From contig NZ_CP166625.1 in NCBI RefSeq assembly GCF_041320595.1, forward strand, positions 3,594,001-3,658,000: a stretch of 64,000 bases of DNA, in the 5' to 3' direction. The notes beneath the pieces were generated by a model. The model was not told where the DNA came from. It was given only the letters and a program-made list of their open reading frames with translations, and ran no database searches. This document shows, piece after piece, positions 1 to 64,000 of this stretch; within the stretch, counting starts at the first letter, position 1; each line of letters starts with the position of its first letter. A program made the translations under genes and the position numbers. The stretch is from Pleomorphomonas sp. PLEO. GTDB taxonomy: Bacteria; Pseudomonadota; Alphaproteobacteria; Rhizobiales; Pleomorphomonadaceae.

Positions 1-116
1 GCGCGAGCGACGGCGTCCGGGCTGATGGACTTGCCGGCAGGCGACTCGGCGGCCATTTGCAGCAGGACGTCACGGATTTGGCCGGCCTTGACGCGGCGCG
101 GATCGACGTCGGTCAC
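1..116 (-). CDS. DUF3253 domain protein, N-terminal fragment
   Basis: The gene runs off the window start, so only about 38 N-terminal residues are visible. It begins with GTG at 116, and this start overlaps the TGA of the DUF599 gene as GTGA, the usual sign of translational coupling. The visible protein contains a stretch reading IRDVLLQMAAESPAGKSIS followed by PDAVARA. This resembles the opening helix of DUF3253 proteins, which are small winged-helix-like proteins of unknown function. The assignment rests on this short segment only. Confidence 0.55.
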   Translation of the reverse strand, partial: MTDVDPRRVKAGQIRDVLLQMAAESPAGKSISPDAVAR

Positions 117-802
117 TCGTATCTCCTCATGGCCTTGACGGCGTTGGAGGTAAACTGGCGGCGCGCGAGCACCACCGCGATGAAGGTCGAGCTAAGGATA
201 AACGGCAGCGGTCCGAGGAAGCAGCCGAGATAGCCGATCGACATGAAGAAGGCGCGAAGGCCGCGATTGAAGTTGGTTCCGGCCACCACGATAATCGACG
301 ACGCTCGTGCCACCGCCTTGTCCATTTCCGTGGTGTCCGCCTCGGACGGCGGCGGCAACGCGCCAAGCAGGATGGAGCCGAAGTTGAACATGCGATAGGC
401 CCAGCCGAACTTGAAGAAGGCATAGGCATAGATGCCAAGCAGGCCCATCACCTTGTACTCGAAGGCAACGGGATTAGTGGCCGTGAGTTCTGAGAGCGCC
501 GAAACGAGGCCGACAGCGTGATCGACCGAGTTCAGCAGCGTGAAGCCACCGCCGATGGCGAGAAGCGAAGTTGACGCGAAGAAGGCGGTGCCATTCTGCA
601 GGCCGGCCACGATGGCCGTATCAACCATGCGGAGATCCCGCGTTGCGGCCTGCCTTACCCAGCCGTGCCGACCGATATTGATGAAATGGGTGAGCGAATG
701 CTTGGACCAGGGGCTGTTTTCGGTAAGCCAAGCCTGTCCGAACCACATGGCGAGGAACCAGACGAAGGCAGCGATGTCGAAAGGCGTGAAGGCGGTCGTC
801 AT
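113..802 (-). CDS. DUF599 family membrane protein
   Basis: This 229-residue protein has several hydrophobic segments: residues about 8-25, 65-90, 115-135 and 185-210. It carries the DUF599 features FGQAWLTENSP near the N-terminus and an NGTAFFASTSL segment in the middle. DUF599 proteins are inner-membrane proteins of unknown function common in Proteobacteria, and the length is normal for the family. The ATG at 802 has only a weak upstream GGA. The downstream gene starts inside its stop codon, so the two genes probably form an operon. Confidence 0.85.
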   Translation of the reverse strand: MTTAFTPFDIAAFVWFLAMWFGQAWLTENSPWSKHSLTHFINIGRHGWVRQAATRDLRMVDTAIVAGLQNGTAFFASTSLLAIGGGFTLLNSVDHAVGLVSALSELTATNPVAFEYKVMGLLGIYAYAFFKFGWAYRMFNFGSILLGALPPPSEADTTEMDKAVARASSIIVVAGTNFNRGLRAFFMSIGYLGCFLGPLPFILSSTFIAVVLARRQFTSNAVKAMRRYE

Positions 803-876
803 GGCGGTTGTCCGGAGAAGCAGATCAAGTCGACGATATAGACTCGTAAAACAGGGTAAAAGCGGCCGGGTGACAA

Positions 877-2763
877 TCAGCCTTCCGTCACCTCGGCCTC
901 TTCATATTCGGCCGAGAGCGTCAGCCACTCTTCCTCAAGTGTATCCAGGCCACGAAGGGCGTCGGCCCTTTCCTTGGAGAGCCTTGCGCCTTTGGCGGGA
1001 TCGCTTGTGAACAGGGCGGGATCGGCAAGCGCCGCGTCAATACGGGCGATCAGCTTTCGCAGCTTGTCCATGTCCGCTTCGATGCCCTGGATGCGTTTCC
1101 TGAGCGGGGCGAGCTGGACGCGCCGTTCAGCGGCGAGGCGACGACGATCGGCGTTGGTGACTTTTTGTTCGTCAGGCTTCGTCGATGTCCGGTCGGCGTC
1201 GCCGGACAGGATGAAGCGTTTGTAGTCGTCCATATCGCCATCGAAGGGCGTAATGGTACCTTTGTCCACCAGCCAGAGACGATCCATGGTCGCGTCGACC
1301 AGATGTCGGTCGTGGCTAACCAAAATAACCGCCCCCTCGAAGTCGTTGAGCGCCTGAATCAAACTCTCGCGGCTATCGATGTCGAGATGGTTGGTCGGCT
1401 CGTCGAGGATCAGGAGATTGGGTCCATGGAAGGTTGCGAGACCCAGAAGCAGGCGGGCTTTTTCACCACCCGAGAGTTCACGGGCCGGCGTGTCCATCTT
1501 ATTGGTGTCGAGACCCATCTGGGCAACACGTGAGCGCACGCGGGCATCGGGCGCGTCCGGCATCAGGCGGCGAACGTGCGCGACGGCCGTCTCATCAGGA
1601 TGGAGTTCATCGAGCTGATGCTGGGCGAAGAAGGCGATCTCCAGTTTACCAGCCTTGATGATATTGCCGGAGAAGGGCGTCAGGCGGTCGGCCAGGGCCT
1701 TGGCGAAAGTCGATTTGCCATTGCCGTTCTTGCCCAGAAGGGCAATGCGGTCGTCGTCGTCAATGCGTAACGTCAACCGCTTCAATACCGGTTTTTCCGG
1801 GTCGTAACCGAGATCGACCTTGTCGTAGGTGACGATGGGCGGCGCCAGCTTGGCCTTGGGATTTGGGAAGCTGATCTGCCGGACATTGTCCTCCACCACG
1901 GCGTCGACAATGTCGAGCCTCTCCAGCATCTTGATGCGCGACTGCGCCTGTGTTGCCTTGCTGGCCTTGTAGCGGAAGCGATCGACGAAGGCTTGCAAGT
2001 GCTTGCGCCGCGCCTCGATCTTTTCGCGCGCCTTTTCCTGCAGCAGCATTTTCTCCTGCCGCTGGCGGGCAAATGAGGTGTATCCGCCTTTCCACAGCGT
2101 CAGCTTTCCGTCGGATAAGTGACAGATATGATCGACGGCGGTGTCGAGAAGGTCGCGGTCATGGCTGATCAGCACCACCGTATAGGGATAGCGCTGGACA
2201 TAGTTGGTGAGCCAGAGCGTGCCCTCGAGGTCGAGGTAGTTGGTCGGTTCGTCGAGCAGCAACAGGTCCGGCTCGGTGAACAACACGGCGGCAAGCGCGA
2301 CTCGCATCCGCCAGCCACCGGAAAAGTCGGCGCAGGGCCGCCGTTGATCGGTGGCATCGAAGCCGAGACCGGACAGAATGGTGGCGGCCCGGGCCTCGGC
2401 CGAGTGTGCCTCTATGTCAGCGAGACGGACCTGGATTTCAGCGATGCGGTGCGGATCGGTGGCCGTCTCCGCCTCGGTCATCAGCGCGGTTCGCTCGGTA
2501 TCGGCGGCCAGCACGAAGTCGATCAGCGAGGTGTCGGAGCCCGGTGCCTCCTGGGCAACGCGGCCGATGCGAGAGCCGCGCTTGAGGTCGATCGAGCCGC
2601 TCTCGGCTGCAAGCTCGCCGGCAACGATGTTGAACAGCGTCGTCTTGCCGGTGCCGTTGCGACCGACAAGGCCAACCTTGGCGCCATCGTGGATGGTGAC
2701 GGAGGCGCCCTCGATGAGGGTGCGGCCGACGATACGGTAGGTGAGATCGGAGATGATCAGCAT
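877..2763 (-). CDS. ABC-F family ATP-binding protein
   Basis: This is a soluble protein of 628 residues with two ABC ATPase domains and no membrane segments, the ABC-F layout. Domain 1 shows Walker A GLVGRNGTGKTT, signature FSGGWRMRV and Walker B LLLLDEPTNYLD. Domain 2 shows ALLGKNGNGKST, LSGGEKARLLLG and LLILDEPTNHLD. A charged linker lies between the domains, and a Lys/Glu-rich coiled coil occupies the last 80 or so residues. ABC-F proteins act on ribosomes as translation factors, and some protect against antibiotics. The C-terminal coiled coil recalls the Uup/YheS branches, but I cannot choose between them. I placed the start at MLIISDLTYR because the open frame upstream reads as non-coding Arg-rich sequence. 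Confidence 0.9.
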   Translation of the reverse strand: MLIISDLTYRIVGRTLIEGASVTIHDGAKVGLVGRNGTGKTTLFNIVAGELAAESGSIDLKRGSRIGRVAQEAPGSDTSLIDFVLAADTERTALMTEAETATDPHRIAEIQVRLADIEAHSAEARAATILSGLGFDATDQRRPCADFSGGWRMRVALAAVLFTEPDLLLLDEPTNYLDLEGTLWLTNYVQRYPYTVVLISHDRDLLDTAVDHICHLSDGKLTLWKGGYTSFARQRQEKMLLQEKAREKIEARRKHLQAFVDRFRYKASKATQAQSRIKMLERLDIVDAVVEDNVRQISFPNPKAKLAPPIVTYDKVDLGYDPEKPVLKRLTLRIDDDDRIALLGKNGNGKSTFAKALADRLTPFSGNIIKAGKLEIAFFAQHQLDELHPDETAVAHVRRLMPDAPDARVRSRVAQMGLDTNKMDTPARELSGGEKARLLLGLATFHGPNLLILDEPTNHLDIDSRESLIQALNDFEGAVILVSHDRHLVDATMDRLWLVDKGTITPFDGDMDDYKRFILSGDADRTSTKPDEQKVTNADRRRLAAERRVQLAPLRKRIQGIEADMDKLRKLIARIDAALADPALFTSDPAKGARLSKERADALRGLDTLEEEWLTLSAEYEEAEVTEG

Positions 2764-2906
2764 GGTCGGGCGATTTCGCCCGAACGGCCGCGAAAGGCAA
2801 GACGGCCGGCGCGAATTTCCGCCTCCGTGTCGTCTTTTCGCCCTTGCCGACACAAACGACCGGTGTAGCGTCGGGTTTCTTGATCGTCGCTTGACCGGAA
2901 TCGCTT

Positions 2907-3938
2907 ATGAAAACCGTCTACTCCTCTCGACACCGCCTGCATGCTGATAACCAGGAACTCAATGCCGGAGTCATCACGCCGGCTTTCGAGCTGCCGGTTC
3001 GCGTTGACTTTATTCTGAAGCGGATTGCGACGGTCGGCCTTGGCGAGGTCATCGAGGCGGCGCCCGTCGATGCCTTGACGTCGGCGGCCAAGGTGCACGA
3101 CGCCGGTTATCTCCAGTTCATGGCCGACTTCTGGACGCTGTGGCTCGCCGAGGGGCGAACCGGCCCGACCATGCCCTATGTCTGGCCGGCGCGCGGTCAG
3201 CGCGATATCAGGCCCGAACACGTCAACGGCCTGATGGGATACTACTCCTTCGACGGCGGCGGCTCCTTCGTCGAAGGCACTTGGGAGGCCGTACAGTCGG
3301 CGGTCTGGTCGGCGGTCGGCGGTGCCAAACTGATCGATGGCGGCGAGAGGGCTGCCTATGCGCTGTGCCGTCCGCCGGGCCATCACGCGGGATCGTCCAC
3401 CATGGGCGGCTATTGTTTCATCAACAATGCCGCCGTGGCCGCCCAGTGGTTCCTGGATCATGGCGCCCGCCGCGTTTCCATCCTTGACGTCGATTATCAC
3501 CATGGCAACGGCACGCAGGAAATCTTCTACCGGCGCCGAGACGTGCAAACGGTGGATCTGCACGCCGACACGCGCTTTGCCTATCCGTTCTTCTCCGGTC
3601 GTGCCGACGAAAAGGGCGAAGGGCAGGGCGAGGGCTTCGCAGTCAACTTGCCAATGCCGTTCGGGACTGCCTGGGACACCTGGAGCGACGCACTCGATGA
3701 AGCCTGCCGCGCAATCGAAGCCTTCGGACCGGATGTCGTGGTGGTATCGCTCGGCCTCGACACCTTCGAAGGCGATCCGATTTCAAAATTCAAACTGAAG
3801 CGCGAGGACTATCCCAAGATCGGCGCCCGTATCGCCCGCCTCGGGCGTCCGACTCTGTTCGTGCAGGAAGGCGGTTACGCCGTCGAGGACATCGGTCACA
3901 ACGCTGTCGGCGTACTCGCGGGCTTCGAAGGCGTCTGA
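2907..3938 (+). CDS. Histone deacetylase-family / acetylpolyamine amidohydrolase
   Basis: The protein has 343 residues, the usual length of bacterial acetylpolyamine amidohydrolases of the arginase/deacetylase fold. It has the tandem active-site histidines in RPPGHHAG, the zinc-ligand segment DVDYHHGNGTQ with an Asp and a His, a third ligand region LGLDTFEGDP, and the C-terminal EGGYAVEDIG loop. Such enzymes hydrolyse the acetyl group from acetylated polyamines or lysine side chains in the cytoplasm. It is divergent from the ABC-F gene, with about 140 bp between the two starts. Class and catalytic residues are clear, but the true substrate is not. Confidence 0.88.
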   Translation: MKTVYSSRHRLHADNQELNAGVITPAFELPVRVDFILKRIATVGLGEVIEAAPVDALTSAAKVHDAGYLQFMADFWTLWLAEGRTGPTMPYVWPARGQRDIRPEHVNGLMGYYSFDGGGSFVEGTWEAVQSAVWSAVGGAKLIDGGERAAYALCRPPGHHAGSSTMGGYCFINNAAVAAQWFLDHGARRVSILDVDYHHGNGTQEIFYRRRDVQTVDLHADTRFAYPFFSGRADEKGEGQGEGFAVNLPMPFGTAWDTWSDALDEACRAIEAFGPDVVVVSLGLDTFEGDPISKFKLKREDYPKIGARIARLGRPTLFVQEGGYAVEDIGHNAVGVLAGFEGV

Positions 3939-4018
3939 CAGGTTGCGTCAGCATATACTCCTGACATGGGCTGGCAGAGCAATCGGCTAATGTCTCTCCA
4001 TCAAAAGGAGAGACAAAA

Positions 4019-4411
4019 ATGCTTGATCACATGGGTTTTCCGGCCGTCGACTACGACAAGTCGAAGGCCTTTTACGACAAGGCACTGGCGCCTCTCGGCG
4101 TCTCGGTGGTGATGTCCGTCTCGGCAGAGGAAACCGGCGGCGACGCCTTTGCCGGTTACGGAAGCGACGGCAAACCGGACTTCTGGGTGTCGACCGGCAG
4201 ACCGGCCGGTGAGATCATGCACTTCCACGTCGCCTTCGTGGCCAAGGATCGCGCCACTGTCGATGCCTTTTACGCCGAGGCGATGGCAGCCGGTGGCCGC
4301 GATAATGGCGGGCCGGGGGTTCGGCCGCACTACCACCCGAACTACTATGCGGCCTTTGTGTTGGATCCCGATGGCAACAACATCGAAGCAGTCTGCCACA
4401 AGCCGGAATGA
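4019..4411 (+). CDS. VOC family protein (glyoxalase-like), copy 1
   Basis: This 130-residue protein has a single vicinal-oxygen-chelate domain. It begins MLDHMGFPAVDYDKSKAFYD, carries the His-containing MHFHVAFVAKD strand, and ends with the typical VLDPDGNNIEAVCH segment holding the Glu metal ligand. Family members include glyoxalase I, fosfomycin-resistance and bleomycin-binding proteins; the substrate here is unknown. An AAAAGGAG ribosome-binding site sits upstream of the ATG. A paralogous VOC gene follows in the same direction, so this looks like a tandem duplication. Confidence 0.88.
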   Translation: MLDHMGFPAVDYDKSKAFYDKALAPLGVSVVMSVSAEETGGDAFAGYGSDGKPDFWVSTGRPAGEIMHFHVAFVAKDRATVDAFYAEAMAAGGRDNGGPGVRPHYHPNYYAAFVLDPDGNNIEAVCHKPE

Positions 4412-4460
4412 AAGGATGGCGAGCGACGGCATATCCGCCGCCGCTCGTCCCCTAACCATC

Positions 4461-5039
4461 ATGTTTGATCATATCGACTGTCCAGTGACGGATATCCACC
4501 GTTCCGTCGCCTTCTATGACGCATTGCTGGCACCGCTCGGCATCGTAAGGCTGATTACGCGCATCGCCTCGGATGCAACCAGCGCTTCGAATGCCGGCTA
4601 CGGCTACGATGGTCACGCCGGCTTTTGGCTATCGAACGCGAGCCGCAAGGGGCATATCCACATTGGCTTTTCCGCCGCGACGCGGGAGGCGGTAGTGGCC
4701 TTCCACGCGGCGGGGTTGGCGGCGGGCGGTACGGACAATGGTGGGCCGGGACTTCGTCCTTACGCACCCAACTATTTTGCCGCCTATATCATCGATCCCG
4801 ACGGCCACAACATCGAAGCGGTGTGTCGCGCGGAACACAGATCAGCGAAGAGTGCCGAGTTGCGCATAACCGCGCGCCGGCCGTTCGAAGGTAAGAGTCC
4901 GACCACTCGCCTTCGCGAGGCGAGCCATTTCCGTTTCCAGGCTGGCGCGCGGCGTAACGTGGAAGAGAGAAAGCCAACCGTGGAGAAGAGCCCGGGCCGG
5001 GATTCCCAGCCCCTCGCAGAAGCCGAAATCGACGACTGA
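4461..5039 (+). CDS. VOC family protein (glyoxalase-like), copy 2, with read-through tail
   Basis: The first 120 or so residues form a VOC domain closely parallel to the preceding gene: MFDHIDCPVTDIHRSVAFYD at the start and IIDPDGHNIEAVC at the end. The frame then continues for about 70 residues that look non-native (Arg- and Ser-rich). These residues lie antisense over the 3' end of btaB. The normal stop therefore seems to have been lost. I chose the ATG at 4461 because it aligns with the start of copy 1; an in-frame ATG at 4416 is an alternative. The enzymatic role is unknown. The domain call is firm, the C-terminal boundary odd. Confidence 0.8.
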   Translation: MFDHIDCPVTDIHRSVAFYDALLAPLGIVRLITRIASDATSASNAGYGYDGHAGFWLSNASRKGHIHIGFSAATREAVVAFHAAGLAAGGTDNGGPGLRPYAPNYFAAYIIDPDGHNIEAVCRAEHRSAKSAELRITARRPFEGKSPTTRLREASHFRFQAGARRNVEERKPTVEKSPGRDSQPLAEAEIDD

Positions 5040-5504
5040 CAGGCGCCCTCCATCCTTGACCAAGGAGAGACCATGCGCCAGCGCCGTCGTCCAATCGGGG
5101 ATCATCGACAGCGTGTAGGAGAAATAAACACGGTCGAAACGTGCAGTTCCGAAAACCGCATGGGGGTCAAAGACGCATGCGTCGCCTTCAGAGAGACAAA
5201 CGCTGAGGCCTGAGCGTTCTACGTTGCTGCGTGCCGTCTTCAGCATTTCGGCCGAAATGTCGAAACCAAACAGACGGGCACCTGGATAACGCCGGCCGGC
5301 CGCGATGAGGTTGCGACCGGTGCCACAGCCCATCTCCAGCACGGTACCATTGGGTGGAACGTTGAGATCCTCGATCATGCGATCGCGGCCAAGCAGGTAC
5401 GGTTTGCGCGTCGCGTCGTAGATATGCCGGGTTAGCCGGTACATGCGGTCCATGGCCGCCTTCTGGCCATCTGACGACCGAGGGGCCGAGGCCGGGACGC
5501 TCAC
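4842..5504 (-). CDS. btaB: BtaB-like methyltransferase of betaine-lipid synthesis
   Basis: This 220-residue class I SAM-dependent methyltransferase has motif I VLEMGCGTGRN and a downstream FGFDISAEML acidic strand. BtaB trimethylates diacylglyceryl-homoserine to give the membrane lipid DGTS. The call relies heavily on its partner, btaA, whose stop overlaps the GTG start of this gene as GTGA. The C-terminal segment LFHVTPRASLE fits this methyltransferase branch, so the 3' end is probably genuine even though the VOC gene overlaps it by 198 bp on the other strand. DGTS replaces phospholipids under phosphate limitation in several alphaproteobacteria. Confidence 0.85.
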   Translation of the reverse strand: MSVPASAPRSSDGQKAAMDRMYRLTRHIYDATRKPYLLGRDRMIEDLNVPPNGTVLEMGCGTGRNLIAAGRRYPGARLFGFDISAEMLKTARSNVERSGLSVCLSEGDACVFDPHAVFGTARFDRVYFSYTLSMIPDWTTALAHGLSLVKDGGRLSVVDFGFCEGLGIPARALLHGWLSLFHVTPRASLETEMARLAKASGRTLTFERPARGYAQLGTLR

Positions 5505-6730
5505 GCCGACGCCCTCACGTAGAGATGGAAGCCACCATAGATCGACGAGCGATCGCGGGCGATATAACCCGCCACCGTTGACGGGTCATAGGACCAGCGC
5601 GATCGAATTTCAGTAGGCAGCACAGCCTCAAGCGGGCTGTCAAAGCCAGCGGTGCGGAAGATGACGCGGGCCTCGGGGCGGGCCGTCCGGGTGATTTCGG
5701 TCCACAGAGCGATCATCTGGACAGGCGTCATCCAGTCCTGCGCATCCAGCAACACATAACCGTCGAGGCTGCCGGCGGGCATCTCGGCCAGCCGGTCGGT
5801 CATCGACGCCTGCACGGCGACGACGCGGTCGGCATTGGCGCGGATGGCGTCATAGGCGTCGCGGCCGAGGTAGGGCGGAACTGCCCGGCGGCTTTCGCGG
5901 TCGTAGCCGCGGCCGAAGGCCTGCCAGGCAAAATAGTTGTCTTCGAGGGGAAAATCGCAGGCAAGGCGGGAAAGGCGCTGCCGCAGCAGGCCGGCCAGAT
6001 CGCCGCCGGCGTCGGCGGAGAGGTAGGCGAACTGGGCTGGCGGGATGCCAAGACCGTAAAGCGATACCGGCATGCGGCATAGCCAGCGGACAAGCCGTGA
6101 ATCAAAGACCGGCGCCAGGTTCTCCTCGAACAGACGTCGCTGGTCGTCGAGCCCCCGAGCGGTCAGCATGAGGCGCGGGTTCTTGCCATAGGCACGAGCG
6201 AGCAGATGCATCATGCCGATAAAGCGGCCGAGCAGACCGTAGCGGTAAATGTTGCGGGTGAAGATGGCGATCTGCCGACGGCCGGTCAGGCCTCGCTTTT
6301 CCCAATAGGCGCGGGCATCTTCCGGCAGATGGTCGCGTAAGAAGCGGTCGTAGCGGGCAGTATTCTCGCGTTCGTCGGCATGACCGAAGAAGCGGAAAAA
6401 GCTCTCATGATTAGGCAGGTGACAAGCAGCGGTCAGCTTCAGCTTGAGCAGTGCGATGTGAGCCGGGTTGAGATCGACCGCGATAATCTCGGCGGGGGAT
6501 GCGGTCAGGTAATTCATGACGTTGCAGCCGCCCGAGGCGATCGTAATGATGCGCTTGTCAGGATTGAGTTCCAAAGCGGCCATATCGACGGCTGGGTCTT
6601 CCCATATCTGCGGGTAAACCAAGCCGGAGAAGGCAAGGGTAAACAGGCGCTCGAGAATGCCCTGCCGGCTGGTCAGCTTGTTAGCGTGCACCGCGTTTGC
6701 CAGGAGGTCCTTGGTCTTCTGCTTGCTCAT
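5501..6730 (-). CDS. btaA: BtaA: SAM-diacylglycerol 3-amino-3-carboxypropyltransferase
   Basis: The 409-residue DUF3419/BtaA protein transfers the aminocarboxypropyl group of S-adenosylmethionine to diacylglycerol, the first step of betaine-lipid DGTS synthesis at the membrane. Visible family features are YPQIWEDPAVDMAAL, the SAM-site-like ITIASGGCNVMNYL, the acidic IIAVDLNPAHIALL strand, and DGYVLLDAQDWMTP near the C-terminus. I placed the start at the ATG at 6730 (MSKQKTKDLL); the open frame extends 50 codons further upstream but without family character. It is translationally coupled to btaB. I looked for a Pho box upstream and found only a half-site. Confidence 0.9.
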   Translation of the reverse strand: MSKQKTKDLLANAVHANKLTSRQGILERLFTLAFSGLVYPQIWEDPAVDMAALELNPDKRIITIASGGCNVMNYLTASPAEIIAVDLNPAHIALLKLKLTAACHLPNHESFFRFFGHADERENTARYDRFLRDHLPEDARAYWEKRGLTGRRQIAIFTRNIYRYGLLGRFIGMMHLLARAYGKNPRLMLTARGLDDQRRLFEENLAPVFDSRLVRWLCRMPVSLYGLGIPPAQFAYLSADAGGDLAGLLRQRLSRLACDFPLEDNYFAWQAFGRGYDRESRRAVPPYLGRDAYDAIRANADRVVAVQASMTDRLAEMPAGSLDGYVLLDAQDWMTPVQMIALWTEITRTARPEARVIFRTAGFDSPLEAVLPTEIRSRWSYDPSTVAGYIARDRSSIYGGFHLYVRASA

Positions 6731-7078
6731 GGAAGCGTCCCCATCGGCCGGCAGGTGGGAATGGTCCTGCGAGTCGCCTTGCGGCCTGCCGTCTGAGCGA
6801 AGGCTTCTCCCACAATCGGATGACACTATTCCGACGAAGCCGGCAAAGTCGGAAGCAACAGGCTTTAAAAACGCCGGCAATGGAAAATTCTTCCGTGGAT
6901 GTTGATCTTATTCCGGACCGCAACGGAGGTGTCGGTCAGCCGGTGAAGCGCGTAATCCACCGTCTGAATTCTTGACAAATCCGCCCCGCCGTGCGCTTGT
7001 CGCGGCCACAGATCCGGCCGCCCCAAGGCGAGATTCCGGAGCCGTTCCCGACGGATTAAACGAGACAGGACGATCATC
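6731..7078. other. Intergenic region between btaA and aspS
   Basis: These 348 bases separate the divergent btaA and aspS genes and must hold both promoters. I see no convincing small gene. A GTGTCAT half-site lies at about 6822-6828 on the minus strand, but its partner half is poor, so I do not call a PhoB box. Confidence 0.5.
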
Positions 7079-8860
7079 ATGCACGCCTATCGCTCCCACA
7101 CCTGCGGCCAACTTCGAGCTAGCGACGTTGGGCAGAATGTGCGGCTGTCCGGCTGGGTGCATCGCGTGCGCGATCATGGCGGCCTGCTGTTCATCGACCT
7201 TCGCGACCATTACGGCATGACGCAGGTCGTGGTTGATCCCGACAGCGGCTCGTTCAAGTTGGCCGAGACCTTGCGCGCCGAGTGGGTGATCCGTGTCGAC
7301 TGCCTCGTTCGCGCCCGCACGCCCGAGACGATCAACGCGAACCTTCCTACCGGCGAGATCGAGGTGTTCGCCAACGAGATCTCCGTGCTGGCTCAGGCCA
7401 AGGACTTGCCGCTACCGGTGTTCGGCGAGCCGGACTATCCGGAGGACGTGCGCCTCAAGTATCGCTTCCTCGACCTTCGCCGCGAAACGCTGCATGGCAA
7501 CATCGTCAAGCGGACGAAGGTCATCCGCTCCATGCGCCGCCGCATGGAAGATGCCGGATTCACCGAATATTCGACGCCGATCCTGACGGCCTCGTCGCCG
7601 GAAGGCGCGCGCGACTTCCTGGTGCCGAGCCGTATCCACGCCGGTAAATTCTACGCCCTTCCGCAGGCGCCGCAGCAGTACAAGCAGCTGCTGATGGTGG
7701 CCGGCTTCGATCGCTATTTCCAGATCGCACCCTGCTTCCGCGACGAGGATCCGCGCGCCGACCGCCTGCCGGGCGAATTTTACCAGCTCGATCTCGAGAT
7801 GAGCTTCGTGACGCAGGACGACGTCTTCAACACCATGGAGCCAGTCATCCGTGGCGTCTTCGAGGAGTTTGCCGAAGGAAAGCCGGTCACCCAGCAGTTC
7901 CGGCGCATCAAGTATGATGATGCCGTCCGTCTCTATGGCTCGGACAAGCCCGATCTTCGCAACCCGATCGAGATGCAGGCTGTGACCGAGCATTTTGCCG
8001 GTTCCGGCTTCAAGGTGTTCGCTCGCATGATCGAGGCCGACCCGAAGACGGAGGTCTGGGCTATCCCGGCCAAGACGGGCGGTAGCCGTGCTTTCTGTGA
8101 CCGCATGAACTCCTGGGCGCAGGGCCAGGGACAACCCGGCCTCGGTTATATCTTCTGGCGCTCCGAGAATGGTGCGGTGGAAGGGGCTGGTCCGCTTGCC
8201 AAGAACATCGGACCTGAGCGTACCGAGGCGATCCGGGTTCAGTTGGGCCTCGCAGAAGGCGATGCGGTGTTCTTTGTGGCCGGTGATCCGGCGAAGTTCT
8301 ACAAGTTTGCCGGCGAAGCGCGTAACCGCGTCGGCTTCGACCTGAACCTCGTCGATACCGAGCGTTTCGAGCTCTGCTGGATCGTCGACTTCCCCTTCTA
8401 CGAGTGGAGCGACGAAGACAAGAAACTCGACTTTGCCCACAACCCGTTCTCTATGCCACAGGGTGGCCTTGAAGCGCTTAACGGGCAGGATCCACTGACC
8501 ATCAAGGCTTTCCAGTACGACATGGTCTGCAACGGCTACGAGATGGCCTCCGGCTCGATCCGCAACCAGTCGCCGGAGACTATGGTCAAGGCTTTCGAAT
8601 TGGTCGGCACGTCCAAGGCCGAGGTCGAGGAACGTTTCGGCGGCATGTACCGCGCCTTCCAGTATGGCGCGCCGCCACATGGTGGCATGGCGGCCGGTGT
8701 CGATCGCGTCGTGATGCTACTGTGCGGCGCGCAGAACCTTCGCGAGATTACGCTGTTTCCGATGAACCAGCGTGCCGAGGATCCGCTGATGGGGGCGCCA
8801 TCGGAAGCCTCGCTCAAGCAGCTCCGCGAATTGCATCTGAAGCTGAACGTGCCGAACTGA
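7079..8860 (+). CDS. aspS: Aspartyl-tRNA synthetase
   Basis: This 593-residue class IIb synthetase charges tRNA-Asp in the cytoplasm. An N-terminal OB-fold anticodon-binding domain ([23 protein letters not shown]) is followed by the catalytic core. Class II motif 2 appears as [16 protein letters not shown], the flipping-loop region as [17 protein letters not shown], and motif 3 as [14 protein letters not shown]. The bacterial-type GAD insertion occupies the middle. Many alphaproteobacterial AspRS enzymes also charge tRNA-Asn, but the sequence does not settle that here. The gene stands alone and is followed by a strong terminator. Confidence 0.97.
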
Positions 8861-8882
8861 TCGGCAGGTCGCCATAAAAGAC

Positions 8883-8914
8883 AAAGGCCGGGGAGGGCGC
8901 CTCCCCGGCCTTTT
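8883..8914 (+). terminator. Rho-independent terminator of aspS
   Basis: A perfect 14-bp stem (8883-8896 pairing with 8900-8913) with a 3-base GCG loop is followed by TTTTCTATTT. The left arm starts AAAGGCCGGGG. Because the stem is also preceded by A residues, it may act for the convergent gene on the minus strand as well. Confidence 0.93.
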
Positions 8915-8952
8915 CTATTTGGGTATCGTCGTGTGCTCTGGCACGACAGGCT

Positions 8953-11130
8953 TCACTGATTGGCTGTTACGTCGACGTTCAGGACCCGGATGAGGTCGTT
9001 CGGTTTATCGGTATTGACCTTCTCGAGCTCGGCAAAGGGAACCGGCTTTTCCGGCGCGATCGTCAGGGTTATCGACTTCGGATCCTTGATGAAATCGGTG
9101 ATCGGTCCCTCGAACTTCGCTTGCAGTTTTGGATCGTCAAGGAAATTCAACATCAGCGGCAGAGCGCCAGCGGTGTTCTGGCGGAATTTCTCGCCATCCT
9201 GATCAAGCTTTTTCGCCTGCGCCTCGAAGGCTTTCTCGACGATGCCGCTATTACCATAGGTGAGCGAAGCGGAAACCAGCGTCGCCTCGTTCATGCGCGC
9301 TTCCATTTCATCTGGCTTTTCGACCAGCGACAGTGGCAGGCCGCCGAGATGTAAGTCAGCGGAAATAAGGCCCATGTTGGTTGCCTTCAGGGTGAGGTCC
9401 TCGAGCCAGAGATCGCCCTTTTCGGCATCATAGGTCAGCGTCATGCCACCGGACAAATCGAGAGTGTCATATCCCATTGCTGTGAGTTCGGAGACCAGCG
9501 TCTCATCGGACAGCAGCGACACCGGCAGCGACAGCGAGGTGAACGTGAAGTCGCCTCGCTGGGGCAGGGTGCCCAGATAACTGCCACTGGTGAGGGCGAG
9601 CGAATCGAGCCCCACCGACCCGAGTGGCGATTCGATCGACAGCGCGCTGAGCTCGACAAATCCGAATGACGTGCCGCCGTTGACAATGGCGTCATGCATC
9701 GCCTTGCCGGAGGGTTGCTTGCCTTCGGAGGCGTTCATGCCGAGTTCCATAAGGGAGGCGAGAGAGCCGAAACGAATATCCTGCAGGGTCAGCAAGGACA
9801 GGCTGAATTTTGACGATGCCGCCTTGGAATCGGCCGTGATGTCGCGCAGCGTAAAGGCACCGATGCCATTGCCATCAAGCCCGTTACCATCGAAGCGGTT
9901 GATGGCAAGATCCAAACTGTCTCCTGCCTTGACCTCCAGCTTATTGGCCTGGACGAAATCCACACCCATGAGCTGGGTGTAGTTGGGCAGGATGGTGGAA
10001 ACGAATGAGAGGGGATCGGCCTCTATGCGCTTGGGATCATCAAGCGCCTCCGCCACCAGCTTCACCAAAGGTTGGCCGGTCTGACGCATGAATACGTTGT
10101 TGGCTTCGATGTTGCCGATGCTGGCAGTTGCCCCATCGAAGGCGAGCACAACGTTGTTGACGCCATACTGCGAATAGATGGTGCGCACCTTGCCGTCGCC
10201 TGCGCCGCCCACATACTTGGATGGGTCGAGAGTTTCCAGCGCCGCGCCGAAATCCATGCCGATGACGTAGGTACTGTCGATTGTCATCGACTTCAGCGGC
10301 GACGTCTCGTCCTTGGGCTTTTGCTCCGCCGAGTTGATGCCCGCCCTCTCGACACGTCCTTCGTGCAGGCCGGACAGGTAAGCCAGCGAATAGGTGGTGA
10401 TGGAGTCACCCTCGGTCATGCCGCTGGTTTCTATCTGGACGTTGTTCATCTCCGCCCAGTCGGCCCGAATACCTGTCGTCCACGTCGCATAGCTGAAAAT
10501 CTTCTCGTAGAGCGGACGGTCTGCCGGCAGAGCCTTCGGCGGCGGCGGAAACACCAAGCGTTCGACGAGCAGGGTTTCCGCCGACAGGGCGTAGTCGACC
10601 ACCGGCGGCCGCGTGGTCTCTGCGTCGGCCTTGGATTTCTCGGAGGGCGGCGAAGCATCTCCGTCGGTGTGGGTGTCACCACGGCTCTCTTGGGCCTTGT
10701 TGACCGGCTTTTGCTTCGTCGAAGGTAAAGGTACCTTGTCGAGTTCTTTGTTGGCGCCGGCTTCCAGCGCGGCCAGACCAGGGAACCATTTGCCAACGTC
10801 CAGACGGATGTCAACACTGTAGCTGGAGCCGCGAATGGCGTGGGCGGCGAAGGCGCCGCCCGGTGCAGTCCGCGCATCTTCGACCGACAATTCGTCGAAA
10901 TGGACGGCGATGAGATTGTCGTCGATGTCGCCGAAAGTGACGTCATCCAGCGTTACTGTTTGTGTCGCTGGATCGAAACTGCTGGTACCGATGGTGACCG
11001 GCAGTCCGAACGCAGCCGAGGCGAGCCATTCTCGGACCAGGGTCTCCCGCGGCGTTTCCGCCTGGGCAAGCGAGGGGCAAGCAAGTGCAGCAAACGCGGC
11101 AACTACGCCAAGCGAAGCGCTGGTCCTCAT
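8953..11130 (-). CDS. Exported protein of unknown function, large paralogue
   Basis: I do not recognise this 725-residue protein. It starts with a clear Sec signal peptide (MRTSASLGVVAAFAALA then CPSLAQA), placing it in the periplasm or outer envelope. The ATG at 11130 has a GGGAGG ribosome-binding site; upstream codons in the open frame are not needed. A low-complexity Lys/Asp/Ser/Pro region lies around residues 145-185. The last 230 or so residues are homologous to the C-terminal half of the next gene upstream. Shared elements are MGYDTL, GALPLMLNF, a FIKDPKSITLTI stretch and the C-terminal DVTANQ. The pair is probably an operon. No catalytic motif or metal site is obvious. Confidence 0.85.
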   Translation of the reverse strand: MRTSASLGVVAAFAALACPSLAQAETPRETLVREWLASAAFGLPVTIGTSSFDPATQTVTLDDVTFGDIDDNLIAVHFDELSVEDARTAPGGAFAAHAIRGSSYSVDIRLDVGKWFPGLAALEAGANKELDKVPLPSTKQKPVNKAQESRGDTHTDGDASPPSEKSKADAETTRPPVVDYALSAETLLVERLVFPPPPKALPADRPLYEKIFSYATWTTGIRADWAEMNNVQIETSGMTEGDSITTYSLAYLSGLHEGRVERAGINSAEQKPKDETSPLKSMTIDSTYVIGMDFGAALETLDPSKYVGGAGDGKVRTIYSQYGVNNVVLAFDGATASIGNIEANNVFMRQTGQPLVKLVAEALDDPKRIEADPLSFVSTILPNYTQLMGVDFVQANKLEVKAGDSLDLAINRFDGNGLDGNGIGAFTLRDITADSKAASSKFSLSLLTLQDIRFGSLASLMELGMNASEGKQPSGKAMHDAIVNGGTSFGFVELSALSIESPLGSVGLDSLALTSGSYLGTLPQRGDFTFTSLSLPVSLLSDETLVSELTAMGYDTLDLSGGMTLTYDAEKGDLWLEDLTLKATNMGLISADLHLGGLPLSLVEKPDEMEARMNEATLVSASLTYGNSGIVEKAFEAQAKKLDQDGEKFRQNTAGALPLMLNFLDDPKLQAKFEGPITDFIKDPKSITLTIAPEKPVPFAELEKVNTDKPNDLIRVLNVDVTANQ

Positions 11131-11267
11131 GGACGATCCTCCCGGATGTACAGTTTTCGAGGCCGGCGAACCGGCCCCTCCTATTTGCTGACGTTTCGGG
11201 CAACTCGCCACTGCCGACGTTTGACCACTATCGAATGAGCCGGCCCGCTGACGGGCCGGATTCCTAG

Positions 11268-12437
11268 TCAGTTCGTGTCAGTGCCTTCGCCCGCCTCGCC
11301 GCCTTCCGTTTCCGGTTGGTTGGCAATAACGTCAGCCTTGAGGAGGTCCGGAAGGGTCTGCGGAGCGGCCTGCGAAGTCGAGAAAAGCTCCATAAGCGCA
11401 ATCGGCGTCGATGGCTTGGCAGTGATGGTCAGGTTCTTGGGATCTTTAAGGAACGTCGTCACGCCCTGGGCCAGTTTGTCCTGAAACGGCTGGTTACCGA
11501 TCACTGACAGGAGCAGCGGCAGGGCACCGGTAATCTGGCCAACAAAGGCAGCCGGCTCCTGGCCCATCTGCTTGGCCTGTTGGGCGATGATACGACCGGC
11601 CAACGAGGCGTCGCCATAATAGACCGAGGCCTGCTTCAAGGTGATCTTGCCAAACGCGTCCTGTGGCGGGTTAGGCTGCTTCAGTCCCTTGACAACATCG
11701 GCAGTAAGCCCGCCGAAAGTGCCCGTCAGCGTCACGGTGCCAAGATCGGTGCCGGCAATCGTGATTTCGTTGACCATAAGGTCGCCGGTCGCCTCATCAA
11801 GTGAGCCGGAACCGTAAAAGCCTAGCGTCAGTTTGTCATAGCCCATGGTCTTTAGCTGAGCAGCAAACTGACCGCTCTCATCCACCGCCGCCGGGTCGAT
11901 TGCGATACCTTCCACCGACACGTCGATGGCATGCGGCACGTCGTTGGCATAGTCGGAAAGATCGAAGTCCGCGCTGTCGACGACGACTGGAGCCTTGCCC
12001 GGCTGACTGAGCGAAATACCCTCGGCGGATACGGCATCGACGCGATTGCCCGTTTCCTTGCCGGTAAATACAGGAGCTGTCAGCTCGAGGGACGAAACGG
12101 AAAGGTTATCGCCCTTATTGCTGCCGGTAATATTTTCCGCAACGATCGAGTCAGCGCTCAGCGTGTCGCCCTCGACAGAAGGATTGGCGACGGTCAGCAC
12201 GTCGATTTTCGTCTCGCCACCGTCTCCAGATTTGATCGAGACGTTATTGTAGACGACCCCCTCACTCGACTGGGTTGGCGTTCCCAGCGTGAAGGTCGCT
12301 CCCTTGTCCGTGGCCAACAGCTTGGTCAGCGCCGCCGTTACCTGTTCTGGCGTCGCCGCCGAGAAGGCTGGTCCGGCGAGGCCCGCGGTCAACGCCACGA
12401 CAGCCACGGTAAGAGACCAACGACTGGAAATCGTCAT
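11268..12437 (-). CDS. Exported protein of unknown function, small paralogue
   Basis: This 389-residue protein has a signal peptide (MTISSRWSLTVAVVALTAG then LAGPAFSA). The ATG at 12437 has a GGGAG ribosome-binding site. Its C-terminal half shares a domain with the downstream 725-residue protein: MGYDKLTLGFYGSGSLDE, YGDASLAGRI, GALPLLLSV, FLKDPKNLTITA and a DVIANQ ending. It then carries a short acidic tail (EGGEAGEGTDTN). The middle is rich in beta-like Thr/Val/Asp alternation. The spacing to the next gene is about 137 bp. The function is unknown; a structural or lipid-facing envelope role is only a guess. Confidence 0.85.
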   Translation of the reverse strand: MTISSRWSLTVAVVALTAGLAGPAFSAATPEQVTAALTKLLATDKGATFTLGTPTQSSEGVVYNNVSIKSGDGGETKIDVLTVANPSVEGDTLSADSIVAENITGSNKGDNLSVSSLELTAPVFTGKETGNRVDAVSAEGISLSQPGKAPVVVDSADFDLSDYANDVPHAIDVSVEGIAIDPAAVDESGQFAAQLKTMGYDKLTLGFYGSGSLDEATGDLMVNEITIAGTDLGTVTLTGTFGGLTADVVKGLKQPNPPQDAFGKITLKQASVYYGDASLAGRIIAQQAKQMGQEPAAFVGQITGALPLLLSVIGNQPFQDKLAQGVTTFLKDPKNLTITAKPSTPIALMELFSTSQAAPQTLPDLLKADVIANQPETEGGEAGEGTDTN

Positions 12438-12721
12438 TTCAAACTCCCAATAAGTCTTTATCGGCAAACAGAGATAACCCCACGCCTTTCGAGACTGGCA
12501 TTGTGGCCAAATGACGGTCAGCGCACAAGCCATGCCTCTGGCCTATTTTATTGATGAAGCGTGCAATCTGTCGGTTTCAAAGAAAGATGAGGGCGCGGCG
12601 TTTGGGAAACCATTTGTTCATCCAGCCCAAACAAAGATGAATGATCGAAAGACGGCATCTGTTCCCGTGTGCAAGACATGTGGGTGCCAAGTAGCGGATC
12701 GAAGACCGGAATGGATGCGAC

Positions 12722-14380
12722 GTGAAGCTCAGGTGGTTGAAATGGCTCCGGCTCCTTGCCCTGTCGGCGGTTGTGACAACCGTTCCGATCGCCGCCGCCG
12801 ACTACGTTCTTTTCCAACATGCCATTTCAACCGGACAGGCCGAGGCTGATTCCATGGCGGCGCGCTATCTGACGCGTGCCGAGACGACCGTCGCCGAAGC
12901 ATTGAGAGTGCTCGCCGACCTCAGGGTCAGCGGCCGCGTGAGCTGTAGTCTTGCCGATCGAACCACTTTTGGAATGGCGGCCTTCAACTCGGAGTTCATC
13001 GTACAGATCGGACTGACCGACGAAGCCGGTACGCTGATTTGTGGCGAACCGATGGGTGCCCTCGCGGCACCTGCTCGGTTGCCGGTGGCCGAGAAAGGCG
13101 ATCCGTCGGTCATGTTGTCGGTGTTGAGCGATGGAAAGGACAGACGGCAAGCCGTCGTCACGTTGCGAGTCGACGACCAGTCGCGTCTCGTAGCCCGCCT
13201 CGCATCGCGCGCACTCGATATCGATGCTGGCGCCAGCTATTTCGAAGACTCAAGCACCGCCTCCGTCTATCTCGACGACGGGTCCGAGTGGAGCAAATTC
13301 GCCGGCAAGTGGACGGAGAGCGACAAGTCGGCCGCGCTGGTATCTGTGGTCTCTTCCGAGCGCTATCCGATCAAGGTTCGAGTGGCGGTCGACCAAACGG
13401 CGGCCCAGAAATCGATTGCCGGTCTTCGTACCATCACCATTATTCTGTCTACGATGGCCGGGCTAGGCGTCTTTATCATCGTCACCTGGTCCATGTGGCG
13501 CCAGTCCGAGGGCGACAGCTTCTCGCGCGCCGTCGATAACCATGAATTCTTCCCCTACTACCAGCCGGTGTTTGACTTGATGACCGGAGAAATTCGCGGT
13601 GCCGAGGTGCTGGTTCGTTGGCTGCGGCCAGATGGCACCATGGTACCGCCTGGCCAGTTCTTGGCCTACGCCGAGGCGACAGGCGCCATTCGCGACATAA
13701 CGCGTCAGCTCATGACTCAAACGGTAGCCGACGTTTCCGACATCTACGACAAGAATCCCGGGCTCAAGCTGGCCATCAATCTTACGGCCATGCATTTCAA
13801 CGACCTGGAGATCATGGACGACATCAAGCGGATCTACGGCAATTCGAAGATCCGCTATGAGCAGCTCTGCTTTGAGGTAACCGAGCAGCATCCGCTTAAG
13901 GACCTCACGCTGTCACGCGCCATCATCGGCCGCATCCAGGCGCTTGGCGCCTCGGTCGCCCTCGACGATGTCGGCACCGGGCACGGCGGTCTTGCCTACC
14001 TACAGAAGCTTGGCGTCGATATCATCAAGATCGACAAGATGTTCATCGACCACATCGGTACCGATCATTCCTCACAGACGATCGTCGACACTTTGGTCGA
14101 GCTTGGACATCAGCTCGGCCTGGGCATTGTTGCCGAAGGCGTCGAGCGTCCAGATCAGGTGGAACACCTCAAATCGATCGGCGTCGTCCAGGCGCAGGGA
14201 TATATCTACTCGCCGCCGATCCCGGTGAAGCAATTCCGCGAGTTTGCGCTGAAGTCGCTCGAGCGCGCGAAATCCGGTCTGGCTACGCGCACCGACAAGC
14301 CGGTCGAAGTCTCCGACAGCTTTGCCTCCCTAACAGTTTCAGTCGACGACGACGAAAACGGCGAGGCCGATGCCGCCTGA
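12722..14380 (+). CDS. CSS-motif EAL-domain cyclic-di-GMP phosphodiesterase
   Basis: This 552-residue inner-membrane protein has a transmembrane helix at residues about 8-28 and a second at about 235-258. They flank a periplasmic domain with Cys-containing segments (GRVSCSLADR and GTLICGEP) typical of CSS-motif sensors. The cytoplasmic part is an EAL domain: EVLVRW in place of EALVRW, NLTAMHF, FEVTEQ, ALDDVGTGHGG, IIKIDKMFID and IVAEGVE. The catalytic Glu, Asn, Asp-Asp, Lys and Glu positions are all filled, so it should hydrolyse c-di-GMP. CSS proteins are thought to sense periplasmic redox state through disulfides. Translation starts at GTG 12722. Confidence 0.92.
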   Translation: MKLRWLKWLRLLALSAVVTTVPIAAADYVLFQHAISTGQAEADSMAARYLTRAETTVAEALRVLADLRVSGRVSCSLADRTTFGMAAFNSEFIVQIGLTDEAGTLICGEPMGALAAPARLPVAEKGDPSVMLSVLSDGKDRRQAVVTLRVDDQSRLVARLASRALDIDAGASYFEDSSTASVYLDDGSEWSKFAGKWTESDKSAALVSVVSSERYPIKVRVAVDQTAAQKSIAGLRTITIILSTMAGLGVFIIVTWSMWRQSEGDSFSRAVDNHEFFPYYQPVFDLMTGEIRGAEVLVRWLRPDGTMVPPGQFLAYAEATGAIRDITRQLMTQTVADVSDIYDKNPGLKLAINLTAMHFNDLEIMDDIKRIYGNSKIRYEQLCFEVTEQHPLKDLTLSRAIIGRIQALGASVALDDVGTGHGGLAYLQKLGVDIIKIDKMFIDHIGTDHSSQTIVDTLVELGHQLGLGIVAEGVERPDQVEHLKSIGVVQAQGYIYSPPIPVKQFREFALKSLERAKSGLATRTDKPVEVSDSFASLTVSVDDDENGEADAA

Positions 14381-14403
14381 TCTCGCTCCGAGAAGCCAAG
14401 CGG

Positions 14404-14688
14404 TCAGAAGGACGACGAAGCTGCGTCGTTGCTAATTTCTTCGAAGAGATCGGCGTTACGGCAGAACTTCGGCGGGTGCACGGCACCACGGATCGCTGTG
14501 ATATCGAGCCAGACCTTGCAGGCGTCGAGTTCGGTGCATTCGTGGCATCGATCGGCAGCCAACTTGCGCTCGATGCCCTGCAGGACCTGATCGGAATCGA
14601 GCGTCATCGCCATGCGACGCATGAGTTCCGGTTCCTGATCACAGCCACAGGCGTCTCCGCCTGCCTTGGAGGACGATTTGTCGATCAT
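14404..14688 (-). CDS. DUF6455 family small Cys-rich protein
   Basis: This 94-residue cytoplasmic protein contains the DUF6455 signature: an RRMAMTL segment, a CHECTELDACKVWLD cysteine cluster and a C-terminal PPKFCRNADLFEEI motif. The cysteines suggest a redox or metal-binding role, which is inference. An excellent ribosome-binding site, GGAGGTGTGA, precedes the ATG. An FNR/FixK-like box lies 62 bp upstream of the start, suggesting control by oxygen. It is convergent with the EAL gene. Confidence 0.82.
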   Translation of the reverse strand: MIDKSSSKAGGDACGCDQEPELMRRMAMTLDSDQVLQGIERKLAADRCHECTELDACKVWLDITAIRGAVHPPKFCRNADLFEEISNDAASSSF

Positions 14689-14750
14689 TCACACCTCCAT
14701 ATTCATACTGTCCAATGCAATCATGATTAGCCTTTAGGCTAGCCTCGGCG

Positions 14751-14764
14751 ATGATTTGGATCAA
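14751..14764 (-). promoter_or_regulatory. FNR/FixK-like box upstream of the DUF6455 gene
   Basis: On the minus strand the site reads TTGATCCAAATCAT. It matches the consensus TTGAT-N4-ATCAA at nine of ten positions. Its centre is about 70 bp upstream of the DUF6455 start codon, a workable distance for an activator site. No experimental support is visible here. Confidence 0.55.
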
Positions 14765-14956
14765 AACTAGGTGGAAGTGATCACCCTTTTCAGTCAGGGT
14801 AAGTTGAAGCTCGGTAATTTTGTTTCGACTGAAAGAAACATCCTTCTCGTCGATCGTGTTGACAATCAGTCCCATCTTTATCTCCGCGAAAATACTATGC
14901 GGAAATTGAACAGGGATTGGGTAGTCGACGGACCAAAGCACCGTGGCCGACGCTAT

Positions 14957-14996
14957 CCGGCCCGCCATGTCGCCTGTATTGGAGGTGGCGGGCCGG
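14957..14996 (-). terminator. Hairpin downstream of glpK
   Basis: Perfect 11-bp arms, CCGGCCCGCCA at 14957-14967 and its complement at 14986-14996, flank an 18-base loop just past the glpK stop. There is no T-run, so it may terminate weakly or stabilise the mRNA end. Confidence 0.45.
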
Positions 14997-15003
14997 TGTG
15001 CTT

Positions 15004-16491
15004 TCAGGTGGTCAACGTTCTCCTGACGGCGTCGGCCCACCCTGCGAGCTTTCGTTGCCGGATGTCGTCGTCCATCTGGGGCATGAAGCGACGATTGCGC
15101 TTCCAACTGGCGGAAAAACCTTGCATGTCCGGCCACACGCCCGCCTTGTGACCGGCCAGCCAGGCGGCGCCGAGGGCGGTGGTCTCCAACACCAACGGAC
15201 GGTCGACCGGCGCGTTCAGGAGGTCGGCGAGGCGCTGCATGGTCCAGTCACTCGCGACCATGCCGCCATCGACACGCAGCACCGTTTGCGATGCCCCTGT
15301 CCAGTCGCGGCGCATCGCCTCGAGCAGATCGTGCGTCTGGTAGCAAACCGCTTCCAGTGCGGCGCGGGCAATCTCGGCCGGCCCGGTGTTGCGCGTCATC
15401 CCATAAAGAGCGCCGCGTGCTTCCGCGTCCCACCACGGGGCGCCAAGGCCGGTGAAGGCAGGCACGAGATAGACGTTCTGGCTGGGATCGGCGTGGTCGG
15501 CCAAAGCCCCGGCCTGATCCGATCGTTCGAAAAAGCGCAGGCCGTCGCGCAACCACTGCACGGTAGCGCCCGCCATGAAGATCGAGCCTTCCAGCGCGTA
15601 GGTCACCTTACCATCGAGGCGGTAGGCGATGGTCGACAGGAGCCGATTGGACGAACGAACGATCTCGGTGCCGGTGTTGAGCAAAGCGAAGCAACCGGTT
15701 CCGTAGGTGGACTTGAGCATTCCCGGTGAAAAGCAGGACTGGCCGACAGTCGCGGCATGCTGGTCGCCGGCGATGCCTCGAATGGGGATGGCGACGCCGA
15801 ACAGATCGGGGTCGGTTTCACCGAAGTCTGCGGCGCTATCGCGCACGTCTGGCAACAGGGCGCGCGGCACGCCAAAAAGGCGCAGGAGGTCGTCGTCCCA
15901 TTCTCCGGAGGCGATGTTGTAGAGGAGGGTGCGTGAAGCGTTGGTCGCGTCCGTCGCATGCACCCGGCCGCCCGTGAGTCGCCAAAGCAGAAAGCTGTCG
16001 ACGGTGCCGAACGCGAGGCGGCCTGCCTCGGCGGCTTTGCGCGCACCCTCCACGTTGTCGAGCAGCCAGGCGATCTTGGTGCCGGAAAAATAGGGATCGA
16101 GCAGCAGTCCGGTCTTTTCGCGCACCATGTCTTCAGCGCCGTCGGCCCTCAACGCGGCACAGCGATCGGACGTCCGACGGTCTTGCCAGACGATGGCACG
16201 GTGGATGGGTTTGCCAGTGTCGCGGTCCCAGATCAGCGTCGTCTCGCGCTGATTGGTAATCCCGATGGCCGCGATGTCCTGTGGCGACACGGCGGCGCGG
16301 GCGAGGGCGTATTGCATGGTCTCCAGCGTGGTATGCCAGATATCCTCCGGCTCATGCTCAACCCAACCGGAATCCGGAAAATGCTGAGGAAACTCCTGTT
16401 TTCCCACGCCTTTGACGCGATACTCCTCGTCGAAAACGATGGCCCGCGTCGACGTGGTACCCTGATCGATCGCGAGTACAAATTCGGCCAT
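15004..16491 (-). CDS. glpK: Glycerol kinase
   Basis: This 495-residue FGGY-family kinase phosphorylates glycerol to sn-glycerol-3-phosphate in the cytoplasm. The N-terminus [16 protein letters not shown] is the family phosphate-binding loop. Also present are the glycerol-binding segment [13 protein letters not shown], the FGGY signature region [15 protein letters not shown], and the C-terminal [18 protein letters not shown]-site motif. The length is standard. A GGGAGGAG ribosome-binding site precedes the ATG. It lies 87 bp downstream of glpD on the same strand and is probably co-transcribed with it. No glycerol facilitator gene is adjacent. Confidence 0.96.
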
Positions 16492-16578
16492 GGTCGGTCT
16501 CCTCCCGTCCCTTGGTTTTGCTTGAGTTTTAGTTGTTCGCTAGGGCAGCGCAAGCGCCGTTCCAAAGCCTCCACTGGC

Positions 16579-18072
16579 TCAGCGCAGGCCGGCGATGAAG
16601 ACATCTATGTCGGCAACTGCCTCTTTCGGCACGCGGAGCCCCAGCTTGGTGCGTCTCCACAGTATGTCGTCGGCGTTTTTCGCCCATTCCTCTTTAACCA
16701 GATAGCGCACCTCGGCTTCCGTCAGGCCAGCGCCAAAGTCGCGTCCGAGGTCGGCGGTAATGGTGGCGCCAGCAAGAATTGCTTCCGTCCGGGTGCCATA
16801 GGTATGGGCCAACCGTCCGATCAGCCCCGGATCGATGCCAGGACGAGCCGCGACAAGACGCGTCTGGTAAGCCTCGAGGCCTCCGGCAGGAATATCTCCG
16901 CCAGGCAGTATCGCACCCTTGGTCCAAGGCGCGCCTCGTGCGCCGATCGTTTGTTCGATGAGCTCCAGCGCGCTCTCAGCAAGACGGCGATAGGTGGTGA
17001 TTTTGCCACCAAACACGTTGAGCATCTTCGGCTCGGCTTTTTCGCCTGCAAGCTTCAGCACGTAATCGCGCGTCGCCTCCTGCGCCTTCGAAGCCCCGTC
17101 GTTGTAGAGCGGACGAATGCCGGAATAGGTCCAGACGACGTCGGAGACGGTAATCTGCTTTTCGAAATACTCCGAGGCGGATGCCGCGAGATAGGTCGTC
17201 TCCTCGCCGGTGATCCGGACGTCCGCCGGATCGCCGGAATAATCGCGGTCCGTGGTGCCAATCAGAGTGAAATCGCGCTCGTAAGGAATGGCGAAGACGA
17301 TGCGGCCGTCCGCGTTTTGGAAGATGTAGGCGCGGTCATGGTCATAGAGTTTCGGAACGATGATGTGCGAGCCCTGCACGAGACGAACATTATGCGCCTC
17401 CGGCATATCGGCGGCGGAGCGCAGCACTTCATCGATCCACGGTCCGGCGGCGTTGACGACGAGACGAGCGGTGACGGTGCGAACGGCGCCGGTTTCCGTG
17501 TCGGTGAGTGTCACAGCCCAGTGGTCGCCGACGCGGACGGCTCTCGTCACGCGAGTGCGAGTGACAATGGTGGTGCCACGAGCAGCGGCGTCGATGGCAT
17601 TGAGTGCCACGAGGCGAGCATCCTGCACCCAGCAGTCGGAATATTCGAACCCTTTGCGATAGCCGGTCTTCAGTGCTCTTCCCGCGGCGTCGACGCGAAG
17701 ATCAAGCGCCCGGGTGGCCGGCAGCCTCTTCCGGCCGCCGAGGTGATCGTAAAGAAAAAGGCCGAGCCGCAGCAACCACGCGGGCCTGAGGCCGGCATGA
17801 TGCGGCAGGACGAAGCGCAGCGGCCAGATAATATGCGGCGCCATGGCCCAGAGGATTTCCCGTTCCGTCAGAGCCTCACGGACGAGACGGAACTCGTAGT
17901 GCTCAAGGTAGCGGAGGCCGCCGTGAATAAGCTTCGTCGACGCAGAGGACGTACCGGATGCAAGATCCCCCATCTCGGCCAATAGCACCGAGTAACCGCG
18001 CCCCACTGCATCGCGGGCGATGCCACAGCCGTTGATGCCGCCACCGATGACCAGGATATCCACGTCCGCCAT
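16579..18072 (-). CDS. glpD: Aerobic glycerol-3-phosphate dehydrogenase
   Basis: This 497-residue FAD-dependent enzyme oxidises glycerol-3-phosphate to dihydroxyacetone phosphate at the inner membrane and passes electrons to quinone. The Rossmann FAD-binding motif DILVIGGGINGCGIARDA is at the N-terminus. It is followed by the family signature STKLIHGGLRYLEHYEF and the second signature VFGGKITTYRRLAE near residue 350. I chose the ATG at 18072, which has a CGGAGAG site, because MADVDILVIGGG is the usual family start. With glpK it forms a glycerol-use operon. Phased ACGAAAG repeats 68-117 bp upstream are a likely GlpR-type operator. Confidence 0.96.
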   Translation of the reverse strand: MADVDILVIGGGINGCGIARDAVGRGYSVLLAEMGDLASGTSSASTKLIHGGLRYLEHYEFRLVREALTEREILWAMAPHIIWPLRFVLPHHAGLRPAWLLRLGLFLYDHLGGRKRLPATRALDLRVDAAGRALKTGYRKGFEYSDCWVQDARLVALNAIDAAARGTTIVTRTRVTRAVRVGDHWAVTLTDTETGAVRTVTARLVVNAAGPWIDEVLRSAADMPEAHNVRLVQGSHIIVPKLYDHDRAYIFQNADGRIVFAIPYERDFTLIGTTDRDYSGDPADVRITGEETTYLAASASEYFEKQITVSDVVWTYSGIRPLYNDGASKAQEATRDYVLKLAGEKAEPKMLNVFGGKITTYRRLAESALELIEQTIGARGAPWTKGAILPGGDIPAGGLEAYQTRLVAARPGIDPGLIGRLAHTYGTRTEAILAGATITADLGRDFGAGLTEAEVRYLVKEEWAKNADDILWRRTKLGLRVPKEAVADIDVFIAGLR

Positions 18073-18403
18073 CGCCACTCTCCGGGTCACCGCCGCTTCC
18101 AACGGCTAGCTTTCACGTGAAGGCGACGCTAGCAAAATTACGAAAGCAAATGAATAAAAAACGAAAGTACCGATGAAATTTTGCGAAGGCGAGTCGGAAC
18201 GGTGGCGCTCGCAATGGAACATGGGGCGGCGTTCGGCCTCCTATGTCAGCGAGCCTGACATGACAGCCGTTCTCACGATGGTCGGTGATTTCAAAGAAAA
18301 ACGGAACTGATCGGTGGAATGCGGCAATTCTTTTGGTGCCGGCGAAAGGCTGCTCACACGTCCTTCTCGTCTCTTCGACGTAGAAGAGGACCTGTGGTAC
18401 CCG
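18073..18403. other. Intergenic region upstream of glpD
   Basis: These 331 bases lie between the glpD start and the end of the lrp gene. They hold the glpD promoter and the phased operator repeats. I see no gene in the remainder. Confidence 0.5.
18140..18189 (-). promoter_or_regulatory. Candidate GlpR/DeoR-type operator of glpD
   Basis: ACGAAAG occurs at 18140-18146 and 18161-18167, and a near copy GCGAAGG at 18183-18189, with steps of 21 and 22 bp. On the coding strand of glpD this is CTTTCGT. Direct TTTCG elements in helical phase are typical of DeoR/GlpR-family operators. The regulator gene itself is not adjacent. Confidence 0.5.
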
Positions 18404-18898
18404 TTACACCCGGATCGGCACCGCCGTTGTCCGCTTGATGGCCTTCAGCGCCACGAAGGAGCGGAGCGAAGCGAATCCCCCGACGGCAGTGATCAGCCGC
18501 TCGATCAAACTGGCAAGTTCTCCGAGATCCCTGACCATGACTTTCAGAAGATAGTCAGCGTCGCCGGTCTGTGACCAACACTCCACCACCTCGTCGGCCG
18601 TGTCGACAAAAGCTCGGAAAGCTTTGCCCGTCTCATCGTCGTGGTTGCGCAGGCCGACCAGCGTGTGGGCGATAATATTGATGCCAAGACGCTCGGGATC
18701 GAGGATGGCGACGATATCGCGGACGTAACCATCGGCCCGGAGGCGTTGCAGGCGACGGGCGCATTGGGTGGGCGAGAGATGAACTATCTCAGACAACTCC
18801 GCCTGGGTCATATCCCCCTTGGCCTGGATGGCGGCGAGAAGGCGTAAGTCGAAGACATCCAGTTCTTCCAAGGCGCGCAACTCCGAAAAAACAACCAC
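18404..18898 (-). CDS. Lrp/AsnC family transcriptional regulator
   Basis: This protein of up to 164 residues has an N-terminal helix-turn-helix (MTQAELSEIVHLSPTQCARRLQRLRADGYV) and a C-terminal RAM/AsnC ligand-binding domain containing ECWSQTGDADYLLKVMV and the LRSFVALKAIK ending. Lrp-family proteins sense amino acids and often regulate a divergent neighbour, here the aminotransferase gene. The open frame starts at GTG 18898. However, a TTG at 18871 (giving LEELDVFDLRLL) has a CGGAG ribosome-binding site and matches the usual family N-terminus better, so the true start is uncertain. Confidence 0.9.
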   Translation of the reverse strand: MVVFSELRALEELDVFDLRLLAAIQAKGDMTQAELSEIVHLSPTQCARRLQRLRADGYVRDIVAILDPERLGINIIAHTLVGLRNHDDETGKAFRAFVDTADEVVECWSQTGDADYLLKVMVRDLGELASLIERLITAVGGFASLRSFVALKAIKRTTAVPIRV

Positions 18899-19035
18899 GC
18901 AAGAAACATGCGCAAGCGGGCCGCATCATGCTGAAAATCTTCACTGCGGGCAATTGCCATTCCGGAAATTGCAGAGAAATTTCCGCAGAAGCCCATTAAG
19001 GTGAGGTTATTCACCGCCACCCGGAAGCGCTCCAA

Positions 19036-20208
19036 ATGTTTGATACCTTGCCCGAACAGCCTGCCGATGCCCTTCTTGCCCTCATCGGACTCTACCGCGC
19101 CGACCCTCGCTCCCAGAAGCTCGACCTCGGCGTCGGCGTCTATCGCGACGACAGTGGCGTCACGCCAATCATGGCCGCGGTAAAGGCAGCCGAGAAGATG
19201 CTGCTCGAAACACGGACCACCAAGGCTTATCTCGGACCGGAAGGCGACCCCGCCTACACCGACCTTCTGAAGCCGATCGTCTTCGGCAAGGATCCGGGCG
19301 CCCGTGTCGCCGGCATTCAGACGCCCGGCGGTACCGGTGCTGTACGGCTTGCCGCCGATCTTGTTGCGCTGGCGCGCCCCGACGCGAAGATCCTCTACGG
19401 TGCGCCCACTTGGCCGAACCATCTGCAGATCCTCAACGCCACCCGCCTCAAGGCAGTGCCGCATCCTTATTTTGATGTGAAGACGCAGAAGGTGAACGTT
19501 GCTTCGCTGGTCGCGGCGATCGAGGGGGCGTCAGCGGGCGATGTCGTGTTGCTGCATGGCTGCTGCCACAACCCGACCGGTGGCGAACTGGAGCCGGGTG
19601 ACTGGCAGACGGTCCTGAAGGCGTTGCAGGAAACCGGTGTCGTGCCGCTGATCGATTTTGCCTATCACGGTCTTGGCAAGGGCCTTGAGGGTGACGCCTA
19701 TGGCGTACGCCTGCTGACGGATAACCTCGACGAAGTCATGGTCGCCTATTCCTGCGACAAGAATTTCGGTCTTTACCGCGAGCGCGTCGGCGCTCTCTAC
19801 GTCAAGGCGCGCAATGAGAAGGCCGCGTCGGTGGTGATGTCCAATTTGGCGGCCTTCAGCCGGGTGTCCTGGTCGATGCCGCCGGACCATGGCGCGGCCA
19901 TCGTTCGTACCATCCTTGAGGATGCCGAGCTGACGCGCGTCTGGCGCGAGGAAATCGATCGCATGGGTGCCCGTGTCCGCGGCGTGCGAGCGGCTCTGGC
20001 TGCCGCCGGCCCGGGGTTGAAGGCGCATGAGACGCAGACCGGTATGTTCTCGACGCTGGCGCTAAGCCCTGAACAGGTTCTGTCGCTGCGCAAGGACCAC
20101 GCCGTCTACATGGCCGGCTCGGGTCGTATCAATGTTGCGGGTCTTCATGTCCGTGACATTCCCGCTTTCGTGTCGGCACTCAAGGCTGTGGGATATCCGG
20201 TCGACTGA
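19036..20208 (+). CDS. Aspartate/aromatic-type class I aminotransferase
   Basis: This 390-residue PLP enzyme is of the AspC/TyrB group. The N-terminus LDLGVGVYRDDSGVTPIM is the family substrate-loop region. GGTGAVRLAADL holds the phosphate-binding strand, LHGCCHNPTGGEL contains the conserved Asn, and YSCDKNFGLYRERVGAL carries the PLP lysine. It exchanges amino groups between an aromatic or acidic amino acid and 2-oxoglutarate; the exact substrate cannot be read from the sequence. It is divergent from the Lrp gene and 26 bp ahead of a ThDP-dependent enzyme, so the two probably form an Lrp-controlled amino-acid catabolic unit. Confidence 0.92.
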   Translation: MFDTLPEQPADALLALIGLYRADPRSQKLDLGVGVYRDDSGVTPIMAAVKAAEKMLLETRTTKAYLGPEGDPAYTDLLKPIVFGKDPGARVAGIQTPGGTGAVRLAADLVALARPDAKILYGAPTWPNHLQILNATRLKAVPHPYFDVKTQKVNVASLVAAIEGASAGDVVLLHGCCHNPTGGELEPGDWQTVLKALQETGVVPLIDFAYHGLGKGLEGDAYGVRLLTDNLDEVMVAYSCDKNFGLYRERVGALYVKARNEKAASVVMSNLAAFSRVSWSMPPDHGAAIVRTILEDAELTRVWREEIDRMGARVRGVRAALAAAGPGLKAHETQTGMFSTLALSPEQVLSLRKDHAVYMAGSGRINVAGLHVRDIPAFVSALKAVGYPVD

Positions 20209-20234
20209 CCTGACCGATCCTTTGGGAGGACATC

Positions 20235-21905
20235 ATGCTGCAAGTCCGTGACGCCGTCTCCGGCGGTCGCGCGATTGTTGACGCGCTTATTGCCAATGGC
20301 GTCGACACCGTATTCGGCCTGCCGGGCGCGCAGACCTACCCGCTGTTCGATGCGCTGGCATTATCGGCGGATCGTATCCGCACTTACAGCGCCCGCCACG
20401 AACAGGCGTCGGGCTACATGGCATTCGGCTATGCCCGCTCCACTGGCAGGCCCGGCATATTTTCGGTGGTTCCGGGGCCTGGCGTGCTCAACGCGGGGGC
20501 GGCGCTCATCACTGCGCTCGGCTGTTGCGCGCCGGTACTGCTGATCACCGGCAACATTCCCTCGACCTTCGAGGGGAGGGGGCGCGGCCACCTGCACGAA
20601 ATCCCCGACCAACTCGGACTCCTTCGGCGGATGACCAAATGGTCGGCCCGCATAGAGCGGGTCGAAGATGCGCCTGCGCTCGTCAACGAGGCGTTTCGGC
20701 AGATGCTGGCCGGTCGGCCGGGACCGGTCGCGCTTGAAATGGCGTGGGACAGCATGGCGGAGACATCGGTGGTCGCCCCTCTTGACGCCGCTGCCATTCC
20801 TTCATCGCCAGAGCCTGACGCGGCGGCAATCGAAGCGGCGGCACAGCTTCTCGCGACGGCTCGTCGGCCGATGATCATGACCGGCAGCGGCGCCCAGCAC
20901 GCGGCGGAAGAGGTGAGGGCGCTTGCCACCCTGCTCAACGCGCCGGTGACGGCGTTGCGCGGCGGCCGCGGCATTCTCGCCGAGAGCGAGCCGCTCGGCC
21001 TGTCGTCAGCTGTCGCCCACCGCCTTTATCAGGAAACCGACGTGGTAATCGGCATCGGCACGCGGCTGGAGCTGCCGACCATGCGCTGGGCCGGCATGAT
21101 GACCTACCACGAACGTCTTCCCGGTGGGCGTAAGCTTGTCCGCATCGATGTCGATCCTGAGGAAATGGTGCGTCTGAAGGCGGACGTGCCGGTGGTCGCT
21201 GATGCGAAGGCTGGCGTTCGCGCGCTGATCGAGGCAATCGGCAAGTCGCCTATAGCGGTATCCAAGCGCGATGGCGCCGCCATTGATGAGGAGATCGCTG
21301 CCGCCAAGGCGGCCGTGGAATCCGAGATCGTCAAGGTACAGCCTGAAGTCGATTATCTCCGGACGATTCGAGCGGCGCTGCCGGACGATGGCTTCTTCCT
21401 GACCGAGCTTTGTCAGGTTGGCTTTGCCTCCTATTTCGCGTGGGACGCTCGGCAGCCGCGCACCTACGTCAGTGAAGGCTACCAAGGGACGCTTGGCTAT
21501 GGCTTTCCGACGGCGCTCGGTGTCAAGGTCGCCAATCCCGACAGCAAAGTGGTGGCTGTCTGTGGCGACGGCGGCTTCATGTTCGGCGTGCAGGAGCTGG
21601 CGACCGCGGCGCAGGAAGGCATCGGCGTCGTCGTCGTGGTGTTCGACAACGGTGCCTACGGCAATGTCCGCCGCGATCAGCGAACCCGCTTCGAAGGGCG
21701 CTTCATCGCCTCCGAACTCCGCAACCCCGACTTCTCGAAACTAGCCGAGGCCTTCGGCATCAAGGCGTATTCTGTCATCTCGCAATCAGACTTGGCCGCT
21801 GTGCTTCCGCTGGCTCTGGAGGCCAATGAAACGGTGTTGATCCACGTCGCGGTGCCGCGCGATAGCGAGGCCTCACCCTGGCCGTTTATTCATCCTGCGC
21901 CGTGA
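20235..21905 (+). CDS. Thiamine-diphosphate-dependent enzyme, acetolactate synthase-like
   Basis: The 556-residue protein has the full three-domain ThDP architecture. An N-terminal PYR domain contains the catalytic Glu in ARHEQASGYMAFGYAR, a central domain follows, and a C-terminal PP domain carries the ThDP/Mg motif AVCGDGGFMFGVQELATAA ending in DNGAYGN. It resembles acetolactate synthase large subunits, but no regulatory small subunit follows. The aminotransferase neighbour hints at a 2-oxo-acid decarboxylase or carboligase instead. The GGGAGGACATC ribosome-binding site supports the ATG. The exact reaction is unresolved. Confidence 0.88.
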   Translation: MLQVRDAVSGGRAIVDALIANGVDTVFGLPGAQTYPLFDALALSADRIRTYSARHEQASGYMAFGYARSTGRPGIFSVVPGPGVLNAGAALITALGCCAPVLLITGNIPSTFEGRGRGHLHEIPDQLGLLRRMTKWSARIERVEDAPALVNEAFRQMLAGRPGPVALEMAWDSMAETSVVAPLDAAAIPSSPEPDAAAIEAAAQLLATARRPMIMTGSGAQHAAEEVRALATLLNAPVTALRGGRGILAESEPLGLSSAVAHRLYQETDVVIGIGTRLELPTMRWAGMMTYHERLPGGRKLVRIDVDPEEMVRLKADVPVVADAKAGVRALIEAIGKSPIAVSKRDGAAIDEEIAAAKAAVESEIVKVQPEVDYLRTIRAALPDDGFFLTELCQVGFASYFAWDARQPRTYVSEGYQGTLGYGFPTALGVKVANPDSKVVAVCGDGGFMFGVQELATAAQEGIGVVVVVFDNGAYGNVRRDQRTRFEGRFIASELRNPDFSKLAEAFGIKAYSVISQSDLAAVLPLALEANETVLIHVAVPRDSEASPWPFIHPAP

Positions 21906-22017
21906 AAGGTGTTGTTTTTGCTAGGCATTGAGGAGCTGTTAATACCTCATCTGCTTTAGTCGCGCCGTCTCGGGGCAGAGGCGGCCGCTCACCAACAAAC
22001 GCCCCGACGATCGTGTA

Positions 22018-22039
22018 CATCGTTAAAAATTTAACGATG
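22018..22039. repeat. Perfect inverted repeat, operator-like
   Basis: Arms CATCGTTAAA and TTTAACGATG are separated by two A residues. It lies 112 bp past the ThDP gene and 85 bp ahead of the next gene. No T-run follows, so an operator is more likely than a terminator. Confidence 0.5.
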
Positions 22040-22082
22040 GCAAAAACGCTCCTTTCAGGTCCCCGGGCGTACACTTCCTTTG

Positions 22083-22096
22083 ATGATCCGGATCAT
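22083..22096. promoter_or_regulatory. 14-bp perfect palindrome, FNR-core-like
   Basis: ATGATCCGGATCAT contains the TGAT-N4-ATCA core of FNR/FixK boxes but lacks the outer T and A. It ends only 27 bp before the ATG of the following gene, close for an activator site, so a repressor role is possible. Confidence 0.4.
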
Positions 22097-22123
22097 TCAC
22101 TATCCGGCTCGAAAGGATAGATC

Positions 22124-22555
22124 ATGGATATCGGGAGTGTAAAACCGGTACTCACCGGTGTGACCTCGCCGGTGCCGAAAACGCCGACCGAGCAGAAACA
22201 GTCGACGACAACCGATTTGAGTGCCGAGAAGGCCGTTAAGGTCGCTGAGAAGACAGATAAAAACGCCGTCGATACGTCGACTGACAAGTCTTCAGGGCAG
22301 GGTAGTGGATCGGCGTCAGCCAATGCGCTGACCAAGGCCAATACCATCAAGGCCAGTTCGCTCGACCAGGTATCCGGCTTTGAGGTATTCGTTTCGGATG
22401 AGAGCAAGACTGAGGATCAAACCTCCGACTCGCCTGCCAATACAGCGGTCGTTCAGGACAGCCAGGAATTCGCCATGCGCATGCAAGCGATGATCGAAGC
22501 CTGGGAAGGGACGGGGGGTACTCCGCGTACCGCCGTGTTCGACCTAAAGCTCTGA
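22124..22555 (+). CDS. Small hydrophilic protein of unknown function
   Basis: I do not recognise this 143-residue protein. It has no signal peptide or membrane segment. Its first 110 residues are Ser/Thr/Lys/Asp-rich and probably disordered; the C-terminal 30 (SQEFAMRMQAMIEAWEG then an AVFDLKL ending) look helical and conserved-like. A GAAAGGA site precedes the ATG and a clear terminator follows, so the gene is probably real and transcribed alone. Two palindromes lie upstream. Confidence 0.7.
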   Translation: MDIGSVKPVLTGVTSPVPKTPTEQKQSTTTDLSAEKAVKVAEKTDKNAVDTSTDKSSGQGSGSASANALTKANTIKASSLDQVSGFEVFVSDESKTEDQTSDSPANTAVVQDSQEFAMRMQAMIEAWEGTGGTPRTAVFDLKL

Positions 22556-22578
22556 GCTGCTATCCTTCAAAATACAAA

Positions 22579-22612
22579 ATCGGCGCCCATGAGAGGCGCC
22601 GATCGTTTTTTT
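22579..22612 (+). terminator. Rho-independent terminator, probably bidirectional
   Basis: A 9-bp stem, ATCGGCGCC at 22579-22587 with its complement at 22595-22603, is followed by CG and seven T residues. On the minus strand the stem is followed by TTTTGTATTTT, so it can serve the convergent gene too. Confidence 0.9.
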
Positions 22613-22671
22613 GAAGCAACATCACCCGGGCCGGACAAGAGTTGCCAACCGAAGTGCGGAAGCCCGATGCC

Positions 22672-22911
22672 TTACGGGGCCGTCGCAGGCGGCGTTGCCG
22701 GAGCAGCCGGAGTTGAAGGCGTTGCAGGAGCCGGCGTCGCAGGAGCAGCCGGCGCGGGTTTGGCAGGCGCAGGCGTGGATGGGGCGGCGGGTGCCGACGA
22801 TGTCGCGGGCGGCGGCGGCGGCGTGACTTTCTTATTGCCCGAGAAGTAGACGATTGCGCCAATCACGACGATGACGGCGATAACGATCCAAATGATGGAA
22901 GATCTCTTCAT
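22672..22911 (-). CDS. Single-pass membrane protein with Ala/Pro-rich tail
   Basis: This 79-residue protein starts MKRSSIIWIVIAVIVVIGAI, one transmembrane helix or uncleaved signal anchor. It is followed by YFSGNKK and a tail made almost wholly of Ala, Pro and Thr. Such tails usually span or line the periplasm. The ATG at 22911 has an AGGAGA ribosome-binding site. The function is unknown, and the low-complexity tail prevents family assignment. Confidence 0.6.
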   Translation of the reverse strand: MKRSSIIWIVIAVIVVIGAIVYFSGNKKVTPPPPPATSSAPAAPSTPAPAKPAPAAPATPAPATPSTPAAPATPPATAP

Positions 22912-23032
22912 GGGGTGTTCTCCTATCGCTCGACAGACTCTAAAAGCACCGGAGAACAAAAGTCCGCCAGCGCCGCCTACAACAAACGAAAATTGCGGCT
23001 TGTGGTTCCGTCCGAGATGACGGCGCCAACCG

Positions 23033-23971
23033 TTACTGCACGGGGGGCGCCGGCATGGCGGGTGTTATCCGCCGGATCCGCTCGCGGTGGGCCGAATAGA
23101 GGCCTGAGCCAGCAATCATTGCCGACCCTATTAGCGTATAATAGCTCGGGAAATCTCCGAAGAACAGATAGGACAGAATCCCGGCCGATACCAACTGCAC
23201 GTAGGTAATGGGCGCCAGCAGCGACAATGGCGCCAGTTTCAGGCCCGAGATGAACAACATGTGCGCCAGCGTGAAGCTCAACGAGCCACCAATGCCATAG
23301 ACGAGCTCGCGGCCGGTTGGAACGTGGAACACCGGCAGTACCAGCAGTGTCGACACGCTTAAGCCGACGATTCCCGTCCACATGAAGGTAACCTCTGTCG
23401 GCTCGTTCTTCATCAGACGTGTAAACAGCGCTCCCAGCGCCCAGGCCGTCGCCGATCCCAGCGGCAAAAGAGCCGCGAGCTGGAACCCGTCGGTACCGGG
23501 GCGAACGATCAGCAGTACGCCGGCAAATCCGACCGCTGCCGCGAGCCAGCGACGGATTCCCACCATTTCTCCCAGCACGAAAATCGAAAGCACCATGACG
23601 ATGATCGGCGAGATGAAGTGGATTGCCGTGTTGGAGGGAACATCGAGGTAGGCTAGGCCGAGGATGAAGAAGCTGGTTGAGGCCACAGCCGCAAGGCCGC
23701 GTCCGATCTGCAGCCGATAGCTCGCCGGGCGGAAGGCCTTGAGTCCGCTAGAGGACATCGCCCAGGGAAACGCCACGAGAAAGAAGATGAAATAGCGAAA
23801 CCACGTGGCCAACTGGGCGGGCGCCGTTTCCTTCATTAATTTAGCGCCGACGTCGCCGCCGGCAAAAAAGATCGTCGAGGCGAAGACCAGCAGCATCGCG
23901 AGCAACGCCCTTTCCGAGTTTCCGGGCGACGGCAACGGCGCCGCTCCGGACGCGTCGGGATGGCTTGGCAT
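23033..23971 (-). CDS. DMT-superfamily (EamA) transporter
   Basis: The 312-residue protein has about ten hydrophobic helices in two EamA repeats, the standard drug/metabolite transporter layout. Typical features are FFAGGDVGAKL in helix 1, the helix pair containing NTAIHFISPIIVMVLSIFVL, and a second repeat from about residue 180. These inner-membrane permeases export amino acids, metabolites or drugs; the substrate is unknown. It is divergent from the IclR regulator gene, which could control it. Confidence 0.88.
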   Translation of the reverse strand: MPSHPDASGAAPLPSPGNSERALLAMLLVFASTIFFAGGDVGAKLMKETAPAQLATWFRYFIFFLVAFPWAMSSSGLKAFRPASYRLQIGRGLAAVASTSFFILGLAYLDVPSNTAIHFISPIIVMVLSIFVLGEMVGIRRWLAAAVGFAGVLLIVRPGTDGFQLAALLPLGSATAWALGALFTRLMKNEPTEVTFMWTGIVGLSVSTLLVLPVFHVPTGRELVYGIGGSLSFTLAHMLFISGLKLAPLSLLAPITYVQLVSAGILSYLFFGDFPSYYTLIGSAMIAGSGLYSAHRERIRRITPAMPAPPVQ

Positions 23972-24238
23972 GTACAGCTCCGGGGAATGGCCGATGATTC
24001 CGCCTTAAAGGCAAAATTCCTCGCAGGGAGGATAAGGCAAGTCAGCTATAAAACGACCCGCCGAGTGAAGGGGTTGTGCAAGGAGTCGTTCATGGGTGCA
24101 AGCGAATTTCCGGCATGCCCTGATCATTGTACTGCAACGAATGCGATTTTTTGTACATATCCACGTGTCGCCACGGATGGCTGGTTTTGCGGGGCGTCGT
24201 AAAAGTTGTCACCGATGACAATTCGATGAGGGCGGGCA

Positions 24239-25030
24239 ATGGTCCGTGAAAATGGCAAAGAGGCAACCACGTCGCGTCGCGCGGTTGCCGTTCCGGCACT
24301 GCGAAAAGCAATACTGATTCTCGATTTGGTTGGACGTCGCGGCAGATTGCCCTTTTCGGCCATTCAGAAGACCCTTGATCTTCCCAAAAGCACAACCCAT
24401 CAGCTGCTCAAAGCCCTGACTGACGTTGGCGCCCTGCAAGTTCGGGTCGATGGCGGCTTTATGTTAGGCACGAAGATATGCGAACTCGGTATCCTCGGCA
24501 TACGGCAGCGCACTATCGACAGCCTGTCGCTCAGGCATCTGGAAATGCTGGCCGGCCAGTCCGGCCTTCCTTGCGAAATAGCCACTTTCGAGGGGCGGGA
24601 TGCGGTGGTTATCGCCAGTGCCAGTCCCAATGGCGGCGCTCGTAGCGCGGGCAGTGAGGGACGGCGCTCCCCCCTGAACCGAGTGGCAACAGGCAAGGCA
24701 CTCCTGGCTTTCCTCGATGAGGTGGACCGAAAGCGGTTGTTCGCGGATCTGGACTGGATCAAGGCGACACCGCGCTCCATCGCCTCACCGGATGCCATGG
24801 CGCGGGAGCTCGACGTCGTGCGCGAGCGCGGTTGGGCACTCGATGATCGCGAGACCTTTGACGATACGTCCTGCATCGCCGCGCCGGTGTTCGATGGCCG
24901 CAATCGCGTGGTGGCCGCTGTGGCGACCGTTGGCCAAGCGCATCAGATCACGCCAGAGCGCTACGAATCGTTGGCCGAGTTGGTCCGCAACACCGCAAAT
25001 GCAGTGTCTCAGGAGGTCCGAGAGGCGTGA
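24239..25030 (+). CDS. IclR family transcriptional regulator
   Basis: The 263-residue protein has an N-terminal winged helix (AILILDLVGRRGRLPFSAIQ then LPKSTTHQLLKALTDVGAL) and a C-terminal IclR effector domain. The effector domain includes RHLEMLAGQSGLPCEIAT, the SPLNRVATGKALLAFL segment and the SCIAAPVFDGRNRVVAAVAT motif. IclR proteins sense small carboxylic or aromatic metabolites. The target is probably the divergent transporter gene or the regulator itself, by position only. Confidence 0.93.
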   Translation: MVRENGKEATTSRRAVAVPALRKAILILDLVGRRGRLPFSAIQKTLDLPKSTTHQLLKALTDVGALQVRVDGGFMLGTKICELGILGIRQRTIDSLSLRHLEMLAGQSGLPCEIATFEGRDAVVIASASPNGGARSAGSEGRRSPLNRVATGKALLAFLDEVDRKRLFADLDWIKATPRSIASPDAMARELDVVRERGWALDDRETFDDTSCIAAPVFDGRNRVVAAVATVGQAHQITPERYESLAELVRNTANAVSQEVREA

Positions 25031-25031
25031 A

Positions 25032-25454
25032 TTAGCCGCGCTCGGCTATGCGGGCGCGCACCCAGGCATGAATTTCGGCATCCACAAAGGCGATGCGGCT
25101 TTCGCCAAGCCTAACCGGCTTCGGAAAAGTGCCGGCAGCCATCATGCGCTTGATGGACGACACCGATAGCGTCGTCATGGTCGAGGCTTGCTTCATCGAC
25201 AAAAGCGTCGGCGCGACGGCGATCGCCGCTTTCGGCCTTCGGCCGGCAGCAACAGGCGCTTCGAGCTCCATCGGTGCGGGAGCGAAGGCAGCCTCGGTGG
25301 TTGCCAGCAGGGCATGCACGGGATTGTTGGCGTTCAGGCAGTCCGGCGGCTCGGGTTTGCGCAGCACGGACGTCAAACGTTCTAGCTTGTCGAGCGCGTT
25401 CTTCAATCCCGGATTATCATCGAACGGAACGGCTCCGCCGGCGATCTGCCCCAT
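25032..25454 (-). CDS. AlpA-like helix-turn-helix protein
   Basis: The C-terminal 55 residues of this 140-residue protein match the AlpA/excisionase-type winged helix: MTTLSVSSIKRMMAAGTFPK, then PVRLGESRIAFVDAEIHAWV. The N-terminal 75 residues have no recognised domain. AlpA-like proteins are known from prophages and integrative elements as transcriptional activators or directionality factors, but no integrase or phage gene lies nearby. I chose the ATG at 25454 over an upstream in-frame TTG at 25466. Its stop lies immediately past that of the convergent IclR gene. Confidence 0.75.
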   Translation of the reverse strand: MGQIAGGAVPFDDNPGLKNALDKLERLTSVLRKPEPPDCLNANNPVHALLATTEAAFAPAPMELEAPVAAGRRPKAAIAVAPTLLSMKQASTMTTLSVSSIKRMMAAGTFPKPVRLGESRIAFVDAEIHAWVRARIAERG

Positions 25455-25583
25455 GATTCTGCCCAAGCCCCAGTGTCAGTACGACTTCATGACCCGTTTA
25501 TGCCAGCTTTACCAGTAGCATAAACCGGAAGTGGTTCACAGGACGTTGCCGACCTGCAACCGTTCGCAAGCCGGCCCGTTGCG

Positions 25584-26540
25584 TCAGCGGCCGAAATAGG
25601 GGGCGAGATTTGCCCGCACCCGCTCGAGCGGTGTCGTCCCCGCGAGATCCGGCGTGAAAATCCCTGCGGTAATCGCTTCGAACGCGTCGATATAAACCTT
25701 CGAGGTCTCGGCGATCATGCTTTCTGGAATCTGGGGAATGGGATCCTTGTAGGGGTCGCAACGCGCCCCGACCCAGGCGCGTATGAAGTCCTTGTCGAAA
25801 CTCTTGGGACGCCGACCAGCCGCGAAATCATCGGCATAGGAGGCCGCGATCCAATAACGGCTTGAATCGGGGGTGTGAATCTCGTCCGCGAGCACGATCG
25901 TCCCGCCACCATCCAGGCCAAACTCATATTTGGTGTCAGCCAGAATGAGTCCATGCTGCGCGGCGATCTCGGCACCGCGCGCGTAAAGTTTCAGGGCGTA
26001 GTCCGACACCGTGGCCCATTGCTCGGGCGTCAGCAGCTTGTTTGCCAGGATCTCCTCGCCGCTCAGCGGCTCGTCGTGACCGCCGTCGAAAGCTTTGCTG
26101 GTCGGGGTAAGGATCGGGGAGGGCAGCTTTTCATTATCGTAGAGGCCATCAGGCAGCGTCAGCCCATACATTCTCCGCTCGCCGGTCCGGTATTTGGTCA
26201 GGACCGACGTGCTGGTGGTACCTGCGAGATAGCCGCGCACGATCACTTCGACCGGCAAAATGTCGAGCCGGCGACCGATCACCACGTTGGGGTCGGGATA
26301 AGCGACGACATGGTTGGGGCAGATATCGGCGGTCGCGTCGAACCAGAAGCGCGCGGTCTGGGTCAGCACCTGTCCCTTGAAGGGAATAGCCGCTAGCACC
26401 CGATCGAAGGCACTGATGCGGTCCGTGGCAATGATGATGCGACTGCCGTCCGGCAGATCGTAATTCTCGCGCACCTTGCCTTTGTAGTAGTTGGGCAGTT
26501 CAGGAATAAAGGCTTCGGCGAGAATGCGGTCGAGGGCCAT
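25584..26540 (-). CDS. purC: Phosphoribosylaminoimidazole-succinocarboxamide synthase
   Basis: This 318-residue SAICAR synthetase joins CAIR and aspartate with ATP in purine synthesis. It shows the N-terminal GKVRENYDL nucleotide loop, [11 protein letters not shown], the signature [13 protein letters not shown], and [11 protein letters not shown] with the second signature. It is longer than the 240-residue PurC typical of bacteria and resembles the long form also found in yeast and many alphaproteobacteria. A second, short PurC often exists elsewhere in such genomes. The ATG has an excellent AAGGAGG site. It stands alone. Confidence 0.95.
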
Positions 26541-26694
26541 CGGTGCCTCCTTGACGAATGGGACCGCGGGGCGGCCGCCTGTGGCCGCTCAATAGAACAT
26601 CGCGGACCAAACTTTAAGCCGAACTTGCATGTCCGGGCCGACCAGACATAGTTTGATTCGATTCATCTCTGAAGTTGCCTTGGGAGAGAGGACC

Positions 26695-27246
26695 GTGAAA
26701 CGTATCCGCGTTGCCGTCGACATGGACGAAGTCATCGCCGACACTTATGGCGCCATGCTGAACTGGCTGCGCCATCGTCATGGAGCACGATGGAGCACCG
26801 AAGCCCTTCATGGTCGGCAGATCTTCGATGTCCTCGAACTGGATACGGCCGAGGCACTCAGGACCGCCATGCACGACGGCGCCTTCTTCGCAAATCTGCC
26901 AGTGATCGAGGGGAGCCAAGCAGCGCTGTCGGAAATCGCAGCCCGCTACGAGCTGTTCGTTACCTCCGCCGCCATGGAGTTTCCCAATTCACTCGGCCCG
27001 AAGTTCCTTTGGCTGCGGCGGCATTTTCCGTTCGTCGAGCCGCTCAATATCGTTTTCTGCGGCGATAAAAGCATCATATCCGCCGATTGCCTGATCGATG
27101 ACAATGCCCGGCACTTCAAGCGGTTCGCTGGGCAGGGCATCGTCTTCTCGTCGCCTCACAACGCGCTTGTGAGTGGCTATCCGCGTATCCATCGTTGGGA
27201 CGAAGCCTTGGCCGTCCTGTCAGACGTGTTTCCCGGCGCGCTATGA
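26695..27246 (+). CDS. 5' nucleotidase, NT5C-type HAD hydrolase
   Basis: The 183-residue protein matches the 5'(3')-deoxyribonucleotidase family: DMDEVIADTYGAMLNW with the HAD nucleophile and acid, LFVTSAAMEFPNSLGPKFLW around the second HAD motif, and CLIDDNARHF as the C-terminal Asp pair. Such enzymes dephosphorylate nucleoside monophosphates. I moved the start to GTG 26695, which has a GGGAGAGAGG site and gives KRIRVAVDMDE; the ATG at 26629 adds 22 residues without family support. Confidence 0.85.
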   Translation: MKRIRVAVDMDEVIADTYGAMLNWLRHRHGARWSTEALHGRQIFDVLELDTAEALRTAMHDGAFFANLPVIEGSQAALSEIAARYELFVTSAAMEFPNSLGPKFLWLRRHFPFVEPLNIVFCGDKSIISADCLIDDNARHFKRFAGQGIVFSSPHNALVSGYPRIHRWDEALAVLSDVFPGAL

Positions 27247-27258
27247 GGCAGGAAGGGG

Positions 27259-27852
27259 TCATTGTTTCGTGGATGCGCCATAGAGACCGCCTTCGGCTTG
27301 CCAGGCGGAGATGTTTTTGCTTGGGACGATCAGTTGGATGACGTTGAGCGTCAGGTTGTCCCGGATCATCAGGCCGGTGAACAGTTCGGCAGCAAGCGCC
27401 AAGGCTATGCTGGCGCGAACCGGCAGTCGGGCAGCCAAACAGAAACCGGCCAGCATGGCGAGGGTATCGCAGAGGGAGTTCAGAACGCTGTCGCCGGAAT
27501 AGCCTTGCGCCAGGGCCTGCTCGCGATAGCGGGCGATTACCGGCGGAGAATTCTCGATGAGTTCCCAGGCAATCTCGATGCCGAGCGCGAGGGCGACGGC
27601 CAGGACCGGCGACCACCGGCCGCGGAAAAGCAGGCGGCCTAGTGCGAAGAACAGCATGCCATGGATGACGTGCGATGGCGTGTACCAATCGGTGAGTTGC
27701 TGCGAGTTTTCCGGGCTGAGCACGGCACCGACCCAAAGCCGTACCGTTCCACAAGCGCAGATCGGCGGCTGCCCCATGGCGTAAAGGACGCCCGCCTGTA
27801 CAATCAGAGCAACGGCACAGATCAAAACGAGGGGCCGGGTGGTGTGTGCCAT
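27259..27852 (-). CDS. UPF0314 / DUF2585 membrane protein
   Basis: This 197-residue integral membrane protein has the UPF0314 signature: PPICACGTVRLWVG followed by SPENSQQLTDWYTPSHVIHG. Further hydrophobic helices and an ENSPPVIARYR loop follow. The family is restricted mainly to Rhizobiales and its function is unknown. The protein ends 12 bp from the convergent nucleotidase gene. Confidence 0.9.
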   Translation of the reverse strand: MAHTTRPLVLICAVALIVQAGVLYAMGQPPICACGTVRLWVGAVLSPENSQQLTDWYTPSHVIHGMLFFALGRLLFRGRWSPVLAVALALGIEIAWELIENSPPVIARYREQALAQGYSGDSVLNSLCDTLAMLAGFCLAARLPVRASIALALAAELFTGLMIRDNLTLNVIQLIVPSKNISAWQAEGGLYGASTKQ

Positions 27853-27939
27853 GTGTTTCTCCGCAAATGCTGTTCTGTCCTTGCATAACTCAGGAAACCC
27901 GAATAATCTATTGAAATAGCTTATTTATATGAGTTAGCC

Positions 27940-28473
27940 ATGGCTGGCGGAGATATCCTCGTTCGCTCCATATCGATCGACGACGCCGTTGATTTCAACC
28001 GGCTGGTCGGCGTTGTGGCGCGCGAACGTCGCTATTTGCGCTTTCTCGATGCGCCATCGATGGACAGGACCGTGGATTTCCTTCGTGAGAGTCTCGCTGC
28101 CGGAAATCCCCATCTGGGGGCCGTCGTCGATGGCGAATTGATCGGCTGGTGCGACGTCTGCCGCCATTCCTTCGAAATCGAGGCTCATGTCGGCACGTTA
28201 GGCATAGGGTTGCTGCCTGAGTTTCGCGGCAAAGGCATCGGCAAGGCTTTGCTCGATATGACCGTTGCCGCTGCCGAGCGACTGGATTTCCAACGGATCG
28301 AACTCACGGTTTTTTCCGACAATCGTCGGGCGATAGCGCTCTATGAGACGCGTGGATTTGTCCGCGAGGGCGTGATGCGAGCGGCAGCGCGTTTCGGCAA
28401 TGAGTATCGTGATGTCGTAGTGATGGCGCGCCTTGCTCCGAGCCTACAGAGTGAAGCAGCGCTGGCCAATTGA
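27940..28473 (+). CDS. GNAT family N-acetyltransferase
   Basis: The 177-residue protein has the GNAT fold. The acetyl-CoA loop is visible in LGIGLLPEFRGKGIGKALLD, and RIELTVFSDNRRAIALYETRGFVREG is the C-terminal beta-alpha signature. It transfers an acetyl group to an amine; the substrate is unknown. It is divergent from the DUF2585 gene with 87 bp between the starts. Confidence 0.9.
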   Translation: MAGGDILVRSISIDDAVDFNRLVGVVARERRYLRFLDAPSMDRTVDFLRESLAAGNPHLGAVVDGELIGWCDVCRHSFEIEAHVGTLGIGLLPEFRGKGIGKALLDMTVAAAERLDFQRIELTVFSDNRRAIALYETRGFVREGVMRAAARFGNEYRDVVVMARLAPSLQSEAALAN

Positions 28474-28550
28474 CCCCGCCAGCCTGCTTTTGCCTGCGTA
28501 ATTAGGTTCCATAATATCTATTATGCGAATCATGGATCTGGGAGCCGGGC

Positions 28551-28925
28551 CTAAAGCCCAGCCTGGTCCCCCTCCATCCCCGGCACGTCCTGGAGCCGAT
28601 GATAGACAGGCAATCCTCGCTCTTTTGCCAAGCGAACGTCATTATCGGCCCCTTTGGAGTCTCCTGGAAGCCGGAGGACCGCGTCACAGCGCTGTAGAAG
28701 ACGATCGGCCGTCGGATAGAAAATCTGGTCGTAGAGTTCGTCACCGAGCTCTGTTCCGCCAGCCGAACGCCAGACAGGAAGTGCGATCCATTCACCGATG
28801 ACCGGTATGTGTCCGGCCCTGAAAAGCGGCCAGGAGGCTTCCTCGAGGCGGCGTAGATTATCCGCCATTCTCTGAGGATCGTCACCGGTTCCGGATCTAT
28901 ATGGACCGGCGATCAGTATCAGCAT
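28551..28925 (-). CDS. DUF4406-like nucleoside deoxyribosyltransferase-fold protein
   Basis: The 124-residue protein begins MLILIAGPYRSGTGDDPQRM, followed by an alternation and an RLPGDSKGADNDVRLAKERGLPV segment. This is the pattern of nucleoside 2-deoxyribosyltransferase-like (DUF4406) proteins. It lacks enough visible active-site residues for an enzyme call. It sits 16 bp downstream of nudK on the same strand and is probably co-transcribed. Confidence 0.7.
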   Translation of the reverse strand: MLILIAGPYRSGTGDDPQRMADNLRRLEEASWPLFRAGHIPVIGEWIALPVWRSAGGTELGDELYDQIFYPTADRLLQRCDAVLRLPGDSKGADNDVRLAKERGLPVYHRLQDVPGMEGDQAGL

Positions 28926-28941
28926 GACGCACCATCCCTCT

Positions 28942-29532
28942 TCAGCGCTGGTCGGAGAAAATATTGAGAGCTGCGTGCTGCAGCAGCATGATGGTTTTGC
29001 CATCGCGGATCACACCCGAACCGATCATTGCCAGGGCCTCGTCAATTCCAATTTCCAGAACGGCGATGTCCTCGCCCTCGGCTGCGTTGCCCCCGCCAGA
29101 CGACGCCCTGTCACCGGGCTCGTATTCGCCCACGAAGAAATGCAGTCTCTCCGTTACCGAACCTGGACTCATGAAAGCATCGAAGACCTGACGCACATGG
29201 CGCACGCGAAAGCCCGTTTCCTCTTCCGTCTCAGCGCGAATGCGGGTCTCTGGCTCGGCATCGTCAAGGAGCCCTGCCGACGCTTCGATCAACAGATCAT
29301 CATGTCCGTTGACAAAGGCCGGGTAGCGAAACTGGCGGGTGAGGATCACCGTACGACGCTTCGGATCGTAAAGAAGGATGGTCGCACCGTTTCCCCGATC
29401 GTAGGTCTCACGCGACTGGCGCTGCCAGCTTCCATCGCTGCGCTGGAAGGAAAACGTCGTCTTCTTCAGGACGTACCAGTCATTGGAGAGAACTGTGACA
29501 TTCTCCACACGAACCCGATCGGCAATGCTCAA
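28942..29532 (-). CDS. nudK: NUDIX hydrolase, NudK-like GDP-sugar pyrophosphatase
   Basis: This roughly 196-residue NUDIX enzyme closely follows the NudK pattern. The NUDIX box reads GLLDDAEPETRIRAETEEET then GF. Flanking motifs are RQFRYPAFVNG, FMSPGSVTERLHFFVGEY and IRDGKTIMLLQH. NudK hydrolyses GDP-mannose and related GDP-hexoses in the cytoplasm. I suggest TTG at 29532 as start because a GAGG site precedes it and the length then matches NudK; an ATG at 29580 is in frame but lacks such a site. It is divergent from the DeoR gene, with the repeat operator between them. Confidence 0.88.
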   Translation of the reverse strand: MSIADRVRVENVTVLSNDWYVLKKTTFSFQRSDGSWQRQSRETYDRGNGATILLYDPKRRTVILTRQFRYPAFVNGHDDLLIEASAGLLDDAEPETRIRAETEEETGFRVRHVRQVFDAFMSPGSVTERLHFFVGEYEPGDRASSGGGNAAEGEDIAVLEIGIDEALAMIGSGVIRDGKTIMLLQHAALNIFSDQR

Positions 29533-29587
29533 GATGATAACCTCAGCCTTTGATGCCCATATCCTGCTCTGGATATGCACTTAGTTT

Positions 29588-29625
29588 TCGTGCAATATCG
29601 TGCAATGTCAAGAAATTTCGTGCAA
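29588..29625 (+). promoter_or_regulatory. Threefold TCGTGCAA operator between nudK and the DeoR gene
   Basis: TCGTGCAA occurs at 29588-29595, 29598-29605 and 29618-29625, i.e. with steps of 10 and 20 bp, all on one helical face. The last copy ends 11 bp before the DeoR ATG. Direct TTTCG-like elements are typical of DeoR operators, so this is probably the autoregulatory site. Confidence 0.65.
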
Positions 29626-29636
29626 ATGAGGCCGAT

Positions 29637-30392
29637 ATGCTCACATCCGAACGTAAGGCATTGATTCAGCAGGTTTTGAGACAAGAAGGCCGTCTCGTGG
29701 CGAAGGAATTCAGCCAAAAACTCGGCCTCTCCGAGGACACAATTCGTCGTGATTTGCGAGAACTTGCCGGCGAAGGTCTGTTGCAAAGGGTGCACGGTGG
29801 AGCTCTGCCCGCCTCCCCGGCTATCGCTGATTTCGGCTCTCGCGAGCAGCTCGGATCATCCGTGAAAGCCAAGCTCGGACAAGCCGCAGCCCAAATGATC
29901 CAGCCCGGCCAGATCGTTTTTGTCGACGGCGGCACCACGAACGTGCAACTGGCCCGTCACCTTCCCTGCGATCTCAAGGCGATTATCGTAACCCACAGCC
30001 CGAGCATCGCGGTGGAACTCGTCCGCCATCCCTCTGTAGAGGTCGAACTCATCGGTGGGCGGCTTTTCAAGCATTCCATCGTCGCCGTCGGGACGACGAG
30101 CGCGGAAGCAATCTCTCGGATTCGCGCCGACCTGTTCTTCATGGGGGCAACCGGCGTGCATCCGGACACAGGTATCACGACAGGCGACCGGGAAGAGGCG
30201 GCGATCAAGCGCCTCATCGCCCGACAATCGGCGGAAACGATTGTTCTGGCGACGCCTGACAAGTTGGGAGCGGCATCGCCCTACCAGATCATGCCGCTTA
30301 CGGATGTTGGCACTCTCGTGACGGTATCGGGCCTTGCGGACGAGCTGCTACTCCCTCTGAAATCGTCCGGCGTGGCGCTTTTGGAGGTTTGA
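29637..30392 (+). CDS. DeoR/GlpR family transcriptional regulator
   Basis: The 251-residue protein has the DeoR N-terminal helix-turn-helix (AKEFSQKLGLSEDTIRRDLR then ELAGEGLLQRVHGGAL). The sugar-phosphate isomerase-like sensor domain follows, with VDGGTTNVQLARHL, VELIGGRLFKHS and LFFMGATGVHPDTGITT. DeoR proteins repress sugar or nucleoside catabolic genes and respond to phosphorylated sugars. The ATG at 29637 gives the standard MLTSERKALIQQVL start. Upstream repeats suggest autoregulation and control of nudK. Confidence 0.93.
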   Translation: MLTSERKALIQQVLRQEGRLVAKEFSQKLGLSEDTIRRDLRELAGEGLLQRVHGGALPASPAIADFGSREQLGSSVKAKLGQAAAQMIQPGQIVFVDGGTTNVQLARHLPCDLKAIIVTHSPSIAVELVRHPSVEVELIGGRLFKHSIVAVGTTSAEAISRIRADLFFMGATGVHPDTGITTGDREEAAIKRLIARQSAETIVLATPDKLGAASPYQIMPLTDVGTLVTVSGLADELLLPLKSSGVALLEV

Positions 30393-30437
30393 ATGCCCTC
30401 TCTGGCAAAGCGCCCCAATTTCCTTGCCCCCATGGGT

Positions 30438-31235
30438 TCAGCGATAAGGAGCAGCTCGCCGGAACCATTCGCTTTTCTGGAGACGCCGCAGTGCTTCAAG
30501 GTCGATGTCGCCAACGATGAGGTCTGGCGCCGCGCCGCCCATGGCGACGATCCGGCCGAGGGGACCAACGATAACGGAATGCCCGTCATCCTTGGGTATC
30601 GGGTAATTGGCGACAGCGATTGCCATGACGGTTTCGAAGGCCGTGGCACGTATGCCGCACAGCCGCACGTCGCCGATTTCGGGCTCGTCATGAAGCAGGC
30701 AGCTGTTGGGAACGAGGACTACCTCGGCGCCCTGTCGGACGAGATCATCCGCTACATCGGAGTATTCGCGGTCCATGCAGATCATGATGCCGACAGAGAC
30801 CTTGCCAGCCTTTGTTGAGAGACGAACCACTGCCGAACGGTCGCCGGCGGCGCAGGCCTCCTCCGGTGCGCCAAAAAAACAGATGTGGCGCTTGCGCTGG
30901 TGGAGAACGATGTCGCCCACGGCATCAATCAACAAAGCCGCGTTGAATGGCTTAGGCGTAGCGCGCTCGAGCAATGTTGCCACGACGGCAACACCGTGCC
31001 GGTGGGCAGCGGAGCGGAACCGATCGACGAAACCGCTATCGAGCGGCTTGGCAGCGTCGATCCAAGCAGCTCGGTCGGCTTGGCTCGCAGGATCGAAGGG
31101 TGTGTAGCCGTTGGAATACATTTCAGGGAAGACGACGATGTCGGCGCCCTCGCCTGCCGCCCGGCCAATGATAGCCTCAATGTCACCGCCGGCTGACACT
31201 TGTGCCAGAGCAATGCGCAATAGGCCGTCGGTCAT
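30438..31235 (-). CDS. Carbon-nitrogen hydrolase (nitrilase superfamily)
   Basis: The 265-residue protein has the complete nitrilase-superfamily triad: Glu in VVFPEMYSNGY, Lys in HQRKRHICFFG and Cys in IMICMDREYSD. It hydrolyses an amide or N-carbamoyl bond; the substrate is not readable. The ATG at 31235 is preceded by GGAGGGAAGGG. It lies 48 bp downstream of the dioxygenase gene on the same strand, so the two may be co-transcribed. It is convergent with the DeoR gene. Confidence 0.9.
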   Translation of the reverse strand: MTDGLLRIALAQVSAGGDIEAIIGRAAGEGADIVVFPEMYSNGYTPFDPASQADRAAWIDAAKPLDSGFVDRFRSAAHRHGVAVVATLLERATPKPFNAALLIDAVGDIVLHQRKRHICFFGAPEEACAAGDRSAVVRLSTKAGKVSVGIMICMDREYSDVADDLVRQGAEVVLVPNSCLLHDEPEIGDVRLCGIRATAFETVMAIAVANYPIPKDDGHSVIVGPLGRIVAMGGAAPDLIVGDIDLEALRRLQKSEWFRRAAPYR

Positions 31236-31283
31236 GCCCTTCCCTCCTGCATGACCTATCCTCATTCGTCGCGGGCTGCTGCG

Positions 31284-32096
31284 TCAAGCCAGCATGAAAG
31301 AGCGCATGGAGATCGAGCCGAGATCGATGCCCTCGTTGAAGAAGCTGAGTTCATCGGCCTTGTCGGCGACGGCCAACGGGTAAAGAGCCGGAAAGAAATG
31401 CTCGAACGTCGGATGCGATAGTTGTGCGATGCGACCAAGCTTTGGCGCATCGACGACCGACTTGTAGTCGCCCTTCTCGATCGCCTCGGCCATTCGCGCG
31501 TCGAATTCTTCAGCCCAGTCGTAAGCCGGTCCGCCACCCCAGGCAACCGCGCGAAGGTTATGGACGAGATTGCCCGAACCGATGATCATCACGCCCCGCT
31601 CGCGCAGGGCTTTTAGTTCCTCGGCCAGCGCAAAATGCTCTTCAGGCGACCGACTGAGGTCGACCGACAGCTGAAACACGGGGATATCGGCTTTCGGGAA
31701 CATATGGATCAGCACAGACCAAGCGCCGTGGTCGAGGCCCCAACGCTCATCGGGCTCGATATGATGGTTTTTCACGAGATCGATGGTCGCCTCGGCATAG
31801 CCGGGTGCGCCCGGTGCCGGATAGCGCTGGGCGAACAGCTCATCCGGAAAGCCGCCGAAATCGTGAATGGTAACGGGATGATCCCTGACGTGAACCAGCG
31901 TGACGCCGCGTGTCATCCAATGAGCCGAAACGACGAGGATTGCCTTGGGTACAGGCAGGCGAGCGCCGAGTTCACGCCACCCGCGACTGTAGGGCGTATC
32001 CTCGATGGCATTCATCGGGCTGCCGTGACCGACGAACAGCGCCGGCATGCGCGGTGTCGTTGGAAGATCGGCGAAGTGGCGACCGAGATCGGCCAT
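31284..32096 (-). CDS. ygiD: 4,5-DOPA-type extradiol dioxygenase (YgiD family)
   Basis: The 270-residue protein is a LigB-type class III extradiol dioxygenase: ALFVGHGSPMNAIEDTPYSR, ILVVSAHWMTRG with the metal histidine, GLDHGAWSVLIHMFP, and GSGNLVHNLRAV. YgiD enzymes cleave catechol rings such as L-DOPA and use a single metal ion, zinc or iron. The length is typical. The downstream nitrilase-like gene may act in the same pathway, but this is inference. Confidence 0.92.
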   Translation of the reverse strand: MADLGRHFADLPTTPRMPALFVGHGSPMNAIEDTPYSRGWRELGARLPVPKAILVVSAHWMTRGVTLVHVRDHPVTIHDFGGFPDELFAQRYPAPGAPGYAEATIDLVKNHHIEPDERWGLDHGAWSVLIHMFPKADIPVFQLSVDLSRSPEEHFALAEELKALRERGVMIIGSGNLVHNLRAVAWGGGPAYDWAEEFDARMAEAIEKGDYKSVVDAPKLGRIAQLSHPTFEHFFPALYPLAVADKADELSFFNEGIDLGSISMRSFMLA

Positions 32097-32308
32097 GATC
32101 GAACTATCCTTTCGGAGGACTTTTACCGGATCATGTTGCCATGACCGGCCGCCTCGTCTTCGGCCACATCTGATACGGCCGTACTCGACCTGAATCTAGA
32201 AGCCCTCCCAGCGTGACACAAGCCAAGGACTCGCAACCATATTGTTCATTATGGATAAACAGTATTAGGCGGAGGGCACTGCCCTACCGCCTTCTTGTCG
32301 CCAATGGC

Positions 32309-32746
32309 TCAATCCGCACCCCAACGATCCCAGCGTCGGTCCATTCTCCGGTGGACACGGTAATCGATCCGCGCGTCGCGACGGGCCTCCATACGCGGCG
32401 TCAATCCGGGACCGACGCCGTAATAGGGCTGACCGGCATAATAGGCATTGTGGTAGACAACCGGGTCATAGACCACCACCGGATAGGCAGCCACCGGCCC
32501 GAGATAGGCGGCGGCCAGCCACCCCCGATAGCCAGCCCAGCCTATGTCGCACCAGCTCGGGCCGGCGGTGCAACCATAGACGCTGACCACCTGCCGTGCT
32601 GGAATGGTCGCTATGGCCGGATAGCCCGTGGCCGGTCCAGTCCGCAGGTTGAGGGCGGCCGACGTAACCGAGGTTTGGGCGTCGGCAGCTGTGGCGAACA
32701 GAACGCAGGCGATGCCGGCGGCGATAGGCATTAGCGCGCGATGCAT
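32309..32746 (-). CDS. Exported SH3b-domain protein
   Basis: This 145-residue secreted protein has a signal peptide (MHRALMPIAAGIACVLFATA then ADAQ) and a bacterial SH3 domain (ALNLRTGPATGYPAIATIPA, then GCTAGPSWCDIGWAGYRGWL). The tail is rich in Tyr, Pro and Arg (YDPVVYHNAYYAGQPYYGVG). SH3b domains often bind cell-wall peptides, but the function is unproven. It is divergent from the EF-hand gene. Confidence 0.85.
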   Translation of the reverse strand: MHRALMPIAAGIACVLFATAADAQTSVTSAALNLRTGPATGYPAIATIPARQVVSVYGCTAGPSWCDIGWAGYRGWLAAAYLGPVAAYPVVVYDPVVYHNAYYAGQPYYGVGPGLTPRMEARRDARIDYRVHRRMDRRWDRWGAD

Positions 32747-32949
32747 GGGGCATTGTCTCCATTGCTCAAGATGTCCGAACGAACTGGAATGCCAGACTTC
32801 GGAGATGCCGCTGTTACGTTGCCCTTGCAGGGTGACTGACGCTGCTCAGATCTATTTTTCTTCGGTGGCGCAGATTTCTTTGCAGGCAACGTCAGCCGCA
32901 GCACGCGCCGACGTAACAGGACCGACGCCAACCAAGCGGAGTGTTGACT

Positions 32950-33384
32950 ATGGTTCCACTGATCAGACTTCTCGTCGCCAGCGGGCTCGCAGCCTTTTCG
33001 GTGCCAGCCCTCGCTGGCGATCGCCTCGCCGATATTGCCTTTTCGCGCCTCGACGCCAACGGCGATGGCAAGCTTGATGCGGCTGAGCTGCGTCAGGCCC
33101 GCGCCCAGCGGTTCGAGCGGCTAGATATCAACCATGACGGCTTCATCACGGCAGCCGAACAGGCCGAGGCGGGTAACCGGATGTTCCGCAAGACTGAAGC
33201 TATGGAGGGCGCGATGGCGATCAGATTCGAAGCCCTCGACACCGACGGCAACGGCAAACTGACACGGGACGAGTTCATGAGTGCTCCGGGCGCCGGTGCG
33301 GCCCGGGTGGACAAGGACGGCGACGGCCTGGTTTCCAAAGAGGAGTTCCAAGCTGGAATAGAGGCGGCGCGCGCCATGCGCTGA
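32950..33384 (+). CDS. Exported EF-hand calcium-binding protein
   Basis: The 144-residue protein has a signal peptide (MVPLIRLLVASGLAAFSVPA then LAGD) and four EF-hand loops: DANGDGKLDAAE, DINHDGFITAAE, DTDGNGKLTRDE and DKDGDGLVSKEE. Each keeps the calcium-coordinating acidic positions 1, 3, 5 and 12. A GGAG site precedes the ATG at 32950; an in-frame GTG at 32941 is an alternative. It lies 26 bp before an ECF sigma gene and probably leads that operon, suggesting envelope calcium or metal sensing. Confidence 0.88.
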   Translation: MVPLIRLLVASGLAAFSVPALAGDRLADIAFSRLDANGDGKLDAAELRQARAQRFERLDINHDGFITAAEQAEAGNRMFRKTEAMEGAMAIRFEALDTDGNGKLTRDEFMSAPGAGAARVDKDGDGLVSKEEFQAGIEAARAMR

Positions 33385-33410
33385 TGGCGCAATAGCCTGG
33401 AGGGAAAGGC

Positions 33411-33965
33411 TTGGAGCAGTCCGACGCCGAACTGGTACGGGCCGTGGCGGCCGGAGACGAGCGGGCCTTCCGCTGCGTCATCGATCGCCATGGCCCGAAA
33501 CTGAGGTCGATCGCCGGCCAGTTCCTTGATGCCGGCGAAGCCGATGACGCTGTGCAGGAAGCCTTGATCCGGCTTTGGCGACACGCCGGTCGTTTCGATC
33601 CCGAGAAGGCGGCCCTGTCCACTTGGCTTTATCGCATCGTCGTCAACCGCTGCATTGATATCCGTCGACAGCGGTTTCGATGGCCATGGAGCCCTATCGA
33701 CGATGCAGAAGACCTACCGTCGGCCGATATCGGAGCCGAGCGGACCATCGCCGGTGTCGAGACGCTCAGATACGTCTCCGCCGTCATCGCCGCCCTGCCG
33801 CCGCGCCAGAGAATGGCTTTGATGCTGGCTACGGTGGGCGAGCGCTCGGCCGAGGATATAGCCGAACTCCTCGGTATATCGCGTGCCGCGGCGGAACAGT
33901 TGATTGCCCGTGCTCGGCGCAGCATCAGAGTCGCAATGAAGGAACCGACCGATGGATCGGATTGA
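33411..33965 (+). CDS. ECF-type RNA polymerase sigma factor
   Basis: The 184-residue protein has sigma region 2 (DAVQEALIRLWRHAGRFDPE then KAALSTWLYRIVVNRCID) and region 4 (LPPRQRMALMLATVGERSAE then DIAELLGISRAAAEQLIARA), with no region 1 or 3. It directs polymerase to a small regulon. Translation starts at TTG 33411, which has a strong GGAGGGAAAGG site. It overlaps the next gene by 14 bp, a likely anti-sigma pair. Confidence 0.92.
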   Translation: MEQSDAELVRAVAAGDERAFRCVIDRHGPKLRSIAGQFLDAGEADDAVQEALIRLWRHAGRFDPEKAALSTWLYRIVVNRCIDIRRQRFRWPWSPIDDAEDLPSADIGAERTIAGVETLRYVSAVIAALPPRQRMALMLATVGERSAEDIAELLGISRAAAEQLIARARRSIRVAMKEPTDGSD

Positions 33966-34359
33966 ATTCGAGAACAAACTGCTGGTCCGGGGTGGAGATC
34001 TCACCCGCTGGCCGATCGCGGAGGCCGAAGCGGCCAGGCGCCTGCTCGCCATCGACGCGGAGAGCCGCGCGCTCCTCGATGATGTGATCGCGGCTGACAC
34101 CGCGGTCCACGCGGCGACCACGGCCACGCTCGACACGGCCCTGGTCGGACGGGTCATGTCAGCAACTCGAGTACCTCATGCCGGGCGAAGGCTGTGGGGT
34201 GGTTGGCAGCCGCTTATTCCAGCCGGCGCCTTGGCCGTCCTGCTGGTTGCTTCTGTCGGTTTCAAGGCCGGTTACGACAATGGTTTTGGGCGTGCCGAGG
34301 ACCTTGACCTTGCTGCCATCATCACTGGTGACGACTACAGCCAAGGAAAGCTGCCATGA
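33952..34359 (+). CDS. Probable anti-sigma membrane protein
   Basis: The 135-residue protein has a cytoplasmic N-terminal part (MDRIEFENKLLVRGGDLTRW then PIAEAEAARRLL), a single transmembrane helix at about residues 88-106 and a short periplasmic tail. I find no zinc-binding HxxxCxxC motif. Its overlap with the ECF sigma gene and its topology suggest an anti-sigma factor. It also overlaps the next gene by ATGA. Confidence 0.65.
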   Translation: MDRIEFENKLLVRGGDLTRWPIAEAEAARRLLAIDAESRALLDDVIAADTAVHAATTATLDTALVGRVMSATRVPHAGRRLWGGWQPLIPAGALAVLLVASVGFKAGYDNGFGRAEDLDLAAIITGDDYSQGKLP

Positions 34360-34739
34360 CCACTCGCCGTCTTCTGTTGTTGGTCAGCGGACTGCTCTGT
34401 CTGTCGCTGCTCGGCAATGTCTACGCTGTAAGCCGCCTCGCCGGCGATCGAGTCGGACGGACCATCTTCGCCGAACTTTCAACACGGCAGTTCGAACCGG
34501 AGTTTGGCCGTCTGGTGCGCAAAGAGCTCATCGGCCACGCCGGGGAACTGAGAAACGCAGTCGCAAAGCTGCGTGCAGCACGTGGGCGCATGTTCGATCT
34601 AGCCGCCGCGAACCCACCCGATCCGGAAGCCTTGGCAAAGGCAACGGCCGACGTGCGCGAGGCTGTCGCAGCGGCACAGACGATTTTTCATGACAGCATC
34701 GTCGAGGCCGCCCGTCAGTCCAATCAGCCCACCCCGTGA
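34356..34739 (+). CDS. Periplasmic heavy-metal sensor-like protein
   Basis: The 127-residue protein has an N-terminal signal anchor (LLLLVSGLLCLSLLGNVYAV) and a helical periplasmic domain with the pattern RLVRKELIGHAGELRNAVAK and later EALAKATADVREAVAAAQTI. This resembles the Metal_resist/CpxP-like family of periplasmic sensors. It follows the anti-sigma-like gene with a 4-bp overlap and completes a four-gene calcium/metal-response module. Confidence 0.75.
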   Translation: MTTRRLLLLVSGLLCLSLLGNVYAVSRLAGDRVGRTIFAELSTRQFEPEFGRLVRKELIGHAGELRNAVAKLRAARGRMFDLAAANPPDPEALAKATADVREAVAAAQTIFHDSIVEAARQSNQPTP

Positions 34740-34751
34740 CCCGGCAAAGTG

Positions 34752-35777
34752 CTAAACCAACTGCCGGCAGGACTGGCGAACGACCAGCGGACAGGGCACC
34801 AATACCTGTGGCACAACCACTCCCTCGGTTTCGCCATTGATCCTGCTGAGAATGTCGACGGCAGTGCGGCCGATCTCGAAATATGGCAGCGCCACCGAGG
34901 TCAGCATCGGCTTCAGCGTCCGGGTGATGACGGTCATGTCGTCAAATCCCATCACCGAGACGTCTTCGGGAACCGACAAGCCGAGCATGGCCGCCGCGGC
35001 GTAAACCTGCACCGCGATCTGATCGTTGCCGCAGATAATGGCGGTCGGACGGCCGGCACGCCGCAGAAGGTTGAGCGCCGCATCATAGGCGACAAGATCC
35101 TCCCCACCGTCCGGCCGGGTGAAAAATCCAGGAATCTCCAGCGAGGGATCGTAGACGAGACCGCCTTCGGCAAAGGCGGTGCGGTAACCGGCCCCCCGCA
35201 GAACAGTGGCGCGCAAGACTGGGCTGAGCGACACAATACCAATGCGTCGATGGCCAAGTTCGATCAGATGGCGGGCCTGCGTGTATCCGCCCCCTTCATC
35301 GTCGGGGACGACACAGGAATGGCTACGCCGCGCGGAATAGCAGTTGGCAAGGACGATGCCGCGCTCGAAATCGGGCGCGCCAACGTCTACGGGGCGATGA
35401 TACATGGTGGCGTAAACCACGCCCGCGACCTTGTGAGCCCGGAACACCTGCCAGTATTCCCGCTCCTGCGCCGGATCGCCGTCCGTGTTGGCAATCAGCA
35501 TGGTGCGTGACTGCTCTCTCAACCCCGATTGCGTCCCGCGAATGATGTCCACCGAATATGGCGTGGTGGCAACGGCGTCCGTCATCAGACCGACCACGGA
35601 CGAATGGGACATGCGCATCATGCGGGCTGCGTGGTCCGGCACGTAATGCATACGGCTGATAATCGCGGCGACGGCCTCGCGCGTTTGCCTGTTGACGGCA
35701 GGATCGTCGTTGACGACGCGCGACACCGTCTTGGGCGAAACACCCGCCTCGCGGGCAACGTCCTTGAGCGTAACCAA
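34752..35777 (-). CDS. LacI family transcriptional regulator
   Basis: The 341-residue protein has the LacI helix-turn-helix (TLKDVAREAGVSPKTVSRVV), the hinge region (HAARMMRMSHSSVVGLMTDA) and a periplasmic-binding-like effector domain with ICGNDQIAVQVYAAAAMLGL then SVPEDVSVMGFDD. It should bind a sugar or related ligand. It starts at TTG 35777, supported by GGAGGAGG. No sugar operon is adjacent within the window. A LacI-type palindrome 57 bp upstream suggests autoregulation. Confidence 0.92.
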   Translation of the reverse strand: MVTLKDVAREAGVSPKTVSRVVNDDPAVNRQTREAVAAIISRMHYVPDHAARMMRMSHSSVVGLMTDAVATTPYSVDIIRGTQSGLREQSRTMLIANTDGDPAQEREYWQVFRAHKVAGVVYATMYHRPVDVGAPDFERGIVLANCYSARRSHSCVVPDDEGGGYTQARHLIELGHRRIGIVSLSPVLRATVLRGAGYRTAFAEGGLVYDPSLEIPGFFTRPDGGEDLVAYDAALNLLRRAGRPTAIICGNDQIAVQVYAAAAMLGLSVPEDVSVMGFDDMTVITRTLKPMLTSVALPYFEIGRTAVDILSRINGETEGVVVPQVLVPCPLVVRQSCRQLV

Positions 35778-35833
35778 CCAGACCTCCTCCAGCCTCAGCC
35801 GACATCGCTGTCAGTTGTAAGAAGAAATCAGGT

Positions 35834-35847
35834 TGTGACACCGATGT
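35834..35847 (-). promoter_or_regulatory. LacI-type operator upstream of the LacI gene
   Basis: TGACACCGATGTCA is a near-perfect palindrome with the central CG typical of LacI-family operators. It lies 57 bp from the TTG start, compatible with autorepression. Confidence 0.5.
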
Positions 35848-35902
35848 CAACTAAGTACCAAACAAAGACCTCAGGCTGTTTATACCTAGAACTCCGGGAT
35901 AT

Positions 35903-35938
35903 GCCCTGATTTACTGTCCGTACGGACAGCTCCAGGGC
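35903..35938. repeat. Nested inverted repeats between LacI and era
   Basis: A perfect 16-bp palindrome, CTGTCCGTACGGACAG (35914-35929), is flanked by GCCCTG (35903-35908) and CAGGGC (35933-35938). It may be a terminator-like structure at the end of the era transcript or an operator. No T-run is seen. Confidence 0.45.
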
Positions 35939-36046
35939 AGCTTTGGCCCCGCTAAAGACAAGCACAAGACAGGAGGCAAACGTGACAGACGGCAGGGAGG
36001 TGAGTGCGTGAGCGAGGGCCCGACCAGCGCGCCCTGCTCTCCGCCG

Positions 36047-36973
36047 TCAGTGCCTGGGGAAATTCAGCCCCATCTCGCGATAGCGCTCGGGATCATCGGC
36101 CCAGTTCTCACGCACCTTGACGTAGATGAACAGGTGGACCGGCCGTTCCAGGATATCCGTCAGCTCTTTGCGGGCGGCCATCGAGATGGCCTTTACGGTC
36201 TCACCGCCCTTGCCGAGTACAATCTTCTTCTGGCTTTCGCGTTCGACGAAGATGGTCTGTTCGATGCGCGCGGAACCGTCCTTCTGGTCCTTCCACTGAT
36301 CGGTCTCAACGGTCGAGGAATAGGGCAGCTCGTCGTGGAGGCGCAGGAACACCTTCTCGCGGGTTATCTCGGCAGCCAGCATGCGCATTGGCAGGTCGGA
36401 GAGCTGGTCCTCCGGATAGAGCCACGGCCCTTCCGGCACATGCGACGCCAGATGCGCAAGAAGGTCGGCGGTACCGGAACCGTTCAGGGCCGAAACCATG
36501 AAGGTAGCTTCAAAGCCAACGCGAGCATTGAGGTCGGCGGCAAGCGCCAGAAGGCTGTCACGCTTCACCGTGTCGATCTTGTTGAGGATCAGCACCTTGG
36601 GATGCCGGAGCTCACCGAGCTTATCGACGACCTGCGTTACCTCCTCCACCAAACCGCGTTTGGCGTCGACCAGCAGACAGATCACGTCGGCGTCGGCAGC
36701 CCCGGACCAGGCGGTGTCCACCATCGCCCGGTCGAGCCGGCGCTTGGGTGCGAAAATGCCTGGCGTGTCGACAAAGACCACCTGCGACGAACCGTGCATG
36801 GCAATGCCGCGCATGATGGCGCGCGTCGTCTGCACCTTGTGGCTGACGATCGACACCTTGGCCCCGACCAGACAGTTGAGCAGCGTCGATTTGCCGGCGT
36901 TGGGAACGCCGATCAGCGCAACGAAGCCGGCGCGGGTGGGCATGTCAGCGGATATGGCGGATTCGTCGGTCAT
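36047..36973 (-). CDS. era: GTPase Era
   Basis: The 308-residue protein has the Era GTPase domain: G1 GVPNAGKST, G2 region SHKVQTTRAIMRG, G3 DTPG, G4 NKID and G5 VSALNG. A C-terminal KH domain (KIVLGKGGETVKAISMAARK) binds 16S rRNA. Era is needed for 30S assembly. I chose MTDESAISAD at 36973, with a GGAGAGAG site. It is the last gene of the rsh-acpS-lepB-rnc-era cluster, 190 bp after rnc. Confidence 0.96.
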   Translation of the reverse strand: MTDESAISADMPTRAGFVALIGVPNAGKSTLLNCLVGAKVSIVSHKVQTTRAIMRGIAMHGSSQVVFVDTPGIFAPKRRLDRAMVDTAWSGAADADVICLLVDAKRGLVEEVTQVVDKLGELRHPKVLILNKIDTVKRDSLLALAADLNARVGFEATFMVSALNGSGTADLLAHLASHVPEGPWLYPEDQLSDLPMRMLAAEITREKVFLRLHDELPYSSTVETDQWKDQKDGSARIEQTIFVERESQKKIVLGKGGETVKAISMAARKELTDILERPVHLFIYVKVRENWADDPERYREMGLNFPRH

Positions 36974-37163
36974 CGCGTCTCTCTCCGGAGGCGGAAGGGT
37001 GGCCAAGATTATGTCATTCCTTTCGAACTGGATAGCGGATCTACGGCGGGTTGTGCCGCTTAAGTAGAGAATAGGTAGAGGTCGAAGCGCACGCCCTTCC
37101 CCAAATCTCTGGACGGGGTTGTGGCGGGATATTTCGAGATGGCGTCGCAGGCTGTTGTTTCAC

Positions 37164-37859
37164 TCACCCTGCCCGCGTGACCAGCGCCTCAGCGGCGGCG
37201 GCTTGTTCGGCGTCGCGCTTCGACTTGCCCTGCCCTTCACCGGCGGACTCACCGTCGATGGTAACGATGACGCGGAACGTCGGGGCGTGATCGGGCCCGG
37301 AACGCTCGACGATCGTATAGTTGGGAAGCCCTTGCCCGCGCCCCTGCGCCCACTCTTGCAGCAGCGTCTTGGAATCGCGCAGGGAGCCCGAGAGGCTTTC
37401 CATGCGAGGTTTCCAGTTGCGCAAGACAAAATCCTTTGCCGCGTCGAAGCCACCATCGAGGTAGATCGCCGCGATAACTGCTTCGGCTACGTCGCCAAGG
37501 ATCGCCTCCTTGCGGCGACCACCCGACTGACGCTCGCCAGCGCCGAGCCTTAACACCGAGCCAAGATCGAGATCTGTCGCCACCTCGGCACATGTCTCGC
37601 GGCGAACCAACTGATTGAGGCGTCGGGCGAGGTCGCCCTCCTCTTCCCTCGGATAGGTGGTGAACAGCATTTCTGCCACCACCAGCGCCAGCACGCGGTC
37701 ACCCAGGAACTCGTGGCGCTGATAGCTCTCATGCGCCACTTGATCGCCTGGTACGGCGCTACGGTGGGTGAGCGCGCGTAAAAGACCGGCGCGATCCTGG
37801 AAACGATACTGGAGGCGCCCTTCGAGCGCCTCCAGGATTTGTGCCTGATGATTATTCAT
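37164..37859 (-). CDS. rnc: Ribonuclease III
   Basis: The 231-residue enzyme cleaves double-stranded RNA for rRNA maturation and regulation. The RNase III signature ESYQRHEFLGDRVLALVVAE holds the catalytic acidic residues, with GDVAEAVIAAIYLDGG as the second acidic motif. The C-terminal dsRNA-binding domain ends GEGQGKSKRDAEQAAAAEAL. It starts 3 bp after the lepB stop, so translation is tightly linked. Confidence 0.97.
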   Translation of the reverse strand: MNNHQAQILEALEGRLQYRFQDRAGLLRALTHRSAVPGDQVAHESYQRHEFLGDRVLALVVAEMLFTTYPREEEGDLARRLNQLVRRETCAEVATDLDLGSVLRLGAGERQSGGRRKEAILGDVAEAVIAAIYLDGGFDAAKDFVLRNWKPRMESLSGSLRDSKTLLQEWAQGRGQGLPNYTIVERSGPDHAPTFRVIVTIDGESAGEGQGKSKRDAEQAAAAEALVTRAG

Positions 37860-37862
37860 AGA

Positions 37863-38618
37863 TCAGTTCAGCATCGAAAGCATGCGGTCGACGCGGACCG
37901 TCCACGGCCACGTCCAGAACATCCAGGGCTTGGCACTTTCGTCGATGGAGAAGAAAATGACCTGCGCCTTGCCAACCAGATGATCGAACGGCACGTAGCC
38001 CACCCCGGAGCCGTCGATGCGACTGTCAGCGGAGTTGTCGCGGTTGTCGCCCATCATGAAATAATGGCCCGGCGGCACTTCGAATTCGCGGGTATCGTCA
38101 CCGGCTGTCGTACCCATGTCGAGCGTGTCATAGGAGACTCCGTTCGGCAGCGTTTCGCGCCAGACCTGCGCCTTGATGTCATTACCGAAAGGCCCCTTTT
38201 CGGCGAATTCCCCGGTGTGTTCGCGCTTGACCGGCTGGTCGTTGATATAGAGCACGCCACCCTTCATCTGAACCTTGTCGCCAGGCAGACCGATGACGCG
38301 CTTGATATAGTCGGTCGAATGGTCGGCTGGCAGCTTGAAGACGACGATGTCGCCGGCCTTGGGCGCGCTCGCCCAGATGCGACCTTCAAAAGGCGCGAGG
38401 CCGAAGGGGAAGGAATACTTGCTGTAGCCGTAGGAGTATTTCGAAACGAACAGGTAGTCGCCAATGAGCAGCGTGTGCATCATCGAGCCTGACGGGATCG
38501 AAAAAGGCTGGAACAGAAAGGTGCGCACAACGAGCGCGAGAAGTAATGCTTCGACGATCACTTTGATCGTCTCCCAGATGCCGTCCTTGGATTCCGCGCT
38601 CTGTTTGGTCGCCGACAT
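37863..38618 (-). CDS. lepB: Signal peptidase I
   Basis: The 251-residue inner-membrane protease removes Sec signal peptides. After one N-terminal transmembrane helix (VEALLLALVVRTFLFQPF), the catalytic Ser lies in IPSGSMMHTLLIGD and the Lys in YIKRVIGLPGDKVQM; the C-terminal box D is GDNRDNSADSR. An AAGGGCGG site precedes the ATG at 38618. It is followed directly by rnc. Confidence 0.96.
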   Translation of the reverse strand: MSATKQSAESKDGIWETIKVIVEALLLALVVRTFLFQPFSIPSGSMMHTLLIGDYLFVSKYSYGYSKYSFPFGLAPFEGRIWASAPKAGDIVVFKLPADHSTDYIKRVIGLPGDKVQMKGGVLYINDQPVKREHTGEFAEKGPFGNDIKAQVWRETLPNGVSYDTLDMGTTAGDDTREFEVPPGHYFMMGDNRDNSADSRIDGSGVGYVPFDHLVGKAQVIFFSIDESAKPWMFWTWPWTVRVDRMLSMLN

Positions 38619-38762
38619 GTGGCCGCCCTTCAATCGGAGTCTGATCCCGAACCCCTGTCGGCCAAAGCGACCGATCCGCGGCAGCTCGGACCTTGGCGCC
38701 TTTTATCGGAGCGGCACCGGAGACGCAACGAAAAGCCGAAAAGCAAGCCGAATTGTGGCGGA

Positions 38763-39182
38763 TCAAGCACCACTTCCCGGCCAGTCCGCTGGCCAAGCGG
38801 AGATTACGACGAAGGCCTGCGCCAGAGGATAGTCGTCGGTGATGGTGACATCGATGCGCGGAACAAGCCCTTTTGGGGTCAATGCGGCAAGGCGCGCCGC
38901 CGCCGAGCCCTGGAGACGCATGGTCGGCTGTCCTGTCACTAGGTTGACGACCCCCATCTCGCGCCAGTTGACCCCCATACGGATGCCTGTACCTAGCGCT
39001 TTGGAGCAGGCCTCCTTGGCCGCGAACCGCTTGGCATAGGACGCTGCGCGATTGGCCCGGCGATCGGACCTCTCGCGTTCGACATCGGTGAATACCCGCC
39101 GGACGAAACGCTCGCCAAAGCGTTCCAGCGTCTTCTCGACGCGGCGAATATCGATAAGGTCGGAGCCGATACCTATGATCAT
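38763..39182 (-). CDS. acpS: Holo-[acyl-carrier-protein] synthase
   Basis: The 139-residue phosphopantetheinyl transferase activates ACP for lipid synthesis. It shows the N-terminal [20 protein letters not shown] Mg-binding motif and the [15 protein letters not shown] signature. It lies 3 bp after the rsh stop and about 145 bp ahead of lepB. The usual pdxJ or pyrE genes found in some relatives are absent here. Confidence 0.95.
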
Positions 39183-39185
39183 GGC

Positions 39186-41396
39186 TTACCCGTTGACGCG
39201 TTCGACCTTGCTGACATTCGTCAGCACGCGCAGCTCGTTGAGGATCTGCGTCAGATGCTTGATGTCCCAAACTTCAAGGTCGACGACGATCTCGTGGAAA
39301 TCGGGCGTGCGTCGCGCCATTCCGATGTTGTCGATGTTGCCGTCGCCGTCGGAGATCGCCTTGGCAATGCGAGCGAGCGAGCCGGGCTCGTTGAACGACT
39401 GAATGGAGATGCGGGCCGGAAAGCGGATCGGATCCTCGCTATCAATGTCCCAGCGCACATCTAACCAACGATCGGGCTTGTCCTCGAAGGCGATCAGCGC
39501 CGGCGACTGGATCGGATAGATGGTGATGCCGATGTCCGGCTCGACGATACCGACGATGCGATCGCCGGGCACAGCGCCGCCATCGGGTGCAAAGCGCACC
39601 GGCAGATCAGCCGCGACGGTACGAATCGGCAGTCCATGGGCGCGGATCGAATCGGAATCGCCATGAAACTTGATGCCCGCTTGGGCGGCAAACGAGAACC
39701 AGCCACCTTCCTGCCGTTGCGCTGACGTCTGCCTAGCCGCCCGCTCCTCGCGATAATCGGGGAAGCAGGCCTTGAGCACATCGGCCGATGGAACCTCCGC
39801 ACGCCCGACAGCGGCGAGCAGATCCGGCACAGTCGGCTGCGACAAGCGGGGCAGCGCCTGCTCGAGCAACGCATCGGTAAGCTCACGACCTTCGCGCGAA
39901 AACACGCTTTCGAGGACCTGACGGCCGAGTGAGGCAAACTGCTTGCGTGTCGCCTCGCGTGTGGCGCGGCGGATGGCGGCGCGCGCCTTGCCCGTGACGG
40001 CAATGGTCTCCCAAGTCGGTGGCGGCACCTGAGCCTTGGAGCGGATGATCTCCACCTCGTCGCCGTTTTTCAGTTCGGTTACCAGCGGAGTGATGCGGCC
40101 GTTGATCTTGCAGCCGACGCACGTGTTGCCGATGTTGGTGTGAACGGCGTAGGCGAAGTCGATCGGGGTCGCGCCGCGTGGCAGGGCAATCAGCAGCCCC
40201 TTGGGCGTGAAGCAAAACACCTGATCCTGGAAAAGCTCGAGCTTGGTGTTTTCCAGGAACTCCTCGGGGCTCGCCCCCTCAGACAGCGCTTCGACGGTCT
40301 GACGCAGCCAAGCATAGGCAGCCGTATCGTCGGCGAGCTGCGGCAGGTGGCCACTCTCGCTGATCTTGTCCTTGTAGAGGGCGTGCGCGGCGATGCCGTA
40401 CTCGTTGACCTGCTGCATCCCATGTGTACGGAACTGCAGCTCGACACGCTGGCGATGAGGCCCGACCACGGTGGTATGCAGCGATTTGTAGCCGTTCGGC
40501 TTGGGTGTCGAGATATAGTCCTTGAAGCGGCCCGGCACCGTTCGCCAGAGCTGATGGACGACACCGAGCGCTCGATAGCAGGTATCGACATCATCCACGA
40601 GCACACGGAACCCATAGATGTCGCTGAGCTGTTCGAAGCCGAGCTGCTTGTCGATCATTTTGCGGAAGATCGAATAGGGTTGTTTGCGCCGCCCCTTGAC
40701 GGTGGCGACGATGCCGCGCGACTCCAGGTTTTCCCGAAGTTCTTTTTCAATATCGGCGATGAGGTCCTTCTGCAGCGCCTCCATTTCATCAAGGCGCGCC
40801 TTGATGGCACTGAAAGCGTCGGGGTGCAGCGTCTTGAAGGCGATGTCCTCAAGTTCATCGCGCATATCCTGCATGCCCATTCGACCGGCGAGCGGCGCAT
40901 AGATCTCCATCGTCTCCTCGGCGATGCGGCCGCGCTTGCTTTCAGGTGCAAAGTGCAGGGTCCGCATGTTGTGAAGACGATCGGCAAGTTTTACGAGGAG
41001 AACACGCAAGTCCTCTGCGATGGCCAGCAGCAGCTTTCGGAGATTCTCCGCCTGCGCGGTACGCTTCGACACGAGATCCAATTTCTGGAGCTTGGTGAGC
41101 CCCTCGACCAACTGGCCGATTTCGACGCCAAACAGCTGGTCTATCTCCTGCCGCGTGGCGTCAGTGTCTTCGATCGTGTCGTGCAGAAGAGCTATGACAA
41201 TGGTCGCATCGTCCACCTTGAGATCGGTGAGAATGGCCGCGACCTCTAGGGGATGCGAAAAATAGGGATCACCCGAGTCACGCTTCTGCGTGCCATGCTT
41301 CTGCATAGCGTAAACATAGGCGCGGTTAAGCAGCCCCTCGTCGCAATTGGGGTTGTAACGCTGCACCCTTTCGACGAGTTCGTACTGCCGCATCAT
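39186..41396 (-). CDS. rsh: Bifunctional (p)ppGpp synthetase/hydrolase Rsh
   Basis: This 736-residue RelA/SpoT homologue makes and degrades the alarmone (p)ppGpp. The HD hydrolase domain is intact (YFSHPLEVAAILTDL, ALLHDTIEDT), followed by the synthetase domain (GRRKQPYSIFRKM, DIYGFRVLVDDVDTCYRALG), a TGS domain (VFCFTPKGLLIALPRGATPI then DFAYAVHTNIG) and a C-terminal ACT domain. Alphaproteobacteria generally carry this single long Rsh. Two adjacent ATG codons at 41396 and 41393 are both possible starts. It follows rpoZ after 212 bp containing a terminator. Confidence 0.97.
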   Translation of the reverse strand: MMRQYELVERVQRYNPNCDEGLLNRAYVYAMQKHGTQKRDSGDPYFSHPLEVAAILTDLKVDDATIVIALLHDTIEDTDATRQEIDQLFGVEIGQLVEGLTKLQKLDLVSKRTAQAENLRKLLLAIAEDLRVLLVKLADRLHNMRTLHFAPESKRGRIAEETMEIYAPLAGRMGMQDMRDELEDIAFKTLHPDAFSAIKARLDEMEALQKDLIADIEKELRENLESRGIVATVKGRRKQPYSIFRKMIDKQLGFEQLSDIYGFRVLVDDVDTCYRALGVVHQLWRTVPGRFKDYISTPKPNGYKSLHTTVVGPHRQRVELQFRTHGMQQVNEYGIAAHALYKDKISESGHLPQLADDTAAYAWLRQTVEALSEGASPEEFLENTKLELFQDQVFCFTPKGLLIALPRGATPIDFAYAVHTNIGNTCVGCKINGRITPLVTELKNGDEVEIIRSKAQVPPPTWETIAVTGKARAAIRRATREATRKQFASLGRQVLESVFSREGRELTDALLEQALPRLSQPTVPDLLAAVGRAEVPSADVLKACFPDYREERAARQTSAQRQEGGWFSFAAQAGIKFHGDSDSIRAHGLPIRTVAADLPVRFAPDGGAVPGDRIVGIVEPDIGITIYPIQSPALIAFEDKPDRWLDVRWDIDSEDPIRFPARISIQSFNEPGSLARIAKAISDGDGNIDNIGMARRTPDFHEIVVDLEVWDIKHLTQILNELRVLTNVSKVERVNG

Positions 41397-41552
41397 CGGG
41401 GACGGTTATTCCTCTCCTTGCCGAGCACCCCGAATCCGCATCGGGTCGGCATCGAAAATCAAGCTATAGCAACACCAATTCGGAGAGTAGTTCATTCATG
41501 GCCGCACCGACGGAAAAGCGAGATGAGCCTTTTCAATCCGTTTCCGACGCAT

Positions 41553-41584
41553 GAAAACGGGCGAACCGAAACCGGTCCGCCCGT
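41553..41584 (-). terminator. Rho-independent terminator of rpoZ
   Basis: Read on the minus strand, a hairpin with outer 7-bp arms (ACGGGCG and CGCCCGT) and an inner 4-bp extension is followed by TTTT. It lies 24 bp after the rpoZ stop codon. Confidence 0.75.
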
Positions 41585-41608
41585 CAAAGCATCAGCCATG
41601 ATCGGCAA

Positions 41609-41992
41609 TCAGATCTCTTCGACCTTCTCGGGCGGGACCATGCTCTCAAGGCCGCGCAGCAGATCCTCTTCGGACATCTGATCGAAGACGATCTCATCGT
41701 CGTCGCCGCTATCGCTGGGGCCGCCCAGTAGGCCGGCCACCGGCTCCTGCTCGGGCTCGTCCACCTCAACGTATTTCTGCAGCGAGTGGATCAGATCTTC
41801 CTTGAGGTCCTGAGGAGAAATCGACGATTCCGCCACTTCTCGCAGCGAAACGACTGGATTCTTGTCGTTATCGCGATCAACCGTCAGGGGCGAACCGGAC
41901 GAGATCATGCGGGCACGATGGCTGGCCAGCAGCACCAGTTCGAAGCGGTTGTCCACCTTGTCGATGCAGTCCTCGACTGTGACGCGTGCCAT
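41609..41992 (-). CDS. rpoZ: RNA polymerase omega subunit
   Basis: The 127-residue protein begins [20 protein letters not shown], the classic RpoZ N-terminus, followed by [13 protein letters not shown]. The C-terminal acidic tail is longer than in Escherichia coli, as in other alphaproteobacteria. Omega helps assemble RNA polymerase and forms part of the ppGpp site, consistent with its place upstream of rsh. Confidence 0.96.
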
Positions 41993-42508
41993 AGTCCAAC
42001 TCCAGCTTCAGAAACAAATTTCGCCTGCACGAACGGCATCCCGTCCGGCAAGCGCTCAGAGAGTGCGAATTTCGCTTCCAGCAGTTTCGTCTCAAATAGC
42101 GAAACAAACCTGCCGAATTCGTATTGAAGATATGCGGAGGGCCGCCGAAAAGCAAGCGGCGATGCAAGCGAACATCCACTTCCAGCCAGTGCGAGGATCA
42201 TTTCACGCGAGCATCAAAAAGCGGTGACCGCTCCATGGTTGGTGCTAATTCGTTTGTCCATTGCATGCGTCGTTTGTCGAATTGGTACCCTTTTCTGCTA
42301 TTTTCCGTGGGAATCCATCAGAATAAAGCGTTTTAACTTGGTTGTGCCGCCGAAACTTGATAACAGGCGGGCTAATGTGCGAAATGTTGACGGGCAAAAC
42401 GAAGCGCGTTGATATCGTCTGATGAAATTTTCTTAGAGCGCGTGAACAAAAGCTCATATAAACGAAGCATTGTTAACGACCGCCGGTTGCGAGGTAAGCA
42501 AAGAACTA
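41993..42508. other. Intergenic region between rpoZ and the NYN gene
   Basis: These 516 bases separate the divergent rpoZ and NYN genes. The part from about 42240 onward is AT-richer than the surroundings. A small perfect dyad GCGAA-T-TTCGC lies at 42065-42075. I recognise no RNA gene or ORF. Confidence 0.45.
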
Positions 42509-43087
42509 ATGTTTGACGAACGCGAAAAAATAGCCCTCTTCATCGATGGTGCAAATCTTTACGCGACTGCCAAGGCCCTTGGATTTGATATTGATTATCG
42601 TAGGTTGCTAAAGGAATTCAGTGCCAAGGGATACCTTTTAAGAGCGCTGTATTATACTGCACTTGCTGAGGATCAGGAATACTCCTCCATCCGCCCATTA
42701 ATCGACTGGCTCGATTATAATGGCTATAAAGTTGTGACCAAGCCGACCAAGGAATTTTTTGATTCCACCGGCCGGCGTAAGGTCAAGGGATCGATGGATA
42801 TCGAGCTGGCAGTCGATGCCATGGAGCTATCCGAACACGTCGACCATATCGTTCTATTTTCGGGCGACGGCGATTTCCGTTCGCTGGTGGAGGCCATCCA
42901 GCGCAAAGGCCGCAAGGTTTCGGTCGTTTCTACATTGCAGACGCAGCCGGCGATGGTGGCCGACGAGTTGCGTCGCCAAGCCGATCACTTCATCGACCTG
43001 GCCAATCTTTCAACGCGCATCGGCCGCGACGCAGGCGAACGGCCGGCCCGTCCTACCGAACGGTCGGGAGCAACCGACGAGGAGTGA
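42509..43087 (+). CDS. NYN domain protein (LabA/DUF88 family), probable RNase
   Basis: The 192-residue protein is an NYN (PIN-like) domain protein. The metal-binding acidic residues are visible in ALFIDGANLY (Asp 13), SMDIELAVDAM (about 95-105) and LFSGDGDFRSLV (about 117-127). NYN proteins are predicted or proven nucleases acting on RNA. The ATG at 42509 is preferred over the in-frame TTG at 42470. The last 25 residues are disordered and Arg/Glu-rich. It stands alone. Confidence 0.9.
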   Translation: MFDEREKIALFIDGANLYATAKALGFDIDYRRLLKEFSAKGYLLRALYYTALAEDQEYSSIRPLIDWLDYNGYKVVTKPTKEFFDSTGRRKVKGSMDIELAVDAMELSEHVDHIVLFSGDGDFRSLVEAIQRKGRKVSVVSTLQTQPAMVADELRRQADHFIDLANLSTRIGRDAGERPARPTERSGATDEE

Positions 43088-43493
43088 AGCGTAAGCGCCG
43101 ATTCACACGGTTGTTCCATGCTCGAACCTGCCGATGTCTTTCTCGGAGGTCTCAAGCAAGGCGCGTAGCGCGAGCTGACTGAGCATGAGCGCCGGAAGCA
43201 ACACCGGGCGCTGCCGGGTTATGGGGACGCCATCAGCTGACGCGCGTTCGGCTTCCAAGTGTTGCAAATATACTTCCCGGACGGCTACATATTCGAGCCG
43301 CGCTGTAGCTAGCTGACTTCATTTCAGCAAGAGATATCCGTATTGGCCCGGCTCGTAGTTGTCAGCCAAGTGGAAGATTGTCGATGCAGCAACGTTCGAT
43401 TGGCGCCCAGCTAGAATACGCGCTTCCTCAAGCTACTGCCGAAATGGAGCCGCGCCTTCGCCGCCTTTGCGAACCATGAAGTCTGAGACCGGT
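43088..43493. other. Gap between the NYN and UDG genes
   Basis: This 406-base stretch has no intact gene. On the minus strand it holds the possible remnant described separately. Otherwise it offers only the upstream region of the UDG gene. Confidence 0.45.
43103..43432 (-). pseudogene. Possible gene remnant with one in-frame stop
   Basis: Read on the minus strand, one frame runs about 110 codons with a single TGA at 43319-43321. The upper part reads LEEARILAGRQSNVAASTIF then HLADNYEPGQYGYLLLK. The lower part includes TARLEYVAVREVYLQHLEAE and a VLLPALMLSQLALRALL segment, ending EHGTTV. The composition is protein-like but there is no start codon in either part. It could be a decayed gene; I recognise no family, and a resemblance to small phage packaging proteins is only a faint impression. 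Confidence 0.3.
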
Positions 43494-44174
43494 ATGCCGA
43501 AGCCTAGGATATTTGCCGAATACGAGGGACAGCCGGTCGAACCCGACCCGAACTGTGGTTTGTGCCCGCGCCTTGTCTCCTTCCGAAACGACCAGCGTCT
43601 TGCGCATCCCGATTGGTTCAACGCACCGGTTCCGACCTTCGGGGACTCCAACGCGCGCCTCCTGATCGCGGGGCTCGCCCCTGGTCTCCGCGGTGCCAAT
43701 CGTACGGGAAGGCCGTTTACCGGCGATTATGCCGGCGATCTTCTCTACGAGACCATGCTCGACTTTGGCTTTGCGAGTGGGGTCTATCGGGCAGACCCCA
43801 ACGACGGTTTCAAACTCGTCGACGCCGCCATCAGCAACGCGGTGCGTTGTGTGCCACCAGAGAACAAGCCGACAACCGACGAGATCAACACCTGTCGGCG
43901 CTTCTTTGCTGCGACAATGGCAGGCTTCTCGCGGCTTTCCGCCATCTTGGCCCTAGGCAAGATCGCCCACGACCAGCTGCTGAAGACGCTTGGGGTACCA
44001 CTTGCCCGTCACAAATTTGCCCATGGCGCCGTACACACGCTCGACTGTCTGCCCGGCGTTCGCCTTTACGACAGCTACCACTGCTCGCGATACAACACGA
44101 ACACCGGCGTGCTGACAACCGAGATGTTTCGCTCGGTCTTCGCCGCCGTACGCCGGGATCTCGACGGTCGCTGA
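43494..44174 (+). CDS. Family 5 uracil-DNA glycosylase (UDGb type)
   Basis: The roughly 226-residue protein shows the UDGb hallmarks: the Cys-containing start CGLCPRLVSFR, motif A LLIAGLAPGLRGANRTGRPF then TGDYAG, and motif B with SYHCSRYNTNTGVL. The cysteines (CGLC, VRC, DCLP) fit an iron-sulfur cluster. It removes uracil and related lesions from DNA. The start is uncertain: ATG 43494 and ATG 43476 are both in frame. Confidence 0.88.
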   Translation: MPKPRIFAEYEGQPVEPDPNCGLCPRLVSFRNDQRLAHPDWFNAPVPTFGDSNARLLIAGLAPGLRGANRTGRPFTGDYAGDLLYETMLDFGFASGVYRADPNDGFKLVDAAISNAVRCVPPENKPTTDEINTCRRFFAATMAGFSRLSAILALGKIAHDQLLKTLGVPLARHKFAHGAVHTLDCLPGVRLYDSYHCSRYNTNTGVLTTEMFRSVFAAVRRDLDGR

Positions 44175-44201
44175 GCGCTCGTGTCAGGCGGCTAGCCGCC
44201 C

Positions 44202-47200
44202 TCAGGCCAACTCGACATCGACTACGCCATCGACCGCCCGGAGCGCACCGGCTAGCTGTGGTGATACCCGATAGCCGCCCGGCAATTTCACCTCCACCTC
44301 GCCCCGCCCGCGATCGCCGAGCACGATCAGTGACACATCCCCCTCCCCGCCCGGCCTCAGCACATCACGGAGCGCGGCAAGCGGCTCAACGCCGCGCAGG
44401 AAGATCCGAAGAGCGTTTTGTAATTTGCCTGCCGCCTGATCGAGAGGCTCCACGGAATCGATGCGCACCGAGATGCCTTCCGGCTTGTCCTCGGCATTGA
44501 CGAGCAGGATAACTGACTGTCCGGGTTCGAGAAGGCTTCGGAAATGAGCAAGTCCCTCCGAGAAGATCACGGCTTCATACTGTCCGGTGGGATCTGAAAT
44601 GCCGATGATGCCCATTTTGTTGCCGGTGCGAGTCTTGCGCTCCTGCTTGGCGACGATGGTGCCGGCAAGACGACCGGCCGCGGCCCCTCTCTTCACCGAG
44701 GCTGAGAACTGAGCCCATGTCTGCACCCTGAGGCGGCCAAGAAGCGCCTCGTAGGCGTCGAGAGGATGGGCGGACAGATAGAACCCGATTGCCGTGTGCT
44801 CGCGCTGCAGCTTTTCTTCCGGTAGCCAGTTAGGGACAGATGGAAGGCGAACGGGTTCCGGTTCGCCACCGCCACCGAACAGCTCGTTTTGGCCAGTCTC
44901 TTGCTGTTCTAGCCGATGGGCGGCAGCGGCCATCACGCCCTCGAGCCCTTGAAACATCTTGTTCCTGTTAGCTTCCAGACAATCGAAGGCACCAGCCGCG
45001 GTCAGCGCTTCGAGAATGCGCTTGTTCATCGCCTTCGGATTGATGCGGCTGGCGAAATCAGAGACTGATCGGAACGGCTTGTTGCCCCGCTGCTCGACGA
45101 TATGTTCGACGGCCGCCTGGCCGACGCCTTTGACGGCGGCAAGCGCATAGAGAATGTGCTTGCCATCCACCTCGAACACCACATCGGATCGGTTGACCGA
45201 GGGCGGTTCGACAGTGATACCCAGGCGGATCGCCTCGCGCCGGAAGTCGTTGAGCTTATCGGTATTAGTCAATTCGAGCGTCATGGACGCCGCCATGAAC
45301 TCAACAGGGTGGTTGGCCTTGAGATAGGCGGTCTGGTAGGCGACCAGCGCGTAGGCAGCGGCGTGGCTCTTGTTGAAGCCGTAGTCGGCGAACTTGGCCA
45401 GGAGGTCGAAAATGGTATCGGCGAGCGCCTTGTCGATGCCGCGTTCGACAGCGCCATCGACGAAGCGGACTCGCTGCTTGTCCATCTCCGCCTTGATCTT
45501 CTTGCCCATGGCGCGGCGCAACAGGTCGGCTTCGCCGAGCGAATAGCCTGACAGGATCTGGGCGATCTGCATCACCTGCTCCTGATAGACGATGATGCCG
45601 TAAGTCTCCTTCAGCACCGGCTCGATAGAGGAGTGCATATAGTCAGGCTTCTCGAGGCCGAACTTTCGGGCGCCGTAGACGGGAATGTTGGCCATGGGAC
45701 CAGGCCGATAAAGCGCGACGAGCGCGATGATATCCTCAAAGCGGTCCGGCTTGATGTCCGAGATGGCCTTGCGCATGCCCATGCTTTCCAGCTGGAACAC
45801 GCCGACCGTCTCGCCATGGGTCAGCAACTCGTAGGTCTTGGGATCATCGAGCGGCAACGCCGACAGGTCGATCTTCACCCCCTTGCGCTCGATGAGGTCG
45901 ACGGCGCGCCTCAGCACCGTCAGCGTTTTGAGGCCGAGGAAATCGAACTTGATAAGGCCGGTGCTTTCTACCCACTTCATGTTGTACTGGGTGACCGGCA
46001 TGTCCGAACGCGGGTCTCGATAGAGAGGCACCAGTTGATCGAGCGGTCGGTCGCCGATCACGATACCGGCGGCGTGCGTCGAAGCGTGGCGGTAAAGGCC
46101 TTCGAGCTTGATCGAGATGTCGATCAGGCGGTCCACGACCGGGTCTTCGCGTGCCTCCTTCAGCCGAGGCTCATCTTCCAGCGCCTGCCCGAGCGTCACC
46201 GGATGAGCGGGGTTCTGAGGTACCAGTTTGCAGAGCTTGTCGACCTGCCCATAGGACATCTGCAGCACGCGGCCAACGTCGCGTAATACGGCACGCGCCT
46301 GAAGCGACCCGAAGGTAATGATCTGCGCCACCTGGGTGCGGCCATACTTGCCCTGGACGTAGCGGATCACCTCTTCGCGGCGGTCCTGGCAGAAGTCGAT
46401 GTCGAAGTCCGGCATCGACACGCGCTCGGGGTTGAGGAAGCGTTCGAACAGCAGGGCGAACCGCAAGGGATCGAGATCGGTGATGGTGAGCGAGAAAGCC
46501 ACCAGCGAGCCTGCGCCCGAACCGCGGCCTGGCCCGACAGGAATGCCGTGCGCCTTGGCCCATTTGATGAAGTCGGCCACGATCAGGAAGTAGCCGGGAA
46601 ACTTCATGCCGGTGATGATGCCCAGCTCGAATTCCAAGCGCTTATGATAGTCCTCAAGCGTTAGTCCGGGGGCAAGACCATGGCTCTCGATACGACGAGC
46701 GAGTCCCTCCCAGGCCTGACGAGCAAGTTCGGCCGCCTCGGCCGCCTCGGCCGCCGCGACGTCGTCAACGTCGGCTCCGGCAAAGCGCGGCAACAGCGGT
46801 TTGCGCTTTGGCGCCCTGACGGTACAGCGTCGGGCGATCTCAATGGTGTTTTCCAGCGCTTCCGGCACATCCGCGAACAGCGTCTGCATTTCGGCGCGCG
46901 ACTTGAAATAATGCTCCTCGGTCAGACGGCGGCGATCGTCCTCGGCGACCATGCGCCCTTCGGAAATGGCGATCAGCGCATCGTGGGCTTCGTAGTCGGC
47001 GCGCGTCGGAAAATAACACTCGTTGGTGGCGACAAGCGGCAAGCCGCGCGCATAGGCGAGCTCAACGAGATGTGGCTCGACCATCACCTCCTCGGGCGTG
47101 CCGTGCCGCTGCAGTTCGACGTAGAGGCGGTCGCCAAATAACTGTTCAAGCAGCGCAAGGCGGCTTTCGGCCTGTGGCATCAGCCCCGCGGCGATTGCCT

Positions 47201-47660
47201 TGTCGACCGGACCGCTAGGACCGCCCGTCAGTGCGATGATTCCACCGGTCAGCCCTTCGAAACGGCCGATCGGCAAATTGGCGGCAGCGCCGGGTTCCGA
47301 TTCCAGGAAGGAGCGCGACATCAGCACCGTGAGGTTGGCGAAACCTTCCGCCGTTGCTGCCAGGAGCACGATGGACGGCAGCGCCTGCGGCAGTCCGCCC
47401 GGTCGGCGGCGGTCGGTGCTATCATCCCCGAAATCGACGGCCATTTGGCAGCCGATGATCGGCTGCAATCCCTTCTCGATGGCCTTCTCGGAAAATTCGA
47501 GGGCGCAGAAAAGATTGCCAGTGTCGGTAATCGCCAGTGCCGGCTGGTTGTCAGCCAAGGCAAGCTTCAGCGCCTTGACGAGGGGAAGCGCCCCTTCAAG
47601 AAGCGAATAGGCGCTGTGAACGCGCAGGTGAATAAAGCCAACGTCGCCGATCATCGCCAT
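44202..47660 (-). CDS. dnaE: DNA polymerase III subunit alpha
   Basis: The 1152-residue replicative polymerase has an N-terminal PHP domain (FIHLRVHSAYSLLEGALPLV), the catalytic region (GPGRGSGAGSLVAFSL and MPDFDIDFCQDRR with the two catalytic Asp), a helix-hairpin-helix region (YALAAVKGVGQAAVEHIVEQ), an OB fold and a C-terminal domain. Several in-frame starts are possible; I chose the ATG at 47660. The SOS-controlled small-protein gene ends 129 bp upstream in the same direction. Confidence 0.96.
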   Translation of the reverse strand: MAMIGDVGFIHLRVHSAYSLLEGALPLVKALKLALADNQPALAITDTGNLFCALEFSEKAIEKGLQPIIGCQMAVDFGDDSTDRRRPGGLPQALPSIVLLAATAEGFANLTVLMSRSFLESEPGAAANLPIGRFEGLTGGIIALTGGPSGPVDKAIAAGLMPQAESRLALLEQLFGDRLYVELQRHGTPEEVMVEPHLVELAYARGLPLVATNECYFPTRADYEAHDALIAISEGRMVAEDDRRRLTEEHYFKSRAEMQTLFADVPEALENTIEIARRCTVRAPKRKPLLPRFAGADVDDVAAAEAAEAAELARQAWEGLARRIESHGLAPGLTLEDYHKRLEFELGIITGMKFPGYFLIVADFIKWAKAHGIPVGPGRGSGAGSLVAFSLTITDLDPLRFALLFERFLNPERVSMPDFDIDFCQDRREEVIRYVQGKYGRTQVAQIITFGSLQARAVLRDVGRVLQMSYGQVDKLCKLVPQNPAHPVTLGQALEDEPRLKEAREDPVVDRLIDISIKLEGLYRHASTHAAGIVIGDRPLDQLVPLYRDPRSDMPVTQYNMKWVESTGLIKFDFLGLKTLTVLRRAVDLIERKGVKIDLSALPLDDPKTYELLTHGETVGVFQLESMGMRKAISDIKPDRFEDIIALVALYRPGPMANIPVYGARKFGLEKPDYMHSSIEPVLKETYGIIVYQEQVMQIAQILSGYSLGEADLLRRAMGKKIKAEMDKQRVRFVDGAVERGIDKALADTIFDLLAKFADYGFNKSHAAAYALVAYQTAYLKANHPVEFMAASMTLELTNTDKLNDFRREAIRLGITVEPPSVNRSDVVFEVDGKHILYALAAVKGVGQAAVEHIVEQRGNKPFRSVSDFASRINPKAMNKRILEALTAAGAFDCLEANRNKMFQGLEGVMAAAAHRLEQQETGQNELFGGGGEPEPVRLPSVPNWLPEEKLQREHTAIGFYLSAHPLDAYEALLGRLRVQTWAQFSASVKRGAAAGRLAGTIVAKQERKTRTGNKMGIIGISDPTGQYEAVIFSEGLAHFRSLLEPGQSVILLVNAEDKPEGISVRIDSVEPLDQAAGKLQNALRIFLRGVEPLAALRDVLRPGGEGDVSLIVLGDRGRGEVEVKLPGGYRVSPQLAGALRAVDGVVDVELA

Positions 47661-47789
47661 GTTCCGATTGGAAGCCGATCCACCACATCGGATCGGCGAA
47701 GACAGGCTACCCCATCCAGCCAAGCGATCGGAGTGTTTTCGTGGAAAGGCTTGCGACTTGTGGAAAACTCACCCCGTCCATCCCCAAGC

Positions 47790-48092
47790 TCAAACCAATA
47801 TGTCAGCCGAACTCAATATCAGCACCAGCATGGTGCCGAACAGGACCAGGGCGCCAAGGGCCGCTACATCGCGGACGATAGCTGCCGAGGCAATCGCCGA
47901 GGCGAGGCGCTCGCGCGGCGATAGCGTGAAATCGCGCACCGTAGGCATCGATTCACGCGAAAATCCGGGCAAAACCTGAGCAGAGCCCGACAATGATCTT
48001 TTTTTGTTCTGGGTCGGTGGCGCCTGATTGTAGCGAATACCGACCACACACTCGATTTCCCTGATGGAAAACTTGGCATTTATGACAGGCAT
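47790..48092 (-). CDS. Small C-tail-anchored membrane protein, predicted SOS-regulated
   Basis: I do not recognise this 100-residue protein. Its N-terminal 75 residues are hydrophilic and basic. Residues about 76-98 form one transmembrane helix (VAALGALVLFGTMLVLILSS), leaving almost nothing beyond it, so the bulk should face the cytoplasm. A GGAGGCGAGG ribosome-binding site precedes the ATG. A near-consensus promoter with a LexA box between -35 and -10 lies just upstream. This setting recalls SOS-induced small inner-membrane proteins such as SidA of Caulobacter or TisB of E. coli, but there is no sequence match I can claim. An internal ATG at 47948 would give a 52-residue form. Confidence 0.6.
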   Translation of the reverse strand: MPVINAKFSIREIECVVGIRYNQAPPTQNKKRSLSGSAQVLPGFSRESMPTVRDFTLSPRERLASAIASAAIVRDVAALGALVLFGTMLVLILSSADILV

Positions 48093-48104
48093 CCTCGCCT
48101 CCGT

Positions 48105-48150
48105 GTTCCCTGTTATTCCCTATAATGTTCCGCCTTTGTTCTGTTGTCAA
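48105..48150 (-). promoter_or_regulatory. Sigma-70 promoter with LexA (SOS) box
   Basis: On the minus strand, TTGACA (48150-48145) and CATTAT are separated by 17 bp, a near-consensus promoter. Between them lies GAAC-N7-GAAC (48141-48127), the alphaproteobacterial LexA box. Two further 11-bp-spaced elements, TTCC at 48116-48119 and GTTC at 48105-48108 on the plus strand, extend the array. Confidence 0.75.
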
Positions 48151-48271
48151 GCATGCCCTTAACCTAGATCAAAATACGATAGTTCTTGTAACGTTCACGT
48201 GCGTATGAGAAGGATTCGCGCGTATGGAAATAGGGAATCGTTAGGTCGAAATAGCCGCCGGAGGAGCTTGC

Positions 48272-49054
48272 ATGCGCATCGCCACCTGGAACATCAACGG
48301 TGTCCGCGCCCGGATTGAGACGGCATCGGCCTGGCTGGAAAAAAGCCGTCCCGATATTGTTTGCCTTCAGGAGATCAAGTGCGTTGACGAGGCCTTCCCG
48401 ACCGAACCGTTCGAGCGCCTTGGCTATAATGTAGCTCTGAACGGCCAGAAGGGCTTCAACGGCGTAGCCATTCTATCCCTGCTACCACTCGAAGAGGTTC
48501 GGCGTGGTTTACCGGGAGACGACGAGGACATTCAATCGCGCTACATTGAGGCGGTAGTGTCCGTGCCGAGCGGCAGTTTGCGCGTTGCCTCCATTTATCT
48601 TCCCAACGGCAATCCGCCGGACAGCGACAAATACCCCTACAAGCTCGCCTGGATGGAGCGCCTCAAGCGGTATGCCGCTGGCCTTCTCAGGCTTGAGGAA
48701 GCTACCCTGCTTTGCGGGGACTACAATATCATTCCCGAGCCGCGCGACTGTCATGACCCCGCGGTCTGGGCTGGTGATGCGCTATTCCTGCCGCGGAGCC
48801 GGGCCGCCTACCGGTCGATCGTTAATCTAGGCTGGACGGATGCTTTGCGCTCCGTCGATGACCGGCCGGGGCGCTACACCTTCTGGGACTATCAAGCGGG
48901 CGCGCGGCAGAGGAATTGGGGAATCCGGATCGACCATGTCCTGGCATCTCCCCAAGCGGCAGATCGAGTCGCCGGAGTCGAAATCGAGGACGACGTCCGC
49001 GATTGGGAAAAGCCATCCGACCATGTGCCGGTGGTGGTCGAGATCAGGGTATAG
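48272..49054 (+). CDS. xthA: Exodeoxyribonuclease III
   Basis: The 260-residue AP endonuclease/3'-exonuclease repairs abasic sites. It shows the N-terminal RIATWNINGVRAR, the LQEIKC motif with the metal-binding Glu, LLCGDYNIIPEP, and the C-terminal RIDHVLASPQ and SDHVPVVVEI motifs. A GGAGGAG site precedes the ATG. It is divergent from the SOS-regulated gene, with the LexA array about 130 bp upstream. Confidence 0.95.
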   Translation: MRIATWNINGVRARIETASAWLEKSRPDIVCLQEIKCVDEAFPTEPFERLGYNVALNGQKGFNGVAILSLLPLEEVRRGLPGDDEDIQSRYIEAVVSVPSGSLRVASIYLPNGNPPDSDKYPYKLAWMERLKRYAAGLLRLEEATLLCGDYNIIPEPRDCHDPAVWAGDALFLPRSRAAYRSIVNLGWTDALRSVDDRPGRYTFWDYQAGARQRNWGIRIDHVLASPQAADRVAGVEIEDDVRDWEKPSDHVPVVVEIRV

Positions 49055-49155
49055 CGCCAGCTCTGCCGATCTGTTTCTCGGAGACGACGGCCCGGTGGAT
49101 GGCACTTGCCGGATGACTGACGGCATAGGCCGCCGAGCATCTCGACCGTTTGCGT

Positions 49156-50046
49156 TCAGCGGGTCGCTGAGGCTTCGACGGCACGTTCCGACGTGGCATA
49201 GGCCTGGGTGAAGGCGGCGTCGTTGTCCACGAGCCATTGATCGGCCAAGGCGATGGCCTTGCGACGCTCGTCCTCGCTGGCGAGCGAGAAGGCATCTTCA
49301 TGAGCCGCGCGGATTTCCGCATCGTCATGATGCATGACTTCGGCGCGCTTCAGAGCGATGGTCAGCCACATCAGGCCATGAACCGGATTGGGCTCGATCT
49401 GGTCGCCCTTGACCAGCATCTCGCCGAGTTTGGCCTGAGCGTCAATCTGTCCTTTGCGGGCTGCAAGCAGGTACCAGCGGGCGGCTTGCCGAGGATCCTG
49501 ATCCACGCCGACCCCGTCAAGGTACATGTTGCCAAGCTTCAGCTGGGCCAATGCATCGCCAAAATAGGAGGCGGCATAGGTGAATATTTCGCGGGCGCGG
49601 TTGACGTTGGGTACAACCGCCGAATCCGCGATGCCCGTAAGATAGTAAGAGCCAACCTCAACGAAAGCGCTGGAAATGAACGGCGCGTCCGGAGACGACG
49701 GCGAATCCTCACCGTGGGCCGAGATCAGCTGACTGAAGAAATCGAACGCCTTCATGTCGTCTTCGGCCACGCCGTCGCCTTTGGCGTACATGCGGCCGAG
49801 CTTCCACTGGGCCGCCGGATGGCCGCTCTGCGCGGCAGCGAGCAGCCCGGTGACCGCTTCGCGCTTGTCGCCCGAATAATAGGCTCGGGTGGCTTCGCGG
49901 AGCGTTGACATGGTTGCGGCATCGCAACACGCATCCTGCCTGGCGGCGGACTGCGGATCGAAGGCCATGGCCTGTGAGCCGAACATCACCCCCAACGACA
50001 GGGCGACGGAGACCTTGCAGACGTTTCTGACACAGACACCCGACAT
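49156..50046 (-). CDS. exoR: ExoR-like periplasmic Sel1-repeat regulator
   Basis: The 296-residue exported protein has a signal peptide (SVALSLGVMFGSQAMA) and Sel1/TPR-like repeats: GHPAAQWKLGRMYAKGDGVA, ALAQLKLGNMYLDGVGV, and IDAQAKLGEMLVKGDQI. ExoR of Sinorhizobium binds the sensor ExoS in the periplasm, restraining the ExoS-ChvI system that governs exopolysaccharide and motility. The architecture and repeat order fit. An odd feature is a Cys pair (DACCDA) near the mature N-terminus. The ATG at 50046 is chosen; GTG at 50052 is possible. A hairpin, CGGTGC-5-GCACCG at 50087-50103, sits in its leader. Confidence 0.85.
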   Translation of the reverse strand: MSGVCVRNVCKVSVALSLGVMFGSQAMAFDPQSAARQDACCDAATMSTLREATRAYYSGDKREAVTGLLAAAQSGHPAAQWKLGRMYAKGDGVAEDDMKAFDFFSQLISAHGEDSPSSPDAPFISSAFVEVGSYYLTGIADSAVVPNVNRAREIFTYAASYFGDALAQLKLGNMYLDGVGVDQDPRQAARWYLLAARKGQIDAQAKLGEMLVKGDQIEPNPVHGLMWLTIALKRAEVMHHDDAEIRAAHEDAFSLASEDERRKAIALADQWLVDNDAAFTQAYATSERAVEASATR

Positions 50047-50769
50047 GTTCACTCTCGGCGTTCCGCCCCGCCCGCTTTCAGGTTATCGGTGCCTAGAGCA
50101 CCGCGCCCATCCCGCGAACCTCCATGGGAACATGTGGTTCATGGCAGCAGCCACGTACACGCTTTCCCACGCTTGTTTTACGGGGATAAAGTCAGGTTCG
50201 TTTATGGCTGAATAGGGGCAATTTATGCCTAATGATTTCTGCTTCCGCGAGTTTGACTGAGCTGTTGCGGAATCGTCACAGCCTACAGAGGTCCGAAATA
50301 GATTTTCGACTGCGGAATCTTCCCAACGGCAGAGCGCAGATGACGCAGAGGCCCTTCCCACCCAGTCGCCAAGCTGGTTTTAGCCAACCACGATTCTCTC
50401 GGCGCCCTCCGGAATGGGCCAAAACGCCTTCGCGCCAGCAGGCTCCTGATTCCATTTGCGTGAGACGGAATGATCTAGATTTCGTCGCGCTTATCATAAA
50501 CATCAATCATTTATGGTACATTCTTCTATCTAAATGATAGAAATTGGACGGCTAACGTTCACATATTTGATTAAGACTCTCGTATAAATATTTGTTTTAA
50601 TATAATTTTCCGCACGATAATTGCTCTACCTCCATTTACCTTGATGGCTAAGCCCTTGCGGGGCCTTATCCAGAACTCTACGTAGTAGAAACGCGAACCG
50701 GCCAATCGTCCGGTGACCGCCCCTGCGTGCCGAGACCGTCGTGGACGGCCGGGATTTGAGGAGCCGCTC
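50047..50769. other. Long non-coding region between exoR and selO
   Basis: This is the longest gene-free stretch (723 bases). It contains the exoR leader with its hairpin and, from about 50470 to 50660, an AT-rich segment unlike the rest of the window. Short open frames here lack ribosome-binding sites and family features. I see no tRNA or transposase. Confidence 0.5.
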
Positions 50770-52248
50770 GTGCCTCTCTCCATCGCTTTCGACAACAGTT
50801 ATGCTCGCTTGCCCGCCCGTTTTTACGAGCGTGTGCGTCCCGAGGTAGCACCGTCGCCGGGGCTGTTGGTCCTCAACACGACTCTGGCCCAGGAACTAGG
50901 CCTCGACGCCGAGGCCCTCGCCTCGCCCGAGGGTGTGGCAGCACTGTCGGGCGCGGCGATACCGGCTGGCGCCGACCCGATTGCCCTTGCCTATGCCGGC
51001 CATCAGTTCGGTCATTTCGTGCCGGCGCTCGGTGATGGTCGCGCGGTGCTGCTCGGTGAGGTGATCGCCGGTGACGGCCGCCGACTGGACCTGCAATTGA
51101 AAGGCTCCGGCCGTACGGTCTTCTCACGGCGCGGCGACGGCAAAGCAGCGGTGGGACCGGTGTTGCGCGAGTATCTCGTCAGCGAGGCTATGGCGGCTTT
51201 TGGGATTCCGACGACGCGGTCGCTATCAGCCGTAGCAACCGGCGAAACGGTTCTCCGTGAACGACCGCTGCCGGGTGCCGTACTGGCCCGCGTCGCTGCG
51301 AGCCACGTCCGTGTCGGCACCTTCCAATATTTCGCCCATCGCTCCGATGAGGATGGTATCCGCCGCCTTGCTGATTACGTGATCGAACGGCTTTATCCCG
51401 ATATCGCGGGCACCGACACCCCTTACGCGGCATTGTTCGAAAGCGTCGTACAACGGCAGGCGCGACTCGTCGCACTCTGGCTATCGGTCGGCTTCGTCCA
51501 TGGCGTGATGAATACCGACAACATGGCGATCTCCGGAGAAACCATCGATTACGGTCCATGCGCCTTCCTGGACGCCTATGACCCCAGTATGGTGCTGAGT
51601 TCCATCGACCGCCAGGGCCGTTACGCCTATGGCCGGCAGCCGCAGATCGCTCAGTGGAACCTCGCTCGCTTCGGCGAATGTCTGCTGCCGCTCCTCTCCG
51701 ATGATCGCGACAAGGCGGTCGAGCTGGTCGTGCAGCGACTGAGCGGCTTTGCCGGTCATTTCGAAGCCACCTATTTCGGGCGTTTCCTCGAAAAGATCGG
51801 CATTGCCGACGAGCGGCCGGGCGACCGTGACCTAGTAACCGGTCTGCTGTCCGTCATGCAGATGGGAGGAGCCGACTTTACCCTTACCTTCCGCCGTCTA
51901 GCCGGCCTTGTCGATCCGAATGCGGATACCGAAGCTTTCCTGTCGCTTTTCGGGGGAAGCTCCGGGGTCGAGCCTTGGCTGAAGACATGGCAAGAGCGGC
52001 TCGCGGCGGGCAGCCGTTCCCCCGCCGACGTCGCGGTGGCGATGCGCGCGGTCAATCCCGCCATCATTCCGCGCAACCATCAGATTGAAAAAGCACTCGA
52101 CGCCATCGTCGATGGGAGCGACGGCTCAACTTATATCCGCCTGTTGCAGGCGGTGGCGCGCCCCTTCGAAGATCGGGCGGAAGATGTAGACCTCACCCTG
52201 CCGCCGCGCCCGGAAGAACGCGTGGCGGCAACCTTCTGCGGGACTTGA
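50770..52248 (+). CDS. selO: Protein adenylyltransferase SelO
   Basis: The 492-residue pseudokinase-fold enzyme transfers AMP to proteins. It shows YAGHQFGHFVPALGDGRAVLL, the ATP loop DLQLKGSGRTVFSRRGDGKA, GFVHGVMNTDNMAISGETID then YGPCAFLD, and the conserved C-terminal FCGT with its cysteine. SelO protects cells in oxidative stress by AMPylating partners. I chose GTG at 50770, preceded by GAGGAG, because the residues upstream of it do not resemble the family. Confidence 0.94.
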   Translation: MPLSIAFDNSYARLPARFYERVRPEVAPSPGLLVLNTTLAQELGLDAEALASPEGVAALSGAAIPAGADPIALAYAGHQFGHFVPALGDGRAVLLGEVIAGDGRRLDLQLKGSGRTVFSRRGDGKAAVGPVLREYLVSEAMAAFGIPTTRSLSAVATGETVLRERPLPGAVLARVAASHVRVGTFQYFAHRSDEDGIRRLADYVIERLYPDIAGTDTPYAALFESVVQRQARLVALWLSVGFVHGVMNTDNMAISGETIDYGPCAFLDAYDPSMVLSSIDRQGRYAYGRQPQIAQWNLARFGECLLPLLSDDRDKAVELVVQRLSGFAGHFEATYFGRFLEKIGIADERPGDRDLVTGLLSVMQMGGADFTLTFRRLAGLVDPNADTEAFLSLFGGSSGVEPWLKTWQERLAAGSRSPADVAVAMRAVNPAIIPRNHQIEKALDAIVDGSDGSTYIRLLQAVARPFEDRAEDVDLTLPPRPEERVAATFCGT

Positions 52249-52274
52249 CGAAGCTCAGCGCCCCGTGCGCCGAT

Positions 52275-52646
52275 TCAGGGCGCGGGATTGGATGGGTCGA
52301 AGCTTGCGGTAAAGGATTCGTCTGAAAAGCCGATGATCAGCTTGCCACCGTCCGCCTCAATGATCGGGCGGCGGATCATGCTCGGCTTCTCGATCATCAG
52401 GGCAATGGCGCGCTCGTTGTCCAGGCTTGCCTTGGTGGTCTCGGGCAGGCCGCGAAAAGTCAGGCCACTCTTGTTGACCACGTGTTCCCAACCGCCAGCT
52501 CGCGATACCCAGTTTCCGAGCTTGTCGCTGGAAATGCCCGATTTCTTGTAATCGTGAAATGCGTAGGCGATGTCGTGTTCGTCGAGCCAGGCGATGGCTT
52601 TTTTCATGGTGTCGCAGTTCTTGATTCCATAAACGGTAACGGGCAT
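52275..52646 (-). CDS. ArsC/Spx-like reductase (YffB type)
   Basis: The 123-residue thioredoxin-fold protein begins MPVTVYGIKNCDTMKKAIAW. It has one catalytic Cys and the ArsC-family RRPIIEADGGKLIIGF ending. YffB-like proteins are glutathione-dependent reductases, not arsenate reductases proper. The ATG at 52646 was chosen over upstream frames without family character. It is convergent with selO. Confidence 0.9.
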   Translation of the reverse strand: MPVTVYGIKNCDTMKKAIAWLDEHDIAYAFHDYKKSGISSDKLGNWVSRAGGWEHVVNKSGLTFRGLPETTKASLDNERAIALMIEKPSMIRRPIIEADGGKLIIGFSDESFTASFDPSNPAP

Positions 52647-52873
52647 CGCTCTACCTCGTGGTTGCGGCCGGTTCGCTCTCCAGAAGCCGGTCTCGGGGGC
52701 AGTCCCATACGTCAAGACACGTACACCGCTTCATGGGGAGTAGCCTATCCCCTTATTTCAACGACGAAAACCTGGAACGCGCCATTATCACTACGATTTG
52801 TGATCTGGACCGATTCTGAACTGCGGACTAAGCTGCATGAGCGATTGCTAATGTTCTCGAGTCGCGGGATATG

Positions 52874-52888
52874 ACACCTTTCAGGTGT
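52874..52888. promoter_or_regulatory. Inverted repeat in the hupS leader
   Basis: ACACCT-TTC-AGGTGT is a perfect 6-bp dyad, 45 bp ahead of the hupS ATG. It could be an operator or a small mRNA hairpin. I found no convincing sigma-54 or FNR site nearby. Confidence 0.4.
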
Positions 52889-52932
52889 GGATCGACCGCT
52901 CGTTGCGTTGGCGCGCTTTTCGGGGGAACAGC

Positions 52933-54030
52933 ATGGGTTCGGCAACCGAGACCTTTTATGACGTGATCCGTAGGCAGGGGATCACGCGGCGGAGCTTTGT
53001 CAAATTCTGTAACCTGACGGCGGCAAGTTTAGGGCTCGGTCCGGTGGCCGCGACCCAGATCGCAGAGGCGCTGGAGACCAAGCCGCGCATTCCCGTCATC
53101 TGGATGCACGGTCTTGAATGCACCTGCTGTTCGGAAAGCTTCATCCGCTCGGCGCACCCGTTGGCCAAGGATGTCATCCTGTCGATGATCTCTCTCGACT
53201 ATGACGACACGCTGATGGCGGCGGCCGGACATCAGGCCGACGAGATCCTTCAGGAGACCCTCGAAAAGTACAAGGGGGGCTACATCCTCGCCGTGGAGGG
53301 TAACCCACCGCTCAATGAGGATGGCATGTACTGCATCGACGGCGGCCGGCCGTTCGTCGAGAAGCTCAAGGAAATGGCCGATGGCGCCATGGCGGTCATC
53401 GCCTGGGGTGCCTGTGCCTCCTGGGGCTGCGTACAGGCGGCCAAACCCAATCCGACGCAGGCTGTCCCGATCGACAAGGTGATCCGCGACAAGCCGATCA
53501 TCAAGGTGCCTGGCTGCCCGCCGATCGCCGAGGTGATGACCGGCGTCATCAGCTATATCCTTACCTTCGGCAAGATGCCCGAACTCGACCGTCAGGGACG
53601 GCCGAAGATGTTCTATTCGCAGCGCATCCACGACAAATGCTATCGCCGGCCGCATTTCGACGCCGGCCAGTTCGTCGAGAGCTGGGACGACGAAAGCGCG
53701 CGCAAAGGCTACTGCCTCTACAAGATGGGTTGCAAAGGACCGACCACTTATAACGCCTGTTCGACAGTGCGCTGGAACGGCGGCGTCTCCTTCCCGATCC
53801 AATCGGGCCATGGCTGCATCGGTTGCTCGGAAGAAGGCTTCTGGGACAAGGGCTCGTTCTATGACCGGCTGACCACCATCCGTCAGTTCGGTGTCGAGGC
53901 GACGGCCGACAAGATCGGCCTTACCGCCGCCGGTGTCGTAGTGGCCGGCGTGGCGGTGCACACGGCGGCGACCGCCGTCAAGCGCCTCACCAGCAAGCAC
54001 GACCATCACCGTCGCAACGACCAGCAATAA
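52933..54030 (+). CDS. hupS: [NiFe] uptake hydrogenase small subunit
   Basis: The 365-residue iron-sulfur subunit carries electrons from the NiFe site. A twin-arginine signal ([10 protein letters not shown]) exports the folded dimer. Cluster ligands include the CTCCSES motif at 63-69, [13 protein letters not shown], and [17 protein letters not shown] with [17 protein letters not shown]-terminal hydrophobic helix ([17 protein letters not shown]) anchors it to the membrane. The start at 52933 has a GGGGGAA site. It leads the hup operon. Confidence 0.97.
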
Positions 54031-54090
54031 TCGCCGGCGCGCGGGCGCCTCGCGCCCCGCCGATCCTTCCAGCAACAGGACAATTTCGCC

Positions 54091-55881
54091 ATGGGTATCG
54101 AAACCCCCAACGGCTTCAAGCTCGACAATGCCGGCCGTCGCATCGTCGTCGATCCGGTAACGCGCATTGAAGGGCACATGCGCGTCGAAGTGAACGTCGA
54201 CGCCGATAACGTCATTCGCAACGCCGTCTCCACCGGCACCATGTGGCGCGGCATCGAAGTGATCCTTAAGGGACGCGACCCGCGCGACGCTTGGGCGTTC
54301 ACCGAGCGCATCTGTGGCGTTTGCACCGGCACACATGCCTTGACCTCGGTGCGCGCCGTCGAGAACGCCCTGAGCATCAAGATTCCCGAGAACGCCAACT
54401 CGATCCGCAACATCATGCAGCTGACGCTGCAGGTGCATGATCATCTCGTCCACTTCTACCACCTGCATGCGCTCGATTGGGTGGACGTCGTCTCGGCTCT
54501 TTCGGCCGATCCCAAGGCGACCAGCGCGCTTGCCCAGTCGATTTCCGACTGGCCACTCTCATCGCCAGGCTATTTCCGCGACTTGCAGGGCCGGCTAAAA
54601 AAATTCGTGGAGAGCGGCCAGCTCGGCCCGTTCAAGAACGGCTATTGGGGCCATGCGGCCTACAAGCTGCCACCGGAAGCCAACCTGATGGCGGTCGCGC
54701 ACTATCTGGAAGCGCTCGACTTCCAGAAGGAGATCGTCAAGATCCATACCGTTTACGGCGGCAAGAATCCGCATCCCAACTGGTTGGTGGGTGGCGTACC
54801 CTCCCCGATCAACGTCGATGGCACCGGTGCCGTCGGCGCCATCAACATGGAGCGGCTGAACCTTGTCTCGTCGATCATCGACCAGGCGATCGCCTTCACC
54901 GAGCAGGTCTACATACCCGACCTCAAGGCCATCGGCTCCTTCTACAAGGATTGGCTGCACGGCGGCGGCCTGTCGTCGACCTCGGTGATGAGCTATGGCG
55001 ACATTCCCGAGCATGCCAACGACTATACCGACACCTCACTGAAACTGCCGCGCGGCGTCATCCTGAACGGCAAACTCGACGAGATCCATCCGATCGACCT
55101 GACCAATCCGGACGAAGTGCAGGAGTTCGTCACCCACTCCTGGTACAAGTATCCTGATGAAACCAAGGGGTTGCATCCCTGGGATGGAGTCACCGAGCCG
55201 CATTTCGAACTCGGCCCCAATGCCCGTGGCACAAAGACCAATATCGAGGCACTGGACGAGGCGGCCAAATACTCCTTCATCAAGTCGCCGCGCTGGAAGG
55301 GCCATGCCGTCGAGGTCGGACCGCTGGCCCGCTACATCATCGGCTACGCGCAGGGCAAGGCCGAGTTCAAGGAGCCGGTCGACAAGCTGCTCACCGACCT
55401 AGGTCTGCCGCTCACCGCGCTGTTCTCGACGCTCGGCCGCACGGCGGCGCGAGCCCTCGAATGCCAATGGGCGGCAAATCAGTTGCGCTATTTCCAGGAC
55501 AAGTTGGTCGCCAACATCAAGGCGGGAGACCTCGCCACCGCCAATACCGACAAGTGGACGCCGGACACTTGGCCGAAAGAGGCGAAGGGCGTTGGCTTCA
55601 CCGAGGCCCCGCGCGGCGCGCTCGGTCACTGGATCAGGATCAAGGACGGCAAGATCGACAACTATCAGGCGGTCGTGCCGACCACATGGAACGGTAGCCC
55701 CCGCGACCCGCAAGGCAACATCGGCGCTTTCGAAGCCGCTCTTCTCGACACGCCGATGGCCGATCCGGAAAAGCCGCTTGAGATCCTGCGGACGCTGCAC
55801 TCCTTCGATCCCTGCCTGGCCTGCTCTACTCACGTGATGAGCGAAGACGGGCAAGACATGGCCACCGTCACCGTTCGCTGA
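54091..55881 (+). CDS. hupL: [NiFe] uptake hydrogenase large subunit
   Basis: The 596-residue subunit holds the Ni-Fe(CN)2CO centre. The L1 motif [10 protein letters not shown] (about 73-82) and L2 motif DPCLACSTH (about 573-581) provide the four Cys ligands. The 15 residues after the L2 His ([15 protein letters not shown]) are the peptide normally removed by the HupD protease. It is exported with HupS by the Tat route and oxidises H2. Confidence 0.98.
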
Positions 55882-55891
55882 GGGCAATGCC

Positions 55892-56623
55892 ATGGCAAGC
55901 GAAGCGAAACTGCTCACCGGCGTTATGGATGCCACCGACGATGTTATCGTCTCCGGCCCGTCCATCTACGTCTACGAGGCGCCGGTCCGCCTCTGGCACT
56001 GGGGCAACGCCCTCTGCATTACCATTCTTGCGGTGACCGGCTACTTCATCGGCTCGCCGCCGCCGACCATGCCGGGCGAGGCGTCGGACAACTTCCTGTT
56101 CGGCTACATTCGCTTTGCCCATTTCTCCGCCGGGCAGGTGCTGGCCGTCGCGTTCCTTGCCCGCATCCTCTGGGCCTTCTGGGGCAATAAATATTCGCGC
56201 CAGCTCTTCTACCTGCCGGTCTGGGAGAAGACATGGTGGAAAGGCGTCATTCGCGAGGCGCGCTGGTATTTGTTCCTCGAAAAGGAGCCCTACAAATACA
56301 TCGGCCATAATCCGTTGGCCCACGCGGCGATGTTCGCGATGTTCACGCTGTTCAACCTCGGCATGATAGTCACTGGCTTCGCGCTCTATTCCGAGGGCGC
56401 CGGTCGCGACAGCTGGCAAGCCAAGGCGTTCGGCTGGGTATTCAGCATCTGGCCGAATTCGCAGGATGTTCACACAATTCACCACTTGGGCATGTGGGTG
56501 ATCGTCATCTTCGCCATCGTCCATATCTACGCGGCGGTGCGTGAGGACATCATGAGCCGCCAGACCATGATATCCACAATGATCTCCGGTGAGCGGCAGT
56601 TCCGCGACGAGCGCGAGGACTGA
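55892..56623 (+). CDS. hupC: Hydrogenase cytochrome b subunit
   Basis: The 243-residue membrane protein has four or more helices and heme-b histidines, e.g. VRLWHWGNALCITILAVTGY, FAHFSAGQVLAVAF and HHLGMWVIVIFAIVHIYAAV. It links the hydrogenase to the quinone pool, so H2 oxidation feeds respiration. It starts 10 bp after the hupL stop. Confidence 0.96.
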   Translation: MASEAKLLTGVMDATDDVIVSGPSIYVYEAPVRLWHWGNALCITILAVTGYFIGSPPPTMPGEASDNFLFGYIRFAHFSAGQVLAVAFLARILWAFWGNKYSRQLFYLPVWEKTWWKGVIREARWYLFLEKEPYKYIGHNPLAHAAMFAMFTLFNLGMIVTGFALYSEGAGRDSWQAKAFGWVFSIWPNSQDVHTIHHLGMWVIVIFAIVHIYAAVREDIMSRQTMISTMISGERQFRDERED

Positions 56624-56628
56624 GCGGC

Positions 56629-57195
56629 ATGACAGTGTTGGTATTGGGGATCGGCAACATCCTGTGGGCCGATGAAGGCTTTGGCGTTCGCGCTGTCGAG
56701 GCCTTTCATCGGCTCTACGCTATGGCGAAGGACGTCGATCTGCTCGATGGCGGGACGCAGGGGCTCTACCTCGTCAACCGAGTCGCCGAGGTAGATCGTC
56801 TTCTGGTGTTCGATGCCATCGACTATGGCCTGCCGCCCGGCACGCTGAAGCTGGTGATCGGCGACGAGGTGCCGAAGTTCACCGGCGCCAAGAAGATGAG
56901 CCTGCATCAGACCGGCTTCCAGGAAGTGCTATCGGCAGCCGACCTGATGGGTCATTATCCGAGCGACATCGTACTCATCGGCTGTCAACCGCTCGATCTC
57001 GAGGATTGGGGTGGTCCGTTGACGGCGCCGGTGTCGGCCAGCATCGAGCCGGCGCTCGCGGCGGCGGTGGAGGTTCTTGAGAGTTGGGGCGTCGCGCCGA
57101 GCCGGCGCGCGGTTCCCTTGCCCGCAGAAAGTGGCCTGCTCGCCAACGATATCGATCGGGCTGCTTACGAGCGGCCGCGTGCCGGTGCCGACTAA
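56629..57195 (+). CDS. hupD: Hydrogenase maturation protease
   Basis: The 188-residue endopeptidase trims the HupL C-terminus after nickel insertion. The Ni-sensing residues lie in LGIGNILWADEGFGVRAVE (Glu), LVFDAIDYG (Asp) and LHQTGFQEVL (His). It lies 5 bp after hupC. The last 35 residues are longer than in many homologues. Confidence 0.96.
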   Translation: MTVLVLGIGNILWADEGFGVRAVEAFHRLYAMAKDVDLLDGGTQGLYLVNRVAEVDRLLVFDAIDYGLPPGTLKLVIGDEVPKFTGAKKMSLHQTGFQEVLSAADLMGHYPSDIVLIGCQPLDLEDWGGPLTAPVSASIEPALAAAVEVLESWGVAPSRRAVPLPAESGLLANDIDRAAYERPRAGAD

Positions 57196-57207
57196 GGGAA
57201 CCAATCC

Positions 57208-57501
57208 ATGTGCCTCGGCCTGCCGATGACCGTCGTCGAAGGCGACGACTTCTCCGCTCTCTGCGAATGGCATGGCGAGCGGCGACGCGTATCGACACTG
57301 CTGATCGGTCGGCAGACGAGGGGCGCACGGCTGCTCGTGCACATCGATAGTGCGATGCGGGTGCTTGACGATGCCGAAGCCGAAGCGATTGACCGCGCGC
57401 TCGACGGCCTCGCCGCGGCTGCCGAGGGCAGAGCCTTCGAGCACCTGTTTGCCGACTTGATCGACCGCGAACCGGAACTGCCGGAGCACCTGAGGAAGTA
57501 A
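57208..57501 (+). CDS. hupF: Hydrogenase chaperone HupF (HypC family)
   Basis: The 97-residue protein begins MCLGLPMTVVEGDDFSALCE; the N-terminal Cys 2 is the HypC-family active residue. HupF stabilises the large subunit during maturation, notably under oxygen in rhizobia. In rhizobial clusters hupE, a nickel transporter gene, usually separates hupD and hupF; here only 12 bp do. Confidence 0.93.
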   Translation: MCLGLPMTVVEGDDFSALCEWHGERRRVSTLLIGRQTRGARLLVHIDSAMRVLDDAEAEAIDRALDGLAAAAEGRAFEHLFADLIDREPELPEHLRK

Positions 57502-57538
57502 GGCCAAGGCCTTCCTGCCCGATGAGGAAACGGGAAAC

Positions 57539-57979
57539 ATGTCTGCTTTGATTGCCGCCCTCGCCAGCCTTCATGGTCTGCCGACCGTCGACACCGAAAC
57601 ACTGGATGCCTTTCTGGCGCCGGCGCAGGGCGGGCCTGAACACCGGTTATTGTTCTTCACCGGCGATCCCGATCAGCGGAACGATAGCGGCGACGTTGCC
57701 GTGGTGGTGCCGGAGTTGCTCGCCGCCTTTCCCTGCCGCCTCCGTGCCGGCGTGGTCGCCCGTTCGGCCGAAGGGGCGCTGAAGGCGCGCTTCCATGTCG
57801 AGGTGTTTCCGTCGTTGGTCGTGCTGCGTGGGCAAACCCTACTCGACGTGTTGCCACGCATCCGCGATTGGAGCGAATATCTCGACCGCCTCGGCGCGGC
57901 ACTGCGACCTGACGCAGCGACGTTTTCCGCTCCAGGCCGCATCGAGATCACAACAAGTGCCCGGAGGGCCGACGCATGA
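57539..57979 (+). CDS. hupG: Hydrogenase accessory protein HupG (HyaE-like)
   Basis: The 146-residue protein has a thioredoxin-like fold (LLFFTGDPDQRNDSGDVAVV, FHVEVFPSLVVLRGQTLLDV) but lacks the CxxC pair. This is the HupG/HyaE pattern. It is thought to help deliver or protect the small subunit before Tat export. It overlaps hupH by 4 bp. Confidence 0.88.
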   Translation: MSALIAALASLHGLPTVDTETLDAFLAPAQGGPEHRLLFFTGDPDQRNDSGDVAVVVPELLAAFPCRLRAGVVARSAEGALKARFHVEVFPSLVVLRGQTLLDVLPRIRDWSEYLDRLGAALRPDAATFSAPGRIEITTSARRADA

Positions 57980-58779
57980 CGGAGGAATTCCCGACGACCG
58001 GCCGAACCACCGGCACGGGTACCCTCGCCTTCCTGGCGACGACCGATGCCGAGGCATTGATCGCTCGCTGCCCCAATGTCGCACGCCTTCTTCCGGAGAT
58101 GGTGGATGCTCTCGAGCGCCAGACTGAAACGGCGCCCGGGCTGCTGTTCGACCTATCCTCTCTTTCGAATGAAGAACGCGTCCTGCTCAACGAAATTCTC
58201 GGCGAAGGCGAAGTGGCCGCCACAGTGGCTCTTCCGGATGGCGTTGTCGCCGAGATCGTCGAGAGCATCTTTGCCGGTCTCTGGCGTGTTCGTTTCGTCG
58301 GTGCCGATCATACGATCCTTGCAGACTACGCCGAGGTGTCGGCTGTGCCGCAGGCGGTCCGTCGCGCCGCGGCGATGACACTGCCACGCCTCGATCTCCG
58401 AGCTATGCCCGACGGTCTAATGAACGCACCGGCCGTCCTGACCGAGATCGCCGACCGCGCGGTGCATTATCGGCTTGGTGAGCCAAACCATGTCGTCTCA
58501 TTGACACTCCTGCCCATGCTGCCAGAAGACCTCGATCTTCTCGTCAACCGTCTTGGGACCGGGCCGGTGAAAGTCGTCTCGCGCGGATACGGTAGTTGCC
58601 GCGTCCAGGCGACGGCGATTCACAATGTTTGGTCGGTACAATTCTTCAATGCCATGGACGCCATCCTGCTCGACACCATCGAAATCGGCGACGTACCCGC
58701 CGCGGCACAGGCAGCCCAGGAGGATTTTCTCGATTCTGCCATTCGGCTGCGCGAGATTGGCGAGGCTTATTTCCAATGA
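57976..58779 (+). CDS. hupH: Hydrogenase expression/formation protein HupH
   Basis: The 267-residue protein matches HupH/HyaF-like proteins: LLPEMVDALERQTETAPGLL, LNEILGEGEVAATV, and a C-terminal domain with RGYGSCRVQATAIHNVWSVQ then FFNAMD. It assists small-subunit or cluster maturation. Starts and stops overlap on both sides, typical for this tightly packed operon. Confidence 0.92.
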   Translation: MTEEFPTTGRTTGTGTLAFLATTDAEALIARCPNVARLLPEMVDALERQTETAPGLLFDLSSLSNEERVLLNEILGEGEVAATVALPDGVVAEIVESIFAGLWRVRFVGADHTILADYAEVSAVPQAVRRAAAMTLPRLDLRAMPDGLMNAPAVLTEIADRAVHYRLGEPNHVVSLTLLPMLPEDLDLLVNRLGTGPVKVVSRGYGSCRVQATAIHNVWSVQFFNAMDAILLDTIEIGDVPAAAQAAQEDFLDSAIRLREIGEAYFQ

Positions 58780-58961
58780 CCGGTAGCTTGGACGATCGCT
58801 GGGAGTGCGGCGTCTGCTGGACGGTGTATGATCCGGTTGAAGGTGACGACGTGGCGCAGATAGAGCCCGGCACCCCCTTTCAGGCGCTACCAGATGACTG
58901 GCGTTGTCCTCATTGCGACGGCGCCAAGCTCAAGTTCCTGAGGATCGACGATGACCGCTGA
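58776..58961 (+). CDS. hupI: HupI rubredoxin
   Basis: The 61-residue rubredoxin has two CxxC iron ligand pairs, WECGVCWTVYDP and WRCPHCDGAKLKF. HupI is thought to serve as an electron carrier during hydrogenase maturation in air. It begins with ATG overlapping the hupH TGA and ends inside the next gene. Confidence 0.93.
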   Translation: MTGSLDDRWECGVCWTVYDPVEGDDVAQIEPGTPFQALPDDWRCPHCDGAKLKFLRIDDDR

Positions 58962-59454
58962 CGCGCCGCTGTCCACCCTTGATGATGGGGAACTCGTCGG
59001 TCGCCTCGAAGGATTTTGGCGAGCGGCCGAAGCTCGCATGGCGGACCTCCCCATTCACAATCCGTCGCTCGCCGTCATGGTGACACCAGTCTGTCGCTTC
59101 GGTCATTTTCGCTTCGCCGCGGTGGTAACGCCCTGGTGCATGAACATCGTCGCCGTAGCCGATGTGGGCATCAAGCTGCCACCCGACGGCGTTACGCTGC
59201 GGCTCGAGCTGCCGGCTGGCGACGTCGATTTCGTGGTGGCATCAATGGAGGACGGAAGTCGCTACGGCTCAGCGTCCCTGTTTTCGCCGATGGAGGAATT
59301 TGACGATCAGGTGGCGGCTGAAACCGTCGCCTTCGCCGCACTCGATGAGCTGCTGCGTGAGGCCGAACCATCGGAAATCGGGCCTCTATCCGTCAATATG
59401 GACCGCCGCCGTCTTCTCGGTTTTGGAAACGGCCTGCCGGAGAATGGAAAATGA
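58951..59454 (+). CDS. hupJ: Hydrogenase assembly chaperone HupJ (HybE family)
   Basis: The 167-residue protein fits the HupJ/HybE chaperone family: MADLPIHNPSLAVMVTPVCR, VVTPWCMNIVAVAD, and YGSASLFSPMEEFDDQVAAE. HybE binds Tat-targeted small subunits until assembly. It overlaps hupI by 11 bp and hupK by 4 bp. Confidence 0.9.
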   Translation: MTADAPLSTLDDGELVGRLEGFWRAAEARMADLPIHNPSLAVMVTPVCRFGHFRFAAVVTPWCMNIVAVADVGIKLPPDGVTLRLELPAGDVDFVVASMEDGSRYGSASLFSPMEEFDDQVAAETVAFAALDELLREAEPSEIGPLSVNMDRRRLLGFGNGLPENGK

Positions 59455-60434
59455 GCGACTTCGATCCTGGCCGGATCGCCGTCGAGTTCTCCTTGACGGA
59501 TGGTGTGGTCACCGAGGCGTCGATCCGCTCGGCACGGCCCCTGTCGCTGGCGTCGCGCTTTGCCGGCCGCCCCATCGAACAGGCCGTCGAGGCGGTTGGC
59601 CTCGTCAATGCCGTTTGTGGGGTGTCGCATTCCGCAGCTCTGACCTTCGCCGCAGCAGCCGCAGGCCATCGAACGATTAGCGTGGAGGAAGCTGAACGTT
59701 GGCGCGTTCGACTGGCGGCTGAACGGATCGCCGAGCATCTTCGCGAGCTGGTGCGTCTCGCGCCGGTCGCCGCCTTCCCAATTGTCCGCGATGCTCTTGA
59801 CGCTGCGCGCAAGGCGGCACGAACCGGCGTCGCTGGCGACGATATCAGGGCTATCGGCGCCGCCTTTGGCCTCGTACCTGATTGGTTGCCAGCGCTGCCC
59901 AAGCCCCCCTCGTTGCCAGACGCTTTGACCACGGCCGACGATGCAGCCATTGTGGCCGCGCTGGAGGCTGACGCCGACTTTTGTTCGCAGCCGTCTCTTC
60001 CCGGCCGGCATCCTGAAACGGGGCCGGCAGCCCGCCTCGGTTGGTCGGCGTCGACACCGGGTGCCACCGACGCAGCCCGCCTCATCGAGGCGGAAGAGGC
60101 ACTCGGCGTTCTTCTGGGTAGTGCCAGCTTCGAGCGGGGCTTCGGCGACTGGCTTACTGCAAGTCGGACGCAATACAATACGGGATACGCCTCAGTGGAA
60201 AGTCCACGCGGCAGGTTATATTATTGGACCGTGGTGCAAGGAGATGGACGGCTCCGAGACGCCCGCGTTGTCGCTCCCACGGAATGGAACTTCCATCCGG
60301 ACGGACCGTTTGCGCGCGCACTCGCAGGATTCCGGCCGGACGGCGATGTCGCGGCGGCGATCGCCCGGCTGGCGGCGCAATTCTCTCCTTGTGTGGCGGT
60401 GGATGTCGTTCCGGCAGGGGCGACCAATGCATGA
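59451..60434 (+). CDS. hupK: Hydrogenase maturation protein HupK
   Basis: The 327-residue protein resembles a degenerate hydrogenase large subunit. Its N-terminal NAVCGVSHSAALTF recalls the L1 RICGVC motif and its C-terminal FSPCVAVDV recalls L2, each keeping one Cys. HupK is believed to act as a scaffold for metal-centre assembly. It overlaps hypA at its end. Confidence 0.88.
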   Translation: MSDFDPGRIAVEFSLTDGVVTEASIRSARPLSLASRFAGRPIEQAVEAVGLVNAVCGVSHSAALTFAAAAAGHRTISVEEAERWRVRLAAERIAEHLRELVRLAPVAAFPIVRDALDAARKAARTGVAGDDIRAIGAAFGLVPDWLPALPKPPSLPDALTTADDAAIVAALEADADFCSQPSLPGRHPETGPAARLGWSASTPGATDAARLIEAEEALGVLLGSASFERGFGDWLTASRTQYNTGYASVESPRGRLYYWTVVQGDGRLRDARVVAPTEWNFHPDGPFARALAGFRPDGDVAAAIARLAAQFSPCVAVDVVPAGATNA

Positions 60435-60768
60435 GATGTCGCTTTGCGAAGCGGTTGTCGAAATCGCCGTCGAGGAAGCGAAAAAGAACGGCGCGACGCG
60501 TATTCGAGCGGTGGTTCTTGAGGTGGGCGTGCTCAGCCATGTTGATCCCGACGCCCTGGCCTTCTGCTTTTCCGCCATCAGCCACGGCACCCTTGCCGAG
60601 AACGCAAAGCTGATCATCGACCGCGTTCCCGGCAGTGGCTGGTGTCTCGAGTGTGCTAAGACAGTGCCGATGACCGAACGCTTTGGCGCCTGCCCGGACT
60701 GCGGGCGCCGCCACGTGCAGATGACGCAAGGCGACGAGCTTAAGCTGCGCGAACTGGAGGTAGAGTGA
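60427..60768 (+). CDS. hypA: Nickel-insertion protein HypA
   Basis: The 113-residue protein begins [20 protein letters not shown]; the N-terminal His 2 binds nickel. The zinc site has two CxxC pairs ([10 protein letters not shown] and [10 protein letters not shown]). HypA delivers Ni2+ to the large subunit with HypB. Its start overlaps hupK and its stop overlaps hypB. Confidence 0.96.
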
Positions 60769-61688
60769 TGTGCAATGATTGCGGCTGCGGCTCGGGCGGG
60801 ACCGGCTACAAGATCAACGGCAAGACACCGGCCGAGCTGCACGACCATGTGCACAACCATGATCATCCCCACCATCATGATCACGACCATAGCCATGATC
60901 ACGACCATCACCACGACCACCCGCACGATCATGACCATTTGCATGACCATGGACATGATCACTCACACGCGGCTCCGCTTGCCGCCGTGCATCAGCCCGA
61001 CCTTGACAGCGAGCGGGTGATCCGCATCGAACGCGATATTCTCGCCAAGAACAACGACGCAGCCCGGCAGAACCGCGCGCGCCTTGCCGCCACGGGCACC
61101 CTGGCGCTCAACCTGATGTCGTCGCCCGGCTCAGGCAAGACGACGTTGCTGGTCCGCACCATTGAGGACCTCAAGAGGAAGTTTCCGATCGCTGTCATCG
61201 AAGGAGATCAGCAGACCGACAATGACGCCGAACGCATCCGGGCAACCGGGGCCCGCGCCGTTCAGATCAACACCGGCAAGGGCTGCCACCTGGAAGCCGG
61301 CATGGTCGGTGCCGCGCTCGACGACATAAAGGCGGAGCCCGGTGGGATCCTGTTCATCGAGAATGTCGGGAACCTCGTCTGCCCGGCTGGCTTCGACCTT
61401 GGAGAAGCACACAAGGTCGTGGTGCTCTCGGTTACCGAGGGCGAGGACAAGCCTTTGAAATATCCCGACATGTTCGCCGTCGCCGACTTGCTGCTCCTCA
61501 ACAAGGCGGACCTTCTGCCGCATCTCAAATTCGACGTCGGCAAATGTCTCGCCGCCGCGCTGCGGGTCAATCCGCACCTGCAGACGCTGGTGGTTTCCGC
61601 TGAGACTGGAGAAGGCATGGCCGCCTTCTACGCCTGGATCGAAGCGCGCGCGGCGCTTTCTCGTACCGCCGCCGTCGCCCGGGCCTGA
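60768..61688 (+). CDS. hypB: Nickel-binding GTPase HypB with His-rich N-terminus
   Basis: The 306-residue protein begins [10 protein letters not shown]. Residues 25-67 then contain 24 histidines, alternating mostly with Asp, a nickel-storage tract. The GTPase domain follows, with P-loop [21 protein letters not shown] and NKADLLPHL. HypB drives nickel insertion into HupL and may buffer cellular nickel. I chose ATG 60768 rather than GTG 60765 because it gives the usual MC start. Confidence 0.97.
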
Positions 61689-61695
61689 TGGAACG

Positions 61696-63960
61696 ATGAC
61701 AGCCGCGCCCAGCCCCGACGCCTTCGCCCCCGTGGCGCGCCTTTTCCTCAAGGTGAACGGCGCTGTGCAGGGCGTGGGCATGCGGCCGTTCGTGCACCGG
61801 CTCGCCACGGAATGCGGTCTTGCCGGCTATGTCCGCAACGGCGCCGACGGCGTTACCATCGAGGTGGAGGGCACGCGCGTCGAGGAATTCACACAACGCC
61901 TCAGGTTGGAAGCGCCGCCGCTTGCCCGCATCGACACGGTTGATCGCCGGGAATTGCCGGTCACCGGCGATAGCGACTTCATCATCAGAGAAAGCCTCGA
62001 CGGCGCGACGATGACGCGGATCGTGGCGGACGCCGCCACCTGCGACGCCTGCCTTGCCGAATTGTTCGACCCGGCAAGCCGCTATTTCGCCTACCCCTTC
62101 GTCAATTGCACCCACTGCGGCCCGCGCTACACCATCACCCGCCGCCTGCCCTATGACCGCCGGCAAACGTCGATGGCCTCCTTCCCAATGTGTCCGGACT
62201 GCGCGACGGCCTACACCGACATCCGGGATCGACGCTTTCATGCCGAACCAGTCGCCTGTCCCACCTGTGGACCGAAGCTGAGCCACTCCGTCACCGAGAT
62301 CGCATCGGCGATCAAAGCCGGCGGCATCGTGGCGCTGAAAGGCATCGGTGGCTTCCATCTGGTCTGCGACGGTCGTAATGCCGAGGCGGTCGCGGCGCTC
62401 CGGGCAAGAAAGGCGCGCGAGTTCAAGCCCTTCGCGGTGATGGTCGCCAATCGTTCTTCCATTGCCCCAGTGGCCGTAGCGTCACCAGAAGAGCAGGCCC
62501 TCTGTTCGTCGGTTGCCCGGCCGATCGTGCTGATGCAGGCAAAGCCCGGCGTGCTGGCGCCCGCCGTCTCGCCCGGCCTTTCTCGCGTTGGCGTCATGCT
62601 GGCCTACGCACCGGTGCACCATTTGCTGTTCGCAGCTCTCGCGGACCATGATTTTGCCGGCCACGATCCGTACGTCGCCAATAACTTCGTGCTGGTTGCC
62701 ACTTCGGCCAACCCCGGTGGTGAGCCGTTGGTGGTGGACGACGCGGATGCGACGCGCCGCCTCGCCGGCATTGCCGACCTGATCGTCACCCACGACCGCG
62801 CCATCGTCGTACGCGCGGATGACAGCGTCACACAGGTGATTGCCGGCGCGCCATCTTTCCTGCGCCGGGCGCGCGGCTACGTGCCCGAGCCGATCGCGCT
62901 TGCCGAAGATGGGCCCATAACCCTCGCCCTTGGCGCGCATCTCAAATCCACGGTGACGCTGACGCGCGGCCGGGAGGCTTTCGTCTCCCAGCACGTGGGC
63001 GATCTCGACACCGCCGAGACACTGAAATTCTACCGCGAGACCATCCAGCACCTGATCGACATTGTCGGCGTGAAGCCCCAGCTGGTGGCCTCGGACCTTC
63101 ATCCCGACTATCGCTCCAGCCAGATAGCCGAGGAGTTCGGCCTGCCGATCGTGCGGGTTCAGCATCACGCCGCGCACGTGGCGGCAGTGGCGGCGGAAGT
63201 CGGGCACGCCGGACCGGTGTTGGGTCTAGCCCTCGACGGTCACGGTCTCGGCGATGACGGCGGCGCCTGGGGTGGCGAGCTGCTTTTTGTGAGCGGCGCG
63301 GCGCACCATCGCCTTGGCCATCTTGCACCGTTGCCGCTACCTGGTGGCGACCGTGCCGCCCGCGAGCCGTGGCGGATGGGCGCAGGTGCGCTCGCGGCTC
63401 TCGGACAGGCCGATCTCGCGTCAAGCTTCTTTGCCGACCGACCACTGGCTGGGCCGATCGCCGATCGTGTCGCCTCAGGTGCCGATCGGCTTGCTACCAC
63501 ATCGCTCGGAAGGCTGTTCGACGCAGCGGCGGCGCTTTTGGGCGTGCGTGCCGTGCAGGATTATGAGGGACAGGCGGCGATGGAACTGGAGGCGCTGGTC
63601 GACGAACCGGTCGCGCTCGCCGGTGGCTTTGAGATCGAAGGCGGCGTCCTTTCATTCGCTCCGCTTCTTAGCCACTTCACCGTCGCCCGCCCCGATGCCC
63701 GCACCGGCGCATCCCTCTTCCATGGTACTCTGATCGAAGGGTTCACCGCCCTCGCCCACCATGGTGCCATCATGACCGGCCTCAAGTCGATTGCACTCGG
63801 CGGAGGCTGCCTGATGAACCGCGTACTGGCCGAAGGTCTTTCGGCCGCTCTCGTCACGTCCAATCTCACTCCCCTCCTCGCCCGGCGCCTGCCGGCCAAC
63901 GACGGCGGCCTTTCCTTCGGACAAGCCGTTCTCGCGCGCCGAGCCTTCTCGGAGATCTGA
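61696..63960 (+). CDS. hypF: Carbamoyltransferase HypF
   Basis: The 754-residue enzyme makes the thiocyanate precursor of the Fe-CN ligands from carbamoyl phosphate. It has an acylphosphatase domain (VNGAVQGVGMRPFVHRLATE), two zinc fingers (CDACLAELFD/CTHCGPRYT and CPDCATAY/CPTCGP), a YrdC domain (ALKGIGGFHLVCDGRNAEAV) and a Kae1-like domain (VQHHAAHVAAVAAEVGHAGP, ALDGHGLGDDG). The length is standard. It precedes hypC. Confidence 0.97.
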   Translation: MTAAPSPDAFAPVARLFLKVNGAVQGVGMRPFVHRLATECGLAGYVRNGADGVTIEVEGTRVEEFTQRLRLEAPPLARIDTVDRRELPVTGDSDFIIRESLDGATMTRIVADAATCDACLAELFDPASRYFAYPFVNCTHCGPRYTITRRLPYDRRQTSMASFPMCPDCATAYTDIRDRRFHAEPVACPTCGPKLSHSVTEIASAIKAGGIVALKGIGGFHLVCDGRNAEAVAALRARKAREFKPFAVMVANRSSIAPVAVASPEEQALCSSVARPIVLMQAKPGVLAPAVSPGLSRVGVMLAYAPVHHLLFAALADHDFAGHDPYVANNFVLVATSANPGGEPLVVDDADATRRLAGIADLIVTHDRAIVVRADDSVTQVIAGAPSFLRRARGYVPEPIALAEDGPITLALGAHLKSTVTLTRGREAFVSQHVGDLDTAETLKFYRETIQHLIDIVGVKPQLVASDLHPDYRSSQIAEEFGLPIVRVQHHAAHVAAVAAEVGHAGPVLGLALDGHGLGDDGGAWGGELLFVSGAAHHRLGHLAPLPLPGGDRAAREPWRMGAGALAALGQADLASSFFADRPLAGPIADRVASGADRLATTSLGRLFDAAAALLGVRAVQDYEGQAAMELEALVDEPVALAGGFEIEGGVLSFAPLLSHFTVARPDARTGASLFHGTLIEGFTALAHHGAIMTGLKSIALGGGCLMNRVLAEGLSAALVTSNLTPLLARRLPANDGGLSFGQAVLARRAFSEI

Positions 63961-63963
63961 CCC

Positions 63964-64000
63964 ATGTGCCTTGCCGTTCCCGCCCTCGTCACCGAGCTCC
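63964..64000 (+). CDS. hypC: HypC, N-terminal fragment
   Basis: The window ends 12 codons into this gene, which reads MCLAVPALVTEL. The MC start with Leu and Pro at positions 3 and 6 is the HypC signature, and the location directly after hypF is the usual one. HypC carries the Fe(CN)2CO unit with HypD. Confidence 0.88.
   Translation, partial: MCLAVPALVTEL

Follow-up and report, generated by a model that had tools for sequence, protein, structure and literature searches.

An earlier interpretation of this DNA, made from the letters alone (the sequence-only reading), had placed a small gene 129 bp ahead of dnaE and in the same direction, and this arrangement is indeed what we find in the window, i.e., the whole stretch of 64,000 nucleotides of the Pleomorphomonas sp. 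PLEO genome that was analysed. The gene, which we describe as SidA-like, occupies positions 47790..48092 (stop codon included) of the minus strand and encodes a protein of 100 amino acids. It is followed on the same strand by dnaE (44202..47660, ATG at 47660), coding for the alpha subunit of the replicative DNA polymerase III, which was identified by the equivalog model NF004226 with a score of 1457.5 bits (cut-off 1002). The divergent neighbour, located at 48272..49054 on the plus strand, is xthA, coding for exodeoxyribonuclease III (TIGR00195, 261.1 bits with a cut-off of 182.55).

Full-length homologues of the 100-aa protein, 49-82% identical to it, are present in 11 relatives, and the named records that contain one belong mostly to Pleomorphomonas. 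The dN/dS ratio versus the window gene is 0.14-0.37 in the nine pairs of equal length (loci L016 and L018 were left out because their length differs). In the C-terminal half of the gene dN is 0.009-0.172 versus a dS of 0.64-0.96, and therefore purifying selection is strongest on the helix module described below. The start codon is conserved among the homologous loci together with a GGAGG-like site, in agreement with the good ribosome-binding site noticed earlier. Conservation of the frame in relatives, one of the checks proposed by the sequence-only reading, rules out an accidental ORF, and judged by these comparisons the ORF at 47790-48092 is a real gene under purifying selection.

The protein can be divided into an N-terminal extension (residues 1-49) and a conserved C-terminal module (residues 50-100). 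The part of the gene coding for this module, PTVRDFTLSPRERLASAIASAAIVRDVAALGALVLFGTMLVLILSSADILV, which contains the membrane helix, lies at 47790..47945 on the minus strand and is supported by the structure model and by profile A2, which represents the C-terminal module. Residues 1-75 contain 11 K/R and 6 D/E, the most hydrophobic 19-residue stretch corresponds to residues 76-94, and AlphaFold2 models a helix at residues 59-99 (block mean pLDDT of 91-94 for residues 71-90); all three agree with the previously proposed layout of a basic N-terminal part and one C-terminal membrane helix. A single inner-membrane helix is thus a prediction for the C-terminus of the protein, where the helix sequence is IVRDVAALGALVLFGTML. 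The rest of the model contains little besides a low-confidence hairpin (4-10/13-19), and its overall mean pLDDT is 61 and pTM 0.31. The N-terminal extension, consisting of this low-confidence beta hairpin and a linker, evolves faster than the helix module and may have a role in tuning stability or localisation. Scans of the 100-aa protein with Pfam and NCBIfam returned no family at E up to 1, and this includes the SulA domain of the FtsZ-binding SOS inhibitor SulA; scans of the related peptides described below with Pfam, NCBIfam and PHROGs returned no usable match (best E 0.16-0.32). The suggestion that the protein belongs to an unknown family holds insofar as there is no usable Pfam or NCBIfam model for it, but its C-terminal core is recognised by a profile built from micropeptides.

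Upstream of the gene, a promoter-like sequence TTGACA-17-CATTAT with 10/12 matches is found at 48122..48150 on the minus strand. Taken alone, this match is not significant, one such site being found by the promoter scan versus a shuffle mean of 0.6; its TTGAC, though, is invariant in the alignment of 12 homologous loci, i.e., all loci with a full-length homologue, the window included. The promoter spacer is filled by LexA box 1, GAACAAAGGCGGAAC (48127..48141, minus strand), an exact match to GAACN7GAAC kept in 12 of the 12 loci, so that the earlier proposal of a LexA box inside the promoter is upheld. LexA box 2, GAACGTTACAAGAAC (48182..48196, minus strand), is also exact and is located 55 bp upstream of box 1; it had gone unmentioned in the sequence-only reading. 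Both boxes are present at this same distance in 11 of the 12 loci, while locus L017 of Oryzibacter contains the promoter box only. The idea that box 2 is a site of xthA only was rejected, as L018 has both boxes and no xthA was found in its 3 kb upstream. Between the two boxes, the sequence TTTGATCTAGGTTAAG at 48158-48173 (minus strand) is identical in 10 of the 12 aligned loci; it is perhaps an FNR/FixK-like site.

Boxes with at most one mismatch occur in the window at chance frequency (47 found versus 52 expected), and therefore the case for the box rests on its position and conservation. Three more exact GAACN7GAAC matches are located in the window at 9733-9747, 30824-30838 and 43539-43553. 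In the whole 5.48-Mb genome the strict form GAACAWWNNNNGAACA has nine sites versus none for the reversed pattern; one of the nine is the box of the 100-aa gene, and for seven of these nine strict boxes no tie to a known gene was found. The lexA gene of the same genome is preceded by GAACACACACGGAAC, and GAACATATAGAGAAC is located 27 bp before the start of imuA (imuA and imuB were identified by eye and by their position before dnaE2 in the order imuA-imuB-dnaE2, without a family scan). LexA sites of the CTGT-N8-ACAG type were also considered and rejected, since the genome-wide search with CTGTATATATATACAG, allowing up to three mismatches, gave one palindromic place versus two and two for the controls. 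Control of the gene by LexA as a part of the SOS response is, at the level of sequence, well supported by the conserved GAACN7GAAC motifs, and the presence of two boxes suggests tight repression. The earlier description of the product as an SOS-controlled small membrane protein is, as far as can be judged from sequence, in line with the boxes at this gene, lexA and imuA and with the helix model.

A direct protein search of 199 genomes of the order reached only seven of them, including G124 (locus L008), which looks like a chance match. Profile A2 matched 19 of the 20 genomes of Pleomorphomonadaceae, the family that holds the window genome and the 13 other genomes classed in its genus; the twentieth, G058, contains a divergent frame of 116 aa (L137), and a LexA box occupies the same position there. 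Among 397 genomes of the order, the same profile gave 51 matches at E<=0.01, 32 of which are weak and lie outside the family. Eleven of these non-family loci were fetched and contain short ORFs such as MTAYIRDVAALGALMLFIAMVSLWSDLLVHVV. Nine of the 11 are located directly before dnaE, and the remaining two lie in a prophage-like region. We regard the fact that weak sequence matches fall before dnaE as strong evidence in itself. Profile A3, applied to the whole class, gave 12 weak matches outside its own genome.

The relationship is also seen from the side of the short peptides. A profile of 21 hand-picked and hand-trimmed non-family peptides found the window protein with an E of 9.1e-8, the next best of 1373 frames having 0.45, and when two peptides from A2-matched genomes were omitted, the remaining 19-peptide profile gave an E of 1.8e-7 for the window protein and 0.65 for the next best frame. 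When 3811 frames of 159 class regions were searched with the 21-peptide profile, 22 ORFs were obtained at E up to 5. Upstream of these, 19 exact boxes and one with a single mismatch were found, the two ORFs without a box being weak and antisense; the 12 top-ranking ORFs, for which E is at most 0.12, are all boxed, 11 exactly and one with one mismatch. The features shared by the peptides are (K/R/Q)D, then AA, a Phe or Gly in the helix and then, often, W-x-(D/E); the Trp after the core is present in many short peptides and absent from the window's family. The likeness to the short peptides thus appears to lie in specific residues, beyond hydrophobicity alone.

Searching for homologues by position upstream of dnaE had been recommended by the sequence-only reading. 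The regions surveyed were picked by dnaE similarity alone, so their selection is independent of peptide sequence; the survey left out order genomes whose dnaE match was weaker than E 1e-45 (258 of 297) and class genomes in which it was weaker than 1e-30 (301 of 385), and a second class set comprised 80 regions from among the matches listed (287/299 genomes at E 1e-8). The rule demanded an exact box followed by a transmembrane (TM) ORF of 20-130 aa starting within 130 bp. Such a combination was found in 9 of the 11 family regions and in 26 of the 31 regions of other Hyphomicrobiales, which by our count represent 21 genera, so that the numbers are not independent, several regions sharing one genus. 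In the rest of the class, it was found in 10/79 and 9/80 regions (19/159), and 11 permuted half-sites gave at most one region in any group. The peptides behind the boxes are mostly about 30-40 aa long and contain a single helix.

By this rule, the combination of exact box and TM ORF was absent from five of the 31 order regions (L101, L136, L147, L180, L181) and from 140 of the 159 class regions. An ORF with a one-mismatch box is present in L180 and L181, as well as in L173 of the class set; in L118 the ORF that goes with the box is below the hydrophobicity cut. Two regions of the family lack an exact box on the survey strand: that of G155, which has GAACN6GAAC, and that of G095 (L006/L036), whose homologue points away from dnaE and is equipped with two exact LexA boxes separated by 21 bp. 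A search with GTTC half-sites, which detects the motif on the opposite strand, was positive in 4/31 order regions, all of which have the GAAC box too, and gave a box with a TM ORF in 1/80 class regions.

The dnaE-linked micropeptides of Hyphomicrobiales with LexA boxes (e.g., those of L040-L044, L047, L138, L140, L143, L151) contain a core similar to (I/V)RDxAALxALxxFxxM, as does the window protein, and share with the window gene both the LexA box and the place before dnaE; unlike the window protein, most of them have no N-terminal extension. Thus, by helix core, box and position, the window protein can be assigned to this family of micropeptides. In G223, which belongs to another family, L183 encodes a protein of 93 aa in which a basic N-terminal extension is combined with a helix of the same type; its gene lies behind a LexA box and before dnaE, and the extension probably arose independently.

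Related peptides are also found in prophage-like regions. In the same-genus genome G203 (L039), the peptide is located beside a phage excisionase of family phrog_1300 (E 1.5e-29), and in L045 and L046 its neighbours are a repressor of phage type (phrog_8) and a single-strand binding protein (phrog_44), assigned by scanning the proteins of L045. The IMG/VR contigs L199 and L200 encode a peptide of the L045/L046 type with similar neighbours; the peptide frame of L199 is identical to that of L046, and the two may be the same prophage. The closest exact box of L045, L046 and L199 is about 650 bp upstream of the peptide, and no exact LexA box was found in 3 kb of L039 or in 13 kb of L200. A profile search of viral contigs confirmed none of 30 stretches matching the pattern. 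A DNA-pattern match in L201 was rejected as probably due to chance, as the frame around it has 96 aa and its hydrophobic part is longer.

What could be the function of the gene? We think it quite probable that its product is an SOS division inhibitor of the SidA type with an N-terminal extension, controlled by LexA and acting on FtsW/FtsI/FtsN. The short members of the family are little else than a helix, and therefore the action common to all of them should run through the helix in the membrane. The LexA boxes, together with the likely kinship with SidA, make binding to FtsW, with FtsW/FtsI/FtsN being held inactive, the most likely action. In such a scenario, LexA bound at the two boxes would keep the gene off in vivo. 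Damaged DNA would activate RecA, causing self-cleavage of LexA and induction of the protein, whose C-terminal helix would insert into the inner membrane, leaving the N-terminal part on the cytoplasmic side. The helix would then dock on FtsW, within FtsW/FtsI/FtsN, and division would be blocked by keeping septal wall synthesis inactive until repair is accomplished. Among the points against a SidA-type reading is that short hydrophobic helices can resemble each other by chance.

Alternatively, the protein could be an SOS membrane-active peptide of the TisB kind, which lowers the membrane potential and growth and does not have the divisome as its target. A single hydrophobic helix, the LexA boxes and a possibly toxic product held off by two of them would fit, but the conservation of specific residues (RD, AA, G, F, TM) goes beyond what hydrophobicity would require and members of the genus share a conserved N-terminal extension, which makes this unlikely.

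The gene could also be an SOS leader or partner gene that carries transcription into dnaE and raises the level of the replicative polymerase after damage. In most fetched loci it precedes dnaE in the same direction, and read-through is possible because no terminator was found in 47600-48320. However, the protein sequence is under purifying selection, and the related peptides of the prophage-like regions have no dnaE in the stretch examined. The spacer before dnaE contains a DnaA-box-like sequence, TTTTCCACA (47759..47767, minus strand), which is conserved in the spacer alignment of relatives and suggests separate control of dnaE. The motif TTWTCCACM is present within 400 bp upstream of dnaE in 6/11 family, 4/31 order and 28/159 class regions, versus 0, 0.05 and 0.65 in simple shuffles of the respective regions; on the other strand it is found in 0, 1 and 19 regions. 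Since the gene of G095 is not codirectional with dnaE and the spacer contains this site, dnaE is probably under its own control. Read-through into dnaE after damage is possible and appears to be secondary, and we consider a leader function improbable. Equally improbable is an SOS membrane adaptor with another target (a protease adaptor, a replication or repair tether, a regulator of DnaE), which would agree with the linkage to dnaE and with the cytoplasmic extension in the window's family but not with the short peptides, which are nearly devoid of a cytoplasmic part, so that the helix should carry the common function.

Returning to a division inhibitor of the SidA type, the wider family of micropeptides at the dnaE locus is, in our opinion, a more interesting result than the long SidA-like variant itself. 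SulA is responsible for the SOS division block of enteric bacteria, and to our knowledge its equivalent in most Alphaproteobacteria outside Caulobacter is unclear so far; genes of 30 codons are usually left unannotated in genomes. We lean, with some reserve, towards the view that SidA belongs to a family of SOS micropeptides of Alphaproteobacteria, mostly unrecognised and encoded just upstream of the replicative polymerase gene; in Pleomorphomonadaceae the peptide would have become a longer protein controlled through two LexA boxes, and temperate phages would carry copies with the potential to halt host division. If so, the sequence core and the fixed place before dnaE provide a route to the SOS division inhibitor in genomes, the division checkpoint would thereby be linked to the replicative polymerase locus and the sequence variety of the peptides could reveal the residues that contact FtsW.

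Several known systems may be compared with the one proposed here. DidA of Caulobacter, like the proposed window protein, is a small damage-induced division inhibitor with a single helix (PMC4211646); it is a 71-aa protein that binds FtsN and is SOS-independent, being controlled by DriD, whereas the window gene has conserved LexA boxes. YneA of Bacillus, described as acting on FtsW (PMC13396833), and SosA of Staphylococcus are SOS-induced small membrane division inhibitors, again like the proposed window protein. They come from another phylum and have a different anatomy; YneA contains a LysM domain, which the window protein does not have, as no Pfam domain was found in it.

The closest counterpart is SidA of Caulobacter crescentus, described as an SOS-induced protein of 29 aa that is located in the inner membrane and has FtsW as its target (PMC4211646) and, in a 2026 paper, modelled with low confidence on TM7 of FtsW (PMC13396833). 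According to the gene numbers given in the published sources, Caulobacter sidA is CCNA_02004 (PMC10769358), dnaE is CC1926 and recN is CC1983 (PMC1839093), the latter corresponding to ccna_02062 in the newer numbering (PMC12700426). The offset of 79 for recN, less the genes annotated only in the newer numbering, would place dnaE at about CCNA_02003-02005, i.e., beside sidA, and we infer from these locus numbers that Caulobacter sidA adjoins dnaE. A literature search, mostly outside subscription journals, found no report that connects the region upstream of dnaE with sidA or with any small SOS gene. The sequence-only reading had regarded the product as longer than SidA and distinct from known SOS membrane proteins. 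The first is correct, SidA having 29 aa, close to the 30-40 aa of the short relatives of the window protein, and the window protein itself having 100 aa and an N-terminal extension; the second is probably wrong with respect to SidA, since the helix core matches SidA-sized, dnaE-linked peptides with LexA boxes. SidA is controlled by LexA and has a single inner-membrane helix, and both properties are predicted for the window protein. The two proteins were compared by size, regulation and locus, and on the size and regulation of SidA and the inferred place of its gene they are likely to be kin.
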